A DNA stretch of 64,000 nt from Cupriavidus gilardii (GTDB lineage Bacteria > Pseudomonadota > Gammaproteobacteria > Burkholderiales > Burkholderiaceae), in the NCBI RefSeq assembly GCF_008801915.1, contig NZ_VZOV01000014.1, positions 62,001 through 126,000 on the forward strand, written 5' to 3'. Shown piece after piece: positions 1-64,000 of this stretch. Under the pieces are notes generated by a model, which was given only the letters and a program-made list of their open reading frames with translations, searched no databases and was not told where the DNA came from. The position numbers and the translations under genes were made by a program. The stretch's first letter is position 1. Each line of letters starts with the position of its first letter.

Positions 1-1371
1 GCCCAGCGTACGGTTGGCCCGCTGCAGATAGTGGCGCGCCACGCGGTTGACGTCGTCGACCGTCACCCGCTCGATCTGATCGCGGGCAATCAGCATCAGC
101 CGCCAATCGCCCTTGGCAATGGCCTCCGACAGCGCCACGCCGTAACTGGCCGGATCGTTGAGCATCCTTTCGTAGCCGTTGCGCGCACGCCGCTGTGCGC
201 GGTCGAGCTCCTCCTGCGTGATGGGCCGCGCGGCGATGCCTTCGACCAGTTCGAGCAGTCCGGTACGCGCCGGCTCCAGCGGCTGCGCCTTGCCGACCTG
301 TGCCAGGAACACCACGCTGCCCGGCTGCTTCAACGCCCGCACAAAGCCCGCCTGCGACGCCGCCTTCCTCTGCTCGACAAGCCCGTGGTACAGGCGTCCT
401 CCTGGAATGGCAGTCAGGATATCGACCAGCAGCGTCATCGCGGCAGTATCCGGATGCGCGCCCGGGCCGATGTGATACTGCGCGGCCACGACCTGGATAT
501 CGCCGGGCCGCTGCAGCAGGATCTCGCGCGGCCCTTCCTGCGGCGGCTCGACGGTGTACTGCTCCGTCAGCACGCGTGCGGGCCGGGGAATCGCGCCGAA
601 ATAGCGGCTCACGCTGGCCAGCGTGCGCTGCGGATCGAATTGCCCCGTGATCACCAGCACCGCATTGTCGGGCTGGTAGTAGCGGCGATAGAAGGCCTGC
701 AGCGCGTCGATGCCGACGTGCTCGATATCGCTGCGCGCGCCGATCGGCGCCTTGCCGTAGTTGTGCCAGTGATAGGCGCTGGCGGCGAGCTGCCGCAGCA
801 GCACGCCGGTCGGACTGTTCTCGCCGCGTTCCAGCTCGTTGCGCACCACCGTCATCTCGCTGTCGAGCGCGCTGCGCGAGATCGTGCTGTTGACCATCCG
901 ATCCGCTTCCATCCGCAGCAGCCAGTCCAAATTTTCCTCGCTGGCCGCGAAGGTGGCGAAGTAGTTGGTGCGATCGTACGCGGTGGTGCCGTTGAACTGC
1001 ATTCCCCGACTGGCCATCTGCCTGCCGGTCGCGCCATCGGGAAGGCTGGGGGTACCCTTGAACAGCAGGTGCTCGAGCAGATGCGCCATGCCGCTTTCGC
1101 CGTAGTTCTCGTGCCGGCTGCCGACCAGGTAGGTGATATTGACGGTGGTGGTCGGCTGCGCCGCATCGGGAGCCAGCAGCACGCGCAGCCCGTTCGGCAG
1201 TCGGTATTCGGTGATGCCTTCAGCGGTGGCGACCGGTACGGGCGAGGTCGGCGCGGCGGCTGGCACGTGGACCGGCTCGGCCGACAAGCGCGCGGCAGGC
1301 GCCAGGCTGGGGCCGCACAAGGCGGCCACTATGACGGCGGGCAGAACCCAGCCTGCAACGCTGCGACGCAT
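1..1371 (-). CDS. M16 (pitrilysin/insulinase-like) zinc metalloprotease, C-terminus cut off by window edge
   Basis: The frame stays open from an ATG at 1371 to the window edge, giving about 457 residues of a protein that is usually longer. The N-terminus has a hydrophobic signal-like segment (residues about 6-28), so export to the periplasm is likely. The inverted zinc motif HLLEH lies at residues 97-101, with the usual family context GMAHLLEHLLFKGT. Further on, a segment reading HNYGKAPIGARSDIEHV and an AFYRRYYQPDNA stretch match the M16 active-site domain. The family hydrolyses peptides and often works as a pair of M16 domains. The substrate cannot be inferred. The gene follows the PhoD-like gene in the same direction, separated by a hairpin repeat. 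Confidence 0.9.
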   Translation of the reverse strand, partial: MRRSVAGWVLPAVIVAALCGPSLAPAARLSAEPVHVPAAAPTSPVPVATAEGITEYRLPNGLRVLLAPDAAQPTTTVNITYLVGSRHENYGESGMAHLLEHLLFKGTPSLPDGATGRQMASRGMQFNGTTAYDRTNYFATFAASEENLDWLLRMEADRMVNSTISRSALDSEMTVVRNELERGENSPTGVLLRQLAASAYHWHNYGKAPIGARSDIEHVGIDALQAFYRRYYQPDNAVLVITGQFDPQRTLASVSRYFGAIPRPARVLTEQYTVEPPQEGPREILLQRPGDIQVVAAQYHIGPGAHPDTAAMTLLVDILTAIPGGRLYHGLVEQRKAASQAGFVRALKQPGSVVFLAQVGKAQPLEPARTGLLELVEGIAARPITQEELDRAQRRARNGYERMLNDPASYGVALSEAIAKGDWRLMLIARDQIERVTVDDVNRVARHYLQRANRTLG

Positions 1372-1472
1372 GGGGACTCCGTGTTGGCTCGGGCAACGAG
1401 GTCATCGTACCAAAGGGGGCGGCGCGGGACATGCGCAGCCGTATTGTCCAGCGGTATTGCCGCCCTCTCCCC

Positions 1473-1504
1473 GGCCCCCTCTCCCGCGAGCGGGAGAGGG
1501 GGCC
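1473..1504. repeat. GC-rich intergenic hairpin repeat (CTCTCCCGC-type)
   Basis: This is a near-perfect inverted repeat with 14-bp arms (GGCCCCCTCTCCCG and its complement) around a CGAG loop, between the PhoD-like gene and the M16 gene. It has no U-tract on either side. The core CCCTCTCCCGC/GCGGGAGAGGG recurs at 41157-41193, so it is a dispersed hairpin element that may also stop or stabilise transcripts. Confidence 0.7.
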
Positions 1505-1525
1505 GATGCGCCGTCGCGCGGCGAG

Positions 1526-3532
1526 CTACACCACGTTGACCACGGCCGAGCCAGCCGGCACCTCCACCGTCGTGACGCTTGCCGTCGCCGGCTGCGGCGG
1601 CGCATTGCCGTCGACCAGCCCCTTCAGGATATGGAAAGCGCAATTGAGCCGGTCCGGCGTCAGCGTGACGATCGCATAGCCGGTGACGTTGGTCTCCACG
1701 TAGCGCATCCAAGGATTGAAATGCTGCAGCGTGCGATTCAGCGTGTTGACCACCGCGCCGCTGACCTCCTCGTAGATCAACGCCTTGATCTCGGCGAGGC
1801 GCGGATCGTTGTCGACCACGCTCTTGTACGTGCTCATCAGCGTATTGCTGGACAGCCCCGCGCCGACCAGGTCGACCATGACCGGCGTCGGTGTCGCCGC
1901 GTCGTAGTCGTCCATCACCACGCCGGCAAAGAACGCGTGGATGTCCCCGGTCAACGCCACCACATTGCGCACGTTGTTCGTCTTCAGGAACGCCATCAGG
2001 TTGCGGCGCTCGGCGTCGTAGCCATCCCACTGGTCGGCGTTCAGCACATAGGTCGCCAGCAGAGAGGCCGGCGGCAGGCGGCTGTCGAGCGTCGGCTTGA
2101 TATTGGCGTCGAAATTGGCGGCGTCGATGCCGGCCTGCGTCGACAGCAGTTGCCGCAGGTTGGCGTAGGCGACGTTGTTCGGATAGGTCCCCGACGATAC
2201 CGCCGCGCGCAAGTCCGCCGTCAGCGCCGTTTCCATCTGGTCGCGCAGCGGTGTCAGCGCCGTATTGCTCGCGATCAGCCGCAGCACCATCAGCTCCGCG
2301 ATGGCTTCGGTCAGATCGGCCTGCATGCGCAGCAGGGAAACCTGATTGCCCCACAGCTTCCACGTCGTCGCCGCGCCGCCGATACGGTCCTGCCACCACG
2401 CGCGCTGTGCATCGCCCAGCATCGATACCGGCGTCAGCGCACCGCCCGCCGCGGCGATCTTCGCGTCCTCGGCCGCCTTCAGCGTGTCGCGCCGGATGAA
2501 GAAGCGGCTGCCGACATCGCCGCCGGCATTGGCCTCCGAGATCAGATGATCGGCGCGATACAAGCGCTCGTCGGTCATCAGCAGTGTCGCCAGATTGCCG
2601 AAGGTGAAGGAGCGATAGATCTGGATGTTCTGGAACGAGGGGTTGTTCAGATCCAGCGTGACATCGGCCGGCAGGAACTCGAACCAGGCCTGATTGGCGG
2701 CGCGCCGCCGCGCCGTCTGCGGCGTCTGGTCGTCGTCGGCGTCATAGCTCTGGCGGTCCTGCCAGCAGTCGTCGGAGAACTCGTGGTCGTCCCAGATCGC
2801 GATCATCGGGAAGCGCGCATGCAGCGCCTGCAGCCGCGCGTCGCTGCGATAGGCCTTGTACAGATAGCGGTAGTCCTCCAGCGTGGTCGCGTAGCGGAAG
2901 CCGCTTGGCAGCGTCGTGCCATCGGGCAGCGACAGCGGCGTATGGCGGCCTTCGACCAGGTTGACCGGTGCGCCGTCGGCCACCGCCTCGTAGATGTAGT
3001 CGCCGGTATGCACGATGAAATCGAGGTCCTGCTGGGCGAGCTCCTCCATGCCGGCCCAGTGGTTGATGCTCCAGTCCTGACAGCTGACGAAGGCGAACTT
3101 CAGCTGCGACAGCGGCGTGCCGGCCGCGGGCGCCGTGCGGGTCCGGCCCACCGGGCTGAAGCGGCTGCCCACGCGGAAGCGGTAGTAGTAGGTCGTAGCG
3201 GCATTCAGGCCGGTGACCTTGGTGCGCAGCGTGTAGTCCCACTCGGGCAGCGCGCGCAGATGGTCGTTGACGACCAGCGTGGAGAAGTCCTCCTGTGTCG
3301 ACACCTGCAGGCGCACATTGACGTGACGCCTGCCGTTGTTGCCTTCGACGCGCGTCCACAGGACGACGCTGTCGGGTCGGGGATCCCCCGAGGCGACCCC
3401 GTGGCGGAAGTCGAACAGGTCCGGTTCGGGCGGATCGGGATTGTCATCGCCACCGCCGCAGCCGGCCAACCCCGTGGTGGCCACCGAGACGGTGATGAAG
3501 CTTCCCCATTTCAAGAACTGGCGACGATCCAT
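1526..3532 (-). CDS. PhoD-like alkaline phosphatase/phosphodiesterase, Tat-exported
   Basis: The 668-residue product opens with DRRQFLKWG, a twin-arginine export signal, followed by a hydrophobic stretch and LAGC, which also fits a lipobox; it may therefore be a Tat-exported lipoprotein. The metallophosphoesterase motifs of PhoD-type enzymes are visible: GDYIYEA, the metal-binding WDDHEFSDD, and GDIHAFFAG near the C-terminal third. The family releases phosphate from phosphomonoesters or diesters outside the cytoplasm. The ATG at 3532 is preferred because GGAG lies six bases upstream. An ATG at 3544 is possible but lacks a ribosome binding site. No Pho box was identified. Confidence 0.9.
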   Translation of the reverse strand: MDRRQFLKWGSFITVSVATTGLAGCGGGDDNPDPPEPDLFDFRHGVASGDPRPDSVVLWTRVEGNNGRRHVNVRLQVSTQEDFSTLVVNDHLRALPEWDYTLRTKVTGLNAATTYYYRFRVGSRFSPVGRTRTAPAAGTPLSQLKFAFVSCQDWSINHWAGMEELAQQDLDFIVHTGDYIYEAVADGAPVNLVEGRHTPLSLPDGTTLPSGFRYATTLEDYRYLYKAYRSDARLQALHARFPMIAIWDDHEFSDDCWQDRQSYDADDDQTPQTARRRAANQAWFEFLPADVTLDLNNPSFQNIQIYRSFTFGNLATLLMTDERLYRADHLISEANAGGDVGSRFFIRRDTLKAAEDAKIAAAGGALTPVSMLGDAQRAWWQDRIGGAATTWKLWGNQVSLLRMQADLTEAIAELMVLRLIASNTALTPLRDQMETALTADLRAAVSSGTYPNNVAYANLRQLLSTQAGIDAANFDANIKPTLDSRLPPASLLATYVLNADQWDGYDAERRNLMAFLKTNNVRNVVALTGDIHAFFAGVVMDDYDAATPTPVMVDLVGAGLSSNTLMSTYKSVVDNDPRLAEIKALIYEEVSGAVVNTLNRTLQHFNPWMRYVETNVTGYAIVTLTPDRLNCAFHILKGLVDGNAPPQPATASVTTVEVPAGSAVVNVV

Positions 3533-3743
3533 GTTGTTCTCCATGTCAGGACAGGGACAGGTCAGGGGACACAGGCAGCATAGGAAATCGATCCGCCTAT
3601 CGCGAGGACATGGGCGCCGATGCCGATGCGATGCTGCAACGCGCGGGCCCGCTCTATTCAGGTACTGCCGGCAATTGCCGCTATCCGCCCGGCATTTGGC
3701 GCCGATTTGCCGCGCAGGGTCGAATTCGTATAAGGTGCGCCTC

Positions 3744-4790
3744 ATGGAAGAACAGAAACGCCACCCAATCCGCAATGCGAATCGCAACTTGTTTCGGCAG
3801 GCCCTGGCGCACCTGCCCTACAAGACCATCGGTGCCGCCGCCGTGCTGACGGCGGCCGGCTTTCTGAGCTACTGGACCTACCTCGGCATCAATCAGGGCC
3901 GCCTGCTGTTCGACGCGCGCCGCCGCCCGCCGCGCGAGCTGCCGGAAGGCATCACCGCCTATTCGCACACCATTCCGGGCGGAATGCTGCGCGGCTACGT
4001 GTATCGCGGCGATGCACACTGTGCCGTCACCGACCTGTTGTTCTATTTGCCAGGTCGCGGCGAAGACGTGCTCGAGACCATGCAATTTCTACATTGGCTG
4101 CCGGCCGAAGTCGGCTTCGCCACGTTCGACTATCGCGGCCTGGGTCATTCCGACGGCAGTCCGTCGGAGGCGGCCGCGGTGGCCGATGCCAGCCAGTTCC
4201 TGCTGCACCTTCGGCGCGTGTTGCCGGGCACGCGCGTGCACGTGGTGGGGCGCAGCCTGGGCACGGGCGTCGCCATTCAATTGGCGGATCTTCAGGACTT
4301 CGAGAGCCTGCAATTGATCACGCCCTACGATTCGCTGCTCGAGCTCGTGCGCAAGCGTTTTCCGCTGGTGCCGCTGCGCCAGCTGATGCGTCATCACTTC
4401 GATTCGATTTCGCACTGCAAGAAGGTGGTGCAGCGGACCAAGGTGCTGCTCGCCGAAGTCGACGATGTGGTTCCGCATGAATGCTCCGAGCGGCTGATGG
4501 CGGCGTGGCCGGGACCGGTGGCGGTGGAGACCATCCCCGGCAGCAATCATTCGGACATCATTGCGCACCAGAGCACCTGGCAAGCGCTGAGCGAGTTCGC
4601 GCTGCTCTTTGCGCGCCGGCCCGATCTCGACGCACATGGCAATCGGCTCGACGAAACGCCTGCACCTGCGCCCACGCCTGAACCCGCACCTGCGTCCGAG
4701 CACACCGCCGCCAACGACAGCGGCGGCGGCCTGGAGCCCCCGGGCCTGCCTGTCGCGGCCGCGCCGCTGCGTACCGACGGCGCCAGCTGA
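3744..4790 (+). CDS. Membrane-anchored alpha/beta hydrolase
   Basis: The 348-residue protein begins at an ATG preceded by AAGG. One N-terminal membrane segment (about residues 30-50) anchors an alpha/beta hydrolase domain. The nucleophile elbow is GRSLGTG, the oxyanion region is LPGRGED, and SNHSD near residue 270 fits the catalytic histidine. It resembles the YfhR/BEM46-type serine hydrolases whose substrates are mostly unknown. The C-terminal tail of about 60 residues is rich in Pro, Ala and Thr with APTPEPAP repeats and is probably disordered. It is divergent from the PhoD-like gene. Confidence 0.8.
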   Translation: MEEQKRHPIRNANRNLFRQALAHLPYKTIGAAAVLTAAGFLSYWTYLGINQGRLLFDARRRPPRELPEGITAYSHTIPGGMLRGYVYRGDAHCAVTDLLFYLPGRGEDVLETMQFLHWLPAEVGFATFDYRGLGHSDGSPSEAAAVADASQFLLHLRRVLPGTRVHVVGRSLGTGVAIQLADLQDFESLQLITPYDSLLELVRKRFPLVPLRQLMRHHFDSISHCKKVVQRTKVLLAEVDDVVPHECSERLMAAWPGPVAVETIPGSNHSDIIAHQSTWQALSEFALLFARRPDLDAHGNRLDETPAPAPTPEPAPASEHTAANDSGGGLEPPGLPVAAAPLRTDGAS

Positions 4791-4858
4791 ACGAGGGCGC
4801 GGGCGCGCCGGGCCCTGGCCCGCGCGCAGACGAATGACGCCGGTCGCCCACCCGCCAG

Positions 4859-4930
4859 TCATCTGGACAGGTAGATCACGATCGCGATCAGGCCGATCGC
4901 GGCGAGGGTCAGCAACACGTAGGTGAGCAC
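4859..4930 (-). CDS. Possible 23-residue single-span membrane mini-protein
   Basis: A GTG-initiated frame encodes 23 residues, almost all hydrophobic (LLTLAAIGLIAIVIYL) and ending SR, as expected for a tiny single-span inner-membrane protein. There is no convincing ribosome binding site, and an in-frame stop just upstream excludes a longer form. It is the only coding candidate in the 4791-5166 gap; the rest of that gap is GC-rich with imperfect hairpins. It may be chance. Confidence 0.25.
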   Translation of the reverse strand: MLTYVLLTLAAIGLIAIVIYLSR

Positions 4931-5166
4931 GGCGCCACGCTGTCAGTCGTTTTCCCCGGAGTATTCCGTAGTGGACCTGGCGGCGCCGTCCGCGCTTGGC
5001 TGATTACGGCAAGGATTCGTCCTACAAGCAAGGCGCAGCTTGCTTTCGGGGGCGGCCAAGGGCGAGGCCACGGCTTCGACGTTATGCGCATTCGGCATGA
5101 CCCCGTTCGAGCCGCTGTGGAACAATGCCTGATCGCTGTTCCTCTCACATTGATTCCATACAAGCC

Positions 5167-6021
5167 ATGAATTCCAGCTCCGACGCCATCGTCTATCTGA
5201 ACGGCGAATTGACGCCACTGTCCGAAGCGCGCATTCCCGTGCTCGACCGCGGCTTTATCTTTGGCGATGGCGTCTACGAGGTGATCCCGGTCTATGCCGG
5301 CAAGCCGTTCCGCGCGGCGCAGCATCTGGCGCGACTGTCGCGCAGCCTTGACGCGATCGGTATTCCAAATCCGCATGACGAGACCCAATGGTCGGCACTG
5401 ATCGCGCGCGTGATGCAGGCCAATCCGATGCCGGACCAGATGATCTATATCCAGGTCACGCGCGGCGTCGCCAAGCGCATGCATGCGTTCCCGAAGGAGG
5501 TCACGCCGACCGTCTTCATCATGGCCAACCCGATGTCGCTGCCGCCGGCCGCCGCGACCGAGCGGGGGGTTGCCTGCGTCACGATGGAAGACAAGCGCTG
5601 GCTGCACTGCCAGATCAAGTCGACGTCGCTGCTGGGCAATGTGCTCGCCGCCCAGAATGCCGCCGAGCATGGCGTCACCGAAGCCATCCAGTTCCGCGAC
5701 GGCATGCTGACCGAGGCCTCGGCGTCCAACGTCTGGGTCGTCAAGGATGGCACCGTCTCGGCACCGCCAAAGGACAATCTGATCCTCGAAGGGATCCGCT
5801 ATGGCCTGATCGAAGAACTGTGCGCGCGCTTCGAGATTCCGCTGGTGTCCCGCCCGGTCACACGCGACGAGGTATTTGCCGCAGACGAGGTCCTGCTGTC
5901 GTCGGCCAGCAAGGAGATCCTTCCGGTCGTGACGATCGACGGCAAGACAATCGGCAGCGGTACGCCTGGACCGGTATTCAAGCGCCTGTACGCGGCCTAT
6001 CAGCAGGCCAAGACGGCCTGA
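5167..6021 (+). CDS. dat: D-amino-acid aminotransferase (fold-type IV PLP enzyme)
   Basis: The 284-residue product is the usual length for class IV aminotransferases. The region CQIKSTSLLGNVL supplies the PLP lysine (K151) and matches the D-alanine transaminase signature more closely than BCAT or ADC lyase. The N-terminal VYLNGELTPLSEARIPVLDRGFIFGDGVYE is also typical of D-amino-acid transaminases. The expected reaction is pyridoxal-phosphate-dependent exchange between D-alanine or D-glutamate and 2-oxo acids in the cytoplasm. The gene is single and closed by a strong hairpin terminator. An ADC-lyase or BCAT role is less likely but not excluded. Confidence 0.85.
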   Translation: MNSSSDAIVYLNGELTPLSEARIPVLDRGFIFGDGVYEVIPVYAGKPFRAAQHLARLSRSLDAIGIPNPHDETQWSALIARVMQANPMPDQMIYIQVTRGVAKRMHAFPKEVTPTVFIMANPMSLPPAAATERGVACVTMEDKRWLHCQIKSTSLLGNVLAAQNAAEHGVTEAIQFRDGMLTEASASNVWVVKDGTVSAPPKDNLILEGIRYGLIEELCARFEIPLVSRPVTRDEVFAADEVLLSSASKEILPVVTIDGKTIGSGTPGPVFKRLYAAYQQAKTA

Positions 6022-6067
6022 AGCCGGTTCGGCGGAACCCGGCGCCAGCCGTCTCCGTCTGCATCGT

Positions 6068-6107
6068 GACAAAGCCGCCGGGTGCGATGCACTCCGGCGG
6101 CTTTGTC
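6068..6107. terminator. Bidirectional hairpin terminator between dat and the XRE/cupin gene
   Basis: A perfect 14-bp inverted repeat (GACAAAGCCGCCGG and its complement) encloses a 12-nt loop. Each right arm ends in CTTTGTC, giving a short T-rich flank in both directions. It lies between two convergent genes, so it probably ends both transcripts. Confidence 0.75.
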
Positions 6108-6123
6108 ATTGGCGGCCCCAGTC

Positions 6124-6675
6124 TTATTTCGCCGTGGTGACCAGCACCTCGGCCTGCGCGCGTCCCACCGTGCGGATGCGGTGCGGCAGATCGGCATCGA
6201 AGTACAGCGAATCGCCGACCGACAGCGCGATGGTCTGCTCCCCCAGCATCACCTCGACCTGACCTTTCAGCACGAACAGGAATTCCTCGCCGCTGTGCGC
6301 CGAGCGCGCTTCGTCGGGAAACTCGCGCGGCGGATACATGATGAAGGGCTCCATCGCCTTGACCTTGCGCTGCGCGGCGATGGCCTCGTAGCGATAGGTG
6401 CCCTCGCGCGCCGATGGCGACAGCGGCTCCCGCTCGCCGGCACGCGACACGCAGACCACCTCGTGCGCGCTGTCGCGTGCGTCGCCGAGCAATTGACCGG
6501 TACCCATGCCATAGGCATCGGCGATCTTCAGGATCGTGGCGATCGATGGCGAACTGAGGCCCCGCTCCAGCTTGGACAGATAACTGCGCGTCAGGCCGGT
6601 CTGCTCGGCCAGCGTTTCCAGCGAAAAGCCGCGTTGGCGGCGGAGCGTGCGGAGGCGATGCGCCAGATTGACCAT
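6124..6675 (-). CDS. XRE-family regulator with C-terminal cupin sensor
   Basis: The 183-residue protein has an N-terminal helix-turn-helix (about residues 4-60, with GFSLETLAEQTGLTRSYLSKLERG) and a C-terminal cupin_2 barrel (about residues 110-180, with SGEEFLFVLKGQVEVMLG). This is the PuuR/SutR-like arrangement in which the cupin senses a small ligand. It is divergent from a Bug receptor and an aldolase gene, which it probably controls. The ATG at 6675 starts exactly at the conserved domain; an in-frame ATG at 6732 would add 19 residues. TGACACA-type repeats lie upstream. Confidence 0.88.
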   Translation of the reverse strand: MVNLAHRLRTLRRQRGFSLETLAEQTGLTRSYLSKLERGLSSPSIATILKIADAYGMGTGQLLGDARDSAHEVVCVSRAGEREPLSPSAREGTYRYEAIAAQRKVKAMEPFIMYPPREFPDEARSAHSGEEFLFVLKGQVEVMLGEQTIALSVGDSLYFDADLPHRIRTVGRAQAEVLVTTAK

Positions 6676-6731
6676 TGAGAGGGACGGTAGCGAAGCGACC
6701 GCGGCATTATATCGGCGCTGCGGGTACAGCA

Positions 6732-6795
6732 TGTCCTACTTGACACAGCACACTCAATAGGACACATTGTGTCATGCCGGCAATCACATGACACA
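6732..6795. promoter_or_regulatory. Cluster of TGACACA half-sites, probable XRE/cupin operator
   Basis: The divergent intergenic region contains a perfect 13-bp palindrome GACACATTGTGTC at 6761-6773. Further TGACACA copies sit at 6741-6747 and 6789-6795. An inverted pair TGTCCTA/TAGGACA lies at 6732-6738 and 6758-6764. Such clustered dyads between an autoregulated regulator and its target genes are typical operators. The assignment to the XRE/cupin protein is by position only. Confidence 0.5.
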
Positions 6796-6811
6796 CAACG
6801 GAGAGTTACCG

Positions 6812-7789
6812 ATGAAAGCGCCCCGATGGATGGTGGCGGTCGCCAGCTGCTGCCTGATGACCGTGAATGCCGCAGCCGCAGAACCCTTCCCCGCCAAGCC
6901 GATCCGGCTGGTGGTGCCGTTCGGCGCCGGCGGAATCACCGACAATATCGCCCGTCTGGTCGGGCAGGAATGGTCCGGTGCACTGGGCCAGACCGTTCTG
7001 ATCGAGAATCGGCCGGGAGCCGGCGGCCTGCTGGCCGCGCAGGCCGCCGCCAAGGCGGCGCCCGACGGCTATACCGTGTTCATGGGCACGGTGGGCACGC
7101 AGATCGTCAATCCGCTGATCTATCCGGCCGGCAAGCTTCCCTACTCTCCGGACAGCCAATTCACGCCGCTCGGCATGGTGTCGAAGTCGCCGTTCATGCT
7201 GGCGGTGGCGACCGGCGTACCGGCGCGCGACCTCAAGGAATTCCTGGCCTATGCGCGCAACCATCCCGACCGGCTTGACTATGGCTCGGCGGGCAGCGCC
7301 AGTGCGCCGCACATGAGCATGGAGCTGCTCAAGCTGTTGAGCGGCACGAAGATCAACCACGTGCCGTACAAAAGCGGCGCCGAAGCGGTCAATGCGGCCA
7401 TTGGCGGCCACGTGGCCGCGGTGATCGATGCCGTGCCCGTCGTCATGCCGCAGGTCAAGGCGGGCAAGCTGCGCGCGCTGGCCATCGCCAACGGTACGCG
7501 CTCCACCGCGGCGCCCACCGTGCCCACGAGTCAGGAAGCCGGCTTGCCGTCTTTCGAGACGAGCTCGTGGAATGCGCTGTACGTCCCGGCCGGCACGCCC
7601 GCGGACGTGGTCGAGAAACTGTCCTCGACGCTGCGTACCACGCTGGCCCGTCCAGGCCTGCGCGGCCGCCTCGCAGCGCAAGGCAGCGAAGCGCTGGCCG
7701 GCACGCAACAGGAATACGCTGCAATGATGGCCGCCGAAAAGAAGAAGTGGGCGGCGGTGGTCGATGCGGCAAAGATCAAGGCCGAGTAG
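6812..7789 (+). CDS. Bug/TctC-family periplasmic solute-binding receptor
   Basis: The 325-residue protein has a signal peptide ending near NAAAAEPFPAKP. The Bug-family hallmarks follow: PIRLVVPFGAGGITDNIARLV, IENRPGAGG, GYTVFMGTVG, and an HVPYKSGAEAVNAAIGGHV segment. Bug proteins bind small carboxylates or amides in the periplasm; no TctA/TctB transporter genes are present here, so it is an orphan receptor as is common in this group. The start has GGAG eight bases upstream. It is followed after 44 bases by a class II aldolase gene, suggesting a shared pathway. Confidence 0.9.
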   Translation: MKAPRWMVAVASCCLMTVNAAAAEPFPAKPIRLVVPFGAGGITDNIARLVGQEWSGALGQTVLIENRPGAGGLLAAQAAAKAAPDGYTVFMGTVGTQIVNPLIYPAGKLPYSPDSQFTPLGMVSKSPFMLAVATGVPARDLKEFLAYARNHPDRLDYGSAGSASAPHMSMELLKLLSGTKINHVPYKSGAEAVNAAIGGHVAAVIDAVPVVMPQVKAGKLRALAIANGTRSTAAPTVPTSQEAGLPSFETSSWNALYVPAGTPADVVEKLSSTLRTTLARPGLRGRLAAQGSEALAGTQQEYAAMMAAEKKKWAAVVDAAKIKAE

Positions 7790-7833
7790 AACGGACCCAC
7801 GGCCGTCCTTCAACATCCTACGGAACCTGCAAT

Positions 7834-8604
7834 ATGGCTGACACCTTCGACCTGAAGAAAGACGAGCTGATCGCCCGCGCACAGGGCGAGATGCAAACCC
7901 GGCTGACCGTGCCGGAACGATCGCTGCGCGAAAAGGTGGCGCTGACCTGCCGCATCCTGTTCGACGGCGGCCACGACTCCGGCCTCGCCGGCCAGATCAC
8001 GGCGCGCGCCGACGAACCCGGCCGCTACTACACGCAACGGCTGGGGCTCGGCTTCGACGAAATCACCGCGGAGAATCTGTTGCTGGTCGACGAAGACCTG
8101 CGGGTGCTGGAAGGCGGCGGCATGCCGAATCCGGCCAACCGCTTCCACTCATGGATCTATCGCGCACGGCCCGACGTCAACTGCATCATCCACACGCATC
8201 CGTTCCACGCGGCGACGCTGTCGATGCTGGAAGTGCCGCTGATGGTCTCGCACATGGACACCTGCGTGCTGTACGGCGACTGCGCTTTCCTCGAGAAATG
8301 GCCCGGGGTGCCGGTCGGCAACGAGGAGGGCGAGATCATTTCGGCGGCCCTGGGCGACAAGCGCGCCATCCTGCTGGCCCACCATGGCCTGCTGGTCGCC
8401 GCGACCTCGGTCGAGGAGGCCTGCGTGATGGCGCTGCTGTTCGAGCGCGCGGCCCGCATGCAGCTGGCCGCGATGGCGGCCGGCACGATCAAGCCGCTGC
8501 CCGAGGCGCTGGCCGCGGAGGCGCACGACTGGATCCTGACGCCGCGCCGCTCGCAGCTGACGTTCGAGTACTACGCGCGCCGCACGCTGGCCGCACGCGG
8601 CTGA
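7834..8604 (+). CDS. Class II aldolase/adducin-family protein
   Basis: The 256-residue protein belongs to the fuculose-aldolase/adducin family. Its zinc ligands are visible as HTHPFH (H120, H122) and the downstream HH pair (H183/H184), and the N-terminal SGLAGQIT fits the substrate phosphate or carboxylate loop. Members cleave aldols or decarboxylate hydroxy-acids, but the substrate here is unknown. It lies directly downstream of a Bug receptor and is divergent from the XRE/cupin regulator, so uptake and cleavage of a small hydroxy-acid is a reasonable inference. Confidence 0.85.
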   Translation: MADTFDLKKDELIARAQGEMQTRLTVPERSLREKVALTCRILFDGGHDSGLAGQITARADEPGRYYTQRLGLGFDEITAENLLLVDEDLRVLEGGGMPNPANRFHSWIYRARPDVNCIIHTHPFHAATLSMLEVPLMVSHMDTCVLYGDCAFLEKWPGVPVGNEEGEIISAALGDKRAILLAHHGLLVAATSVEEACVMALLFERAARMQLAAMAAGTIKPLPEALAAEAHDWILTPRRSQLTFEYYARRTLAARG

Positions 8605-8635
8605 AGGCGGCGCGTCTCGGCGCGAGGACGCTGCG

Positions 8636-9526
8636 CTACCGCCCTTCGCCGACGCGGGCGCACAGCACGCGCAAGCCGCCGCCCGCGGTCTGCAGACCGT
8701 CCTTTCGGCGAGGGAAGTAGCGCGCGTTCAGCGCCGGTGCGTCCAGATCCGTCACACTGCCAAAGCCCATCGCAGTCAGCCGCTGCACCAGTTGCTCCGG
8801 CACGAATGCCGACAGCCAGGGCTCGCCCAGCGCGGCCACCTGCTCGGCCATGTGCGCGGCCATCACGCGTTCGAACGACGGCAGCACGCCGGCGTCGACG
8901 CGATAGTCGAACACGATGCGCGTGCCCGGCGGCAGGCTGGCGACATGGCGCAGCGTGGCTTCGATGGCGGAGTCGGTCAGATACGGCGTCACGCCCAGCC
9001 ACACGAAGCAGGCGGGTCGGTCACCGCGAAAGCCGGCCTCTTCCAGCACGCCTTGCAGCGAGGCATGCTGAAGGTCGGCGGACACGGACTTCGCCCAGTC
9101 CGGCAGGCTGAGTGCAGCTTGCCGCATCAAGTCCTGCTTCCACGCCTGCGTCGCGGGATGGTCTACCTCGAAGACCCGCATGCCGTCGTCCGTGGCGGGC
9201 ACGCGCCACGCCAGCGTGTCGAGGCCCGCGCCGAGCACCACGCATTGGCGCACACCGGCACGCGATGCCTCGGCCAGTTCGGCATCGGCCACCATCGCGC
9301 GCGCCACCACGGCCGCCCGCATCGGGCGCGCCATTGGATCGTTATAGCGATAGGGATCGTCGCGGACGGCGCGTTCGAGTTCGGGGCCGAGGATCGGCAA
9401 GGCGACCGGATCGGGCAGCACGATCGGCTCGTCGAGCAACTGGTGAACGGCGCGCGCGATGGCCATCATCAGGGCGGTCGTGCTGGGCCGGCCCTGAGCC
9501 AGCGCGGTCGTTTCGGTTTGGGACAT
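8636..9526 (-). CDS. Class I SAM-dependent methyltransferase (LCMT/TIGR00027-like)
   Basis: The 296-residue product shows the SAM-binding motif CVVLGAGLDTLAWR, an acidic strand end VFEVDHPATQAWK, and FVWLGVTPYLT, all typical of the leucine carboxyl methyltransferase-like family, which in bacteria methylates small molecules. AGGAG lies six bases before the ATG. It sits downstream of a TipA-like MerR regulator, and its promoter overlaps a 22-bp palindrome with an over-long spacer, so it is probably the activated target of that regulator. The substrate is unknown. Confidence 0.88.
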   Translation of the reverse strand: MSQTETTALAQGRPSTTALMMAIARAVHQLLDEPIVLPDPVALPILGPELERAVRDDPYRYNDPMARPMRAAVVARAMVADAELAEASRAGVRQCVVLGAGLDTLAWRVPATDDGMRVFEVDHPATQAWKQDLMRQAALSLPDWAKSVSADLQHASLQGVLEEAGFRGDRPACFVWLGVTPYLTDSAIEATLRHVASLPPGTRIVFDYRVDAGVLPSFERVMAAHMAEQVAALGEPWLSAFVPEQLVQRLTAMGFGSVTDLDAPALNARYFPRRKDGLQTAGGGLRVLCARVGEGR

Positions 9527-9553
9527 GATCGGCTCCTGCTGCGAAAGCCGGGC

Positions 9554-9585
9554 AGCATAGACCCTGACGTGCACGTCAGGGTCAA
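9554..9585 (-). promoter_or_regulatory. MerR-type promoter/operator of the methyltransferase gene
   Basis: On the minus strand a -35 TTGACC (9585-9580) is followed by a 19-20 nt spacer and a -10 TATGCT (9559-9554). The spacer carries a perfect 22-bp palindrome (9561-9582; half-site ACCCTGACGTG). An over-long spacer filled by a dyad is the hallmark of MerR-family activation, and the ACCCTGACGT half-site resembles those of TipA-type regulators. The start codon lies 28 nt downstream. Confidence 0.8.
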
Positions 9586-9672
9586 CCCCCGCACACGTGG
9601 CGGGTGCCGTCATGTCATGGCTTGAACTGCTTCTCAGCGCCGATTGTCAGCGCCAATTTTCAGCGCCGCCCG

Positions 9673-10689
9673 TCAGCGCCGCCGCCCCGCCTCGCCGGCG
9701 TGCGCGCGCACCGCCTCGACAAACTCCCGCACCTCGGCATCGACCATATGCCCGATCTGCAGCAGCGGCTCGTCGCGATAGGCCTTCAGCAGCTTTTCGC
9801 GTAGCCCCGCCTCGTGTCCAACCATGCGATCGACCAGCGCGTCCCAATCGTGCAGCAACGTGCGGCTCGCGGCCGCCGAAGGATCGGTGCCGGCCGCGAT
9901 CAGCGCGCGGGCCCGCTGCGCCAGGGCCTGCCATTCGGGTTCCAGGCGCTTGTCGAGCCGCGCCAGTTCGTCCGGCGACAGATGCCGTAGCCACGCCGCC
10001 ATCCGCAGTGCGACGGCCGACTCCATATAAGCGACCATCGCGGCGTCGATGCCGCCAAAGCCCTGTTGCGCGGCCTGCTTGATCATTTCGCCCCAACGGA
10101 CGGCCCGCTCCATATCGCCCTGCATCCATCGCATGGCCAGGTGCATCCACCGTGCGGCCAGCGCCTGCGTGCCGATCGCGTCCGCGGGCCACTGCCTTGC
10201 CATCGCCCCGCGGATCTCGGCGAGCAACGGCTGCCATTCCGCCTCGGTGGCGACCCACTCGCGAAAGATCGTTGCGAGTTCGGCGTCGCTGAAATACTCC
10301 CGATAGGCACGCATCTCGCGCAGGGCCGCCAGCCAGTGTTCGAGCTCGGGCTCGCCGCCCGCGGCCAGCACGGTCTGCAGCAGGACCAGACGTCCGCGCA
10401 GTTCTGTCGCCCGCGCGATCTCGCGATCGAGCGCTTCGATCTGCTGCGTGACGATGCGATGACGCGGCGGGCCGTCGCCGGCCAGCAACGCGCCGATCGC
10501 GGCCAGCGACAGGCCTGACTGCCGCAACACCTGGATTGCGTGCAAGCGGGCCACGTCGTCGCGGTTGTAGAGACGATAGCCCGCCGCGGAGCGGCCCGAC
10601 GGCTTGAGCAGCCCGATGCGGTCGTAGTGATGCAGGGCGCGGACGGTCAGGCCGGTTTGCTTGGCGAGCGTGCCGACTTTCAGAAGCAT
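9673..10689 (-). CDS. MerR-family regulator, TipA-like
   Basis: The 338-residue protein has a MerR winged-helix domain at residues 1-70 (VGTLAKQTGLTVRALHHYDRIGLLKPSGRSAAGYRLYN), a coiled-coil dimerisation helix to about residue 120, and a long alpha-helical C-terminal region of the TipAS/antibiotic-sensing type. Such proteins activate promoters with over-long spacers on binding a ligand. The gene lies 146 bp upstream of a methyltransferase whose promoter carries a matching palindrome, so a regulator-target pair is likely. Confidence 0.88.
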   Translation of the reverse strand: MLLKVGTLAKQTGLTVRALHHYDRIGLLKPSGRSAAGYRLYNRDDVARLHAIQVLRQSGLSLAAIGALLAGDGPPRHRIVTQQIEALDREIARATELRGRLVLLQTVLAAGGEPELEHWLAALREMRAYREYFSDAELATIFREWVATEAEWQPLLAEIRGAMARQWPADAIGTQALAARWMHLAMRWMQGDMERAVRWGEMIKQAAQQGFGGIDAAMVAYMESAVALRMAAWLRHLSPDELARLDKRLEPEWQALAQRARALIAAGTDPSAAASRTLLHDWDALVDRMVGHEAGLREKLLKAYRDEPLLQIGHMVDAEVREFVEAVRAHAGEAGRRR

Positions 10690-10754
10690 GGGGAAAGCAA
10701 GCGGAAGGTGAATCGACAAACGACATGGACACGGCCCCGTGGCCGCGACGGGCG

Positions 10755-11786
10755 TCATTGTCGCTTAGTCGCGCTTTGCCTCGCGCCGGTGGCCTTCTTG
10801 GCGACAGGCCTCTTTGCAGCAGTGGTTTTCTTCGCCGCGATGGTCTTCTGCACGGCGGCCGTCCTCTTCGCAGTGGTCACCTTCTTCGCAGCGCTCACCT
10901 TCTTTGCAGCGCTCACCTTCTTTGCAGCGGTCACCTTCTTCGCAGCCGGTGCGCCGCCCGGCGATTTCGTCGCCGTCTTCGCTGATACCCTGCGCCCGCC
11001 CGCGGCGCCGCCAACGTCCAGCGTGATCCAGGCCGGCGCATGATCGCTCGCCTGGGGCGCGCCACGGACCCAGCGATCGACGCCTGCCGCGCGCAGCGCC
11101 GGCGCCAGCGTCGCATTCAACAGCAGATGGTCGATGCGCAGACCCGAATTGGTCTGCCAGTGCTGCCGAAAATAGTCCCAGAACGTGTAGATCCGTTCGT
11201 CCGGATATTTTGCGCGCAAGGCATCGACCCATCCCTGCTCGAGCAGGCGCCGATAGCAGGCGCGGCTTTCGGGCTGCAGCAACGCGTCCTTGAGCCAGGA
11301 GCGCGGGTTATAGATGTCCTCGTCGGTCGGCACCACGTTGTAGTCGCCGGCCAGCACGACCGGATGGCCGCTGTCGTAGAGCGTGGCCGCATACCTCAGC
11401 AGCCGTTCGAACCAGGCCAGCTTGTACTCGAATTTCGGTCCCGGCTGCGGGTTGCCGTTGGGCAGATACAGACAGCCGACCAGCACGCCATGCACCGCCG
11501 CCTCGATGTAGCGGCTCTGCTTGTCGCTGTCGTCGCCGGGCAGCCCACGCCGGCTTTCGATCGGATCGGTCCCGCGCGACAGGATCGCGACGCCGTTCCA
11601 CGATTTCTCGCCGTGCCAGATTGCGCCATATCCGGCGGCATGAATGGCATCGACCGGAAAACCGGCATCGGCGGTCTTCAATTCCTGCAGGCAGACGACG
11701 TCCGGCGCCTCGCGCTGCAGCCATTCCAGCAATGCCGGCAGGCGGGCGCGAATGCCATTGATATTGAACGTGGCGATTTTCAGCAT
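10755..11786 (-). CDS. xthA: Exodeoxyribonuclease III with a histone-like Lys/Ala repeat tail
   Basis: The first about 258 residues form an ExoIII/AP endonuclease: FNINGIRARL, LQELKTAD (metal glutamate), GDYNVVPTDEDIYN, LRIDHLLLN and the terminal SDHAPAWI catalytic histidine. These enzymes cut AP sites and degrade 3' ends in base-excision repair. After the domain, about 80 residues consist of AAKKV(T/S)-type repeats like histone H1 or Burkholderiales HU/PhaF tails. The enzyme is normally about 260 residues, so the tail is an addition; it would bind DNA non-specifically. It is divergent from the tRNA-Val gene. Confidence 0.9.
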   Translation of the reverse strand: MLKIATFNINGIRARLPALLEWLQREAPDVVCLQELKTADAGFPVDAIHAAGYGAIWHGEKSWNGVAILSRGTDPIESRRGLPGDDSDKQSRYIEAAVHGVLVGCLYLPNGNPQPGPKFEYKLAWFERLLRYAATLYDSGHPVVLAGDYNVVPTDEDIYNPRSWLKDALLQPESRACYRRLLEQGWVDALRAKYPDERIYTFWDYFRQHWQTNSGLRIDHLLLNATLAPALRAAGVDRWVRGAPQASDHAPAWITLDVGGAAGGRRVSAKTATKSPGGAPAAKKVTAAKKVSAAKKVSAAKKVTTAKRTAAVQKTIAAKKTTAAKRPVAKKATGARQSATKRQ

Positions 11787-11902
11787 GGCGATGGGCGAAT
11801 TGGCTTGCCGATGCTCCCTTTTTAGGAGAGCCGCGCTGCCCGGGCAATCGGGCGGCGTCCCACAGCGGAAAACGCCGCGCCGCCATTTTTTTCCAGACGG
11901 GC

Positions 11903-11931
11903 TTGTGCGTACGCAAAAGCTTCTCTATAAT
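11903..11931 (+). promoter_or_regulatory. Sigma-70 promoter of tRNA-Val
   Basis: A consensus -10 TATAAT (11926-11931) is preceded by TTGTGC (11903-11908) with a 17-nt spacer. It lies 13 nt before the mature tRNA 5' end. Confidence 0.7.
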
Positions 11932-11944
11932 CCGCGCCTTCCAC

Positions 11945-12021
11945 AGGCTCGTAGCTCAGCTGGTTAGAGCACCACCTTGACATGGTGGGGGTCGTTGGTT
12001 CGAGTCCAATCGAGCCTACCA
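11945..12021 (+). tRNA. tRNA-Val (GAC anticodon)
   Basis: The 77-nt gene folds as a full cloverleaf: a 7-bp acceptor stem (AGGCTCG/CGAGCCT), a D arm with TAGCTCAGCTGG, an anticodon stem CCACC/GGTGG around loop TTGACAT giving anticodon GAC, a T arm with GGTTCGAGTCC, and an encoded 3' CCA. It is a single tRNA gene with its own promoter. Confidence 0.95.
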
Positions 12022-12410
12022 ACGCAAATCGACGACGGCGCCGGAGGCATAGCCATCCGGCGCCGGCGGCGACCTTGCCCACCGCGATCGCGTTCCGCAT
12101 CCCGGTTTTCCAATCAGCCGTTTCCGTTCCCTTCACCCGTTGCCGTAACGCTTGGCATCACGCCGGCTGCATGACGCCATTGCGCCACGTGCATTGGCGA
12201 CGTCGTTTACCGTTTCGCTGGCCTTTCCGAATTACACGCCGCTGTAAGTTCGCATTTGCGCGGACCTGTCGATCCCGCTCGCCATGCGATGGACGCGGCC
12301 TGCCCGGCCCTCCTCGCGCGCGCTGGGACTGGCACAGCTGATGCTCCGCGCTTTAAGCGCGTCCCCGCCGCCGGGCGGGGCGTGAAGCCATTGTTCCCAA
12401 GGAGGCGCAA
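12022..12410. other. Intergenic region after tRNA-Val
   Basis: No coding region is supported here. A hairpin with 9-bp arms (GGCGCCGGA and complement, 12037-12064, 10-nt loop) follows the tRNA and may end its transcript, although no T-tract follows. The remainder is GC-rich with no recognisable promoter motif. No integrase or second copy of the tRNA 3' end was seen. Confidence 0.5.
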
Positions 12411-12935
12411 ATGAACGACGGAATGCACGAGGAGCGGCGGGAAGGCACGCAGCGCGACATGCACGGCAACAGGCCGGGTCTGCTGCCGTTTGCCGTCGCG
12501 GCGGCGGTTGGCGCGGCGATCATGTACCTGTTCGATCCGCAGTCGGGTCGCCGGCGCCGCGCAGAGCTGCGCGACAAGGCCGAAGCAAGCCGCCACGACA
12601 TGCAGGATCTGGCGGAGAAGCAGGCCAAACGGATCACCGACCGGATGCAGGGCATCGCGGCGAAGGTACGCAGCGCGACCGGCCTGGGGAAACACGCGGC
12701 CGATGACGACACCATTGCCGAGCGGGTTCGCGCGGAAATGGGCCGCCTGGTCGGCCATCCCGGCGCCATCGACGTCGCGGTAGTCGGCGGACGCGTATGG
12801 TTGAGCGGGCACATCCTGTCGTCCGAGCACGAGGCACTGCTGGCCGCGGTACGCGGGGTGGCCGGGGTGCAGGACATCGACGATCGGCTGACCGTGCACG
12901 ACGAAGCCGGCAACGTGCCGGAGCTGCAGAGTTAG
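12411..12935 (+). CDS. BON-domain membrane-associated protein
   Basis: The 174-residue protein starts at an ATG preceded by a full AAGGAGG. A short hydrophobic segment (about residues 24-40) ends in FDPQSGRRRRAELRDKA, a stop-transfer pattern typical of this group. A helical linker follows, and a BON domain fills residues about 100-165 (DTIAERVRAEMGRLV, VAVVGGRVWLSGHILSSEH). BON domains bind phospholipid or act in envelope stress proteins. The function here is unknown; an envelope-associated role is inferred. Confidence 0.8.
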   Translation: MNDGMHEERREGTQRDMHGNRPGLLPFAVAAAVGAAIMYLFDPQSGRRRRAELRDKAEASRHDMQDLAEKQAKRITDRMQGIAAKVRSATGLGKHAADDDTIAERVRAEMGRLVGHPGAIDVAVVGGRVWLSGHILSSEHEALLAAVRGVAGVQDIDDRLTVHDEAGNVPELQS

Positions 12936-12951
12936 CGGTATCGCAGAAGCT

Positions 12952-12983
12952 CCTGTCGTCCCCGCGCTCGCGAGGGCGACAGG
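12952..12983. terminator. Hairpin between convergent BON and Bug genes
   Basis: Outer arms CCTGTCG/CGACAGG enclose a GC-rich inner stem between two convergent genes. There is no long T-tract. The location suggests a shared terminator. Confidence 0.4.
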
Positions 12984-13022
12984 CTGCGTCGAGCCTGCTG
13001 GCTCAACGCCACAGGCTTTCGA

Positions 13023-13994
13023 TCACGAGTTCTGAATACCTCGCCGCTTGATGAACTCGCCCCAGACCTTGGCATCCGTGACGGCGCGCTGCTTGATCGC
13101 ATCGGCCGAACCGGCCAGCGGCTCCAGATAGAGCGAGGCGAGCTTGCTCTTGACCTGCGGATCGGACAGGAAGGCCTGCACCGAAGCGTTCAGGCGAGCC
13201 ACGACCTTGGCGTCCATATTGGCCGGCCCGAGCAACGCATACCATCCCGGCATCACCGGCACGTCCAGGCCCGCTTCCTTGACGGTCGGCACATTGGGCA
13301 ACTCCTTCGCACGCTTCTGCCCGACGATCGCCACCGGCACCACGTTGCCACCGGTGATCTGCGGCAGCGCCGAACCGACCACGCTGACCATCGCGTCGAC
13401 TTCGCCGGCGATCACGCCGGTCAGCGCCGGACCCGAGCCCTTGTAGGCGGCATGCGTCAGCTTGATGCCCGCCTTGTCGGCCAGCATCTCCATCGCCAGA
13501 TGCGTGGAATTGCCGACCCCGGCGCTGCCGAACGTCAGTCCACCGGGCTTGCTCTTCGCCTTCTCGATGAACTGTGCGATCGACGTGATTCCGCTGGCCT
13601 TGCTGGTCACCAGCACGAACGGCGTATCGACCACCGGCGCAATGAAGGTGAAGTCCTTCTGCGGATCGTAGGGCAGCGACTTGTACAGATGCTGATTGAA
13701 GCTGACCTGCGACACACCGGTCAGCAGCAGCGTATAGCCGTCCGCCGGCTGCTTGGCCACGAACGACGTACCGATGATGCCGTTGGCGCCGGCGCGATTG
13801 TCGACCACCACGGACTGGCCCAGCTCCTGGCCAAGCTTGTCGCCCAGCATCCGCGCCACCACATCGCCGCCCGAGCCTGCCGACTGCGGCACGATCAGAC
13901 GGACCGGACGGTTGGGATAGGCGTCCTGCGCCACGGCGGCACCAGACAGCGTCATCAGGGCCGCCATCGTGGCGCCCATCAAGGAACGGTACAT
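13023..13994 (-). CDS. Bug/TctC-family periplasmic receptor
   Basis: The 323-residue protein has a signal peptide cleaved near GAAVAQDAYPNRP, then Bug motifs RPVRLIVPQSAGSGGDVVARML, VVDNRAGANG, GYTLLLTGV, LTFGSAGVGNSTHLAMEM and THAAYKGSGPALTGVIAGEVD. GGGGAG lies eight bases before the start. It is divergent from a CocE/NonD hydrolase gene across a 388-bp region that contains two LysR-type boxes, so receptor and hydrolase may act on the same ester or amide. No cognate membrane transporter is nearby. Confidence 0.9.
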   Translation of the reverse strand: MYRSLMGATMAALMTLSGAAVAQDAYPNRPVRLIVPQSAGSGGDVVARMLGDKLGQELGQSVVVDNRAGANGIIGTSFVAKQPADGYTLLLTGVSQVSFNQHLYKSLPYDPQKDFTFIAPVVDTPFVLVTSKASGITSIAQFIEKAKSKPGGLTFGSAGVGNSTHLAMEMLADKAGIKLTHAAYKGSGPALTGVIAGEVDAMVSVVGSALPQITGGNVVPVAIVGQKRAKELPNVPTVKEAGLDVPVMPGWYALLGPANMDAKVVARLNASVQAFLSDPQVKSKLASLYLEPLAGSADAIKQRAVTDAKVWGEFIKRRGIQNS

Positions 13995-14127
13995 CTGCAG
14001 TTCTCCCCAGTCATGCGAATTGAAATGGCTTCGATGGCGGCGTTCACGACGGCGCGCCTCGATCCGGCTCGTAGAGCGATGGTAAGAATTCGCGTGGGTG
14101 CGAACCAATACGGAATCTCGATGCCGG

Positions 14128-14144
14128 CATAGGGCCAGCCTATG
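14128..14144. promoter_or_regulatory. LysR-type box 1 (ATAG-N7-CTAT)
   Basis: A dyad CATAG-N7-CTATG fits the T-N11-A architecture of LysR-type regulator sites. It lies in the divergent Bug/CocE intergenic region (13995-14382), 134 bp from the Bug start. An identical-format site is at 14284-14300. Apart from these two sites the region shows nothing else recognisable. Confidence 0.55.
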
Positions 14145-14283
14145 GCGGATTGCCAGCTGCCCTGCCCGGGGGCACGGCGAATCGCCACGGTGCACGTCGT
14201 GTGTTTTTTGGCAGGCGTTCGCCCTGTCATGGGGCATCCCGACCCGGCGGCCGGACGAGCAGGCGTGCCGCGGCGCAGCATGC

Positions 14284-14300
14284 CATAGCCCAGCCCTATG
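14284..14300. promoter_or_regulatory. LysR-type box 2 (ATAG-N7-CTAT)
   Basis: This second CATAG-N7-CTATG dyad sits 156 bp from the first and 83 bp before the CocE-type hydrolase ATG. The pair probably binds the LysR regulator encoded just downstream of the hydrolase at 16354; that link is by proximity. Confidence 0.55.
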
Positions 14301-14382
14301 TCCCCATCGACATTTCGTCTTTCCGAGGCCCGGGGGCCGCTGCTTACCATTGCCGCAAACCACTGACTTCAACGCAAGATTC

Positions 14383-16218
14383 ATGTCCGATATCGATCTC
14401 CGCGGCAATGCCTGGAAAACGCCGGCCAGCGCTTATCTCGAAACGCGCCCTTCGCGCTATGCCATCCCGGATAGCCCGCTGTCCTGCCATGTGACGATGC
14501 GCGACGGATGCCGGCTTGCCGTCGATGTCTTCGTGCCGCAGCCGCTGGAGGCCGAAGATTCGCCGGCCAGCTATCCCACCATCGTTGTCTTCACGCCGTA
14601 TTTCCGCCGTTTCCGGCTGCGCGAGCCCGGCGCCGAGCCGAGCCCCAACACCGCCAAGTACCGCGATGCCTTCGTGCCCAAAGGCTACGCGGTGGTGGTG
14701 GTCGACGTCCGCGGCACCGGTGCAAGCTTCGGCACGCGCGATGCGCTGCGCTCGCCGACAGAGCGCGACGACTATTTCGAGATCGCGGACTGGATCGTGG
14801 CGCAGCCCTGGTCCAACGGCCGCATCGGTTCGACCGGCATCTCGTACCTCGGTGCGGCCGCCTGCTTCCTGGCCAGCACGGGCCATCCCGCGGTCAAGGC
14901 GATCGCGCCGCTGTTCGCGGTCTCCGATATCTACAGCGAGCAGCTGTACCCGGGCGGCTTGCTGTCCAAGGTCTGGGTACAGGCCTATGACGAACTGATG
15001 GTCGCGCTCGACCAGGACGACCGCGCGCTGCTGGCCCGCTATCCCTACTTCAACGATCCACGCTTCGATGGCCCCGAACGCGTCGACGCGGACACCGACG
15101 GCAGCCTGGTGCAGGCGGCCATCGAGCAGCATCGCAACAACTTCGCGCTGGCCGATCTGGCGCCGGAGTTCGCCTTCCGCGATGGCGCCACGCAGCACGA
15201 TCCGGCGCTCGATTCGGGCAGCTGCAGTCCTTACCGCTATCTCGAGGGCATTGCGCAGGATGTCGCGGTGTATTCGGTCTCGGGCTGGTACGACGGCGGC
15301 GGCTATGCGAATGGCGCGATCACGCGCTTCCTGTCGCTGCCCAATCACGACAGCCGGCTGCTGTTGGGCCCGTGGGACCACGGTGCGCGCACCAACATCT
15401 CGCCGTGGCGCAGCCACGCCGCGTCGGACTTCCCGATGCTGGCCGAGGTATTGCGCTTCTTCGATCATCATCTGATGCAATTGCCCACCGGGCTCGAGCA
15501 GGAAGCACGCGTCCACTACTACAGCGTGCACGACGAGCAATGGCATGCAGCGCCGACGTGGCCGCCGGCCGAGCGCGCGCAGCGGCTTTACTTGACCGCC
15601 GATGCCGAAAGCCTGTCGCCCGCGTGTCCCGCCACGGAATCGGACCGGGACACGATGGCCAGCTTCAATTGGTCAACCGGCCGTCAAACCCGCTATGAGC
15701 GGCTTGGCGCGGCCAATATCGAGGACTACTACCCCGACTGGAGCGAACGGCAGCGGGATCTGCTGTCCTTCGACGGCGCGGTACTGACGGCGCCGCTGTC
15801 GATCGCCGGCCATGTCGTACTGAACATCGGCCTCGCGGGCTCGCAGCCCGATGCCGCGCTGCATGTGTTCCTGTCCGAGGTCGAGGCGTCCGGCGAAGTG
15901 CGCTACATCACCGAAGGCATGCTGCGCGCGCTGCATCGCAAGACCGCGCCGTGCCCGCCGGAATACCGCACGACCTGGCCCTACCGCACGTTCGCAAAGG
16001 CCGACGCGGCGCGTCTGGTACCGGGGCAGACCGAGCGCCTGCACTTCGCGATGCTGCCCGTCGCCTGGACCCTTGCTGCCGGCAGCCGGCTGCGCCTGTC
16101 GATCGCCGGCGCGGACCGCGGGCATTTTCCGCAGGTGCCGTACGGCCGTCCCCCGCGGTTGTCGATCCGGCTCGGCGGCGAACTGGCGTCGTATCTCGAC
16201 CTGCCGATTCGCGGCTAG
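14383..16218 (+). CDS. CocE/NonD-family serine hydrolase (X-Pro dipeptidyl-peptidase-like)
   Basis: The 611-residue protein has the S15/CocE alpha/beta hydrolase core (about residues 30-330) with nucleophile motif GSTGISYLGAAA, the VDVRGTGASFGT signature, SGWYDGGGY before the acid, and PWDHGAR for the histidine. A C-terminal jelly-roll domain (from about residue 410, with LTAPLSIAGHVVLNI) completes the family layout. These enzymes cleave esters or acyl peptides such as cocaine or cephalosporin esters; the true substrate is unknown. No signal peptide is evident. A LysR gene follows on the same strand. Confidence 0.9.
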   Translation: MSDIDLRGNAWKTPASAYLETRPSRYAIPDSPLSCHVTMRDGCRLAVDVFVPQPLEAEDSPASYPTIVVFTPYFRRFRLREPGAEPSPNTAKYRDAFVPKGYAVVVVDVRGTGASFGTRDALRSPTERDDYFEIADWIVAQPWSNGRIGSTGISYLGAAACFLASTGHPAVKAIAPLFAVSDIYSEQLYPGGLLSKVWVQAYDELMVALDQDDRALLARYPYFNDPRFDGPERVDADTDGSLVQAAIEQHRNNFALADLAPEFAFRDGATQHDPALDSGSCSPYRYLEGIAQDVAVYSVSGWYDGGGYANGAITRFLSLPNHDSRLLLGPWDHGARTNISPWRSHAASDFPMLAEVLRFFDHHLMQLPTGLEQEARVHYYSVHDEQWHAAPTWPPAERAQRLYLTADAESLSPACPATESDRDTMASFNWSTGRQTRYERLGAANIEDYYPDWSERQRDLLSFDGAVLTAPLSIAGHVVLNIGLAGSQPDAALHVFLSEVEASGEVRYITEGMLRALHRKTAPCPPEYRTTWPYRTFAKADAARLVPGQTERLHFAMLPVAWTLAAGSRLRLSIAGADRGHFPQVPYGRPPRLSIRLGGELASYLDLPIRG

Positions 16219-16353
16219 TCCTGCGGTAGGTCCCCACTGTCGGAACAGGCAGCGGGACGCCGGCGGATGCTACATTGCCGGCGTGCCCCGCCATCGACTC
16301 GGCCGCATTCGCGACCGATTGGCGTGGGCCACCACGCTACCGCCTCGCCGAAT

Positions 16354-17289
16354 ATGGACTTGAAGCAGCTGCGCTATTTCGCGCGCATCGTCGAACTGGA
16401 GAGCATCACCGCCGCGGCCGATGCCCTCCATATCGCCCAGCCCTCGCTGAGCCAGCACGTCGCCAACCTCGAAGCCGAACTTGACGCCAGACTGCTGGTG
16501 CGCGGCCCCTCGGGCACAAGGCCCACCGACACCGGCCATATCCTGTACCGCCACGCCAAGATGGTGCTGCGGCAGATGGAAGAGGCGAAAGCCGCGGTGC
16601 AGCACGGCCGCGACGTGCCATGCGGACACGTCACTGTCGGCTTGCCGACCAGCACCTCGCGCGTGCTCGCGTTGCCGCTGCTGCGGCATGTGACCGAGCA
16701 CTTCCCCGATATCACGCTGGAAATCGTCGAAGGCTCCAGCGCCGATCTGGCGGAATCGTTGGCGCTGCAGAAGCTGGATCTCGCCGTCGCGATGGACGTG
16801 CAGCAGCGCCCCAACATGCAATCGACTCCGCTGCTCGACGAGCAGTTGATGCTGGTCGGCCGGCCGATTGCCGGGCATCCGCACGCCATCACGCTGGCGC
16901 AGGCCGCGGCGCTTCCGCTGCTGCTGCCGAGCTTTCCCAATTCGGTCCGCGTGCTGTGCGATCGCGCGCTGGTCAGTGCCGGCCTGCAATGCCGCCTGGT
17001 CGCGGAAACCAGCGCCGTATCGGTGCTGCTGTCCGCGGTGCGCGAAGGGCTGGGGTGGACCATCCTGCCGTGGTCGGCGCTGGCCGGCGACGAAGAGAGC
17101 CAGCTTGCCGCGATGTCTATCTCCGACGCAACGCTGGAGCGGCGCGTCAGCCTGTGCCTGTCGTCGTCGGCCAGCCTGAGCCTGGCGTGCCGCAGCGTCG
17201 AGGCCGCGCTGCAGGCCATCGTGTCGCAGATGGTGGAGAGCGGGCAGTGGAAGGGAGTCAGGCTGATCGGCGGCGCCTTGCCGGGCTAG
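16354..17289 (+). CDS. LysR-family transcriptional regulator
   Basis: The 311-residue protein has a standard N-terminal winged helix (MDLKQLRYFARIVELESIT, ALHIAQPSLSQHVANLE) and a periplasmic-binding-like effector domain from about residue 90. It resembles the Nac/CynR subgroup in length and motif. It lies 135 bp downstream of the CocE hydrolase on the same strand. Two ATAG-N7-CTAT boxes upstream of that hydrolase are good candidates for its sites. The effector is unknown. Confidence 0.9.
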   Translation: MDLKQLRYFARIVELESITAAADALHIAQPSLSQHVANLEAELDARLLVRGPSGTRPTDTGHILYRHAKMVLRQMEEAKAAVQHGRDVPCGHVTVGLPTSTSRVLALPLLRHVTEHFPDITLEIVEGSSADLAESLALQKLDLAVAMDVQQRPNMQSTPLLDEQLMLVGRPIAGHPHAITLAQAAALPLLLPSFPNSVRVLCDRALVSAGLQCRLVAETSAVSVLLSAVREGLGWTILPWSALAGDEESQLAAMSISDATLERRVSLCLSSSASLSLACRSVEAALQAIVSQMVESGQWKGVRLIGGALPG

Positions 17290-17309
17290 CCTTTTTCCCG
17301 ACAGTGGAT

Positions 17310-17987
17310 TCACGCCTCGGCCGATGAGGCCGGACGTTCGAGATAGCTGGCGACCTGGCGCCTGAGTACGGGCAGCTTGCCGGAGAAGAAGTGGTCCGCG
17401 CCAGGCACCACGACGACCGGCAACTGCTGCGGGCGGGCCCAATCGAAGATGGCCGACAGCGCGACGCGCTCGTCGTTCTCCCCATGCATCACCAGCGCAT
17501 TGGCCTGCACCGCCGGCGTATCGTAGCTGCGGTGATTCGCAACGGGGCCGGAGGGCATGCCGGTCAATATCAGATGATCGATCGTGATGCCGCGCTCGGC
17601 GAGTTGCACCGATGCCAGCGCGGCAACGAAGGCCCCGAACGAGAATCCAGCCAGCGCCAGAGGCAGATCCGGATATTGCTCGCGCAAGTGGTCGACCACC
17701 GCCAGCATGTCGTTGGTCTCTCCAACACCGGCATCGTGCTCGCCCTGCGTCCCGCCAACGCCGCGAAAATTGGGCCTCACCGCCAGAAAGCCGTGCGCCG
17801 TCAGCTCGCGGGCCAACTGGTGCGGCACCTTGTGGTCGGCCGTACCGCCCTGCATCGGATGAGGATGACCAACGACGGCGATGCCCTGCACCGCTTCCTT
17901 CGGCGCGTCGATCAGCAACTCGATATCGCCTGCCTCGCCGCGAATCAGCGTGCGGGTCGTCGTTCCGGGAGTGATTGTCATTGCCAT
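17310..17987 (-). CDS. Alpha/beta hydrolase (YjbS/dienelactone-hydrolase-like small hydrolase)
   Basis: The 225-residue protein has VVGHPHPMQGGT (oxyanion region with the HPHP motif), NFRGVGGTQG, the nucleophile elbow AGFSFGAF, and VPGADHFF for the histidine. This matches a family of small cytoplasmic hydrolases of unknown substrate. The start at 17987 gives the normal family length; longer in-frame starts to 18140 lack support. It is convergent with LysR and divergent from the GntR gene. Confidence 0.85.
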   Translation of the reverse strand: MAMTITPGTTTRTLIRGEAGDIELLIDAPKEAVQGIAVVGHPHPMQGGTADHKVPHQLARELTAHGFLAVRPNFRGVGGTQGEHDAGVGETNDMLAVVDHLREQYPDLPLALAGFSFGAFVAALASVQLAERGITIDHLILTGMPSGPVANHRSYDTPAVQANALVMHGENDERVALSAIFDWARPQQLPVVVVPGADHFFSGKLPVLRRQVASYLERPASSAEA

Positions 17988-18230
17988 GGTGTGTCTGCGA
18001 TCGTTTGGAAGCGGAAAGAGTCCGCTTTGCAATGACCGAATGGTAAGGCAACCAGGAAATGCGGAGATTTCCGCGCCGCTATGGCGAGATTCGATGACCC
18101 CGCAGGACGACCGCCTGCTCGAAGGTGGAAGAGTCTTCATCGACCTTGGCCTGCACCACGCCGAACAGTGTGAACCATCGGCCCGAGGACGACTCCGTGT
18201 AAACCCTGATAAATCCGACCCTTGTTCTCA

Positions 18231-18253
18231 GTGAAATATCACACTAGTATCAC
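18231..18253. promoter_or_regulatory. Candidate operator before the GntR-DUF2848 operon
   Basis: The A/T-rich stretch GTGAAATATCAC continues into a second TATCAC, giving two TATCAC copies 11 bp apart (18237 and 18248) around ACTAG. Outer GTGA/TCAC ends form an imperfect dyad. It lies 31 bp before the GntR start in the 296-bp divergent region 17988-18283, the place expected for autoregulation. No other motif was seen in that region. Confidence 0.3.
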
Positions 18254-18283
18254 TCCAACTTCAGACGAGAACGAGAGCGGACC

Positions 18284-18979
18284 GTGGCGACATCCATCCG
18301 ACTGGTAGGAACCGACGACGAAAACGGCAAGCAGACCGCTTCCCAGACGGGGGCGGCCATGCGTGAAATGGCCTATACGGAAATCAAGCGGCGCATCATT
18401 TCGTGCGAATTCCGGCCCGGCGAGCCTTTGAACGAAGCGCAGGTCGCGACCATGCTCGGCCTGGGGCGCACCCCGGTCCATCAGGCGCTGCATCGGCTGG
18501 AAGTCGAAGGGCTGGTGTCGATCATGCCGCGCAAGGGCGTGCTGGTGACGCCGCTGTCGCTGAACGAAGTGCTGGACATGATCGAGGTGCGCGCCACCAA
18601 CGAGGTGCTGTGCGCCACGCTGGCCTGCGAGCGGGGGCACGACAGCGATTTCAAGGCGATGCGCGATATCGTCGACCGCTCGCCGCCGCTGATCGCCGGA
18701 CGCGACATCCCCGCGCTGGCCTCGTTGGACCTCAAGTTCCACACCGCGATGTCGGCCGCCTCGCGCAACCGGGTACTGGCCGAATTGCTGCGCGGACTGC
18801 ATGAAAAGCAGGCGCGCTTCTGGTTCCTGTCGTTGTCCGACCCGCAGCATCTCGAGAACGTCTACCAGGAACACCTGGAGATCGTCGACGCGCTGGAGCG
18901 CCGGGATGTGCCCGCGGTGCGCGAAGCGGTCCGCACGCATATCGACGAATTCCGGAAGAACATCATCCGGACGCTCTAA
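18284..18979 (+). CDS. GntR-family regulator (FadR/FCD subgroup)
   Basis: The 231-residue protein has a GntR winged helix at about residues 28-95 (YTEIKRRIISCEFRPGEPLNEAQVATMLGLGRTPVHQALHRLE, split here by family landmarks PGEPL and GRTPV) and an all-helical FCD ligand domain to the end, with metal-ligand-like D, H and H positions. A GTG at 18284 preceded by GAGAG is used; an ATG at 18359 is possible. It heads a same-strand series with DUF2848, amidase and MFS genes and probably controls them. Confidence 0.88.
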   Translation: MATSIRLVGTDDENGKQTASQTGAAMREMAYTEIKRRIISCEFRPGEPLNEAQVATMLGLGRTPVHQALHRLEVEGLVSIMPRKGVLVTPLSLNEVLDMIEVRATNEVLCATLACERGHDSDFKAMRDIVDRSPPLIAGRDIPALASLDLKFHTAMSAASRNRVLAELLRGLHEKQARFWFLSLSDPQHLENVYQEHLEIVDALERRDVPAVREAVRTHIDEFRKNIIRTL

Positions 18980-19012
18980 GCACCCTCTTTTCCCCAATCA
19001 AGGTAGTACGCA

Positions 19013-19690
19013 ATGCCGACACTGCATTTCCAAGTCGCCGGCGGGGGCGAACTCGCCCTCGACATTCAACGTTTGATCATTGCCGGATGGACGGGCCGCG
19101 ATCTGGCCGCCGTCCAGCACCATATCGAAGAGCTGCAGGCCATCGGCGTCAAGCCGCCCGCCAGCGTGCCGACCTTCTATCCGCTGGCTGCGTCGCTGCT
19201 GACCACGGCGGAGGTCATCGAAGTGCCGCGCGACGACTCGTCCGGCGAAATCGAAGTCGTGCTGCTGCAGTCGAACGACGGACTGTACGTCGGCGTCGGC
19301 TCGGACCACACCGACCGCAAGGTTGAAGCCTACGACGTGACGGTGTCCAAGCAGATGTGCGACAAACCGGTCGGCACGCAGGTCTGGCGTTTCGAGGACG
19401 TGGCCGACCACTGGGACAGTCTCGAGATGCGCTGCTGGCGTGTGCGCGACGGCGAGCGCGCGCTGTACCAGGAGGGCAAGGTCACGCGCCTGCTCGATCC
19501 GCGCGAACTGATCCAGCGGCTGACCGGCGAGTCGTCGTTGCCGCCCGGCACGGCGATGTTCTGCGGCACCCAGGCCGTGATCGGCGAGCTGGGCCACGGC
19601 GAGGCCTTCGAGGTCGAGCTGCATGACCCGGTGCGCAACCGCACGCTGCGCCACGCTTATCGCGTCCAAACGCTGGCGGTGGCGGAATGA
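19013..19690 (+). CDS. DUF2848 family protein
   Basis: The 225-residue product matches the DUF2848 family: GWTGRDLAAVQHHIEELQAIGVKPP, VPTFYP, VGSDHTDR and SKQMCDKP. The fold is expected to relate to fumarylacetoacetate hydrolase-like proteins, and genes of this family commonly neighbour amidases. Its stop codon overlaps the amidase ATG in an ATGA junction, indicating translational coupling. The biochemical role is unknown; a partner role in the amidase pathway is inferred. Confidence 0.8.
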   Translation: MPTLHFQVAGGGELALDIQRLIIAGWTGRDLAAVQHHIEELQAIGVKPPASVPTFYPLAASLLTTAEVIEVPRDDSSGEIEVVLLQSNDGLYVGVGSDHTDRKVEAYDVTVSKQMCDKPVGTQVWRFEDVADHWDSLEMRCWRVRDGERALYQEGKVTRLLDPRELIQRLTGESSLPPGTAMFCGTQAVIGELGHGEAFEVELHDPVRNRTLRHAYRVQTLAVAE

Positions 19691-21009
19691 GCGAGCCGAC
19701 CATTGCCGCGCTGGCCGCCCAATTGGCCGCTGGACAGACCACCAGTGTCGCGTTGACCGAGCAGGCGCTGGCGCGCATCGGCAGCCATCGTAGCGCCGGC
19801 GGCGCGGCGTTTGTCGAGGTGGACGAAGCCGGTGCGCTGGCCGCTGCCCGCGCCGCCGACCAGGCCCGCGCCGCCGGTCTGGTGGCCTCCCCGCTCGCCG
19901 GGCTGCCGGTGTCGATCAAGGACCTGTTCGACGTGCGCGGGCAGGTGACCCGCGCCGGCTCGCGCGTGCTCGACGGCAATGCGCCGGCGGCCGCCGATTC
20001 GCCGGCGGTGGCGCGCCTGCGGGCGGCCGGTGCGGTGCTGATCGGGCGCACGAACATGAGCGAGTTCGCGTTCTCGGGACTTGGCCTGAACCCGCACTAC
20101 GGCACGCCGCGCTCCCCGTTCGATGCCGAGCGGATCGCCGGGGGCTCGACCTCCGGTGGCGCAGTCAGCGTGGCCGAAGGCATGGCGGTGGCCGCGCTCG
20201 GCACCGATACCGGCGGGTCGATCCGCATTCCGTCGGCCTTCTGCGGCCTGACCGGCTTCAAGCCGACCGCGCGCCGCGTGCCCCTCGACGGCGCCGTCCC
20301 GCTGTCGACGTCGCTGGATTCCGCGGGCCCGCTGGGGCGATCGGTTGCCTGTTGCGCCGCGATGGATGCCGTGCTGAGCGGCGAGACGCTGGACGCGCGT
20401 CCGGCGTCGCTGGCCGGGCTGCGCCTCTACGTGACGCGCGATTTCGTCTGCGATGGCGTCGATGCCGACGTCGCGCAGGCATTCGAAGACATGCTGTCGC
20501 GGCTGTCGGCGCAAGGCGCGCGCATCGTGCCGTTCGATTTCCCCGAACTGCGCCGCTTGCCGGAGATCAACGCCGGAGGCGGCCTGACCGCGGCCGAGGC
20601 CTGGGCCCTGCATCGCGACTGGCTGACGCGCGATGGCGAACGCTACGACCAGCGGGTGGCACAGCGCATCCGGCGCGGCGCGCAACAGAGCGCCGCGGAC
20701 TACATCACGCTGCTGGCCGAGCGCCGCGCGATGCAGCAATGCGTCGCCGAGCGGCTGCGCGATGCCGATGCCTGGCTGATGCCAACGGTCGCAGTGGCGG
20801 CGCCGAGGCTCGATGCACTCGAGCGGGACGAGGACTTCTTCGCGACCAATGCGCTGGTGCTGCGCAATCCCAGCGTGATCAATTTCCTGGACGGCTGCGC
20901 GGTGTCATTGCCGGCCGCGCCGGGTATTGGCCTGAGCGTTTGCGGGCTGCATGGCAGCGACGCGCGCGTGCTGCAGGTTGCCGGTTCCATCGAGCCGCTG
21001 CTGCGCTAA
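19687..21009 (+). CDS. Amidase signature family enzyme
   Basis: The 440-residue enzyme contains the Ser-cisSer-Lys triad: K78 in LPVSIKDLFDV, S154 in AGGSTSGGA and the nucleophile S178 in TDTGGSIRIPS. The 24-residue spacing between the two serines is canonical. It hydrolyses a carboxamide, probably a small one, in the cytoplasm; GatA is unlikely because gatB and gatC are absent. It overlaps the DUF2848 gene by four bases and is followed by an MFS transporter, so the operon appears to import and hydrolyse an amide. Confidence 0.9.
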   Translation: MSEPTIAALAAQLAAGQTTSVALTEQALARIGSHRSAGGAAFVEVDEAGALAAARAADQARAAGLVASPLAGLPVSIKDLFDVRGQVTRAGSRVLDGNAPAAADSPAVARLRAAGAVLIGRTNMSEFAFSGLGLNPHYGTPRSPFDAERIAGGSTSGGAVSVAEGMAVAALGTDTGGSIRIPSAFCGLTGFKPTARRVPLDGAVPLSTSLDSAGPLGRSVACCAAMDAVLSGETLDARPASLAGLRLYVTRDFVCDGVDADVAQAFEDMLSRLSAQGARIVPFDFPELRRLPEINAGGGLTAAEAWALHRDWLTRDGERYDQRVAQRIRRGAQQSAADYITLLAERRAMQQCVAERLRDADAWLMPTVAVAAPRLDALERDEDFFATNALVLRNPSVINFLDGCAVSLPAAPGIGLSVCGLHGSDARVLQVAGSIEPLLR

Positions 21010-21148
21010 CGCTACCCGTCATCGGGCCGAGCCGTACGGCACAGAGAAGATCGCGCCGCCACAGCTGGCGTTCCCCCAGCACAGCGACCCTCCGAGGGCT
21101 GCGCCAATGCAGCGCGGCCCCGCCCACCACACCCTAGGAGCAACACCC

Positions 21149-22486
21149 ATGTCTTCCGCGATGAGCGGCGCCGCTGGCGCCCTGGAAAACGCGCCGCCAA
21201 CCGAGGTCGCGCGCCAATGCGAAGTGGCGTATCGCAAGATCGCCATCCGCCTGATTCCCTTCCTGGTCTTCCTGTTCATCCTCGCGTGGATCGACCGCGT
21301 CAACGTCGGCTTCGCCAAGCTGCAGATGCTGCAGGACCTGCAGTTCAGCGAAGCGGTGTACGGCTTCGGCGCCGGCATCTTCTTCCTCGGGTATTTCCTG
21401 TTCGAGGTGCCGAGCAACCTGTTGCTCGAGAAGATCGGCGCGCGCAAGACGCTGGCGCGCATCACGATCCTGTGGGGGCTGGCGTCGATGGCGATGATCT
21501 TCGTCACGACGCCGATGCAGTTCTACGCGCTGCGCTTCCTGCTGGGCGTGTTCGAGGCTGGCTTCTTCCCTGGCGTCGTGCTGTACCTGACGTACTGGTT
21601 CCCCGCCGCACGGCGCGCGCGCATCAATGGCCTGTTCATGACGTCGTTCGCCATCGCGGGCGTGATCGGCGGCCCGCTGGCCGGCTTCATCATGACGACG
21701 ATGGATGGGGTCGATGGACTCGCCAACTGGCAATGGCTGTTCGTGCTCGAAGGCATTCCTTCGGTGCTCGCCGGCATCGCGGTGATGATGTACCTGCCGG
21801 AAAAGCCGGCGAACGCCCGTTGGCTGTCCGACACCGAAAAGCAGCTGGTGACCCGGACGATCGAGGCGGAGAATCGCGATCCCGCCAAGCATTCGACGCT
21901 GCGGGCCGCGTTCGCCAATTCCCGCGTCTGGATCTGCGCCGCGATCTACTTCTGCGTGGTCAGCGGCAACGCCACCATTGCGTTCTGGTCGCCGTCGATC
22001 ATCAAGGAACTGGGCGTACAGGGCAATCTGCAGATCGGTCTGGTATCGGCGATTCCATTTATCGCGGGCACCATCGCCATGGTTCTCAACGGCATTCACT
22101 CGGACCGCAGCGGCGAACGCCGGATGCACTGCGCGATGGCGACGTTGCTCGCGGCGGTCGGCCTGACGTTGACGGGGCTGTGGCTGCACAGCGCGATGCT
22201 GGCCCTGGTCGCCTTGACGCTCGCATCGATTGGCATCCTGGCCGCGTTCCCGGTGTTCTGGTCCCTGCCTTCCGCCTTCCTCGCCGGCACCGCTGCCGCA
22301 GGCGGCATCGCGCTGATCAATTCGATCGGCAACCTGGCGGGCTTCGTGGCGCCGTACATGATCGGGTGGTTCAAGACCAATACCGGCCAGCTGTCGTCGG
22401 GCCTGTACTTCGTCGCGTTCCTCGAGGCGTGTGCGACCGTGCTGGTGCTGGCGGCCATTCGCGGCCGCGCCGCCGTGGCGCGCTGA
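21149..22486 (+). CDS. MFS transporter, anion:cation symporter (ACS/phthalate-tartrate) type
   Basis: The 445-residue protein has about 12 membrane segments. The N-terminal WIDRVNVGFAKLQM, the GYFLFEVPSNLLLEKIGAR loop and the LTYWFPAARRARINGLF loop are signatures of the ACS family, which carries organic anions such as tartrate, phthalate or glucarate with protons. AGGAG lies eight bases before the ATG. It ends the GntR-DUF2848-amidase set and is separated by one base from the convergent AraC gene. Confidence 0.9.
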   Translation: MSSAMSGAAGALENAPPTEVARQCEVAYRKIAIRLIPFLVFLFILAWIDRVNVGFAKLQMLQDLQFSEAVYGFGAGIFFLGYFLFEVPSNLLLEKIGARKTLARITILWGLASMAMIFVTTPMQFYALRFLLGVFEAGFFPGVVLYLTYWFPAARRARINGLFMTSFAIAGVIGGPLAGFIMTTMDGVDGLANWQWLFVLEGIPSVLAGIAVMMYLPEKPANARWLSDTEKQLVTRTIEAENRDPAKHSTLRAAFANSRVWICAAIYFCVVSGNATIAFWSPSIIKELGVQGNLQIGLVSAIPFIAGTIAMVLNGIHSDRSGERRMHCAMATLLAAVGLTLTGLWLHSAMLALVALTLASIGILAAFPVFWSLPSAFLAGTAAAGGIALINSIGNLAGFVAPYMIGWFKTNTGQLSSGLYFVAFLEACATVLVLAAIRGRAAVAR

Positions 22487-22487
22487 A

Positions 22488-23378
22488 TCAGGACTGCGCC
22501 AGCCACTTGCGCGGCGACACGCCCATCCGCTGCCGGAACGCCTTCGAGAAAGACGAGGCGCTGGCAAACCCGAGCTCCGTGGCAATCAGGTTCACCGGTC
22601 GCCCGGAGCGCATCATCGATGCGCCGAGACTGAGCCGCCAGTCGGTCAGATAAGCGGCCGGGGTCGTACCGGTCGCCTCCTTGAACGCCGCGGCAAACGC
22701 GCTGCGAGACATGCCGGCGGTCGAGGCCATCCGCGCCAGCGACCAGTCCTCATACGGCGAACGATGCAGCGCGACGAGCGCCTTCGCCAGGCGCGGATCG
22801 GACAGCCCCATGATCAGCCCGCTGGTCACGCCAACTTCCGCGGGATGATCGATGATCCAGCGCAACAGCTGGATCAGCACAACCTCGAACAAGCGATCGG
22901 CCAGCACGCGCGAGCCGCAGCGGACCTGATCCGCCTCCGCAAACAGCAGGTCCAGTGCAGGCCCGAGCCCTTCCACCGCATCGAGCGGCACCCGCACCAG
23001 CGAGGGCAGCGATTGCACGATCGGATTGCGTTCCCCACCGTCGAAGTCCAGCGTCGCGCAGGTGAAATCCGAGCCGTCCTCGGGAGGATTGATGAACTGG
23101 TGATGCACGGGGCGGGGATAGAGCAGCAGCGTCGGCTCGGCAAGGTGGAAGCGCGGCACGTCGGTTTCGCCGGGGCGGTGACGCACTTCCATCTCGCCTC
23201 GGCGCAGCACATGCAGGAAGGCGCGTCCCGGCAGCGGCTCGAAGGTGGATCGCCCGCACAGCTTGCCGGTATGGAACAGCCTGGTGCGGACACGGAACCG
23301 GTCCAGCAGCGCGGTCAGACGATCCACCGGGTCGGCGGACGGCTGGGCGGCGATTTCGGATGAATGGACAAGTTTCAT
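22488..23378 (-). CDS. AraC-family transcriptional regulator (cupin_6 type)
   Basis: The 296-residue protein has an N-terminal AraC-type cupin domain (about residues 10-185) and a C-terminal double helix-turn-helix with MASTAGMSRSAFAAAFKEATG and VNLIATELGFASASSFSKAFR. An ATG at 23378 or GTG at 23390 could start it. It is divergent from a carboxymuconolactone-decarboxylase-like gene, an arrangement common for AraC regulators of AhpD-like reductants, so that gene is the likely target. Confidence 0.9.
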   Translation of the reverse strand: MKLVHSSEIAAQPSADPVDRLTALLDRFRVRTRLFHTGKLCGRSTFEPLPGRAFLHVLRRGEMEVRHRPGETDVPRFHLAEPTLLLYPRPVHHQFINPPEDGSDFTCATLDFDGGERNPIVQSLPSLVRVPLDAVEGLGPALDLLFAEADQVRCGSRVLADRLFEVVLIQLLRWIIDHPAEVGVTSGLIMGLSDPRLAKALVALHRSPYEDWSLARMASTAGMSRSAFAAAFKEATGTTPAAYLTDWRLSLGASMMRSGRPVNLIATELGFASASSFSKAFRQRMGVSPRKWLAQS

Positions 23379-23472
23379 GGACGTTTCCACACCTTGCGTC
23401 CAGGCATTCTACCTACCATTCCACTCGACCGCTCCGTTCGGACGGCAGCCATCCACTTCAAGGAGTCACCGC

Positions 23473-24018
23473 ATGTCCCGCGTCCCGTTGATCGATCCCA
23501 ATCACACCACCGCGGACCGCCAGGCGCTGCTGGCGCAGATCCATGGCGCGTTCGGTGCCACGCCGAACATGTTCAAGGCCATGGCCAATTCTCCTGCCGC
23601 GCTGCAAAGCATGTGGGGCAGCTTCGGCGCGCTCGGCGGCGGCGTCATCCCTGCCCGGCTCGGCGAGCAGATCGCCGTGGCGATAGCCAACCGCAATGCC
23701 TGCGAATACTGCCTCGCTGCCCACACCGCGCTGGGCCGCAAGGCGGGGGCCAGCGCCGAGGAAATGTCGGCCGCGCAGGGTGGCGAGTCTTCCGATCCCA
23801 AAACCGCGGCAGCCTTGCGCTTCGCGTTGAAGCTCGTCGAGGCGCGCGGGCAGGTCAACGACGCCGATGTGCGGGCCGTTCGAGAGGCCGGCTTCAACGA
23901 CGAGGAAATCGTCGAGATCGTTGCGCACGTGGCGCTGAATCTGTTCACCAATTACGTCAATGTGGCATTTGCCGTGCCGGTGGATTTTCCGGGGGTGAAG
24001 TTGCGGGCCGCGGCGTAA
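23473..24018 (+). CDS. Carboxymuconolactone decarboxylase/AhpD-like protein
   Basis: The 181-residue all-helical protein carries the redox motif CEYCLAAH followed by TALGRKAG, diagnostic of AhpD-like peroxidase-associated proteins rather than true PcaC enzymes. The N-terminal FGATPNMFKAMANSPAAL is typical of the same family. It probably acts in disulfide or peroxide reduction. AAGGAG lies seven bases before the ATG. It is divergent from an AraC regulator that probably controls it. Confidence 0.88.
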   Translation: MSRVPLIDPNHTTADRQALLAQIHGAFGATPNMFKAMANSPAALQSMWGSFGALGGGVIPARLGEQIAVAIANRNACEYCLAAHTALGRKAGASAEEMSAAQGGESSDPKTAAALRFALKLVEARGQVNDADVRAVREAGFNDEEIVEIVAHVALNLFTNYVNVAFAVPVDFPGVKLRAAA

Positions 24019-24088
24019 GCCCGTTTTTGGTCATGGCGGGAGGACGGGCGGAGCCTCCATCCGCCGGTCCTGCCGACCGAAATGCGGG

Positions 24089-24127
24089 CCAGTACCGCGA
24101 CCCAATACCGGGACCCAATACCGCGAC
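24089..24127 (+). repeat. Three tandem 13-bp repeats
   Basis: Three consecutive units (CCAGTACCGCGAC, CCAATACCGGGAC, CCAATACCGCGAC) lie in the gap before the glutamine amidotransferase gene, ending 35 bp before its ATG. They could be an operator array or simple slippage product; their spacing of 13 bp does not keep one helical face. Confidence 0.75.
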
Positions 24128-24161
24128 CGATTGTTTGATCGATGGAATGGAGCAGAACCGC

Positions 24162-24866
24162 ATGAATCGCACCGCATTGGCGATCCGCCATGTCGCCTTC
24201 GAAGATCTGGGCATCATTGAACCGCTATTGATCGAACGCGGCTATACGGTCCGCTATCTGGAGGCCGGCGTCGACGCAATCGACCGTGCGACGGTGACGG
24301 CGGCGGATCTGTTGGTGGTGCTGGGCGGCCCGATCGGTGTGTACCAGACGGATCGCTATCCCTTTCTTGCGGAGGAAAAGGACGCCATCGCGGCGCGGCT
24401 CAAGCAGGACAAGCCGACCCTCGGCATCTGTCTCGGCGCACAACTGATGGCCGAAGCGCTGGGCGCGACGGTGGCGCCGACGGGCAAGGTGGAAATCGGC
24501 TACGGCGAATTGACGCTGACCGAGGACGGCCGAGCCTCGCCGCTGCGGCATATTGATGCCATTCCGGTACTGCATTGGCACGGCGACCAATTCGCCATTC
24601 CGGAAGGCGCATCGCGCCTGGCCGAAACACAGGGATTTCCCAATCAGGCGTTCTCGCGCGGGCCGCGCATTCTCGGCCTGCAATTTCATCTCGAGGCCGA
24701 CCACCGGCACATCGAGCGTTGGTTGATCGGCCATGCGCATGAGCTGGCGGCACATCGGCTGGATATCGCGGCGATCCGCGCGGATGCCGCTCGGCATGGC
24801 GCGATGCTGGAGCTCGCCGCGCGTGCCGTCATCGGCGAATGGCTGGACCAACTGTCGTGCGGTTGA
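24162..24866 (+). CDS. Class I glutamine amidotransferase (GMP-synthase-like GATase domain)
   Basis: The 234-residue stand-alone GATase has the nucleophile C90 in GICLGAQLMAEALG and the partner H175 and E177 in LQFHLEAD. It belongs to the group that includes gamma-glutamyl-polyamine or glutamylated-xenobiotic hydrolases and is annotated GMP synthase-like, although it has no synthetase domain. The ATG at 24162 has GGAG nine bases upstream; a second ATG at 24147 is possible. It may hydrolyse a gamma-glutamyl compound; this is inference. Confidence 0.82.
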   Translation: MNRTALAIRHVAFEDLGIIEPLLIERGYTVRYLEAGVDAIDRATVTAADLLVVLGGPIGVYQTDRYPFLAEEKDAIAARLKQDKPTLGICLGAQLMAEALGATVAPTGKVEIGYGELTLTEDGRASPLRHIDAIPVLHWHGDQFAIPEGASRLAETQGFPNQAFSRGPRILGLQFHLEADHRHIERWLIGHAHELAAHRLDIAAIRADAARHGAMLELAARAVIGEWLDQLSCG

Positions 24867-24893
24867 AGATGGATTGGGACAGGCAGCCGCGCC

Positions 24894-25040
24894 CTACCGC
24901 GTGACACTGACGCCGGCGTCGACCGTGCCGTACATCGTGATGCCGGATTGCCGGTCGCCCGGGGCGCCGGTGTTGCTGCATCCCGCCATCATTCCAAGCA
25001 GCAAGACGAGACTCATTGCACTCAGGAAAGCTTTTCGCAT
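24894..25040 (-). CDS. 48-residue lipoprotein with a porin-like strand
   Basis: The product has a short Lys/Arg-bearing N-terminus, a hydrophobic core and the lipobox MAGC (C21), leaving a 28-residue mature chain ending ITMYGTVDAGVSVTR. That end resembles the first beta strand of mature Burkholderiales porins, which typically read SVTLYGVVDAG. The start at 25040 is favoured by an upstream GGAA; 25052 is an alternative. No function is known to me. Confidence 0.55.
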   Translation of the reverse strand: MRKAFLSAMSLVLLLGMMAGCSNTGAPGDRQSGITMYGTVDAGVSVTR

Positions 25041-25147
25041 GATGATTTCCATATCGATCCGAATCCGGCTTGGACGATATCGGGGTGCGGGAGGTTCCAG
25101 GTATGGAGCGACATCGGCTGTCATTGGTTATCTGCACCGATTCGGCT

Positions 25148-26464
25148 TCAATTGCGACTGGGTTCCCCGTCTTCCCGTATTCGCGTAAAGCACTGCGACA
25201 GGTGCGCGGCAAATTGCGTGCGACGAGCCTCCGCGGCGGCACAGGCGTCCGACGTCGGATTGTTCTGGCAACCAGCCTTGATCGACTGGATCTCGGCTCG
25301 CAGCAGTGCGTGATCCTCGTACGTGCATGCCTTACCGCCAGCGACACCTCGCTCGTCCTCGTCGAATCGTTCGAACTTTCCATTGAACCAGGGCCAGAAC
25401 ATCCGATGCCGCGGGATCTGTACCGCGGCGATGCGACCCTGCAGGCCGGGCATCGCATTCAACGCTGCAGCGGACACCAGCCGCGAATCGATGAAGGACA
25501 TGAAATCGAGCGCGCAGGATTGCGACCGTGCGTCGAACGACTCGGGAACGAGCGCCAGAACGACCGAACGCGCGTGTGGTCGTCGGATCCATGTCGGCGT
25601 GGTGATCATGCGGATAACCGAGAACGTCGCGCCGGGCTCTTCGCCGATCTTCAAGCTGACGAGATCGGGAGACCCGTCGTGGACCCTCGTGGAAAAGAAC
25701 GCCTCCGAAGCCTGTGGCGGCATCTCGGCGTGGATGCGCAGATGACACGCGTTTTCGTCCATTGCCCATTCCGGATCGAAGTACGCCAGACCACTGAGCC
25801 GGGCCGTGCGCGGCAGTACGGTCAGTGAGTAAATCTGCCCGCCGATCCGCAGCGTTGCGGCAGACCGCTCTTCGAGGGCATCGAGCGACCGGTGGGCCGC
25901 AACCGCAGTCAGCGCGGCGTGCATCGGAGCCAGGCGATCGTTGGGCAAGATTCCTCCCATGACGATCTCCAACGTCGCGGCATCGAACCGATATCTTGCG
26001 GGCATCACGGCGCGATTCGAATAGCTGCCGGTCCGGCGCTTGCCGGAGCGGTAGACGAACTTTCGCCCACCATCGCGCAGCACCGGCTCCAGCGCCGTCA
26101 TCACCGCCGCACGATCCGCCGGCGTGTCATGCGTCAGCCGCACGGAGACGCGGGTAGCGGAGTAGCCGACCAGTGCCGTCAGGTTGCGCTGCAGCTGCGA
26201 TTCCTTCGGGAATAGCACAATCACCGCCACCACCAAGGCGACGATCACCGCGATCGTCACCCATCGCCAGACGGCAGTGAATCGGTTGCCTTGCAGTTGT
26301 TCCGCAGCCAGCGCATGGCGGTATTGACCGGATCTTGCGCGCGGGGCTCGTGCACGTCGCCAGCATGCAACCATCAACCTGCCGATCTGATGGACAACTC
26401 CGCCGCCCAGGGGTGGCAAGATGAGAATGGCAAGGATGAAGAAAATCGCGTGCAGCAACGACAT
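25148..26464 (-). CDS. Unknown membrane protein with large extracytoplasmic domain
   Basis: I do not recognise this 438-residue protein. It has two N-terminal membrane segments (about residues 3-22 and 66-86) and then a domain of about 350 residues, probably periplasmic, with a Cys-containing C-terminus (KAGCQNNPTSDACAAAE) that could form disulfides. It lies six bases downstream of the next gene in the same direction, so the two are co-transcribed. The DNA is visibly richer in A/T than neighbouring genes, suggesting acquired DNA. Confidence 0.7.
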   Translation of the reverse strand: MSLLHAIFFILAILILPPLGGGVVHQIGRLMVACWRRARAPRARSGQYRHALAAEQLQGNRFTAVWRWVTIAVIVALVVAVIVLFPKESQLQRNLTALVGYSATRVSVRLTHDTPADRAAVMTALEPVLRDGGRKFVYRSGKRRTGSYSNRAVMPARYRFDAATLEIVMGGILPNDRLAPMHAALTAVAAHRSLDALEERSAATLRIGGQIYSLTVLPRTARLSGLAYFDPEWAMDENACHLRIHAEMPPQASEAFFSTRVHDGSPDLVSLKIGEEPGATFSVIRMITTPTWIRRPHARSVVLALVPESFDARSQSCALDFMSFIDSRLVSAAALNAMPGLQGRIAAVQIPRHRMFWPWFNGKFERFDEDERGVAGGKACTYEDHALLRAEIQSIKAGCQNNPTSDACAAAEARRTQFAAHLSQCFTRIREDGEPSRN

Positions 26465-26470
26465 GGCGGA

Positions 26471-27169
26471 TCACTCGAACCGGAAGCCCTCCTCGTTGTA
26501 CTGCTCCATGTGCGCGGGGCCAGCAGGCGTGCAATTCTCGTCGAGACTCCTTGGCACCGGACTCCACTCTTCTCGCCATTCTCTCCGGTACCCTGCACCG
26601 GCGAACCACCACACTTTCGCAACCTCGCAATCGAAGTACTGGCATCCGTATTCGCTTCGCCAGCACCTGGCGCCATCGCTGCGCATTGACATCAGCCTAT
26701 ACGCCGTCCGGCTGCCCCACAGGCCCGGAGCCCCTTCCTTATCGGAATGGATCGCCCTTATGGGCTCCGAGGGATAGCTGAGGTCAAATCGATAATCTGT
26801 TTCGATCCGTTCACCCTCCTGGGTATTCGAATGCAAAACCGAGAAGGAGACCGGGTAACGGAACGCAAACAGCGCACACAGCAGCCACAGGCAGATCGCA
26901 ATCAGAACCGTCTTTGCAGAACCACGCGGCCCCAGCTTCCACCTGGTGATGACGAACGCGACAGCGGTACACGCCAGGGCCAGGGTGCCGGGTACTAGCC
27001 AGCCGTTGAGAATCGTCGTCTCCTTCATGTGCCAGTCGTTCCCGCCGGCGACAATCACCACTGCTGCAATGAGGGAAAAAATCGCCCCCAATATCGTGGC
27101 GATTTTCGCAGTCGCGCTTCGGCGGCTTTGGTCTCTTTGCTGGGCGCTGTCTATTTGCTCCTGAAGCAT
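26471..27169 (-). CDS. Unknown membrane protein, first gene of a two-gene operon
   Basis: I do not recognise this 232-residue protein. It has three predicted membrane segments (about residues 20-42, 50-72 and 83-102). The C-terminal about 130 residues are rich in Cys, Trp and aromatic residues (CWRSEYGCQYFDCEVAKVWW), suggesting a disulfide-bonded extracytoplasmic domain. The start at 27169 has AGGGAA just upstream. It is separated by six bases from the downstream unknown membrane gene. Confidence 0.68.
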   Translation of the reverse strand: MLQEQIDSAQQRDQSRRSATAKIATILGAIFSLIAAVVIVAGGNDWHMKETTILNGWLVPGTLALACTAVAFVITRWKLGPRGSAKTVLIAICLWLLCALFAFRYPVSFSVLHSNTQEGERIETDYRFDLSYPSEPIRAIHSDKEGAPGLWGSRTAYRLMSMRSDGARCWRSEYGCQYFDCEVAKVWWFAGAGYRREWREEWSPVPRSLDENCTPAGPAHMEQYNEEGFRFE

Positions 27170-27540
27170 AGGTTCCCTTTTGCATCCATGCGCTGCCAAA
27201 GATCGGTCCGTTTGGCAGCGAACTATTCGAACGAGTCTCGAAGTTGGCGGATGCCTGATAGACGCCAGAATCAATGGGGCAATCGAGAATGGCGGTTCAT
27301 ACTCACGACTCCAGACGAATTGACCAATATCGAAACGATCGAAAGGATATCACCGCAATCAGGTAAAACGAATTGGTGATCGCGACCGGCCTGATCGGGA
27401 ATAAGGGGACTACGCTGGCAGCGATGCGATCGACCGGATCGGTACGAAAACGAGATGGCATTTCGGCCCCGAAATGACCGAGTCAACCAATCGTGCGTGC
27501 GACATCCTGTCGCAGAACTGCCGTCATGCCAGATATTGGG
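27170..27540. other. Non-coding, relatively A/T-rich gap upstream of the unknown membrane operon
   Basis: No supported gene lies here; short frames of up to 71 codons lack ribosome binding sites. The promoter of the leftward two-gene operon should be within it, but no clear -35/-10 pair was found. Confidence 0.4.
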
Positions 27541-27978
27541 TTACGGTCGGTGTTCCTCTGCGCTTGCCGCCACAACGCTCTGCGCCCACCGAAGAATCGG
27601 CCCAAAGCGCGGTGGCAGCAGTTCGAGTGCCGCGGCAAACGACACCCAGCGGAATGCATGATGCTCCGGCCGGCCCAGCTCGGCGCTGACCGGAAGGCTG
27701 ACCGTCCCTTCGTCGGACAAGGCGATATAAAAGCGTGCGACCTTGCCTTTGGCGTATGGCTCGGTTTCGCGATAGTCATCGCCCCAAGGCATCGTCAGCG
27801 CGGACAAACCCGTTTCTTCGGCAGTCTCGCGCAGTGCGGTCTGCAACGGCTCTTCGCCGGGCTCCGGCGTTCCCTTCGGAAGATCCCAATTGCCGTACGC
27901 ACGCAGGACGAGGCAGCGCCATTGCGCTCGCGTCCGACGCACCACCACCAAGCCCGAAGAACGCCGGGTGACTGTCAT
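27541..27978 (-). CDS. Nudix hydrolase
   Basis: The 145-residue protein contains a complete Nudix box from G36 to L58 (G-x5-E-x7-RE-x2-EE-x-GL, seen as GTPEPGEE then RETAEETGL). The box coordinates divalent metal for cleavage of a nucleoside diphosphate-linked compound; the layout resembles Ap4A-type or diadenosine/RppH-like bis(5'-nucleosyl) hydrolases but specificity cannot be read. The start at 27978 is set by GGAGG five bases upstream. Confidence 0.9.
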   Translation of the reverse strand: MTVTRRSSGLVVVRRTRAQWRCLVLRAYGNWDLPKGTPEPGEEPLQTALRETAEETGLSALTMPWGDDYRETEPYAKGKVARFYIALSDEGTVSLPVSAELGRPEHHAFRWVSFAAALELLPPRFGPILRWAQSVVAASAEEHRP

Positions 27979-28384
27979 TTCCGCCTCCGCTGGACTATTC
28001 GAGCACTGTAACCCGATTGGCCGATTGGTATCACTGTTCCGGCCTGTCGCATTGCTGCACGCAGTGAGCGGAAATGACACAAGGCACATCGCGAACGGCC
28101 GATCCCGCATGCCGGCGCATCGCTGAGCGATTCCGCAACAACTGTCCTCGTACGGCGCATCGGCCGATCATTGAATGCGGCGCCTCGGGACGCCCATGCC
28201 GAGCGTCCTGTTTCGTTTTGCCGCATCGATCGACACCGCTGCGTCAAGCGTGCGCATCGGTGCCTCACCGCGCCACAGCCCTTCGATCCGCTCCTCTTCT
28301 TCAACTGCTCCGGCACGCCGCTTGCGCAATGCGCCCGGCCGGCAAACCGGCTGCATCAGATCAACAACACAAGAGGAGACATCC
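27979..28384. other. Divergent intergenic region between Nudix and porin genes
   Basis: No gene is supported in these 406 bases. They should hold the promoters of both divergent genes. A local duplication CCGATTGG occurs near 28013-28027. No clear sigma-70 pair or operator dyad was recognised. Confidence 0.35.
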
Positions 28385-29560
28385 ATGCAGAAGCAGCACG
28401 CAACCCCGAAACCGCCCCAACAATCTATCCGCCGCGCCTGCGTCCTCGCCGCGCTGGCCTGCACGAGCCATGCAGGCGCCGCGGAGTTCCAGGCCGGCGA
28501 CTGGACGCTGACGGTGGGCGGCAACATCAATGCCTTCTATACGACGAACTCGTGCTCGGGCGACAACATCGGCGGCCTCGCGCTTGGCAGCCGCGCGCTC
28601 GCTTGCGGCGGCAAGGACAACAGCACGGTCATCGGCAATGGCCTGCTACCCAGCTATCTGTCGGTCGGCGCGAAGTCGCGTCAGGACGAATACGATGTGG
28701 CCGCGCTGATCGGTATCGGGGCGGCAGCCGCGACCGGCGACGCCATCTCGCAGAACAACGTGGTGGACGTGCGCCAGGCCTACCTGACGTTCGGCAACAG
28801 CAGCATGGGCACGGTCAAGCTCGGCCGCGACTATGGGCTGTATGGCTACAACGCGATCATCAACGACATGACGCTGCTCGGCGTCGGTGCCGCAACCCGC
28901 GCCACGCAGCGTGGTCGCGTGTCGCTCGGTCATATTGGCGCGGGCTACGCCTATGTCGGCACCTATGGCCAGTTCGTCTACACCACCCCGTCGTTCAGTG
29001 GCTTGTCCGTCGATGTGGCAGTGATGAGCCCCGTCGATCAGCAACCGGTAATCGGCGTACCCGACTACACGGCGAAGAACACACCGCAGTTCCAGGGCCG
29101 CGTCAATTTCGGCACCGACCAGTACAAGCTGTGGCTGGGCGGCAAGTCGCAGCGCATGGAGGACGCCGCTGGACATTCGCTGAACATGGCGGCAGTGGAA
29201 GTCGGCGGCTCGGTCAACGTCGGGCGCTTTGGCCTGCTGGCGAACTACCAGACCGGCAAGGGCCTGGGCATTCTGTCGGATGCGGACCAGGGCGATGTGC
29301 GGACCTCCGCTTATCTTGTGCAGGGCACGTACAAGGCAACGGATCGAATCAAGCTCGGTCTGGGCTATGGCCAGAGCCGCAATCGCGACAACCCAGGGAC
29401 CGGACTCAAATCCAACGCCAATCTCACCGCGGGCCTGTATTACAGCCTGACCAAGAGCATCACGTTGGTCGCCGAGATCGGCGAGACGCGCTCGAAGTCG
29501 TTCGACGGGCTGTCGGCGAGGCAGCGCGGCGGCGCGTTGGGGGGCATCCTGCTGTTCTGA
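28385..29560 (+). CDS. Gram-negative (Porin_4-type) outer-membrane porin
   Basis: The 391-residue product has a signal peptide cleaved near HAGAAEF, a beta-rich body with Gly/aromatic alternation (RDYGLYGYNAI, GYAYVGTYGQFVYTTPSFSGLSV split by loops), and a C-terminal phenylalanine (GILLF), the BAM recognition feature of outer-membrane barrels. It resembles Burkholderiales general porins. GAGGAG precedes the ATG. It probably forms a trimeric diffusion pore; a link to the adjacent glycosidase is possible but unproven. Confidence 0.88.
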   Translation: MQKQHATPKPPQQSIRRACVLAALACTSHAGAAEFQAGDWTLTVGGNINAFYTTNSCSGDNIGGLALGSRALACGGKDNSTVIGNGLLPSYLSVGAKSRQDEYDVAALIGIGAAAATGDAISQNNVVDVRQAYLTFGNSSMGTVKLGRDYGLYGYNAIINDMTLLGVGAATRATQRGRVSLGHIGAGYAYVGTYGQFVYTTPSFSGLSVDVAVMSPVDQQPVIGVPDYTAKNTPQFQGRVNFGTDQYKLWLGGKSQRMEDAAGHSLNMAAVEVGGSVNVGRFGLLANYQTGKGLGILSDADQGDVRTSAYLVQGTYKATDRIKLGLGYGQSRNRDNPGTGLKSNANLTAGLYYSLTKSITLVAEIGETRSKSFDGLSARQRGGALGGILLF

Positions 29561-29651
29561 CCTGGACCACCGCCTTGACGCACCGTTCATGGCGGGCGTC
29601 GGCTCCGCAGTCCGAACGCTCGGCCCGTAAGGCTCGCGCCGGCCGCCCGCA

Positions 29652-29674
29652 CGCGTGGCCGAACCGGCCACGCG
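29652..29674. terminator. Hairpin between convergent porin and GH3 genes
   Basis: Perfect 9-bp arms CGCGTGGCC/GGCCACGCG enclose GAACC between two convergent genes. There is no T-tract, so termination is plausible but weakly supported. Confidence 0.35.
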
Positions 29675-29745
29675 GCGCTGCGTTCGGATTCACGTCACTG
29701 GCGGCCTTCCCGCCGGCCGGGCGTCAGGCGACCATCCGGCCGGCA

Positions 29746-32382
29746 TCAAGGATGCACCGGCCCCAATTGCACCAGCGTCGGGTCCGGCAGCGGATTGCTG
29801 GCGCGCGGCGTCACCACCGAGGGCAGGATATTGAACAGCTGGCCGCGCAGCCGGATGTCTTGCGAGGAAGCGCCAACCAGAATATCGACCGGGCCGGCTT
29901 CCGACACCCAGGCATTGCGTGCCGGGTCGAAGTACGACAGCGAGCGCTGGTCGAGGTACACCGTGACGCGCTGTGTTTGCCCCGGTTGCAGGAAGACCTT
30001 GGTGAAACCCTTGAGCTCCTTGACCGGTCTGGGCACCGCGGATCCGCGCTGGCTCACGTAGACCTGTGCCGCTTCGGCACCCGCCATCTGGCCCGAATTG
30101 GTGATATCGAAGGACACGGCGATCCGGCCCTGCCCCGCGGCAAACCCTGGCGACACGCTCAGCGACGAGTAGGTAAAGGTCGTATAGGAGAGCCCGAACC
30201 CGAACGGGAACAGCGGTGCCACGTTGCTGCGTTCGAATCCCCGATAGCCGACGAAGATGTCCTCGGTGTAGGTCATCGCGCGGATGTTGGGATCGTTCGA
30301 AAACTGCGGGTAGTTCGGATAGGTCGGGTTGTCCGCGATGTTCCGCTCGATCGTGATGGGCAGCTTGCCGGAAGGATTGACGTCGCCGAACAGGATCTCG
30401 GCCAGCGCCTGCCCGCCGTTCGAGCCGGGATACCACGCGTGCAGGACCGCGCCTACTTGATCGATCCAGTTGCGCATGTCGAGTCCGGTGCCACCGTGCA
30501 GCACGGCAATCGTGCGCGGATTCGCGCGCGACAGGTTGGCGATCAGCTCGTCCTGGAATTCCGGCAGCGTGAAGGGATGATCGAATCCTTCTCCCTCGTA
30601 CTCCGCGCTGTTGCCGGCCGCGACCACCACCGCATCGTAGTTGCGCAGGTCCGCCGGCGCCTGCAGCGAGGCCCAGCTCAATTGTGCGCCGAGGAAGCCG
30701 CCGAACACCGGGATATAGCCGGGGCGGCGCGAGTAGTCGAACTGTACGGTATAGGTCTGCCCCGCCTGCAGATGCATGCGCGCGCTCAGTGGCACCGTAG
30801 GCGGAATCACGTTGTTGGGAAGCGGCGTCCCCTCGCCGTTGTCCATGATCAGCTGGCCGTTGACGTAGAGACGGACCGCGCCGTCGGCCCTGGCCTTGAA
30901 CACATGGGGCCCGGTGATCGTGGGCCGGATCGTGGTCGTCCAGCGTACCGACGACGGTGGCGCCGAGCCGTCGCTGCCGTAGCGCGTGGTATAGGCACTT
31001 CCCGGCGGCGCATTGCCCGACGTATCGAGGTTGATCACCGGCTCCACGCGCGACAACACCGGCGCACCGCTCCAGGTGGCATTGGCGAAGTACTGCGCCT
31101 GCGCCCCCGGCTGGCCATTCGGCGTCGTCCAGGCGGAGCGGGCCGGGTCCAGCGTCAGCGCGTCGAGCAGCACGATATTCGTGCCCGGGCCCGCGATCTG
31201 CCGCAAGCCGTCGATCTCGCTGATGAAGCGTGATGCCCTGACATAGGCGCTGCCGAAGCCGGTCGGCGGCACGTCGGTGGCCAGCCGCCCAATTACAGCG
31301 ATATTGCGCACCGAGCCGCGCTGCAATGGAAGCAGTTGCCCGCTGTTCTTCAGCAGTACGATGCCCTCTCGCGCCACGTCCAGCGCGGCGCGCTCGGAAA
31401 ACGGCGGATGCGATTCGCCGGTCGCTGGCGGCACGCTGCCGATAAACCCGTAGGCCACGACGCGTCCGAGAATCCGGCGCACCTTGTCGTCGAGCTGGGC
31501 TTGGGTCAGCGAGCCGTTCGCCAGCATCGCACTGAGCGCCGCTGGCGTGAAATGCAGCGCTGACGGCCGTTCGATATCCACGCCCGCCACCGCCGCGGCC
31601 TGGCCATGTTTCAGCGTCGCATAGTCGGTCTCGACGATGCCCTTGAATCCCCATTCGTTCTTCAGCACCCGCTGAATCGCATGCTCGCTCTCGCAAACGG
31701 GATCGGCGCCATTGAGCCCATTGAATCCGCACATGATCACCGCGACATTGGCGTTCTTTACAGCCGATTCGAACGGCACCATGTAAATTTCGCGCAGCGC
31801 GCGCTCGCTGATGGTCTCCATCAGGTTGAAGCGGTTGACCTCCTGCTCGTTGGCGAGATAGTGCTTCGCGTCGGCCCACACGCCTTGCGACTGGATCGCA
31901 TTGACCTGCGCGGCGCCCAGCACCGCGCCGAGAAAGGGATCCTCGCCGGACAGGTACTCGAACGCACGGCCGGCGAAAGGCGTGCGATACATGTTCAGGC
32001 CAGGGCCGGTCACCTGCTGGAACCCGTGGTTGCGCGTGTCCAGGCCGAGACCGACGCCCATCTGCTTGGCGCGATCGACGCTGAATGTCGATGCGAGCGC
32101 AGGGCCGGCCGGATAGGCGACACCTTGCGGATCGCTCAACCGCACGCCAAGGCCGCCGTCCGTCGCGCGGATCTGCGGCACGCCCAGCCGAGGCAGCGGC
32201 TTGACGTCCCATGCGCCGGTGCCGCTGACGTAGTCGAGCTTCTCGGCTTGCGTCATCTGGTTGAGGATCGATTGCACGATCGCGTTGATCTGTGCATCGG
32301 TGGAAGGCGCTTGCGCCGGAGCGGGATGTGCGGCCAGCAAAGTCGCACCGACGAGCGATATCACTGCAATTCGAGCACCCAT
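29746..32382 (-). CDS. Glycoside hydrolase family 3 beta-glucosidase with PA14 insertion
   Basis: The 878-residue protein has a signal peptide (cleaved near AHPAPAQA), a GH3 N-terminal TIM barrel with the substrate pair K173-H174 in DAKHYLANE and nucleophile D253 in GIVETDYA, then a GH3 C-terminal domain. A PA14-type domain (about residues 425-560) is inserted into the second domain. A fibronectin-III-like domain (EAAQVYVSQRG, KELKGFTKV) ends it. These enzymes release terminal glucose or related sugars from beta-glycosides in the periplasm or outside. AAGGAGG precedes the ATG by six bases. Confidence 0.92.
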   Translation of the reverse strand: MGARIAVISLVGATLLAAHPAPAQAPSTDAQINAIVQSILNQMTQAEKLDYVSGTGAWDVKPLPRLGVPQIRATDGGLGVRLSDPQGVAYPAGPALASTFSVDRAKQMGVGLGLDTRNHGFQQVTGPGLNMYRTPFAGRAFEYLSGEDPFLGAVLGAAQVNAIQSQGVWADAKHYLANEQEVNRFNLMETISERALREIYMVPFESAVKNANVAVIMCGFNGLNGADPVCESEHAIQRVLKNEWGFKGIVETDYATLKHGQAAAVAGVDIERPSALHFTPAALSAMLANGSLTQAQLDDKVRRILGRVVAYGFIGSVPPATGESHPPFSERAALDVAREGIVLLKNSGQLLPLQRGSVRNIAVIGRLATDVPPTGFGSAYVRASRFISEIDGLRQIAGPGTNIVLLDALTLDPARSAWTTPNGQPGAQAQYFANATWSGAPVLSRVEPVINLDTSGNAPPGSAYTTRYGSDGSAPPSSVRWTTTIRPTITGPHVFKARADGAVRLYVNGQLIMDNGEGTPLPNNVIPPTVPLSARMHLQAGQTYTVQFDYSRRPGYIPVFGGFLGAQLSWASLQAPADLRNYDAVVVAAGNSAEYEGEGFDHPFTLPEFQDELIANLSRANPRTIAVLHGGTGLDMRNWIDQVGAVLHAWYPGSNGGQALAEILFGDVNPSGKLPITIERNIADNPTYPNYPQFSNDPNIRAMTYTEDIFVGYRGFERSNVAPLFPFGFGLSYTTFTYSSLSVSPGFAAGQGRIAVSFDITNSGQMAGAEAAQVYVSQRGSAVPRPVKELKGFTKVFLQPGQTQRVTVYLDQRSLSYFDPARNAWVSEAGPVDILVGASSQDIRLRGQLFNILPSVVTPRASNPLPDPTLVQLGPVHP

Positions 32383-32612
32383 CTGTTGCCTCCTTGGCAT
32401 GATCACCAAAGGCAGAACATCGACATGCGGGCCGCATATTGCAGACGGTAGTTCGGGCGCTCCAAATGAGAAGACGCGTAACGATCTGTTACAGCTTTCG
32501 TCTTCTCCGTCGCGTCGATTTGCGACAAGACTGCCCCTACGAAGGCAGGGCCGGGCCGCACTGCCGAGCGTGCCGCACCATGCAGCGATTGCCGAGAATC
32601 AGGAGGTGCAAG

Positions 32613-32888
32613 GTGAAACAGGATTCGATGAACCGCTGCGCCGGCGTAGCGTTCGCCGCAGCGCTGGCAGCCCTTGCGGTGTCGGCGTGCGGCGGCGACG
32701 ATGACCGCAGGGTTGGCGTATCGGAAGCCCCGGCGACGCAGGCGCAGGGAAGTACGGCGCCGACGGGCTCTGGCGCAATAGATCCGTCCTCGCTGGTCTC
32801 GCCGGTCAGCAATGCGCCGGTAGGCGAGCAGAAGGTCCAGGAGACGCGAAACCCGGCAGGAAACGATCCGAATCCGCCGCGTCATTGA
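32613..32888 (+). CDS. Small Pro/Thr-rich lipoprotein
   Basis: A GTG start with an ideal AGGAGG six bases upstream yields 91 residues. The signal sequence ends in the lipobox VSAC (C26), followed by GGDDDR, whose aspartates at +4/+5 do not fit the classical +2 Asp retention signal. The mature part is low-complexity (Pro, Ser, Thr, Gln), ending NPAGNDPNPPRH, and is probably disordered. An internal ATG at 32628 is less well placed. It is divergent from the GH3 gene; function unknown. Confidence 0.6.
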   Translation: MKQDSMNRCAGVAFAAALAALAVSACGGDDDRRVGVSEAPATQAQGSTAPTGSGAIDPSSLVSPVSNAPVGEQKVQETRNPAGNDPNPPRH

Positions 32889-32980
32889 TCGCTTCGGATC
32901 GAGTGGCAGGTCAACGGCAAAGCTTGCTTGCCTTCCAGCCAAAAGGGCGCGGGACCGTTCACCGCTGCATGGGGCAAGGA

Positions 32981-34375
32981 CTATGCGACTCCACGCCCCA
33001 TCTTCTCGAGGTTCACGAGCCGGTCGTACTCCTCGCCGCCGAGCACCCCCAGGTCGACCGCCGCCTGACGTGGCGACATTCCCATTGCCATGGCGTGGCG
33101 CACGATCCGTGCTGCCTGGTCGTAGCCGATCACTGGATTGAGCGCGGTGGCCGCCAGAAGCGGACTCTCGAGCTGTCGCGCCATGGTCGCGTGATTCGGC
33201 TCCAGTCCCGGAATCACCCGCTGTGCCAGCGTACGCGCGCTGTCTGCGAGCAGTCGAATGGACTGGAGCACGTTATGGATCAACACCGGCTTGGCGACGT
33301 TCAGCTCGAAATTGCCGCTGGCGGCTGCCATGGTGACGGTCACGTGATTGCCGGCCACCTGCATGCCAGCCTGCACCATGACCTCGGCGATCGTCGGGTT
33401 GCGTTTGCCCGGCATGATCGACGATGTCAACCCGTCCTCCGGCATGACGATTTCTCCGATGCCGCAGTTCGGCCCCGAGCTCATCCAGCGCAGATCGTTG
33501 GCGATCTTGATGAACGATGCCGCGATCACGTTCAGCGCGCCAGACAGTTCCAGCAAGGCGTCGTGGGCTGCCATGCCTTCGACCTTGCAGGGATTGGGAC
33601 GAAATGGCTGACCCGTCAGGCGGCTTGCCTCGTCGCAGAATGCCTGCGCAAATCCGCCCGGCGCGTTTAGTCCGGTCCCTGCGGCGGTGCCGCCCTGCGG
33701 CAACATCAGCAGCCGCGGCATCGTCGATTCGATGCGCGCCACCGCGTGATCCATCTGCGCGGCGAAGCCTTCGAAGCTGCGGCCCAGCGTCGTCGGCACG
33801 GCATCCATCAGATGCGTGCGGGCCAGCTTCAGGATATCGGCGAAGTCCCTGGCGCGGGCCTGCAGGCTGTCTCGTAGTGCCGTCAGTGCCGGTAGCAGCG
33901 TGCCTTGCAATTCCAGCACCGCAACAAGGTGCATCACCGTCGGAAAGCTGTCGTTCGATGATTGCGAGCGATTGACGTGATCGTTCGGATGAACGGGCCG
34001 CTTGGTCCCCAACGGTTGGCCTAGCCGCTCGTTCGCGCGATTGGCGATGACCTCGTTCGCATTCATATTGGTCTGCGTACCGGACCCCGTCTGCCAGACC
34101 GTCAATGGAAAGTGGTCGTCGAAGGCGCCGTGCCGCACCTCGGCGCTCGCCTCGATGATGGCGGCCGCAATGCCGGCATCCAGTGCGCCGCACTGCAGAT
34201 TGGCCGTGGCCGCCGCCATCTTGTGCAGGCCGAACGCGCGGATCAGACAGGGCGGGAAGCGCTCGCTGCCAATGTCGAAGACGGCCAGGGCACGCTGGGT
34301 CTGCGCGCCCCAATAGCGGTCGGCCGGGATGTCGACCGGGCCGAAGGCGTCGTATTCGGTGCGGGTCGCCGTCAT
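32981..34375 (-). CDS. fumC: Class II fumarate hydratase (fumarase C-type)
   Basis: The 464-residue protein has the class II fumarase layout: QTGSGTQTNMNANEVIANRA, HPNDHVNRSQSSND, PQGGTAAGTGLNAPGGF and the superfamily signature SSIMPGKRNPT that carries the catalytic serine. It interconverts fumarate and malate. It lies five bases after a Bug receptor gene, in an operon with a PcaB/adenylosuccinate-lyase-like enzyme. A dedicated fumarase in a catabolic operon suggests that the upstream lyase releases fumarate. It is probably an accessory copy. Confidence 0.88.
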   Translation of the reverse strand: MTATRTEYDAFGPVDIPADRYWGAQTQRALAVFDIGSERFPPCLIRAFGLHKMAAATANLQCGALDAGIAAAIIEASAEVRHGAFDDHFPLTVWQTGSGTQTNMNANEVIANRANERLGQPLGTKRPVHPNDHVNRSQSSNDSFPTVMHLVAVLELQGTLLPALTALRDSLQARARDFADILKLARTHLMDAVPTTLGRSFEGFAAQMDHAVARIESTMPRLLMLPQGGTAAGTGLNAPGGFAQAFCDEASRLTGQPFRPNPCKVEGMAAHDALLELSGALNVIAASFIKIANDLRWMSSGPNCGIGEIVMPEDGLTSSIMPGKRNPTIAEVMVQAGMQVAGNHVTVTMAAASGNFELNVAKPVLIHNVLQSIRLLADSARTLAQRVIPGLEPNHATMARQLESPLLAATALNPVIGYDQAARIVRHAMAMGMSPRQAAVDLGVLGGEEYDRLVNLEKMGRGVA

Positions 34376-34380
34376 CGCGC

Positions 34381-35367
34381 TCAGTCCAGCGAGATATTGG
34401 CCTTGGCCGCCAGCACCTTCCAGCGGGCGACTTCCGCTTCGGTGTGCTTTCCCAGCGCGCTGGCCGTGTACTGGTCCTCGCGCAGCATCTGGATCGCCTG
34501 CGCCGACAGCCGGTCGGTGAACGCCTTGTCCTTCATCACTCTCAGATAGGCCTGCTGCATCTTTTCCACTGCCGCCGGTGCCGTGCCCTTGGGCGCATAG
34601 ATGCCATACCAGGTTGCCGCTTCGAAGCCGGGAGCGACCGTCTCGGCAAGCGTCGGCACGTCCTTGAGCTGTGCCACCCGCCTGACCGACGTGACGGCCA
34701 GCGGCCTGACCTTGGCCTCGGTAATTTGCGGCAACGCGGTGTTGGTCTGGTCGAACATGCCATCGACCTGCCCGCCGATGACATCGATCAGCGCCGGACC
34801 CGCACCCTTGTACGGCACCAGCGAGACCTTGATGCCGGCGGACGAGGCGAACATCGCGGCGATCAAGTGCGAGGTCGAGCCCATGCCGGCATTGCTGATG
34901 AACAGCTTGCCCGGATTCTGTTTGCCATAGTCGACCAGCGCCCTTACATCCTTGGCGGGATGGTCCTTGCGCACCATCAACACCATCGGCGTATCCGGGA
35001 AGCGGAAGACCGGGGCAAAGTCCTTGACGGGGTCGTAGGGCAGCTTCTTGTAGAGAGCCGGCGCGGCGCCCATATAGCCCATATGCCCCACCAGCATCGT
35101 GTAGCCGTCCGCGGGCGCGCGAGCTGCCTTCCCTGCCCCGATCGTGCCGCCTGCGCCAGGCGTGTTTTCGATGATGATCGACTGGCCGACTTCGCGCGAC
35201 ACGCGGTCGGCAATGGTGCGTGCCAGCGCGTCGGTGGGGCCGCCGGCGGCGAAGGGCACGATCCAGGTAATCGGCCGGGTCGGCCAGTTCTGCGCGTGTA
35301 CCGACGCCGCGGCAAGCAGCGCGGCGATCGTCATCGAGGCGCGCACGACGGTTGGGATGGCTTTCAT
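34381..35367 (-). CDS. Bug/TctC-family periplasmic receptor
   Basis: The 328-residue protein has a signal peptide cleaved near ASVHAQNWP, then Bug motifs RPITWIVPFAAGGPTDALART, IENTPGAGG, GYTMLVGHMGYM, SNAGMGSTSHLIAAM and LVPYKGAGPALIDVIGGQVD. AAGGAG lies seven bases before the start. It sits between a lyase and a fumarase gene on the same strand, so it probably binds the substrate of that pathway, likely a di- or tricarboxylate or an amino-acid derivative. Confidence 0.92.
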   Translation of the reverse strand: MKAIPTVVRASMTIAALLAAASVHAQNWPTRPITWIVPFAAGGPTDALARTIADRVSREVGQSIIIENTPGAGGTIGAGKAARAPADGYTMLVGHMGYMGAAPALYKKLPYDPVKDFAPVFRFPDTPMVLMVRKDHPAKDVRALVDYGKQNPGKLFISNAGMGSTSHLIAAMFASSAGIKVSLVPYKGAGPALIDVIGGQVDGMFDQTNTALPQITEAKVRPLAVTSVRRVAQLKDVPTLAETVAPGFEAATWYGIYAPKGTAPAAVEKMQQAYLRVMKDKAFTDRLSAQAIQMLREDQYTASALGKHTEAEVARWKVLAAKANISLD

Positions 35368-35494
35368 GATTTGTCTCCTTGGTAGGCTGCAGCGATCGGA
35401 CTGCTTCGGCCCGCCGCCGCAATGGATGCGCTTGAATCGTTCGATGCGATCGGTGCGCGTTGACCGGCCTCGGTCCCGTACTGGCGGCGCTGGC

Positions 35495-36868
35495 TCAGGG
35501 GATTTCCGCCGATAGAGCGACGGCGCGGTCCACCATCTGCGGCGCGAGTCCGAGGTAGTTGGCGGGATCGACCATCTGCTCGATCGCCGCACGGTCGAAG
35601 TGCTGCGTGACAGCGGGCAAGGCGAGCAGGGCTTCGGCCAGCGTGCCGCCGGCTTCGTTGACGGTGCGGCAGGCGTCGTAGACGAGGTCATGCGCCTGCT
35701 GACGACCGATATGCGGGGCCATCCGCATCATCACGGCTTCGGCCACGATCAGGCCCTTGGAAATGCCGAGGTTGTGAGCCATGCGTGGCGCATCGACGAT
35801 CAGTCCGCCGAGCGCGAACTTTGCCTGGTGCAGCGCGCCGGACGTCAGGATGAAGCTCTCGGGAATCGCGATCCACTCCGCGTGCCATGGCCCCGTGGCG
35901 CGCTCGAAGTCCTGCACCAGCGCATCGACCATCAAACCGGCGTGCTGACGCACCGCCTTCGATGCCGCCAGCATCAGTTCGCTCGAAATTGGATTGCGCT
36001 TCTGCGGCATCGTGCTGCTCGCCCCGCGCCCCTTGACGAAGGGCTCGTAGACTTCCGCAAACTCGGTGGACGCCATGATCATGATGTCCAACGCGATCTT
36101 GCCGAGCGAGCCAGTGACCAGCGCGAGCAGATTGACGGCTTCGGCAAGGCCGTCGCGCGCGACGTGCCATGTCATGGTTGGCACGCCCAGGCCCAACTCC
36201 TCCGCCAGCGCGCGCTGCACCTCGAAGCCCTTGTCCCCTATCGATGCCAGCGTGCCCGCGGCACCGGCAAATTGCACCACCGCCACCCTGGGCCGCAGTT
36301 GGGCCAGGCGCTGCTGGTGCCGGTCGAACATCGCCAGCCAGACAGCGGCCTTGTAGCCGAAGGTCACCGGCAGCGCTTGCTGCAGGTGCGTGCGGCCAGC
36401 CATCGGGGTATCGCGATACGCCTTGGCGAGATCGGCCAGGATGCCCCGCAGTTCGCGAATGTCGGCATCGATACTGTCCAGCGCGTCGCGCACCTGCAGA
36501 GCCACCGCCGTGTCCATGATGTCCTGCGTGGTGGCTCCCCAGTGAACGTACCGTCCCGCATCCCCGCAGATCTGCACGAGCTGGTGCACCAGCGGCAGGA
36601 TGGGATAGCCGACAATATCGGTTTCCTCGCGCATGTGATCGAAGTCGATGCGCTCGATACGCGCTTCGCGTGCGATCGTCTCGGCCGCTTCGGCCGGAAT
36701 CACGCCAACGCGGGCTTCAGCCCTGGCAAGGGCAACCTCGACGTCGATGTAGCGCTGTACCAGTGCACCGTCGGAGAAGATCTGTCGCATCTTCCTGGTT
36801 CCAAAAGCATCGCGGAACAGCGCGGAATCGACGACGGTACTGGCGGCGGGAATGCTGGAGTTGGGCAT
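35495..36868 (-). CDS. Fumarase/aspartase-superfamily lyase, PcaB/adenylosuccinate-lyase-like
   Basis: The 457-residue protein carries GRYVHWGATTQDIMDTA, AGRTHLQQALPVTFGYKAA, FAGAAGTLASIGD and the signature SSTMPQKRNPISSE. These features are closest to 3-carboxy-cis,cis-muconate cycloisomerase, but no other pca genes are present, so a fumarate-releasing C-N or C-O lyase role is equally possible. AAGG precedes the ATG at 36868. It heads the lyase-Bug-fumarase operon and is divergent from a GntR regulator; twin palindromes lie between them. Confidence 0.85.
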   Translation of the reverse strand: MPNSSIPAASTVVDSALFRDAFGTRKMRQIFSDGALVQRYIDVEVALARAEARVGVIPAEAAETIAREARIERIDFDHMREETDIVGYPILPLVHQLVQICGDAGRYVHWGATTQDIMDTAVALQVRDALDSIDADIRELRGILADLAKAYRDTPMAGRTHLQQALPVTFGYKAAVWLAMFDRHQQRLAQLRPRVAVVQFAGAAGTLASIGDKGFEVQRALAEELGLGVPTMTWHVARDGLAEAVNLLALVTGSLGKIALDIMIMASTEFAEVYEPFVKGRGASSTMPQKRNPISSELMLAASKAVRQHAGLMVDALVQDFERATGPWHAEWIAIPESFILTSGALHQAKFALGGLIVDAPRMAHNLGISKGLIVAEAVMMRMAPHIGRQQAHDLVYDACRTVNEAGGTLAEALLALPAVTQHFDRAAIEQMVDPANYLGLAPQMVDRAVALSAEIP

Positions 36869-36901
36869 GGAGCGACCTTCTGACAATTGGCTGGTCGTTC
36901 G

Positions 36902-36942
36902 ATATGTTCGAACATATGAGCATTAAATATGTTCGAACATAT
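36902..36942. promoter_or_regulatory. Two identical 16-bp palindromic operators (probable GntR/UTRA sites)
   Basis: The perfect palindrome ATATGTTCGAACATAT occurs twice, at 36902-36917 and 36927-36942, 25 bp apart start to start. The pair lies in the 133-bp region between the lyase operon and the GntR/UTRA gene. HutC-subfamily regulators bind such dyads. The first site is 34 bp from the lyase ATG, well placed to block its promoter. Confidence 0.8.
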
Positions 36943-37001
36943 GCCGGGAAATTGGTGTTAACCCTTGAATCGCGCTCCGTTGAGTCGGGGACAATGGCGA
37001 A

Positions 37002-37736
37002 ATGAGCAGACGAACCGCATCAGAGATCACTCGCGAACTGTTGGATGGCATCAAAGGCGGCCGCTATCCAGTGGGAGCGCTGCTGCCGACCGAGTTCGAG
37101 TTGTGCGAGCAATTCCACGCCAGCCGTTACACGATCCGCGCTGTATTGCAGGAACTGCAGGACCTCGGGCTGGTATCGCGCCGAAAGAACGTCGGCACGC
37201 GTGTGGAGGCCGCCGAGCCCAAGGCGGTGTTCAAGCCGACGCTGGCGTCGGTCGAAGATCTGATGCAGTTCGGGGAGCAGCATCGGCGCGTAGTGCAAGC
37301 CGTGGAGACGACTGTCGCGCCTGCCGAAGTGGCTGCTGCGTTGGGGGGCACGCCGGCAACGAAATGGCTGCGCATTTCAAGCGTGCGATGGAACGACGAT
37401 GCGGCCGCCACGCCGATCGCGTGGACCGACATCTATATCGATACCGCCTACGAGGACATCGGCGCCATCGTGCGAGATACGCCGGACGTGCTCGTCAGCT
37501 CGCTGATCGAGTCGCGCCATGGCCGGCAGATCGCCGAAATCGAACAAAGCGTACGTGCCTCGACACTGACCGACAAACGCGTGGCCCGCGCGCTCGGCAT
37601 CGAAATCGGGTCGTCGGTGCTGAAAGTCGTGCGCCGCTACCTTGACGAGGCGGGCGACACGTTCGAAGTCTCTGTCACGATCCATCCCGCCGAGACGTTT
37701 TCCGTGACGACGCGAATGAGGCGTTCGACGCGATGA
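37002..37736 (+). CDS. GntR-family regulator, HutC/UTRA subgroup
   Basis: The 244-residue protein has a GntR winged helix (ITRELLDGIKGGRYPVGALLPTE, then RYTIRAVLQELQDLGLVSRRKNVGTRV) and a C-terminal UTRA effector domain (from about residue 85, with IAWTDIYIDTAYEDI and a terminal VTIHPAETFSVTTRMRRS). Such proteins are repressors released by small carboxylates or sugars. It is divergent from the lyase-Bug-fumarase operon; two identical palindromes in between are likely its operators. It is convergent with flgL. Confidence 0.92.
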   Translation: MSRRTASEITRELLDGIKGGRYPVGALLPTEFELCEQFHASRYTIRAVLQELQDLGLVSRRKNVGTRVEAAEPKAVFKPTLASVEDLMQFGEQHRRVVQAVETTVAPAEVAAALGGTPATKWLRISSVRWNDDAAATPIAWTDIYIDTAYEDIGAIVRDTPDVLVSSLIESRHGRQIAEIEQSVRASTLTDKRVARALGIEIGSSVLKVVRRYLDEAGDTFEVSVTIHPAETFSVTTRMRRSTR

Positions 37737-37856
37737 TCGCGCGTGGCGGCGGAAGGCTGAGGCAGTCGAGATGTTCGGGTGGAGACCGGTGGTACGCCGC
37801 CGGCTCCCACCCTGGTCCGGGGTGCAGGCCGGCAGCCTTGTCCGCCTTATCCAGGC

Positions 37857-39083
37857 TTACCGCAGATAGTTGAACAGATTCATCCCCTGAATCTGCATGA
37901 ACGACTGCTGTGCCGCCTGCAGCGCGGTCTGGCGCTGGTAGTACTCGGCGATCGCCGACGCGTAGTCCAGATCCTGCAGGCCCGACAGCGTCTGCTCGTA
38001 GTTCAGGTCGCGGTTGGCGCCGATGGTGTCGAGCGCATCGAGTTCCTGCATCCGCGAGCCGACCGACGCGCGCACCGTCAGCACGTTGTCGAGCGAGTTC
38101 GACATCTTGCGGTTGGCGGTTGCCAGCGCATTGTCCAGCCGCGCGCGATCGGCTTCGGTGGTCACCGGCTGCTTCAGCGCGTCGATCGCCGCCTTAATGT
38201 TCGCGAAGATGTCGGTGCCCGCCTGCTTGGCCGGGGCCAGCGTCATCGAGTCGCCGTTGGCTGGCGCGCCCTTGACGGTAAACGACACGCCGCCGAACTG
38301 AATCGCGTCGCCGGCGACATACGGCGTGGACGGCACGATGGCCGTGGGCGGTACGGCGCTGTTGTCGGTGACGGTGTAGCTGGTATTGCCGGCGCCGTCG
38401 ACGGTGAAATCGATCGAGAATTCGTGGCCGTACAGCGGGTTGGTCGGGTCGGTGACCGACAGCGCGCCGTAGAGGGCCGTGCCGGTGTTGCCGCCGCCTT
38501 CGGTCATCACGTAGTCGGCCGAGCCGGTGACGCTGAGGAATACATCGCGGCCGTTGTCGCCGGCGGCCATCTGGCGGGCGACGTCCACCTGCAGCAGTTG
38601 CGAGCCGGTGTCGCCGACGTATTGCACGGTGCCGCCATTGGCCGCGAACGGCGGGGTGCCCGACTTGAAGCCGGCAAACAGGTACTGGCCGTTGCCATCG
38701 TCGGCGTTGGCCAGGCCCAGCAGCTGCTCGTAGTTGCTCTGCAGTTCGGACGCGATCGAGGCGCGGTCGGCGTTGCTGATGGTGCCGTTGCCGCCGTTGA
38801 CGATCAGCGTCTGGACGTTCTGGATCGTGGTGATCACGCTCTGCAGCGTCTTTTCCTCGAGCGCCAGGCTGATGTTGGCCTGGGTACGCGAGGTGGCGTA
38901 TTGCTCGTTGACGCCGATGGACTGCGATACACCGAGTGCGCGCGTGGCGGCGATCGGATCGTCGGACGGGTTCAGCACGCGGCGGCCGGTGCCGAGCTGC
39001 TGCTGCACGTGCAGCAGCGAGGACTGCTGGCCGTTCATCGCGGACAGGCCAAGCTGGTAGAACGTGGAAGTGGCGACACGCAT
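37857..39083 (-). CDS. flgL: Flagellar hook-filament junction protein FlgL (HAP3)
   Basis: The 408-residue protein starts MRVATSTFYQ and ends with the axial heptad-rich helix (SAIAEYYQRQTALQAAQQSFMQIQGMNLFNYLR in pieces such as QTALQAAQQSF), as expected for FlgL/flagellin-like axial proteins. It joins the filament to FlgK. The central region is larger than in enterobacterial FlgL (about 317 residues) and includes a segment with GDAIQFGGVSFTVKG and NGDSMTLAP. AGGAAACC precedes the ATG. It lies 34 bases after flgK and shares its sigma-28 promoter. Confidence 0.93.
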   Translation of the reverse strand: MRVATSTFYQLGLSAMNGQQSSLLHVQQQLGTGRRVLNPSDDPIAATRALGVSQSIGVNEQYATSRTQANISLALEEKTLQSVITTIQNVQTLIVNGGNGTISNADRASIASELQSNYEQLLGLANADDGNGQYLFAGFKSGTPPFAANGGTVQYVGDTGSQLLQVDVARQMAAGDNGRDVFLSVTGSADYVMTEGGGNTGTALYGALSVTDPTNPLYGHEFSIDFTVDGAGNTSYTVTDNSAVPPTAIVPSTPYVAGDAIQFGGVSFTVKGAPANGDSMTLAPAKQAGTDIFANIKAAIDALKQPVTTEADRARLDNALATANRKMSNSLDNVLTVRASVGSRMQELDALDTIGANRDLNYEQTLSGLQDLDYASAIAEYYQRQTALQAAQQSFMQIQGMNLFNYLR

Positions 39084-39117
39084 GATGGTTTCCTGGTCTC
39101 GGTAGGCGGGCGGCCCG

Positions 39118-41010
39118 TCAGCGGATATTGATGATGGCGTCGAACAGCGACGAGGCGGTCTGGATCACCTGCGCGCTGGCCTGATAGAGCTGCTGGAAGC
39201 GCAGCAGGTTGACGGTTTCCTCGTCCATGTTGACGCCGGAGACCGACTGCTGGGCGGTACGCACCTGGGTCGTGATGCTGTTCTGCGAGGTCGACGCGAT
39301 ATCGATCGACTTGGTACGGCTGCCGATGTCGTTGACCAGCTGGGCATAGGCGTCGTTGAAGCTGGACACGCCGTTGATGGTCTTGGTGGTCTGCAGCTTG
39401 GCCAGCACCAGCGCATTGCCGTTGTCGGACGAGCCGCCGACGTTGGAGCCGATCGTGAAGGTATCGCCGGCACGGGGCGCGCCGTCGAAGCTGACTGTCA
39501 CGCCATTGATGGTGTATTCCTGAGCAGTACCATTGAAGACCGGGCTGGGCGGAGGCAACAGCGGGCCATTCGCATCGGCGAAGGTGTACTCCGTGCCATT
39601 GAAGGTCGCGACGATCTTAGAGGCCGGCACGCTGAAGCCCTGGGCCACGTTGCTGACCTTGGCGGTACCGCTGCCGATATTCGAGGCACCGCTTTCCGCC
39701 AGCACCGGCGAGGCGGCCGCGACCTTGGCCGGGTCGGTGATGGCCAAGTCGAACGAACCGGCGACATTGCGGGTCGGCTGGATCTGGAAGCTGTCGCCGG
39801 CGGCCATCGTGCCGCCGACCGTGATGCTCAGGCCGTCGGCCGTGAAGGTCGGGCCGGCGCCGGTGGCGACCACTTCGTTGTCGGACATCCGCACCAGGCT
39901 GTAGCTGGTGCCGTCGTAGGTCACCGTGTAGTCGCTGGTGGTCAGCGCGGTGGCGTCGGCCACCGTGGCCGCCACCGTGCCGGTGCCGTTGTTGCGGCTG
40001 TTGCCGATCACCGTCGGCGAGCCCATCGCGAACATGTCGCCGCCAATCTGGCCCTTCAGGTCCATGCCCAGGCGGTGCTGCGCGTTGAAGGTCTGGCCGA
40101 TCGCCAGCGACAGGCGGCCGATCGCGTTCTGCGCGGCATCGAGCGTCTCGCTGCGGAACTGCATCAGGCCGCCGATGCTGCCGCCGCTGAACAGCGCGTC
40201 ATCCATCTCGATCGCGGTGCCGTCCGGCAGCGTATAGGCGATGCCCATCCGCGACGGGTCGGCCGCCGACTGCACGGCCTTCAGGTCGTAGGAGCTGGCG
40301 CCGACGACCAGCGGCTGGCCGTTGCCGACGAACACGTTGTAGCTGCCGCCGTCCTGCGCGACCACCTTGACGCCGACGATCTTGTTCAGCTGCGCGACCA
40401 TTTCGTCGCGCTGGTCCAGCAGATCGTTGGGCGGCTGGCCGCCGCTGGCGGCGGTGGCCTTGGCGATCTCGCTGTTCAGCGAGGCGATCTCCTTGGTGAA
40501 GGCGTTCACTTGGGCGACCGAGCTCTGGATCTCGCTGTTGATGCCTTCCTGCTGGTTCTGGAAGTACGAGGCCGCGGAACGCAGCTGGCCTGCCAGCGAC
40601 TGGGCGGCGTTCAGCATGTTCTGGCGGACGGCGGTGTCGCCCGGCTTGTCCGCCACGCCTTGCACCGCGGCGAAGAATTTCTGCATCAGCGGCGCGATGC
40701 CGCCCTTCTGGTCGGCCAGCAGGCTGTCGATCTGCTTGATCTGTTCCGAGTACGTCGACAGGTGCGCGCTCGACGTTTCCGCGGCGCGCAGCTGGCCGGT
40801 CAGGAATTCGTCGTAGACCCGCATCACCGTGGTGGTGGTCGAGCCCTGGCCGAAGAAGCCCTGGCTGGTGTACTGGCCGCCCGACGACGCGATGATGGTG
40901 TTCTGGCGCGTATAGCCGGCGGTCGCCGCGTTGCTGACGTTATGGCCGATGGTCGTCAGCGCGTTCTGTGCCGTGTTCAGGCCGGACAGGCCGATATTGA
41001 AGAGAGACAT
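39118..41010 (-). CDS. flgK: Flagellar hook-associated protein FlgK (HAP1)
   Basis: The 630-residue protein has the axial N-terminus SLFNIGLSGLNTAQNALTTIGHNVSNAATAGYTRQ (in part) and the C-terminal MDEETVNLLRFQQLYQASAQVIQTA, which are diagnostic of FlgK. It is longer than the enterobacterial protein (about 550). The extra length includes two copies of a module around residues 341-412 and 446-522 (for example FNGTEYTF and GDTFTI), the first also found in FlgE here. It is transcribed from a sigma-28 promoter at 41083-41110. Confidence 0.95.
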   Translation of the reverse strand: MSLFNIGLSGLNTAQNALTTIGHNVSNAATAGYTRQNTIIASSGGQYTSQGFFGQGSTTTTVMRVYDEFLTGQLRAAETSSAHLSTYSEQIKQIDSLLADQKGGIAPLMQKFFAAVQGVADKPGDTAVRQNMLNAAQSLAGQLRSAASYFQNQQEGINSEIQSSVAQVNAFTKEIASLNSEIAKATAASGGQPPNDLLDQRDEMVAQLNKIVGVKVVAQDGGSYNVFVGNGQPLVVGASSYDLKAVQSAADPSRMGIAYTLPDGTAIEMDDALFSGGSIGGLMQFRSETLDAAQNAIGRLSLAIGQTFNAQHRLGMDLKGQIGGDMFAMGSPTVIGNSRNNGTGTVAATVADATALTTSDYTVTYDGTSYSLVRMSDNEVVATGAGPTFTADGLSITVGGTMAAGDSFQIQPTRNVAGSFDLAITDPAKVAAASPVLAESGASNIGSGTAKVSNVAQGFSVPASKIVATFNGTEYTFADANGPLLPPPSPVFNGTAQEYTINGVTVSFDGAPRAGDTFTIGSNVGGSSDNGNALVLAKLQTTKTINGVSSFNDAYAQLVNDIGSRTKSIDIASTSQNSITTQVRTAQQSVSGVNMDEETVNLLRFQQLYQASAQVIQTASSLFDAIINIR

Positions 41011-41082
41011 GCACTAGCCCCGGATTCTGTTGGTCGCCATGGCCGCGCGATGCAGTCGCGACCGTGGCGGTGGATGAGGGTG

Positions 41083-41110
41083 GTAACGGCAGATTCGGCG
41101 GCGGACTTTA
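41083..41110 (-). promoter_or_regulatory. Sigma-28 (FliA) promoter of flgKL
   Basis: On the minus strand, TAAAGTCC (41110-41103) and GCCGTTAC (41090-41083) are separated by 12 nt, close to the FliA consensus TAAAGTTT-N11-GCCGATAA. It lies 73 nt before flgK. This makes flgKL a late class independent of upstream rod/hook transcription. Confidence 0.75.
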
Positions 41111-41156
41111 GGGTTGGGGATCGTTTCGCGCAGCGGTGGCATGCAAACCCCGGATG

Positions 41157-41193
41157 CCCTCTCCCGCGCCCCTCACCCGCAAGCGGGAGAGGG
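41157..41193. repeat. GC-rich hairpin repeat (CTCTCCCGC-type)
   Basis: Arms CCCTCTCCCGC/GCGGGAGAGGG (11 bp) enclose a 15-nt loop in the flgJ-flgK gap. The arm sequence is shared with the hairpin at 1473-1504, marking one dispersed family. Confidence 0.65.
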
Positions 41194-41246
41194 GAGAAAA
41201 CCGGCGGCGTACAAGTCTTCCTGGCGCGGCCTCGCCTAATGGCCGC

Positions 41247-41273
41247 TTCCTCTCCCCCTCAGGGGGAGAGGAA
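41247..41273. repeat. Hairpin repeat variant after flgJ
   Basis: Perfect 12-bp arms TTCCTCTCCCCC/GGGGGAGAGGAA enclose TCA, 23 bp beyond the flgJ stop codon. It may act as a terminator or mRNA-stabilising element for the rod/hook transcript; there is no T-tract after it in the flgJ direction. Confidence 0.6.
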
Positions 41274-41296
41274 GAAAACCGATCGCGTACCAGTCG

Positions 41297-42304
41297 TCAG
41301 ACCGGCACCTTCCGCATGATCCGGACCAGCTTGGCTCCGTATTCGGGGTCGGTCGCATAGCCGGCGCGCTGCAAACCGTGGGCGGCTTCCTCGGCCGAGC
41401 CAGCCGATACCACGCCGGCATAGCGCGGGTTGTTGGTCAGCAGCCGTGCATAGTCGGAGAAGGCTTCCTCGTACGAGCCGTAGGCGCGGAACTTCGCCTT
41501 GATCTTCTGCGGCTGGCCGTCGACGTATTCGGTGGTGGTGATCTCCGCGACCGGGCCCTTCCAGTTGGCGCCGGCCTTGATGCCGAACACGTTGTGGGTG
41601 GTGCTGCCGTCCGCATGGGTGATTTCGCGGCGGCCCCAGCCGGACTCGAGGGCGGCCTGGCCGAGGATCAGCCGTGCCGGCACGCCGCTGGCGCGCGAGG
41701 CGGCCACGGCAGGGCCAGCCATGCGGCTGACGAAGGCGCTGATATGGGCCGGCGTGTCCTCGGACATGGCGGCGCTGCCTTGCCACTGGCCGCTCTGTTG
41801 CGCCTGGTACTGGCGCAGGCCCGCGCTCGGGTTCCAGTTGGCGCCGGGCACCACGGTGCCGGCACGCGGCACCTGTTCCTCGTCGCCGCCTGCCGCGGCA
41901 GTGGTGCGTCCATCCAGCAGCGGCCCGAGCGTGCTGGCCACATCATCCATGCGGCTGGCGGCCGCGGCCTCCGGCGGCAACGGCTGGCCGCTGGCGCGTG
42001 CCAGCTGGCGCGCCATCACCTCGGCGAGACCGATACCCTTCGACGACAGGTGCTGGGCCAGCTGCTGGTCCAGCATCGACATATAGAGTTTGGTCTGCTC
42101 GTTGTCGAACAGCCCGTCCTGCGGCGTCGCCTCGCGCATGCTCTTGAGCACCATCTGCGTGAAGACGGCCTCGAACTGCCTGGCGGCGGCCTTCAGCGTG
42201 TCGGCGCTGCCGTCGCGCGCGCTTTGCTTCAGCGCCTCGAACCCCTGCGTGTCGAGCGCGAAGCGCTGCGACAAATCAGCTTGAGCGTGGATCGGTTGGC
42301 TCAT
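41297..42304 (-). CDS. flgJ: Flagellar rod-assembly protein and peptidoglycan hydrolase FlgJ
   Basis: The 335-residue protein has two parts. Residues about 10-110 form the rod-cap domain (KAAARQFEAVFTQMVLKSMREATP, FDNEQTKLYMSMLDQQLAQHLSSKGIGLAEVM, in part). A linker follows, and from about residue 180 a GH73 glucosaminidase domain shows QAALESGWGRRE with the catalytic glutamate and YGSYEEAFSDYARLL. It caps the growing rod in the periplasm and opens peptidoglycan. It follows flgI by 17 bases. Confidence 0.95.
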   Translation of the reverse strand: MSQPIHAQADLSQRFALDTQGFEALKQSARDGSADTLKAAARQFEAVFTQMVLKSMREATPQDGLFDNEQTKLYMSMLDQQLAQHLSSKGIGLAEVMARQLARASGQPLPPEAAAASRMDDVASTLGPLLDGRTTAAAGGDEEQVPRAGTVVPGANWNPSAGLRQYQAQQSGQWQGSAAMSEDTPAHISAFVSRMAGPAVAASRASGVPARLILGQAALESGWGRREITHADGSTTHNVFGIKAGANWKGPVAEITTTEYVDGQPQKIKAKFRAYGSYEEAFSDYARLLTNNPRYAGVVSAGSAEEAAHGLQRAGYATDPEYGAKLVRIMRKVPV

Positions 42305-42321
42305 GCGATGACCCGTGGCGA

Positions 42322-43503
42322 TCAGATGATTTCGAGCTCGGCGCGCAGCGCGCCCGCGGCCCGCATCGCTTCCAGGATCGTTTGCAGATCGGCCGGCGTC
42401 GCGCCCAGCGAGTTCAGGCCGCGCACCACCGCCGACAGCGAGGCGCCGGCGCGCACCAGCTGCAGCGAGCCGCCGTCGCGCTTCAGGTTGATCTCGGAGA
42501 CCGGCGCCACCACGGTTTCGCCGCCGCTGAACGGCGCCGGCTGGCTGATCACCGGCTGCGTATTGATGACCACCGACAGGTTGCCGTGCGCGATCGCGCA
42601 GTCCTGCACGGTGACGTCCTGGTTCATCACGATGGAACCGGTGCGGGCGTTCAGGATGACCTTGGCCGCGGCACGGGCCGGCGTCACGTCGATGTTCTCG
42701 ATGCGCGCCAGCATCGCCACGCGTTGCGACGAGGCCTGCGGCACGCGCACCTGCACCACGCGCGCGTCGAGTGCGCTGGCCACGCCGCCGCCCAGATTGC
42801 GGTTGATCGCGTCGACCACGCGCTCGGCGGTGCCATAGTCGGAGCTCTTGAGCTCCAGCGTCAGCACGCCGTTGTCCGCCTGGAACGCCGGCACCGCGCG
42901 TTCGACGATGGCGCCGTTGGCGATGCGGCCGACCGCCAGCTGGTTGATCTGCACCTTGCTGCCGTTGGCGGACGCACCGGCGCCGCCGACCAGCAGGTTG
43001 CCCTGCGCGATCGCGTAGACCTGGCCGTCGGCGCCCTTGAGCGGCGTCATCAAGAGCGTGCCGCCGCGCAGGCTCTTGGCATTGCCCATCGACGACACCA
43101 CCACGTCGAGCTGGCTGCCCGGCTGCGCGAACGGCGGCAGCGTCGCGGTGACCATCACCGCGGCCACGTTCTTCAGCTGCATGTTGCGGCCGGCCGGCAG
43201 CGTGATGCCCAGCTGCGACAGCATGTTGGTCAGACTCTGCGTCGTGAACGGCGTCTGCATGGTCTGGTCGCCGGTGTTGTCCAGGCCGACCACCAGGCCG
43301 TAGCCGACCAGCGGGTTGTCGCGCACGCCCTGGATGGTCGCCAGGTTCTTCAGGCGTTCGGCGCGGGCGGGGCCCGCGGGCAGCAGCAGGCCAAGCGCCA
43401 GCACCAGGGCGAGCGCGAACAGCGGCAGGAGGCCCGGCGTGCAGACGCCGGAACGGCTAGGGCGGCGGCAACCGCGGAGGCAATCAGCCAGGCGCAAAGA
43501 CAT
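42322..43503 (-). CDS. flgI: Flagellar P-ring protein FlgI
   Basis: The 393-residue precursor has a long signal sequence ending near [13 protein letters not shown]. The mature part has the conserved FlgI start [31 protein letters not shown] (in part), [31 protein letters not shown], and the C-terminal [26 protein letters not shown]. It forms the P ring around the rod in the peptidoglycan layer. The ATG at 43503 gives a normal signal peptide; longer in-frame starts overlap flgH. It lies eight bases after flgH. Confidence 0.95.
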
Positions 43504-43511
43504 GACGCGAA

Positions 43512-44210
43512 TCAGAACGGTGAAACGTTGAGGAAGAAGCGCTGCAGCCAACCCATGTTCTGCGCTTCGTCGATATAGCCCTTGGCGGTGTATTCGATGC
43601 GCGCGTCGGCCACCTGGGTCGACGGCACCGCGTTGTCGCCGGTGATCGTGCGCGGATTGACCACGCCCGAGAAGCGGATGAATTCCGCGCCCTGGTTGAT
43701 GGCCATCTGCTTCTCGCCGGACACCACCAGGTTGCCGTTGGCGAGCACTTCGATCACGGTGACCGTGATGGTGCCGTTGAACGTATTGGCGGCGCTGGAA
43801 CCGCCGCTGGAGCGAATCCCGTTCTCCCCGCTCATGTTGGCGTTCTGGCTGGCGCCGAACAGGCCGCCGAGCGCGCGCGGCACCGCGTCAAAGGCCAGCG
43901 CCGCATTGCTGGTGCGCGAGGCGTTGGTGCCTGAGTTCTTCGACGCGTTGACGTTCTCGCTGATCACGATGGTCAGGATGTCGCCGACGTTGCGCGGGCG
44001 GCGATCCTCGAACAGCGGGTTGCCGGCGTAGGAGTTCTGATAGATCGAGCCGGTCGGCGCGATCATCGGCCGCTGCTCGGCCCGGGCCGTGGTCGGCATC
44101 TGCACCAGCGGCTCGCGCGGCATCAGCGCGCAGCCGGTGGCCAGCAGCGGCCCCAGAATGCAGGCCAGACGGCAGGCCGACCGGCCCAGACGGAACAGCA
44201 TGGCGTTCAT
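43512..44210 (-). CDS. flgH: Flagellar L-ring lipoprotein FlgH
   Basis: The 232-residue lipoprotein has a signal sequence with lipobox ATGC and the FlgH core: [38 protein letters not shown] (in part), [35 protein letters not shown] and the terminal [10 protein letters not shown]. It forms the outer-membrane L ring. The ATG lies two bases after the flgG stop, so translation is coupled. The alternative TTG at 44216 overlaps flgG. Confidence 0.95.
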
Positions 44211-44212
44211 GT

Positions 44213-44998
44213 TCAACCCAGCTGAGTCAGGCGTTGCAGCATCTGGTCGGACGTCTGTACGGCCTTGCTGTTGATTTCGTAGGCGCGCTGGGTCTGGATC
44301 ATGCTGACCAGCTCCTCCACCACGTTGACGTTGGACGCTTCGACGTAGTTCTGCTGCAGGATGCCGGCGCCGTTCAGGCCAGGGACGGTCGGGTTCGGTG
44401 CGCCCGACGCGTCGGTCTGCACGTACAGGTTCTCGCCCAGGCTTTCCAGACCGGTCGGGTTCATGAAGGTGGCCAGTTGCAGCTGGCCGACCTGCACGTT
44501 GTTGGCATTGCCCGGCTGCGTCACCGACACGGTGCCGTCGCGCGCGATCGTCAGCGAGGTCGAGTTGGCCGGGATGGCGATGGCCGGCTCGATCACGAAG
44601 CCGCTGGCGGTCACCAGCTGGCCGTTCTGGTCGACCTGGAACGAGCCGTCGCGGGTGTACGCGGTGGTGCCGTCCGGCAGCGTGACCTGGAAGAAGCCCT
44701 GGCCGATGATGGCCACGTCCTTGGCATTGCCGGTCTGCTGGGGATTGCCTTGCGTGTGGATGCGCTCGGTGGCGACCGGACGCACACCGGTACCGAGCTG
44801 CAGGCCCGACGGCAGCGTGGTCTGGTCCGACGACAGCGCGCCGGGCTGGCGGATCGTCTGGTACATCAACTCCTCGAACACCGCGCGGCTGCGCTTGAAG
44901 CCCGTGGTGGACACGTTGGCCAGGTTGTTCGAGATCACGTCCATCTGCGTCTGCTGCGCATCGAGGCCGGTCTTCGCAATCCAGAGAGAGCGGTTCAT
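44213..44998 (-). CDS. flgG: Flagellar distal rod protein FlgG
   Basis: The 261-residue protein matches FlgG throughout: [36 protein letters not shown] (in part), the [13 protein letters not shown] segment specific to Flg[24 protein letters not shown] and ending [19 protein letters not shown]. It builds the distal rod. AAGGAACACC precedes the ATG. It lies 60 bases after flgF. Confidence 0.97.
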
Positions 44999-45058
44999 GG
45001 TGTTCCTTCGGTGGCGGGCACGCGCGCCGGCGTGCCCTGTCGATTCATTGGTGGGTGC

Positions 45059-45802
45059 TTAGCGGTTCGACAGCAACGCGTTGGCGCGCTGCTCGTTGGC
45101 GTCGGCGCCCTGGATCATCTTGATCTGCATCTCGAAGCGGCGCGCGTTGGCGATCATGTCGACCATCGCCTCGACCGGATTGACGTTGCTGCCTTCGAGC
45201 GCGCCGGCGATCACGCGGACGGTCTGGTCGGTCTCCAGCGGCGCAGCGCCCGGCCGCAGCCGGAACAGGCCGTCGTCGCCGCGTGCGATCGCATCGGGCG
45301 GCGGATTGACCAGCCGCAGCCGGCCCACCTGCGCGAGGCCATTGGCGGTCTCGCCAGGGCCGCGCGCGGTGATGGTGCCGTCGTTGCCGATCGTCACCGT
45401 GGAGCCGGGCGGCACCGCGATCGGGCCGCCGTCGCCGAGCACCTGCAGGCCGTTCGAGGTCAGCAGCTGGCCGTCCGGGCCCACCTGCAGCGAGCCGGCG
45501 CGGGTATAGCCTTCCGCACCGTCGCGCCCCTGCACCGCCAGCCAGCCGTTGCCCTTGATCGCGATATCGAGCGGACGCTCGGTATAGGTCAGGGGTCCGG
45601 CCTTCATGTCGGCGCCCGGCGTGCTGGCCAGCGTGAAGGCGCGGGTGGGCGTCTCCTGCCCGACCACCGGCACCGCGCGGAACATGTTGACCTGCGCCCG
45701 AAAGCCCGTGGTCGACACGTTGGCCAGGTTGTTGGCCACCGCGGCCTGCTGGTCCAGCGTCTGTTTGGCGCCCGACAGGGCGGTGTAGATCAGGCGATCC
45801 AT
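45059..45802 (-). CDS. flgF: Flagellar proximal rod protein FlgF
   Basis: The 247-residue protein begins MDRLIYTALSGAKQTLDQQAAVANNLAN (in part), the FlgF-specific start, includes FRAVPVVGQETPTRAF, and ends with the rod C-terminal helix NPVEAMVDMIANARRFEMQIKMI. AGGAAT precedes the ATG. It is a structural protein of the proximal rod. Confidence 0.96.
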   Translation of the reverse strand: MDRLIYTALSGAKQTLDQQAAVANNLANVSTTGFRAQVNMFRAVPVVGQETPTRAFTLASTPGADMKAGPLTYTERPLDIAIKGNGWLAVQGRDGAEGYTRAGSLQVGPDGQLLTSNGLQVLGDGGPIAVPPGSTVTIGNDGTITARGPGETANGLAQVGRLRLVNPPPDAIARGDDGLFRLRPGAAPLETDQTVRVIAGALEGSNVNPVEAMVDMIANARRFEMQIKMIQGADANEQRANALLSNR

Positions 45803-45846
45803 CTGCGATTCCTATCCAATGCTTGCGGTTACCGCTGACGTGCCGG

Positions 45847-47307
45847 TCAGATGTTGACCAGCGTCTGCAGCACCTGGTCCTGCGCCTGGATGGTCTGCGC
45901 ATTGGCCTGGTAGTTGCGCTGGGCAATGATCAGGTTGACCAGCTGGCCCGACAGATCGACGTTCGACGCTTCCACGGCGTTCGACTGCAGCTGGCCCATG
46001 CTGCCGCCCGGCGAGCCCAGCAGCGGCTGGCCCGAGGCGCCGGTGGCGCTCCAGACGTTGTCGCCCTCGGGCTTGAGCCCTTCGACGTTGCCGAACGAGG
46101 CCATCACGACCTGACCCAGCGACTGGGTCTGCTCGTTCGAATAGCTGCCCAGGATGGTGCCGTCCGCTTCGATCGAGAAGCCCAGCAGCGAGCCCGAGGT
46201 ATAGCCGTTCTGCACGATCGACTTCGGATCGTTGTCGTCGCCGAACTGCGTCGTGCCGGCCAGGTCCAGCTGGATGTTCATCGCGGCGGCGCCGCCGACT
46301 CCGGGGACGGTCACAGGGATCGTTGCGCCGGCCGCGGGAGTTACCAGGGCGCCGTTCAGGTTAAACACCATCTCATTGGGACCGGACAGTTGGGCGCCGG
46401 TGCTGTCCGTCACGTAGACATCCCAGCGCGTACCGTTCGCGCCGGTCGGACCCTTGACGAAATAGGCCGTGACCTGCTTGGCATTGCCGAGCGAGTCGAA
46501 CACCTCGATCGTGCTGCTGTAGTCGAACGTTCCTGCCGCAGGGGGATTGCCGGCCGAGCTAGTGAAGTTAGAGGTGAGCGGATCGACGGTAAAGGTGTCA
46601 CCGTTGTTCATACCCGGGCCCGCTGTCAGCGTCAGGCCGTCTATCGTGAAGGTCGTGCCCGGCTGAGTCACCGTTTGCCCATCAGAACGGGTCAGGGTGT
46701 AATCGGTGCCATCGAAAGACAGCTGGTAGGTGAAGTCCTCCAGCGCCGTTGCGTCGGAAACTGCGACCTGTACCGAACCTGATCCCGTATTAGCGGCGTT
46801 TGCCGTCACGCTGGGATTGCGAGAAGCGGCGCGCGAGTCCAGGTTGTATTGCGCGGTGATGCGGTCGGTGGCCTTCGGCGCCATCTGGGCGCTGGACACC
46901 ACCAGCGGTTGCGGCTGCACGCCGCCGCCCGGCTGCACGCCGGCCGGATAGCCGGTCAGCTGCAGGCCCTGCGCGTTGGTGATGCGGCCGTCGTCGGTGC
47001 GCAGGAACTGGCCGTTGCGCGAGAAGAACACCGAACCGTCGGTGCCGACCATGCGGAAGAAGCCGTTGCCGCCGGTGATCGCGACGTCCAGCGAGCGGCC
47101 GCTCGCCTCGATATTGCCCTGCGTGAACGACTGCACCACCGAGTTCACGCGCGTGCCCAGGCCGACCTTCGAGCCGGCGTAGACGTCGGCGAACTGCGCG
47201 GTCGATTGCTTGAAGCCGACGGTGTTCGCGTTGGCGATGTTGTTGCCGATCACGTCCAGATTCTGTGCCGCGGCGTTGATGCCGCTGACTCCTTGACCGA
47301 AACCCAT
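45847..47307 (-). CDS. flgE: Flagellar hook protein FlgE
   Basis: The 486-residue protein has the hook N-terminus MGFGQGVSGINAAAQNLDVIGNNIANANTVGFK (in part), the D2 region IEVFDSLGNAKQVTAYF, and the C-terminal SNVDLSGQLVNLIIAQRNYQANAQTIQ (in part). It is about 80 residues longer than Salmonella FlgE. The extra length corresponds to residues about 171-245, which closely match a module in FlgK of this genome. AAGGGGAAATC precedes the ATG. It polymerises into the hook. Confidence 0.96.
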   Translation of the reverse strand: MGFGQGVSGINAAAQNLDVIGNNIANANTVGFKQSTAQFADVYAGSKVGLGTRVNSVVQSFTQGNIEASGRSLDVAITGGNGFFRMVGTDGSVFFSRNGQFLRTDDGRITNAQGLQLTGYPAGVQPGGGVQPQPLVVSSAQMAPKATDRITAQYNLDSRAASRNPSVTANAANTGSGSVQVAVSDATALEDFTYQLSFDGTDYTLTRSDGQTVTQPGTTFTIDGLTLTAGPGMNNGDTFTVDPLTSNFTSSAGNPPAAGTFDYSSTIEVFDSLGNAKQVTAYFVKGPTGANGTRWDVYVTDSTGAQLSGPNEMVFNLNGALVTPAAGATIPVTVPGVGGAAAMNIQLDLAGTTQFGDDNDPKSIVQNGYTSGSLLGFSIEADGTILGSYSNEQTQSLGQVVMASFGNVEGLKPEGDNVWSATGASGQPLLGSPGGSMGQLQSNAVEASNVDLSGQLVNLIIAQRNYQANAQTIQAQDQVLQTLVNI

Positions 47308-47399
47308 GATTTCCCCTTGTTACGCGTCGTACGAATTTGCCCGCGCCGGCGCCCGTGGCACCGCCGCGCTGGCGTTCTGTTGAATGCCGATGATTCGGA

Positions 47400-48065
47400 T
47401 TAAAGGATCTTGCGCACGTCGTCGACCAGCGCGGTGTGGCCGCCGCCGATATCGACCAGCACGCCATTGGCATCGCCGCTGATGGCCTGCACCTTGCCGT
47501 AGACCAGCGCCACCGGCTGCACGCTCTTGCCGTCCGCGGTTGCGCTGACCTTGAACGTGTAGTCGCCATCCGGCACGACGCCGCCGGCGTTGTTCTTGCC
47601 GTCCCAGCTCACGTCGTGCACGCCGGCGGTCTGGCCCTTCAGGTCGATGGTGCGCACCACGTTGCCGTCCTTGTCGAGCACGTCGACGGTGACCGCGTCG
47701 GCGGTGGCCGGCAGGTCGATGCCGAACTGGCCCGGCTTGCCGCCGGAGACGGCGACTTCCTTGCCCGGCACCATCACCGTGCGGCCGATCAGCGCGGCCG
47801 AGTCCATCGCGCGGCTGGCGCTGACCTGGTTCAGCAGCTGGGCCAGCGTCGCGTTCATCGTCTGCATGCCGCTGACCGTGCTGATCTGCGCGAGCTGCGA
47901 AGTCAGCTGGGCATTGTCCATCGGCTTGAGCGGATCCTGGTTGTTCATCTGCGTGACGAGCATCTTCAGGAAGTTGTTCTGCAGGTCCGCGGCGCTGGAC
48001 GCGCTGTTGGCCAGCTGGTTGGCGGCGCTGTTGCTGCTGTTGTTGACGGGTGGCGTGGTGGTCAT
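47400..48065 (-). CDS. flgD: Flagellar hook-assembly scaffolding protein FlgD
   Basis: The 221-residue protein has the conserved N-terminal scaffold region (LQNNFLKMLVTQMNNQDPLKPMDNAQLTSQLAQIS, in part), the central GRTVMVPGKEVAV and Tudor/FnIII-like region with DVSWDGKNNAGGVVPDGDYTFKV. It caps the growing hook and is discarded afterwards. It sits between flgC and flgE in canonical order. Confidence 0.95.
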   Translation of the reverse strand: MTTTPPVNNSSNSAANQLANSASSAADLQNNFLKMLVTQMNNQDPLKPMDNAQLTSQLAQISTVSGMQTMNATLAQLLNQVSASRAMDSAALIGRTVMVPGKEVAVSGGKPGQFGIDLPATADAVTVDVLDKDGNVVRTIDLKGQTAGVHDVSWDGKNNAGGVVPDGDYTFKVSATADGKSVQPVALVYGKVQAISGDANGVLVDIGGGHTALVDDVRKIL

Positions 48066-48108
48066 CGTTGGTCCCGTTGATCCGGTTGGTCCGGTCGATA
48101 TGGCGGAA

Positions 48109-48516
48109 TCACTGACCGATGGTCAGCGTCTTGAGCATCATGTTCTTGGCGGAGTTCAACACCTCGACATTGGCCTGGTAGGACCGCGACGCCGAAATCA
48201 TGTTGACCATCTCTTCCACCGGATTGACGTTGGGCATCACCACGTAGCCGTCGGCATTGGCCAGCGGATGCGTGGGGTTGTGCACCATGCGGGGCGGCGA
48301 CGGATCTTCCATCACGCCGCGCACCTGCACGCCGCCGATATCGGCCTGGCCGGGCGTCGGCGCCAGGCCGAACACCACCTGCTTGGCGCGATACGGCTGA
48401 CCGTTGGGCGCCACCGCGCTGTCCGCGTTGGCCAGGTTCGAGGCCGTGACGTTCATGCGTTGCGACTGGGCGGCCATCGCCGAGCCCGTCACGTCGAAGA
48501 TATTCATTGCCGGCAT
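48109..48516 (-). CDS. flgC: Flagellar proximal rod protein FlgC
   Basis: The 135-residue protein starts [31 protein letters not shown] (in part) and ends [29 protein letters not shown] (in part), the standard FlgC termini, with [12 protein letters not shown] between. GAGGAAACC precedes the ATG. It lies seven bases after flgB, second in the rod operon. Confidence 0.96.
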
Positions 48517-48523
48517 GGTTTCC

Positions 48524-48931
48524 TCACGACTGGATGGCGGCCAACATGCCCTTGATCTTCGAGTTCATCACCGTCAGGCCGAACTCGTACTTGACCGAGT
48601 TGTCGGCGAATGCCACCCGCTCGGTGTCCATCTCGACGGTGTTGCCGTCGATGCTCGATTGCATCGGAATCCGGTACGCCAGCTCGAACTCGCTGGCGAC
48701 CGAGGCCTGGCCCGGCAGATGGCGCGTCGACGTGGTGGACAGCGACACGCCGTTGGCCTGCCGCCCCCGCTCGACCGATTCGGACAGCTGGCTGGCAAAG
48801 TCGAAGTCGCGGGCCTTGAAGCCCGGCGTATCGGCATTGGCGATATTGGCGGCGATCACCGATTGCCGCTGATTGCGCAAGTTCAACGCTTCCTGCTGGA
48901 AACGGAACGACGCATCGAGTCTGTCGATCAT
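48524..48931 (-). CDS. flgB: Flagellar proximal rod protein FlgB
   Basis: The 135-residue protein shows the FlgB pattern [41 protein letters not shown] (in part) and a C-terminal rod helix ([22 protein letters not shown]). It heads the leftward flgBCDEFGHIJ set, driven by a FlhDC-type promoter in the flgB-flgA gap. Confidence 0.95.
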
Positions 48932-49045
48932 GTCCGTATCTCGCTATCTCTCGCTATCGAGGAACGTGTGACGAAACCACGCGCCCCTGCGTCGGCAAAG
49001 GCGTGAGGGCGGCCGGGAATGGACCCGGCCTTCTTTACGGGTGCC

Positions 49046-49138
49046 ATCTTAGGTGGCGGCTGGCCAGTGCAATCGGATGAATAGGACGGGGAAACCTGCG
49101 CATTTCAGGCGGAGGGCGCGCGTGCCGCTGCCTACAAT
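49046..49138. promoter_or_regulatory. Divergent FlhDC-dependent promoters of flgB and flgA
   Basis: A FlhDC-type box with half-sites AATAGG (49080-49085) and CGCATTT (49099-49105) lies in the 323-bp gap. Leftward, a -10 TAAGAT (49051-49046) is 28 nt from the left half-site. Rightward, a -10 TACAAT (49133-49138) is 28 nt from the right half-site. The same 28-nt geometry occurs before flhF and flhB, so one box probably drives both flgB and flgA operons. The rest of the gap shows nothing else. Confidence 0.7.
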
Positions 49139-49254
49139 GAGGTCTCGTTGCCGGACGCCCACTGCCTGCACGCGCGCCTGCCCCCACGCGCGCGCCTGCG
49201 TCCGGCCCGCCGCCTTGTTTCCTGACTTTCCATTTCGCCTGCCGGGATCACGCC

Positions 49255-50019
49255 ATGTTTCGCACGCACCGATCGGCACCACGCCGCCTCGCCTTGCTGG
49301 CGCTCTGCGCGGCGCTGCCATGCACCGCCGCGCTGGCGGCGACCGCCACGACATCGGTCACGACATCTGCCTCGCCACCCCAGGCTGCACAGCCGTCGCC
49401 GTTCACCGACGATCCGGTGCGCGTCGCGGTCGAGCAGTTCCTGCTGCGCGAGACCGCCGGGCTGCCGGGCAAGGCCAGTATCCAGGTGGTGCCGCCCTCG
49501 GGCGGACGCGCGCGCGAATGCGTGGCGCCGCAGCCGTTCCTGCCGGGCGGCGCGGCGGCGTGGGGCCGGGTTTCGGTTGGCGTGCGCTGCGGTGGCGAGC
49601 GGCCGTGGACCCGTTACGTGCAGGCACGCGTCTCGGTGGTGGCTGATTACTATGTCGCCGCGCATGCGCTGGCGCCGGGCCAGCCGATCGGACCGGCCGA
49701 TCTGGAACGGCGCGAGGGCGATCTTGCCGGCCTGCCGCGCGCGGTCGTGACCGACCCGGCGCAGCTCCAAGGCGCGGTCACGGCCAACCGGATCGCGGCC
49801 GGCTCGCCGCTGCGGATGGACATGGTCCGGAAGGCGATCGCGGTCAAGCAGGGTCAGATGGTCGCGGTGACCATCGAAGGCGAGGCCTTCCAGATTCGCA
49901 GCGAGGGCAAGATTCTCGCGGACGCCGCTCCGGGCAACACCGTGCAGGTCCGGCTCAAGAGCGGGCAGGTCGTCAACGGGCTGGTGCGGGACGCCGACAC
50001 GGTGGTGCTGCAGCAATAG
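49255..50019 (+). CDS. flgA: Flagellar P-ring assembly chaperone FlgA
   Basis: The 254-residue precursor has a signal peptide (cleaved near AALAATATT), then an N-terminal region with VEQFLLRETAGLPG and the SAF domain from about residue 125 (VVADYYVAAHALAPGQPIGPADLERREGDLAGLP, in part), followed by AVKQGQMVAVTIEGEAFQIRSEGKILADA (in part). It helps FlgI assemble the P ring in the periplasm. It is divergent from flgB and shares the FlhDC box. Confidence 0.93.
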   Translation: MFRTHRSAPRRLALLALCAALPCTAALAATATTSVTTSASPPQAAQPSPFTDDPVRVAVEQFLLRETAGLPGKASIQVVPPSGGRARECVAPQPFLPGGAAAWGRVSVGVRCGGERPWTRYVQARVSVVADYYVAAHALAPGQPIGPADLERREGDLAGLPRAVVTDPAQLQGAVTANRIAAGSPLRMDMVRKAIAVKQGQMVAVTIEGEAFQIRSEGKILADAAPGNTVQVRLKSGQVVNGLVRDADTVVLQQ

Positions 50020-50091
50020 CCGCCGACATGGCCCCGGCCTCAGCCCCAGCCATCGCCACAGCGTCGTTACAGCGTGTCACAATTCGCGTCC

Positions 50092-50118
50092 TAAAGTTTG
50101 GCGACGCCCCGCCGTTAA
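50092..50118 (+). promoter_or_regulatory. Sigma-28 (FliA) promoter of flgMN
   Basis: TAAAGTTT (50092-50099), an 11-nt spacer and GCCGTTAA (50111-50118) match the FliA consensus in all but one position. It lies 27 nt before the flgM start, so FliA drives its own anti-sigma factor. Confidence 0.88.
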
Positions 50119-50145
50119 GCTGAGCAAACCCAGCAAGGACATCCC

Positions 50146-50454
50146 GTGAAGATCCACCAATCGACCCTGCCGCGCACCGGTGAAGGTGCCGCTGAAAGCA
50201 CTGGACGCACCGCGTCGAGCCCCGTGCCGGGCGCCGCATCGTCCGCGAGCGGCCTGACCATGAGCCCCCTCGGCAGCCAGGTGCGCGATATCGGCTCGCG
50301 CCTGGCCCATGAGGCCGACGGCGACATCGATCAAGCCAAGGTGGACGAGATCCGCCAGGCCATCGCCGAAGGGCGCCTGAAGATGGACCCGAGCAAGATC
50401 GCCGACGGTCTGCTGGCCACGCTGCGCGAATTGACGCAGGACGGCGGCCGCTGA
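50146..50454 (+). CDS. flgM: Anti-sigma-28 factor FlgM
   Basis: The 102-residue protein starts at a GTG with AAGGA upstream. The N-terminal half is low-complexity and likely disordered; the C-terminal helices (KVDEIRQAIAEGRLKMDPSKIADGLLATL, in part) are the FliA-binding FlgM core. It inhibits FliA until the hook is finished and FlgM is exported. It is preceded by a near-perfect sigma-28 promoter and followed by flgN. Confidence 0.95.
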   Translation: MKIHQSTLPRTGEGAAESTGRTASSPVPGAASSASGLTMSPLGSQVRDIGSRLAHEADGDIDQAKVDEIRQAIAEGRLKMDPSKIADGLLATLRELTQDGGR

Positions 50455-50525
50455 TCAGGCTGAACCGGCTGATCTCACTGAACCCGTAGACCCTACCCCC
50501 ACCGATTTCCTTCGACTTCGCGCCC

Positions 50526-50984
50526 ATGAGCCAAGCCCTGATCGCCAGCATGCAGCGGGAAACGCAAGCCATCGCGGCCTTCGTCGATGCCCTGCAGCAG
50601 GAACGCACCGCGATTCGCGCCGGCGACTTCCTGTCGCTGGGCGAGCTGGTGCAGAACAAGCAGGAACTGGCGCAACAGATCGCGCAGCTCGGCACCGCAC
50701 GCCAGGCGCAGATGGCCGCGCTCGGCATCCGCGTCGGCAGCGGCCGGCAACTGGTGGGATTGCATATCGACGAAGGCGTCGCCGCCGCGTGGCGCACGCT
50801 GGTACTGACCGCGCGCGGCGCGGCGGAGGCCAATACGCTGAACGGCGCCGTAGTGTCGGCGCATCTGGAATACACGCAGGACGCGTTGCAGACGCTGCGC
50901 CAGCGCGGCGACACGGCCACCGTCTACGGCCGCAATGGCCGGGCACAGGCCGGTCCGCGCGGCGTCAGCCTGGCCAGCGGCTGA
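50526..50984 (+). CDS. flgN: Flagellar export chaperone FlgN
   Basis: The 152-residue protein is helical (ETQAIAAFVDALQQERTAIRAGDFLSLGELVQNKQELAQQI, in part) with the terminal YGRNGRAQAG motif common to FlgN. It binds FlgK and FlgL C-termini for export. It lies 71 bases after flgM. Confidence 0.92.
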   Translation: MSQALIASMQRETQAIAAFVDALQQERTAIRAGDFLSLGELVQNKQELAQQIAQLGTARQAQMAALGIRVGSGRQLVGLHIDEGVAAAWRTLVLTARGAAEANTLNGAVVSAHLEYTQDALQTLRQRGDTATVYGRNGRAQAGPRGVSLASG

Positions 50985-51013
50985 TTTCTCTCTCTGCGGC
51001 GAAGCGACACACC

Positions 51014-51997
51014 TTACGCCGTCGGCTCGACCGTGCTGGCGCGCCTTCCGCGCGCCTCCAGCAGGAAATACCCCACGACCGCCGGCAGCATCGGCAACAG
51101 GTAGTACATCGCCCGATAGGCCAGCAGCGCGGCCAGCAGCGCGTGGTGCGGCACGCGATCGCCCAGCAGCACCACGAACACCGTCTCGAGCACGCCCAGA
51201 CCGGCAGGGATATGCGCGACCGCGCCGGCGATGCTGCCGATCAGCACCACGCCCAGCACGACCAGCAGCGGCACCGACGACGGCAGCAGCGTCTGGATGA
51301 TGGCCGAGATGGTCAGCCAGTTCGTAATCGACAGCGCGCACTGCATCACGGCGAAACGCAGCGGCGGCAGATGAAAGGCATGGCCGCGCACCGTCCATCG
51401 GCGCCGTCTGGCCCTCGCACACGCGACCAGGTACGCGGCGACCACCGCCAGCAGCGCAAATCCCGCGATCTGCAGCAAGGTGGCATTGAGCCCCCATTCG
51501 GGCGGCAGCACCACGGTGCGAGCGGCCAGCACCGCCCCGAGCAGTGCCAGGTAGCCGATCCAGTTGCTGACCACGCCGATGGTATAGACCGACGCAATCT
51601 GTGCGCCCGACAGTCCCGCTCCCGAATAGAGCCGGTAGCGAATCCCCAGGCCGCCCACCAGCGCGCCGAGGTTCAGGTTGAAGGCATAGCTGACGAAGGC
51701 GATCACCAGCACCCGCGGCGACGACAGCCGATGCCGCGCATACCAGCGGCCCAGCAGGTCGAACGCCGAATGCCAGAAATAGCTGAGCACCACCAGCAGC
51801 GCGGCCGGCGTCAGCGTCCGGTAGTCGTATTCCTGCAGCGTGACCCAGACCTCGGCCCAGTCGACCTCGGCCAGCTTCCTGACCACCAGCACCACCACGA
51901 GCGCGACAAAGGCGATGCCCAGTATGCGGCGCACCTGCGCCCAGCGGCTGCGCCGCCGTGTTCTCGTGTGGTGGTCAGTCGCCTGTCGTGCTGTCAT
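51014..51997 (-). CDS. YbhN/UPF0104-type lysylphosphatidylglycerol synthase transmembrane-domain protein
   Basis: The 327-residue protein has about eight membrane segments in the LPG-synthase TM (UPF0104/YbhN) fold: ILGIAFVALVVVLVVRKL, FVSYAFNLNLGALVGGLGIRYRLYSGAGLS (in part), AVAHIPAGLGVLETVFVVLLG and YRAMYYLLPMLPAVVGYFLLE. It lacks the C-terminal aminoacyl-transferase domain. It follows clsB by 82 bases in the same direction, the same gene pair as clsB-ybhN in Escherichia coli, so a phospholipid-linked membrane role is likely. Confidence 0.88.
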   Translation of the reverse strand: MTARQATDHHTRTRRRSRWAQVRRILGIAFVALVVVLVVRKLAEVDWAEVWVTLQEYDYRTLTPAALLVVLSYFWHSAFDLLGRWYARHRLSSPRVLVIAFVSYAFNLNLGALVGGLGIRYRLYSGAGLSGAQIASVYTIGVVSNWIGYLALLGAVLAARTVVLPPEWGLNATLLQIAGFALLAVVAAYLVACARARRRRWTVRGHAFHLPPLRFAVMQCALSITNWLTISAIIQTLLPSSVPLLVVLGVVLIGSIAGAVAHIPAGLGVLETVFVVLLGDRVPHHALLAALLAYRAMYYLLPMLPAVVGYFLLEARGRRASTVEPTA

Positions 51998-52079
51998 CTG
52001 GTCGCCGTGATCGATTTGCCGTCGTCGTATTGCCGCGTCGTATTGCCGTCATCCTTCCGCGTGATCCCTGTGCCGTCAT

Positions 52080-53300
52080 CTATTCCGCTCCGCCGGCGCC
52101 CCGCTTCAGCACCGGAAATCGCCAGGGCCGGCGCGGCGGCTCGGCGGTAGCGACCACGAGCTTCGGCGTGTGGGCGGGCAGCCAGCCGGCCCATGCGGGG
52201 AAGCGGCGCAGGAAGTGGAACATCAGCGTGGTCGCCGCCAGCTGCAGCGGCGCGCGGCGCGTCTGGCGATTCGGCGGAATCTCGCGGCAGGCATTGGCCA
52301 TCAGCGCGTCGAGGTTCTCGCGCAGGCCACGCGCGAAGCCGGCGTCCCGGATCACCAGGTTGGCTTCCATATTCAGCGACAGGCTCAGCGGATCCAGGTT
52401 GCTGGAGCCGACGGTGGACCAGTCGCGGTCGATCACCGCGACCTTGCCGTGCAGCGGCCGCTCGCAATATTCGAAGATGCGCACGCCGGCGTCCTGCAGA
52501 TGGGCATACAGCATGTCGGCCATCCGCTTGACCCACAGCATGTCGGGATTGCCCTGCAGGATCAGGCGCACGTCGACGCCGCGCTGGGCCGCCTCGCAGA
52601 TCGCGTGCAGCACGCGATAGCCCGGCAGAAAATAGGCGTTGGCGATCACCACCTGATGCCGCGCGGCGCGGATCGCCTGCAGGTACTCCCATTCGATATC
52701 GGTCGGATGCGCGTCGTTGTCGCGTGTGACCAGCCACGCGGCCATATTGCCGGCCGGCGCCGGCGGCGGGACCGCCGGCACCTCGACGTCGCCCGGCGGC
52801 AGCGTCTGCACGAGGAAGCGATGCACCTCGTGGGCGACCGGTCCCTCGACCTCGACCGCATAATCCTGCTTGGCCTGCGGGCCATGGTCGGTCAGGTGCT
52901 GCGCGGAGAAGTTGATGCCGCCGATGAAGGCGATGCGTCCGTCGATCGCCACCAGCTTGCGATGCAGCCGGCGGAACAGATTGGTCCGCACACCGAGCAG
53001 CCGCCGGCGCGGCGCGAAGATATGGAAACGCACGCCGGCCGCGACCATGCCGGCAACGAACGCGGGCGGCAGATCGGGCGAGCCGTAGCCGTCGACGGTG
53101 ATCGCCACATGGACGCCGCGTTTGGCCGCGGCAATCAACGCTTCGCGCAGCGCCACGCCGACGCGGTCGTCGAACAGGATGAAGGTTTCCAGCAGAACGC
53201 TGGTCTGCGCGGCGGCGATCGCGGCAAAGACGCGCGGGAAATATTCGTCGCCGTTTTCCAGCAGGCGGATGCGATTACCGCTGGTTCGGTTGGGGCTCAT
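52080..53300 (-). CDS. clsB: Cardiolipin synthase B (phospholipase-D family)
   Basis: The 406-residue protein has two HKD motifs: HRKLVAIDGRIAFIGGIN and HGKVAVIDRDWSTVGSSNLD. The N-terminus GNRIRLLENGDEYFPRVFAAIAAA is the ClsB start and there are no long N-terminal membrane segments, unlike ClsA. It makes cardiolipin by phosphatidyl transfer at the inner membrane. The start at 53300 gives the family length; 53342 would add a short leader. It sits as a non-flagellar insert within the flagellar cluster, paired with the YbhN-like gene. Confidence 0.92.
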   Translation of the reverse strand: MSPNRTSGNRIRLLENGDEYFPRVFAAIAAAQTSVLLETFILFDDRVGVALREALIAAAKRGVHVAITVDGYGSPDLPPAFVAGMVAAGVRFHIFAPRRRLLGVRTNLFRRLHRKLVAIDGRIAFIGGINFSAQHLTDHGPQAKQDYAVEVEGPVAHEVHRFLVQTLPPGDVEVPAVPPPAPAGNMAAWLVTRDNDAHPTDIEWEYLQAIRAARHQVVIANAYFLPGYRVLHAICEAAQRGVDVRLILQGNPDMLWVKRMADMLYAHLQDAGVRIFEYCERPLHGKVAVIDRDWSTVGSSNLDPLSLSLNMEANLVIRDAGFARGLRENLDALMANACREIPPNRQTRRAPLQLAATTLMFHFLRRFPAWAGWLPAHTPKLVVATAEPPRRPWRFPVLKRGAGGAE

Positions 53301-53393
53301 TTCGATGTCTCGCTGCCAGATTCTCCATGGCAACAAGCACATTCAATGCCACCCGCCGCGGGCCGGCAAGTCCACCGCCAATCACCTCGTCAC

Positions 53394-53411
53394 GACGGCG
53401 GCTTCGCCGTC
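53394..53411. terminator. Short hairpin between flhE and clsB
   Basis: Arms GACGGCG/CGCCGTC with a 4-nt loop lie in the 139-bp gap downstream of flhE. There is no T-tract; it may weakly end the flhFG-fliA-flhE transcript. Confidence 0.3.
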
Positions 53412-53439
53412 ACCTTGCCGCCTTCGCGGCGCCCGCCAT

Positions 53440-53910
53440 TCAGCGATAGCTGACCGTGATCTGGCTGGCCTGCCCTTGCAGCACGGGCGTCAACGGCCCC
53501 TGTCCCGGAATGCGGAACGCAAACACGAAACCCTTGTCGGCATCGTCGCCGCGGAAGGCATCGGTCTTGCCCTCGGGCCCGGGCAGCAGCACGCAACGGT
53601 TGGCATTACAGAGATAGGCTTGCAGATTTGGCGGTGGCACGCGAGCAAAACGGTAACGCCAGCGCACTGCGGTGATCACCCCTTCGGCCTGCGCCAGATA
53701 GCCGCTGGGCAGGATAGGCGCCGACAAGGCCCGCACGCCGCGGCCGTACAGCGCCGGCGCGGACACCGATGCGGTCCATGCATGGCGCGAGTCGCCGCCG
53801 AAATTGGTGTGCATCAGCGACGAAGCCGCGACGGCAGGCGAGATCACCGCCACGGCCGCCGAGGCGATCGCCACGATCGACCCGAACGCGCGACCTGCCA
53901 TGCGGGCCAT
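53440..53910 (-). CDS. flhE: Flagellar protein FlhE
   Basis: The 156-residue precursor has a signal peptide and aligns by eye with enterobacterial FlhE: the AVRWRY segment, the cysteine pair in LCNANRCVLL, and the C-terminal IPGQGPLTPVLQGQASQITVSYR (in part), which parallels VPGGGRLIPALKVQSNQVIVNYR (in part). FlhE is periplasmic and helps prevent leakage through the flagellar export gate. The ATG shares a base with the fliA stop (TGATG), indicating coupling. Its place after fliA rather than after flhA differs from the enteric flhBAE order. Confidence 0.85.
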   Translation of the reverse strand: MARMAGRAFGSIVAIASAAVAVISPAVAASSLMHTNFGGDSRHAWTASVSAPALYGRGVRALSAPILPSGYLAQAEGVITAVRWRYRFARVPPPNLQAYLCNANRCVLLPGPEGKTDAFRGDDADKGFVFAFRIPGQGPLTPVLQGQASQITVSYR

Positions 53911-54626
53911 CACAGCAGCCCGCGCAACTGGCTGCGCAGCCGGTTGATGGCCTGGCTGCGGATCTGGCAGACGCGCGATTCGGTGACCTCGAGCACCGCG
54001 CCGATCTCGCGCAGGTTCAGCTCCTGGTCGTAGCACAGCGACAGCACCAGCTTTTCGCGCTCGGGCAACCGTTCGATCGCCCGGATCAGCGCGCCCCGCA
54101 TGCCGCTTTCCATCAGCAGCGTCAGCGGATTGCCGTCCTCGCTGACCGTCAGGTGGCGATCGAGGAAATCCTCTTCGCCGGAGCGCTCGAAGTCCTCGTA
54201 ATGCAGCAGCTGGCAGCCATAGACCTCGTTGAGCATGCTCTGGTATTCGTCCAGCGGCATCTCCAGTTCTTCGGCAACCTCGGAATCCAGCGGCGTGCGG
54301 CCGAGCTTCTGCTCCAGCGCGCGCACGGTCCGCTCGATCCGGCGCGTCGACTGGCGCAGGCTGCGGGACTGCCAGTCGTTGGCGCGTACCTCGTCGAGCA
54401 TCGCGCCGCGGATACGCTGGCTGGCATAGGTCTCGAAGCGCGCGCCGTGGGTGTCTTCATAGCGGCGGGCGGCGTCGAGCAGGCCGATCATGCCAGCCTG
54501 GATCAGGTCGTCCAGTTGCACGCTGGCCGGCAGCTTCGCCGCCAGTTGCAGGGCAATGCGCCGTACCAGCGGCGCATGGGTCTGGACGGTGTCGGTCTGT
54601 TCGAGCTTTCCCTGGATCGTGTACAT
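53910..54626 (-). CDS. fliA: RNA polymerase sigma factor FliA (sigma-28)
   Basis: The 238-residue sigma factor has region 2 (LDDLIQAGMIGLLDAARRYEDTHGARFETYASQRIRGAM, in part), region 3 (DWQSRSLRQSTRRIERTVRALEQKLGR, in part) and region 4 (ERLPEREKLVLSLCYDQELNLREIGAVLEVTESRVCQI, in part). It directs transcription from TAAAGTTT-N11-GCCGATAA promoters such as those before flgM and flgK here. It overlaps flhE and follows flhG by 19 bases. Confidence 0.96.
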   Translation of the reverse strand: MYTIQGKLEQTDTVQTHAPLVRRIALQLAAKLPASVQLDDLIQAGMIGLLDAARRYEDTHGARFETYASQRIRGAMLDEVRANDWQSRSLRQSTRRIERTVRALEQKLGRTPLDSEVAEELEMPLDEYQSMLNEVYGCQLLHYEDFERSGEEDFLDRHLTVSEDGNPLTLLMESGMRGALIRAIERLPEREKLVLSLCYDQELNLREIGAVLEVTESRVCQIRSQAINRLRSQLRGLL

Positions 54627-54645
54627 GGTGGAATTCTCGCGAGTG

Positions 54646-55482
54646 CTAGCAGGCCATCGCCGATGCGGGCAGCGCGGCGGTGGCGACGGCGGTCGCGGCG
54701 CCAGCGGCGGGCATCGGTTCGGGATCGGGTGAAAGAGGCCAGCCAGCGATGCTGACGGCAAGTCGGCGCAGCATGGCGGTGGCCGGCGCGCCAGGGAAAG
54801 CATCGACGACGCCCCGCGACAGCGCCGTGCCGCGCGCGACCAGCGGGTCGGCCGGCAGCACGCCGGCGCAGCGCGCCTGCACGCCGAGATACTGGCCCGC
54901 GGTGCGCGCCAGGTTGCCGGCGATCGCCATCGCCGACGCTTCGCTGGCGGCGCAGTTGACCACCAGTTCGAAATGCCGGCAGGCGTAGCGATGATGCAGC
55001 CGCTTGATGCAGGCATAGGCGGCGGTCAACGATTCGCGTTCGGGCCGCATCACCACCACCAGGTTGTGCGCGGCGGCGGAAAAGCGCGACAACGCGCCAT
55101 CGGCGCCGAGGCGCGCATCGCTGACGACGGTGCGGAAGTCATGCAGCGCCTGCAGCGGGCCCCACGCCGACGCATCGCCGGGCAGCAGCGCCGGCATGCC
55201 GGCTTCGCGGCGACCGACCGCGGCATCGACCGCGACGGCGCCGGCGAGCACCTGGGCCAGCGTGCCCGGCGGCGAGGCACCGGCAAGGCGCGTCGCGCGC
55301 GCGTGCGACAGGTCTTCATCGACCAGCAGCACGCGCTCGCCCTGCAATGCCAGCGCATGAGCGAGGCCCAGCGCGACCGTGGTCGCACCGGCGCCCGGCT
55401 CGCAGCCGAACACGGCGATACGGCGGGTGGCGCGGGGCGCCAGCATGCGGCGCAGGCTTTCGGCCTGATCGACGGCAAGCAT
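54646..55482 (-). CDS. flhG: Flagellar number regulator FlhG (FleN/YlxH, MinD-like), degenerate P-loop
   Basis: The 278-residue protein has the MinD/ParA fold (RIAVFGCEPGAGATTVALGLAHALALQGERVLLVDEDL, in part) and sits between flhF and fliA, the position of FlhG. The deviant Walker A motif reads GCEPGAGATT (about residues 26-35), lacking both the signature and P-loop lysines, so ATP hydrolysis may be altered. Family members count or position flagella by controlling FlhF. A TTG at 55488 is an alternative start with better-spaced GGAG. Confidence 0.85.
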   Translation of the reverse strand: MLAVDQAESLRRMLAPRATRRIAVFGCEPGAGATTVALGLAHALALQGERVLLVDEDLSHARATRLAGASPPGTLAQVLAGAVAVDAAVGRREAGMPALLPGDASAWGPLQALHDFRTVVSDARLGADGALSRFSAAAHNLVVVMRPERESLTAAYACIKRLHHRYACRHFELVVNCAASEASAMAIAGNLARTAGQYLGVQARCAGVLPADPLVARGTALSRGVVDAFPGAPATAMLRRLAVSIAGWPLSPDPEPMPAAGAATAVATAALPASAMAC

Positions 55483-55488
55483 GTTCAA

Positions 55489-58044
55489 TCAGTCTCCAAG
55501 CGCGGCCAGGTCGAACTTCGCCGACGCGTTCTCTCGTGTGCCCGCGGCGTTCTGCGTCATCCGCTGGGCCAGATGCTGCGCGGATTCGGGCAGCGCCGGC
55601 GCCGGCAATTCGGCGTCCGTGAGGGCATGATTCGCGGCCGGGGTCGCGGCGCGGATGGCTTCGACGGCCTCGCCTGCGCCGCGCTTGTCGTTCGACGCGC
55701 GAGCCGACCCGACCGCGGCGGCGTTGCGGCCCGGGAAGTTCTCGAGCACGTCGAGCAGGGCCAGCAGGCGGCCCAGTCCCTCGAGCAGCGCGGCGGCGCC
55801 CGGTACCGCATCCCTGGCGGCCGACCGGCCTGCCTGGCCGGCCAGCCCCGCCAGACAGTCGATCGCCGCCTGTGCCGGCGCATGGGCCAGCCGCAACGCG
55901 GTCATGCCGGCCTGCAGCGCGACCAGCGCGTCGACGTCGAACGCTTGCTGCGACGTGTCGGCCGGGCGGCCGAGATGGTCCAGCGCATGGCGCAGCGTGC
56001 GGCATTGCTGCGCCGCGGCCTCGCCCCAGCGTGCCCACTGGGCGAGCTGCGCACCGGCGCCGGCGAGCGCCGGATCGGCCAGCAGATAGTCGACGGCGAG
56101 TGTCTGGCCGCTGTCGCGCTCGATGGTGCGCGCCACCAGCAGCACGGCCTCGATGCCGCCTTCGGTGGCGGTGCCGCGCGCGGCACGGGTCTGCCCTTCG
56201 ATCACGCGCACCCTGGTCTGCGCGACCCATTGAACGGCCTCGCGGTCGCGCCAGCGCAGTTCAGCCTGCGCATGGAAGGTCAGCGTGTCGGCCAGCGCAT
56301 CGAGCTTCCATGCGGTGCCGTCGCACAGCACGCGCGTGCTCTTGCGTGCTGCCGCCAGCCAGCGTTCGCCGCTCGACTGCCAGCGTTGCAGTGTGGCGCC
56401 GGCCGGCATCGTGTCGAGCAGATGGACGACGGTACGGCGCGCGGCCAGCGCGGCGCGCCAGTCGGCCATTTCGGTATCCCAGCCGCCGGCCTGCGGCGTG
56501 CGCGCCAGCGGCGTCACGGTGGCCATCAGCGGCATGCCGTCGCGGTCGCCGAGCCACAGCGTGTGCTGCCACGGCTGTGGCGCGCGGCGGCCCGGCACCG
56601 TGCAGGGCAGCGTCACCGACGCGGACAGCACGAAGTGTTCGCAATGCCTGCTGGCATCCTGGCAGACCGCGTCGCGGACCTGGCGCACCAGAGGACGCAG
56701 TTCGGCCGGCTCCGCCTGGCCCTGGCCACGGCCAGCCCACAGCTCGCGCAGCAGCGCAAAGCCATAGGGGCCATCGCGCAGCGCGTTGACGCAGGCGCCG
56801 ACGGCATGACCGCTGTCGGCGATCGAGCGCAGCACGTCGTGCGCTTCGTTGCGCGCGCCGTGGCCCGCGTCGACCACGTCGTCGCCTGCTGGCGCCGCCA
56901 GCGCGCGGCGCGCGGCCTGCGCATCGGCGAAGACGGAGCCGCGCCGCGGCATCAGGAAGGCGCGCTCGACCAGCGCGTCGCCGCGCGCCAGTTCCAGATG
57001 CTCCGGCACGCGCTGGCCGGTCGACGCGTAGAACACCGGCAGCCGGTGCCGGATCACGACATCGAGCACCGAGCCCAGATGGGTGGCCTCGTCGAGCTTG
57101 CTGATGATGCAGCCGTCGATGCCGGCGCCTGGCGCGGCGTCGTGGCGGTAGGCATGCACGACCTCGTTGAGCGTATCGCCGTGGCTGGCGCCGTTGAGCA
57201 GCAGCACCCGCTGCACCGGCGCCGGCGCACCCGCCAGCATCGCGATCTGCTCGGACAGATTGCGATCGCGCTGGCTCATGCCGACGGTATCGATGATCAC
57301 CAGGTGCTTCTGCGACAGCGCGCCCAGCGCGAGACGCAGATCCGACGCATCCTTGACCGCGTGCACCGGCACGCCGAGGATGTCGCCGTAGATGCGCAGC
57401 TGCTCGTGCGCGCCGATCCGGAAGGTGTCGGTGGTCAGCAGCGCAAGCTTGTCGGCGCCGTGCTTCAGCACGAAGCGCGCGGCCAGCTTGGCGGTGGTGG
57501 TGGTCTTGCCGACCCCGGTCGGGCCGACCAGCGCCAGCACGCCGCCCTGGCCGAACAGCGCGTCCTCGTCGGCCAGTACCGGCACCTTGCTGGCGATCTC
57601 CTGGCGGATCCAGCCCATCGCGGCGGGGCGGTCATGGCCAGCCGGCAGCCGCGCCAGCAGCGTGCGTGCCAGTTGCGCGGAAAAGCCCGCGCCCACCAGC
57701 CATTCGAACAGCGACTCGCGCAGCGGATCCGAGGCGGCGGCCGGCACGGCGGGGACCGCGATGCCTGACAGCTGCCGCTCGATCAGCGCGCGCATCGTTT
57801 GCAGTTCGCCACGAATGCCGTCGATATGCTCCACGGCCGCGACCTGGATCGGCTCGCGCACCGGTGGCTGGAACCGGGGCGCGCTCTCGGAGATCGCGCC
57901 CAGATCGGTATCGCGCATCGCCACGATCTCGACGCCGCCGTCGACGGTGCGGTTGGACAGCACCACGGCGTCCGGCCCCATGGCTTCGCGCACCTGGCGC
58001 AAGGCTTCGCGGCCGTTGGCCGCCACAAATTTGGCTACGCTCAT
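55489..58044 (-). CDS. flhF: Flagellar SRP-type GTPase FlhF with about 480-residue C-terminal extension
   Basis: The 851-residue protein starts MSVAKFVAANGREALRQVREAMG (in part), the B-domain start of FlhF. The NG domain follows with G1 GPTGVGKTTTT (174-184), TTDTFRIGAHEQL, G3 DTVGMSQRD (252-260), SKLDEATHLG and STGQRVPEHL, ending near residue 375. FlhF proteins are usually about 400-500 residues. Here the rest is an Ala/Arg-rich region without recognised domains. FlhF sets the polar or defined site of flagella. A FlhDC-type promoter lies upstream. Confidence 0.92.
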   Translation of the reverse strand: MSVAKFVAANGREALRQVREAMGPDAVVLSNRTVDGGVEIVAMRDTDLGAISESAPRFQPPVREPIQVAAVEHIDGIRGELQTMRALIERQLSGIAVPAVPAAASDPLRESLFEWLVGAGFSAQLARTLLARLPAGHDRPAAMGWIRQEIASKVPVLADEDALFGQGGVLALVGPTGVGKTTTTAKLAARFVLKHGADKLALLTTDTFRIGAHEQLRIYGDILGVPVHAVKDASDLRLALGALSQKHLVIIDTVGMSQRDRNLSEQIAMLAGAPAPVQRVLLLNGASHGDTLNEVVHAYRHDAAPGAGIDGCIISKLDEATHLGSVLDVVIRHRLPVFYASTGQRVPEHLELARGDALVERAFLMPRRGSVFADAQAARRALAAPAGDDVVDAGHGARNEAHDVLRSIADSGHAVGACVNALRDGPYGFALLRELWAGRGQGQAEPAELRPLVRQVRDAVCQDASRHCEHFVLSASVTLPCTVPGRRAPQPWQHTLWLGDRDGMPLMATVTPLARTPQAGGWDTEMADWRAALAARRTVVHLLDTMPAGATLQRWQSSGERWLAAARKSTRVLCDGTAWKLDALADTLTFHAQAELRWRDREAVQWVAQTRVRVIEGQTRAARGTATEGGIEAVLLVARTIERDSGQTLAVDYLLADPALAGAGAQLAQWARWGEAAAQQCRTLRHALDHLGRPADTSQQAFDVDALVALQAGMTALRLAHAPAQAAIDCLAGLAGQAGRSAARDAVPGAAALLEGLGRLLALLDVLENFPGRNAAAVGSARASNDKRGAGEAVEAIRAATPAANHALTDAELPAPALPESAQHLAQRMTQNAAGTRENASAKFDLAALGD

Positions 58045-58300
58045 GTTTCGCGACCCTGGTTTCAGCGGGATCCAGCGGCACCGCCGCTCGTGGCAATCAT
58101 TCGATGTTCGGTTGTCCGGCACCGCGGCATCGCTGGCCGCGATGGTGTCGGCATGCGGCCGACGGGCACAGGCCGGTCTGTCGTCAGGTGGTGGCGACGG
58201 GCGTCTCGCGCAGGGAGGAGAGAGCGGGACGTTGCGCGGATCGCCGCACTCGGCCATCGGCACCACGTGCGAAGCGGCAGCCGGCCTCTTCGACGTGTCG

Positions 58301-58370
58301 ATTATGCGAGCGGGGGTGTCGTGCTATTGGGCTGAATAGGCGGGGGATTGCGGCGCTATTTGGGCGATGA
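58301..58370 (-). promoter_or_regulatory. FlhDC-dependent promoter of flhF-flhG-fliA-flhE
   Basis: The box has half-sites AATAGG (58335-58340) and CGCTATTT (58354-58361) followed by GGGCGATG. The minus-strand -10 CATAAT (58306-58301) is 28 nt from AATAGG. The same sequence occurs before flhB. It lies in the 467-bp flhF-flhA gap (58045-58511), which otherwise contains only the flhA terminator hairpin. Confidence 0.75.
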
Positions 58371-58430
58371 CGGCGCCGCACGTCCTCGTCTTCGGGTTAA
58401 CGGCAGCGGCCGGCAATTATTTCGGCCCAT

Positions 58431-58468
58431 GAAGAGAAACAGGCGACAGGGAGTGCTCCTGTCGCCTG
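58431..58468 (-). terminator. Rho-independent terminator of flhBA
   Basis: Perfect 11-bp arms CAGGCGACAGG/CCTGTCGCCTG (7-nt loop, 58440-58468) are followed on the minus strand by TTTCTCTTC. It lies 43 bases beyond the flhA stop, separating flhBA from the flhF operon. Confidence 0.8.
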
Positions 58469-58511
58469 CGATCGCACCGCGGCTGCGGCGCCGCCCCCCC
58501 GACGACCGGAC

Positions 58512-60599
58512 TCAGCCCGCGCCGCCGATCATCGCGGTAATACGGATATTGCGGTTGTCCGGCACCTCGGCGTGCGACAGCACCCTGAGCTGCGGCATGG
58601 TCCGCCGCAGGAAGCGGGACAGCAACGGCCGCAGCGCATGCGGGACCAGCAGCACCGGATCGAGACCCATCTGCTCCTGGCGCGCCACCGCGGCCTGCGC
58701 CTGCTGCACCAGCGCATCGGCCAGGCCGGGCTCGATGCTGCCGCCCGAGTTCAACGCCTGCGACAGCACGCGCTCGAGGCCGGCGTCGAGCCCGATCACC
58801 TGCAGGTCGGCGCCATTGGGGAACCACTGCTGCGTGATCGCGCGGCCCAGCGCCATCCGCACCAGCGCGGTCAGCTCGTTGGGGTCGCTGATCTTCGGCG
58901 CATGTTCGGCGATCACATCGAGGATCGTGCGCATGTCGCGGATCGGCACGCTTTCGTCGAGCAGGTTCTGCAGCACCTTCTGCAGCGACGTCAGCGTGAT
59001 CGTCTTCGGCACCAGATCCTCGGTCAGCTTCGGCGAATCCTTGGCGATACGGTCCAGCAGCGCCTGCACTTCCTGCCGGCCCAGCAGCTCGGCCGCGTGC
59101 TGATGGATCAGATGGTTCAGGTGCGTGGCGACCACGGTGCTGGCGTCGACCACGGTGTAGCCCAGCGCCTGCGCCTGTTCCTTGATGCCGCTGTCGATCC
59201 AGACCGCCGGCAGGCCGAAGGCCGGATCGCGCGTCGGCGTGCCGGGCAGCGTGCCGCTGACCTGGCCCGGATCGATCGCCATCCATTGGCCGGGCACGGC
59301 CTCGCCGTAGCCGATCTCGACGCCCTTCAGCGTGATCCGGTAGGCGTTGGGCTTCAGCTCCAGGTTGTCGCGGATATGGACGACCGGCACCAGGAAGCCG
59401 ACCTCCTGCGCGACCTTCTTGCGGATGCTCTTGATCCGGCCCAGCAGCTCCCCGTTCTGCGCGCGGTCGACCAGCGGAATCAGCCGGTAGCCGACTTCCA
59501 TGCCGAGCGGATCGACCAGCGTGACGTCATCCCAGGTCGCCTCGGTATTTTCGTTGGCCAGCGCCGGCGCACGCTCTTCCCGCTTGGCGGTCTGCCTGGC
59601 GGCCAACTTGCGCTTGCTGACATAGCTGCCGAACCAGACCAGACCGCCGGCCAGCAGCAGGAAGGCGACGTGCGGCATGCCCGGGATGATGCCCAGCAGG
59701 CCGATGATGCCGCCGGTCAGATACAGCACGCGGGGATCGGAGAACAGCTGACCGGTCAGCTGCTCGCCGACGTCCTGATCGTTCGAGACGCGCGAGACGA
59801 TGACACCGGCGGCGGTCGAGATCACCAGCGCCGGAATCTGCGCGACCAGGCCGTCGCCGATGGTCAGCAGCGTGTAGTTGCGCACCGCCGTCGAGAAGTC
59901 GAGGTCGTGCTGGACCATGCCGACCACCAGGCCGGCAAACACGTTGATGAACATGATCAGCAGGCCGGCGATCGCGTCGCCGCGCACGAACTTGCTGGCC
60001 CCGTCCATCGCCCCGTAGAAATCCGACTCCTGCGCGACCTCGGCGCGGCGCTTGCGCGCGCCCTCCTCGTTGATCAGGCCGGCGTTCAGGTCCGCGTCGA
60101 TCGCCATCTGCTTGCCGGGCATCGCGTCCAGCATGAAGCGCGCGCCGACCTCGGCGATCCGGCCCGCGCCCTTGGTGATCACCATGAAGTTGATCACCAC
60201 CAGGATCGCGAACACCACGATGCCGACCGCGAAGTTGCCGCCGACCAGGAAGTGGCCGAAGGCCTCGATCACCTTGCCGGCCGCGTCGGGGCCGGTATGG
60301 CCCTCGAGCAGCACCACGCGGGTGGAGGCGACGTTCAGCGACAGCCGCAGCAGCGTCGAGAACAGCAGCACTGCCGGAAACGCGGCGAAGTCCAGCGGAC
60401 GCTGCGTGTACATGCCGACCAGCAGCACCATGATCGACAGCGCGATGTTGAAGGTGAACAGCAGGTCGAGCAGGAATGGCGGCAGCGGCAGCACCATCAT
60501 GCCGAGGATCATCACGATCAGCAGCGGCCCGGCCAGTGCCTTCAGCTGGCCGGCGGACTGCCCGCCGGGCAGTCGGAACAGCGAGTTCAATGCATTCAT
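58512..60599 (-). CDS. flhA: Flagellar export-gate protein FlhA
   Basis: The 695-residue protein has about eight N-terminal membrane segments, the FHIPEP signature region (LRLSLNVASTRVVLLEGHTGPDAAGKVIEAFG, in part; DAMPGKQMAIDADLNAGLI) and a large cytoplasmic domain (from about residue 330, ending IRITAMIGGAG). It conducts export of flagellar subunits together with FlhB and FliPQR. Its ATG overlaps the flhB stop by four bases. Confidence 0.97.
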   Translation of the reverse strand: MNALNSLFRLPGGQSAGQLKALAGPLLIVMILGMMVLPLPPFLLDLLFTFNIALSIMVLLVGMYTQRPLDFAAFPAVLLFSTLLRLSLNVASTRVVLLEGHTGPDAAGKVIEAFGHFLVGGNFAVGIVVFAILVVINFMVITKGAGRIAEVGARFMLDAMPGKQMAIDADLNAGLINEEGARKRRAEVAQESDFYGAMDGASKFVRGDAIAGLLIMFINVFAGLVVGMVQHDLDFSTAVRNYTLLTIGDGLVAQIPALVISTAAGVIVSRVSNDQDVGEQLTGQLFSDPRVLYLTGGIIGLLGIIPGMPHVAFLLLAGGLVWFGSYVSKRKLAARQTAKREERAPALANENTEATWDDVTLVDPLGMEVGYRLIPLVDRAQNGELLGRIKSIRKKVAQEVGFLVPVVHIRDNLELKPNAYRITLKGVEIGYGEAVPGQWMAIDPGQVSGTLPGTPTRDPAFGLPAVWIDSGIKEQAQALGYTVVDASTVVATHLNHLIHQHAAELLGRQEVQALLDRIAKDSPKLTEDLVPKTITLTSLQKVLQNLLDESVPIRDMRTILDVIAEHAPKISDPNELTALVRMALGRAITQQWFPNGADLQVIGLDAGLERVLSQALNSGGSIEPGLADALVQQAQAAVARQEQMGLDPVLLVPHALRPLLSRFLRRTMPQLRVLSHAEVPDNRNIRITAMIGGAG

Positions 60600-61738
60600 G
60601 CGCGGCTTTCCGGTACGGCAAGTTCATCGGGCACCGGCAGGCCGGTCGGGGCCTCGGGCAGCGGCCCGTTGGCGTGGTGCCAGTGTTTCAGTTGGTAGAC
60701 CCAGGCCAGCACCTCCGCCACCGCGGTGTACAGCCCGGCAGGGATCTCGTGGCCCAGTTCGACATGGCGGTGCAGCGCACGCGCCAGCGGCGGTGCCGAC
60801 AGGATCGGCACGCGGTGCTCGGCGGCCAGCTCGCGAATGCGCGCGGCGACCTCCTCGGTGCCCTTGGCAACCACGCGAGGCGCGCCCATGCGGCCTTCCT
60901 CGTAGCGCAGCGCCACGGCGAAATGGGTGGGGTTGGTGACCACCACGTCGGCCTTCGGCACCTCGGCCATCATCCGGCGCCGCGCCATCTGGCGTTGCAG
61001 CTGACGGATCCGGCCCTTGACGTGCGGGTTGCCCTCGCTTTCCTTGTGCTCCTGCTTGACCTCTTCCTTGGTCATGCGCAGCTTCTTGAAGTAGTCCCAG
61101 AATTGCCAGGGCACGTCGATCGCGGCCACCAGCAGCAGCGACCCGGCGGCCAGCGCGCAGCACAGCAGCACCAGCTCGAGCAGGCGCAGCAGCGCCTCGT
61201 GCACCGGCGCATTCATCAGCGCCACGGCGTCCGGCAGATGGCGCCACAGCATCCAGAAGCCGATGCCGCCGACCAGCAGCGACTTGGCGACGGCCTTGGT
61301 CAGTTCGACCAGCGACTGCGCCGAGAACAGCCGCCCCAACCCCTTGAGCGGGGACAGCCTGGAGAAATCGGGCAGCAGCGACTTGGTCGAGAACAGCCAG
61401 CCGCCGAGCACCATCGGCGCCAGCAGCGCGGCCACGGCGAACAGCAGCAACAGGGGCAGCACGCCGAGCAGCGATTCCCACACCAGTTGCCCAAAGCCGG
61501 ACAGCATGCGGGCCGGATCGTGCGCTACGGCGGGCTCGAACGACAGCGCGGCCCGCATCACGGTATCGAGCTTGCGGCCGAGCATGCCCCCCAGGCCCCA
61601 CAGGCCGGCCACGCCGGCCATCAGCATCACGAAGGTGCCGAGCTCGCGCGAACGCACCACCTGCCCCTCCTCGCGCGCCTTTTCCAGGCGCCGGGGTGAG
61701 GCGGGTTCGGTTTTCTCGAGATCGCTTTCTTCGGACAT
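60596..61738 (-). CDS. flhB: Flagellar export specificity switch FlhB
   Basis: The 380-residue protein has four membrane segments in its first half and the self-cleavage motif NPTH at residues 269-272, the same position as in Salmonella, followed by FAVALRYE. It switches export from rod/hook to filament substrates after autocleavage. The ATG at 61738 starts the conserved SEESDLEKTEPASPRRLEKAREEG (in part). It heads flhBA, driven by a FlhDC-type promoter. Confidence 0.97.
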   Translation of the reverse strand: MSEESDLEKTEPASPRRLEKAREEGQVVRSRELGTFVMLMAGVAGLWGLGGMLGRKLDTVMRAALSFEPAVAHDPARMLSGFGQLVWESLLGVLPLLLLFAVAALLAPMVLGGWLFSTKSLLPDFSRLSPLKGLGRLFSAQSLVELTKAVAKSLLVGGIGFWMLWRHLPDAVALMNAPVHEALLRLLELVLLCCALAAGSLLLVAAIDVPWQFWDYFKKLRMTKEEVKQEHKESEGNPHVKGRIRQLQRQMARRRMMAEVPKADVVVTNPTHFAVALRYEEGRMGAPRVVAKGTEEVAARIRELAAEHRVPILSAPPLARALHRHVELGHEIPAGLYTAVAEVLAWVYQLKHWHHANGPLPEAPTGLPVPDELAVPESRA

Positions 61739-61782
61739 GGCCGCTCCGTGGCGAAGCGGCATGCCGCCCTTCGACGGGGTCG

Positions 61783-61851
61783 ATTATCGGAGCGGGGGAG
61801 CACCGCCATTAGGGGAAATAGGCGGGGGATTGCCACGCTATTTGGCCGATG
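61783..61851 (-). promoter_or_regulatory. FlhDC-dependent promoter of flhBA
   Basis: Half-sites AAATAGG (61816-61822) and CGCTATTT (61836-61843), then GGCCGATG, match the FlhDC consensus. The minus-strand -10 GATAAT (61788-61783) is 28 nt from AATAGG, as before flhF and flgB. It lies in the 347-bp gap 61739-62085 between divergent flhB and the F-box-like gene; no promoter for the latter was recognised. Confidence 0.75.
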
Positions 61852-62085
61852 GCAAGGGGGGCGCGGGCGCGCAGCGCCGCGAGAACGGTTCGATCACAGA
61901 GGTTAACGGCGGTCCTGCGCGATTCTTTCGGGATGGCGGCGCACCGGCGAGCGATTGCGGTAAATCCAGGGCAATTCGGAAAGAGCCGGTGATGGCATGC
62001 CGCTATGGTGCCCCGCTCCATCCCTCGCCCGGCCTGGGCAGGCCCCACCGCGGCGAGACAGCACGGCGACACGACGGAGGCAACC

Positions 62086-64000
62086 ATGCCCTTTCAATTC
62101 CTGATTTGCTCGTCCGGCGGCTCGATCGCCGCAGCACAGGCCCATGGCCAACCAGCGCGACAACCCGGCGGCAACGACACCCTGGCCGAGGGCGCCGGGC
62201 GCATCGCGCTCGATACCCTGCCCGAATGCGTGCTGCGCCAGATCGTCGAGCGGCTGCGCGGCGCGGCCATCGTGGCGCTGTCGCGTACATCAAGGCGAAT
62301 GCATGGCCAGCTCGATCGCGACTTCGTCGCACCCGTCCGCCTGCGCGAGCGGTTGAAATGGATCGTCTCGAACTCGGCGTTCCAGCGCGCGCTCGGCGAC
62401 ATCGCCCAGCTGGCCCCGGCCGCTCGCCATTCGCTGTTGAACCGGATGCCGGTCGAACAGCTTCATCCGGCCATCCAGATGCGCGCCGATATGGCACGGT
62501 TCGCACTGCTCCACACCGGCGCGCCGGCGCGAACTGCACGCCCGGCGAACGGCAGTGCCCATCGCGCGCCGCTTGTTGACATCGCGCAGCGGCCGGTCCC
62601 GGCCCTGCTCGATGTCGCGCTGGCCCTGGACGCGGACGCACGCGTCCCGGCGCTGACCGGCCTGGCCGCCAGGGCATCGAGGAACGAGGGACGATGGCGG
62701 GAACTGCTCGAGGGCATGCTCGCGACGGCACAGGGCCTCAAGGGACGCGCCAGCGTGACCAGCCAGGCCGAACGTGTGCAGCTGCTGACGGCGGCCGCCG
62801 AGGCACTGGCCGACCCGTCGCATTATGTCGTGTGGGCAGTGTGCCGTCCCTCGCTTTGGCATCGGGTCTTCGACGAAGCCCGGGTGCTGCCGCCGGCAGC
62901 GCGGCCGACGATATGGATGGCGTTGGCGCAAAGCGCGGCGTGCGACTTCGCCGCTGCGTTGGAGCAAGAGGTGCCTACCGAGCCGCGCGACACCTGTTGG
63001 TACCGCATCATCGGCGCGATCGGCAACCAGATGCCGGCGGACCAGGCCAATGAGGCCCTGGTCGCCATGCTCGACCGGATCGACGGGCTCGACGAGATCA
63101 CCTCCAGGCCTGCGCCCTATATTGCCCTGATGGAAGCGGCAAGCCGGCTGCCCGACCCGCTCGCCGTCCTCGTGATGAACCGGGTGGTCGAGCAGGCGTT
63201 CCGCATGAATTCCGTAGCGGTTTACGAGCGGATCTGGGAGGCGGTATTCGGGGCGTCGCGCGGGCTCGAGCCCGCGCTGCAACAGCAGGTCCTGGTCGCG
63301 CTCGGCCAGCGCTTGCCGGACGCCGCCGGTCGCCTGCAACGCTGGTTCGCGCTGAGCGACCGCGTTGCCGCCCTGCCACGCGCGCTGCGGCGCGAGCCGT
63401 TGCTGGCCATGGTCGATGCCGAGCTGAGCACGGACGTGCCGGCCGGCTTCGCGGTACCGCGCCTGATGGGCTTTCTTGAGGAACTCGATCTGGACGATCG
63501 GCCCACGTTGCTGTCGGGCCTGCTCCAGGTGTATGACGACGACCCCCGCCATTGGTCCGATATGGTCAACGCGGCGGTCGATCTGCCGCGGCGCATGCGC
63601 CGCGACCCCTTCGCCGCGATCGCGCACAAGCTGCTGGTCACGCGCGAGCCATTGCCCGACACACCCCCGCCGCAGCGAGCCGATGACACTGCCGCGGCCG
63701 CACCAGGCGATGTCTCGCTCGCGGCCTGGCCCGTCAGCGAGGGTCAGGCGCGGCGACAATTCACCGAGCTGCTGGGCATGCTGACGTGGGCGGATCGCGG
63801 CTTCGTATTGATGGCCATGGCGCCTTACGCCTCCGTCCACCGATTTACCTGGCTGATCGACGAAGGGCTGTGCTTGCCCCGCAGCGGACGCCACGAAGTC
63901 AGGCTGTTCACGACGCTGGCGGAACGCGCCACCCGGCTCACCGAACCGCGCGACGCCGCGCAGATCCTGCCGGCGCTCGCCACGGCGATTCGCACGTTGC
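62086..64000 (+). CDS. Large unknown protein with an N-terminal F-box-like motif, 3' end beyond window
   Basis: The frame is open for 638 codons from an ATG with GGAGG upstream to the window edge. Residues about 40-78 (ALDTLPECVLRQIVERL, then IVALSRTSRRMHGQL) fit the F-box pattern of LP-x3-L-x2-I-x3-L and a Leu-Ser-x2-SRR ending. The remainder is helical, Leu/Ala-rich, possibly repeat-like, with no recognised domain and no signal peptide. F-box proteins in bacteria such as Ralstonia GALA proteins are injected effectors; no leucine-rich repeats are obvious here. It is divergent from flhB. Function unknown. Confidence 0.7.
   Translation, partial: MPFQFLICSSGGSIAAAQAHGQPARQPGGNDTLAEGAGRIALDTLPECVLRQIVERLRGAAIVALSRTSRRMHGQLDRDFVAPVRLRERLKWIVSNSAFQRALGDIAQLAPAARHSLLNRMPVEQLHPAIQMRADMARFALLHTGAPARTARPANGSAHRAPLVDIAQRPVPALLDVALALDADARVPALTGLAARASRNEGRWRELLEGMLATAQGLKGRASVTSQAERVQLLTAAAEALADPSHYVVWAVCRPSLWHRVFDEARVLPPAARPTIWMALAQSAACDFAAALEQEVPTEPRDTCWYRIIGAIGNQMPADQANEALVAMLDRIDGLDEITSRPAPYIALMEAASRLPDPLAVLVMNRVVEQAFRMNSVAVYERIWEAVFGASRGLEPALQQQVLVALGQRLPDAAGRLQRWFALSDRVAALPRALRREPLLAMVDAELSTDVPAGFAVPRLMGFLEELDLDDRPTLLSGLLQVYDDDPRHWSDMVNAAVDLPRRMRRDPFAAIAHKLLVTREPLPDTPPPQRADDTAAAAPGDVSLAAWPVSEGQARRQFTELLGMLTWADRGFVLMAMAPYASVHRFTWLIDEGLCLPRSGRHEVRLFTTLAERATRLTEPRDAAQILPALATAIRTL

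Follow-up and report, generated by a model that had tools for sequence, protein, structure and literature searches.

The window, 64,000 nt of Cupriavidus gilardii DNA, belongs to contig 14 of a 5.79-Mb genome (G000) and holds two sets of flagellar genes. On the minus strand, read from the right, flhB is followed by flhA, flhF, an flhG-like gene, fliA and flhE. Farther left lies the flgA/flgB interval, from which flgA, flgM and flgN run rightward and flgB leftward (Table 1). In a tree of FlhA and FlhB, the closest relatives of the window are a MAG, C. cauae and C. gilardii USM5. Three of the intervals upstream of these genes carry a box that resembles the binding site of the flagellar master regulator FlhDC. 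The genes for that regulator lie on the same contig: flhD (137483-137785; 151.5 bits, 3.6e-44) about 11 kb past the end of the window and flhC at 136908-137414 (292.5 bits, 3.1e-87), each against a curated cut-off of 27. After flhD and flhC come motA, motB and cheA.

Table 1. Genes and promoter elements of the two flagellar regions, in coordinates of the window
Feature	Position	Strand	Basis or remark
flhB	60596..61762	-	Pfam Bac_export_2
flhA	58512..60599	-	Pfam FHIPEP
flhF	55489..58044	-	SRP54 GTPase match; conserved start MSVAKF at 58044
flhG-like gene, ParA/MinD-type ATPase	54646..55488	-	weak Pfam matches (best two below cut-off) and position
ORF containing fliA (sigma-28)	53910..55016	-	sigma region 2 starts near 54587
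ORF containing flhE	53440..54036	-	
flgB	48524..48931	-	Flg_bb_rod and gene order
flgA	49255..50019	+	
Sigma-28-like site GAAA-N15-GCCGTTAA, upstream of flhB box	61903..61929	-	regex match
Putative FlhDC box, flhB promoter (CATCGGCCAAATAGCG ... CCTATTTCCCCTAATG)	61807..61851	-	conserved in 39/39 loci; joint best consensus match in window
flhB -10, GATAAT	61783..61788	-	28 nt from half-site AATAGG
Terminator-like hairpin between flhA and flhF promoter	58439..58469	-	12 pairs, T-rich tail
Sigma-28-like site GAAA-N15-GCCGTTAA, upstream of flhF box	58397..58423	-	regex match
Putative FlhDC box, flhF promoter, copy of flhB box	58325..58369	-	alignment and promoter tree
flhF -10, CATAAT	58301..58306	-	28 nt from half-site AATAGG
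ATG aligned with flhB start codon; relic within flhF leader	58255..58257	-	alignment A1
Predicted sigma-28 promoter TAAAGTTT-N11-GCCGTTAA, just 5' of flgM	50092..50118	+	
flgA -10, TACAAT	49133..49138	+	28 nt from CGCATT (49099-49104)
Putative FlhDC box common to flgB and flgA	49070..49110	none	conserved in 23/23 loci with both genes; other genera
flgB -10, TAAGAT	49046..49051	-	28 nt from AATAGG

The boxes before flhB and flhF are nearly the same sequence. AATAGGCGGGGGATTGC occurs twice in the window, on the plus strand at 58335 and 61817, and 2 nt past each copy stands CGCTATTTGG(G/C)CGATG; neither strand of the window holds a further AATAGGCGGGGGATTGC-like site at up to four mismatches. A diverged copy, AATAGGACGGGGAAACC, lies between flgB and flgA at 49080. 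The form that the flhB and flhF promoters share on the transcribed strand is CATCG(G/C)CCAAATAGCG-N13-CCTATT-N28-(G/C)ATAAT. The remaining site reads GAAATGCG-N13-CCTATT-N28-TAAGAT toward flgB and CGCATT-N28-TACAAT toward flgA. None of the three box intervals contains a consensus sigma-70 promoter (a -35/-10 pair). Direct reading thus places all three boxes exactly where the original prediction had put them. The spacing of 28 nt that it claimed for four -10 elements holds at flhB, flhF and flgB; at flgA the value depends on the hexamer taken as the half-site and falls to 27 nt if one counts from GCATTT.

Is this the geometry of an FlhDC promoter? The enteric FlhDC box is an inverted repeat, and the operons that FlhDC activates as class 2 in Escherichia coli (flgAMN, flgBCDEFGHIJ, flhBAE, fliE, fliFGHIJK and fliLMNOPQR) are the same targets as those considered here. 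In E. coli K-12 we read TTTATT-28-TAAGCT at flgB, GCTATT-28-TACAAT at flgA, CCTTAC-28-CATCAT at flhB and, if that hexamer is taken, GTCTTT-28-GATAAT at fliL; these half-sites and -10 elements were picked by eye, independently of mapped starts, and at fliF no -10 could be assigned. The three promoters flgB, flgA and flhB therefore show the same 28 nt in both organisms, and the flgA element is TACAAT in both. A single FlhDC ChIP peak lies between the divergent flgAMN and flgBCDEFGHIJ operons of E. coli, both of which depend on FlhDC, and some E. coli FlhDC sites serve two divergent operons, as the available portion of PMC4183435 reports. Because E. coli shows both features, the 28-nt rule and the use of one box in two directions are the known class 2 layout. 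The proposal that one box serves flgB and flgA is supported by a conserved box flanked by two outward -10 elements, an arrangement already known in E. coli.

How much of this could be chance? The pattern CCAAATAGCG-N13-CCTATT with up to three mismatches is found 12 times in the 5.79-Mb genome, and the reversed control also yields 12. The flhB and flhF sites alone match it perfectly; the other ten all have three mismatches. We therefore rejected this search as a site finder, as it runs at background level beyond the two perfect sites. Since 22 different 17-mers repeat within the window, 17-mer identity alone is also weak evidence. When the window is scored against the enteric consensus, with spacers of 10-13 nt allowed and a maximum of 26, flhF and flhB rank first at 21/26, followed by an unrelated place at 19. 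The flgB/flgA site reaches 17/26, a score attained or exceeded at 86 places in the window, whereas its E. coli counterpart reaches 23/26. The good enteric match that had been claimed for the boxes is thus found at flhB and flhF; at flgB/flgA the match is moderate and within background. This consensus is a blunt tool, because the E. coli intervals before flhB, fliE/fliF and fliL themselves score just 19-20. The flgB/flgA box is recognised through its conservation and the comparison with E. coli rather than through the enteric consensus.

The strong evidence for the boxes is conservation. A search for near relatives with FlhF gave 38 (36 recorded as Cupriavidus, one as Ralstonia sp. and one as Burkholderiaceae bacterium), and the window together with 38 of the 43 fetched loci makes up a set of 39 Cupriavidus-type loci; five non-Cupriavidus loci (L051, L053, L054, L055 and L057) were excluded from the flhB count. 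The flhB box and a -10 element (G/C)ATAATC are kept in all 39. The distance between them is 28 nt in 37, with 27 in L023 and 29 in L052, as counted by eye, the script's tally being ambiguous at T runs. In 16 of these loci flgA and flgB were not both recovered from the stretch covered; all 23 with both genes have the box between them. Toward flgB the spacing is 28 nt in 22 of the 23 (27 in L025), and toward flgA it is equal in 22 of 23.

For a wider view we built a sequence-only profile from 48 of 67 distinct sites (alignment A2). It finds a match in 57 of 60 Cupriavidus genomes and in 92 of 150 in a sample of the family, 78 of the 136 outside the genus being among them; these outside matches are weak, at most 33 bits, and some of the weak family matches, which run up to E = 0.05, will be chance. 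The three window sites were part of the training set, so their own high scores in both searches carry no information. Of the best 16 non-genus loci (L103-L118), 14 sit between flgA and flgB; in the other two, L107 and L113, the query proteins found no counterpart.

The reading of these elements as FlhDC-type boxes is thus supported by the presence of flhDC, by a conserved and fixed geometry and by three E. coli K-12 promoters built alike. The moderate enteric match of the flgB/flgA site could be taken to mean that the boxes bind some other regulator and merely resemble FlhDC sites. We consider this highly improbable: flhDC is present in the genome, no place in the 64 kb fits the consensus better than the flhB and flhF boxes, and the geometry is shared with the E. 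coli FlhDC targets flgA, flgB and flhB.

Does the predicted regulon end with the four operons of the window? In a profile search of its own genome, the three window sites score 63, 61 and 55 bits, as expected of members of the training set. The next match in the 5.79 Mb (C26:47458; 18 bits, E = 0.0116) lies directly upstream of fliL, which fliM follows, and the match ranked after it has 10 bits. From the fliL site to a GAGAAT one counts 27-30 nt, the range coming from the choice of counting point within seven consecutive T. A further candidate, found solely by scanning a chosen 3.3-kb locus, is the top matrix site of that locus; it lies in the fliE/fliF interval and reads CCTATT-28-GATCAT toward fliF. 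In the scan with the enteric consensus, the fliL and fliE/fliF sites, like the flgB/flgA site, lie within background. No profile match fell near fliA, which here follows flhF and flhG, whereas the fliA operon of E. coli (fliAZY) is served by a separate FlhDC promoter; fliA may consequently depend on the flhF transcript. The original prediction had one master switch governing four operons. Control by FlhDC is supported, but with candidate boxes at fliL and fliE/fliF the regulon is probably wider than those four.

Nor may FlhDC be the sole switch, given a sigma-28-like element upstream of the flhB and flhF boxes. The form GAAA-N15-GCCGTTAA occurs genome-wide at these two sites only, with none in the control; the pattern was written from these same two. 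We lean toward a sigma-28 promoter standing in tandem with the FlhDC promoter at both genes. The predicted flgM promoter in the window, TAAAGTTT-N11-GCCGTTAA, ends in the same sequence, 25 of the 32 loci that do not belong to the seven-member C. gilardii group have TAAAG at flhB, and the flhF copy of L018 has TAAA-N16-GCCGATAA. A loose sigma-28-like form is present in 30 of 39 flhB regions and in all five flhF copies described below (L017 with GACGTTAA). In E. coli, fliAZY and fliLMNOPQR combine a sigma-28 promoter with a class 2 promoter, according to the accessible text of PMC4183435; the same pairing may exist here, at flhB and flhF instead. Still, it is quite possible that the element is a relic or some other conserved element. 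Its -35 departs from TAAA-N15-GCCGATAA in having GAAA for TAAA, even the loose match is missing from nine of the 39 flhB regions, including that of L015, and TAAA-N14-16-GCCGNTAA is not commoner genome-wide than its control (3 versus 6). E. coli flhBAE, moreover, is without a FliA signal as far as the available part of PMC4183435 goes.

The flhF site raises a different question. The original prediction treated it as one of three operators, and its box is real, but the alignment and the promoter tree show it to be a copy of the flhB promoter rather than an independent operator. Alignment A1 of the regions upstream of flhB and flhF shows similarity that starts at GAAA-N15-GCCGTTAA, covers the box, the -10 element and TGCCGCTTCG, and ends at the ATG of flhB. 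Such a copy occurs in five of the 39 Cupriavidus-type loci, namely the window and L015-L018. No comparable site lies between flhA and flhF in the other 34, nor in any of the five non-Cupriavidus loci; these 39 rows without a copy have matrix scores of -27 to -64, while the high scores of the five copies simply follow from their use in building the matrix. Within the genus, five of 60 genomes have three strong matches on the same contig: G000 and the genomes of L015-L018, so that this search is not a separate sample. The other 55 have no third strong match on that contig. Weak third profile matches were seen in G013 and G039.

In a promoter tree of 10 of the 39 flhB regions and all five flhF copies, the copies form one branch (support 89/86; 92% of 200 bootstrap trees). 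They also share a similar junction just before the flhF ATG, CC(G/A)CTGAA(A/T)C(A/C)AGGGTCG, which aligns by eye with the short stretch separating flhA from flhF in L019 and L020. The flhF copies thus have one origin. The genomes that carry them do not form one clade: monophyly of the carriers was rejected by the AU test with all three protein sets (P = 0.001 for FlhB+FlhA, 0.011 for FlhF and 0.030 for FlgA+FlgB). The FlhA+FlhB tree had 38 rows, with L052 excluded, and the AU tests used 16 of those rows (12 for FlgA+FlgB). All five carriers fall in a group of seven loci together with two that lack the copy. Because the carriers are not one clade, a single gain needs either losses, in the lineages of L019 and L020, or transfer between genomes.

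Two other histories have to be set against a single copying event. The scattered carriers would suit an flhF box that arose by independent convergence, yet the likeness is not confined to the box but takes in the sigma-28-like site on one side and, on the other, the leader as far as the start codon of flhB, and the copies make up one branch with a common junction; convergence on this scale is scarcely credible. An flhF promoter that was ancestral and lost in most Cupriavidus gains something from the fact that the group of seven includes two loci without the copy, so that losses or transfer are needed anyway. We nevertheless think it very unlikely, since the site is absent from 34 of 39 Cupriavidus-type loci and still more losses would be required. 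In Burkholderia glumae, furthermore, flhBAFG are transcribed together, according to the part of PMC3885665 available.

What would the copy do? The available text of PMC3885665 describes flhBAFG and fliA of B. glumae, in the same gene order as here, as co-transcribed, with a possible additional promoter at fliA, and flhF there as FlhDC-dependent. In the C. gilardii group, by contrast, flhF has a copied promoter, which in the window and L015 lies behind a hairpin. Only 1 of 200 shuffled sequences folds as well as the hairpin of the window and none of 200 as well as that of L015; in C. gilardii USM5, as in the window, a terminator-like hairpin separates flhA from the copy. In the remaining carriers the flhA-flhF gap holds other genes: an ORF of roughly 740 aa on the opposite strand in L016 and L017 (in L016 with an F-box-like match below cut-off) and a YhgA-like transposase-family gene in L018. 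Co-transcription in B. glumae, taken with the copied promoter and hairpin, suggests that in the C. gilardii group one operon probably became two under the same switch, the copy separating flhFG-fliA-flhE from flhBA.

The frame upstream of the conserved flhF start is open for 93 codons in the window, 95 in L015, 61 in L017, 20 in L018 and 1 in L016. These unequal lengths, down to a single codon, led us to reject an N-terminal extension common to the carriers; in the source strain, the open frame may encode such an extension of FlhF.

The mechanism we infer is that of a class 2 promoter. FlhDC would bind the inverted repeat and bring in sigma-70 RNA polymerase, which would engage a -10 element set 28 nt away from the half-site nearer the promoter; between flgA and flgB, one operator would serve two outward -10 elements. 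The flhB promoter, together with its sigma-28-like site, box, -10, leader and start codon, would have been copied whole to a position just 5' of flhF. Where a hairpin follows flhA, in the window and C. gilardii USM5, transcription would end there, and flhF-flhG-fliA-flhE, sigma-28 included, would probably be driven apart from flhB-flhA by the same switch. Judged from sequence and comparison, it is highly probable that the boxes are class 2 FlhDC operators and that the flhF promoter was copied from flhB, probably splitting the operon.

Among the literature titles and abstracts listed, none dealt with FlhDC operators in Cupriavidus or with a duplicated flagellar promoter, which is no proof of novelty. 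What deserves attention is the duplicated module at flhF, the promoters themselves being of a familiar type. The history we think likely begins with a single copying of a composite module from the flhB promoter to flhF, within one group of Cupriavidus. This would have cut an ancestral flhBAFG-fliA operon and given sigma-28 and the flagellum-placement genes flhF and flhG a master-switch copy to themselves. That copy would later have been lost or exchanged between species, and the gap would have become a landing site for unrelated genes.

The sites described here give a base-level picture of putative FlhDC operators in Cupriavidus, where the 28-nt class 2 layout of enteric bacteria persists. They would also provide a natural case of operon splitting through promoter duplication in a well-understood circuit. 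As near species lack the copy, the effect of parting sigma-28 and FlhF/FlhG from flhBA would be directly testable.

At the locus of Cupriavidus gilardii USM5 (L015), the sigma-28-like GCCGTTAA element is absent upstream of flhB (before position 6377), and the flhF copy of the same locus retains it. In the tree of FlhA+FlhB, the record labelled Cupriavidus gilardii J11 (L020) does not fall within the C. gilardii group. It has no flhF promoter, and its species label may be wrong.

In some of the relatives that carry the flhF promoter, a gene or ORF occupies the gap between flhA and that promoter. In one (L016) the two are separated by an ORF of 742 aa on the opposite strand, whose F-box-like match lies below the cut-off; a similar ORF occurs in L017. 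C. respiraculi (L018) has a YhgA-like gene of the transposase family (Pfam Transposase_31) at this place. Elsewhere in the genus, the FlhDC-box profile found a third match of 35 bits in each of two genomes, both outside the main flagellar contig.

Features recorded in the window and in related loci and genomes
Feature	Source	Position	Strand
742-aa ORF	L016	6228-8456	-
YhgA-like gene	L018	8606-9730	+
Third profile match	G013	C177:8155	
Third profile match	G039	C81:22738	
Phospholipase-D-like and lysylphosphatidylglycerol-synthase-like genes	window	51014-53342	
DUF4088 gene	L058	14192-14971	-
Terminator-like hairpin	window	49011-49030	+
Open flhF leader	window	58045-58266	-

Within the flagellar cluster of the window, flgN and flhE flank two further genes, one phospholipase-D-like and the other a membrane gene resembling lysylphosphatidylglycerol synthase. 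At another locus (L058), a DUF4088 gene adjoins flhDC on the same strand. The flgB leader contains, between the -10 and the gene, a seven-pair terminator-like hairpin; flgB is transcribed from the other strand.

The flhF leader of the window, which encloses a relic of the flhB start, is an open frame in phase with flhF as far as a GTG at 58266. Because the frame is open to this codon, it is possible that the window strain makes a longer FlhF.
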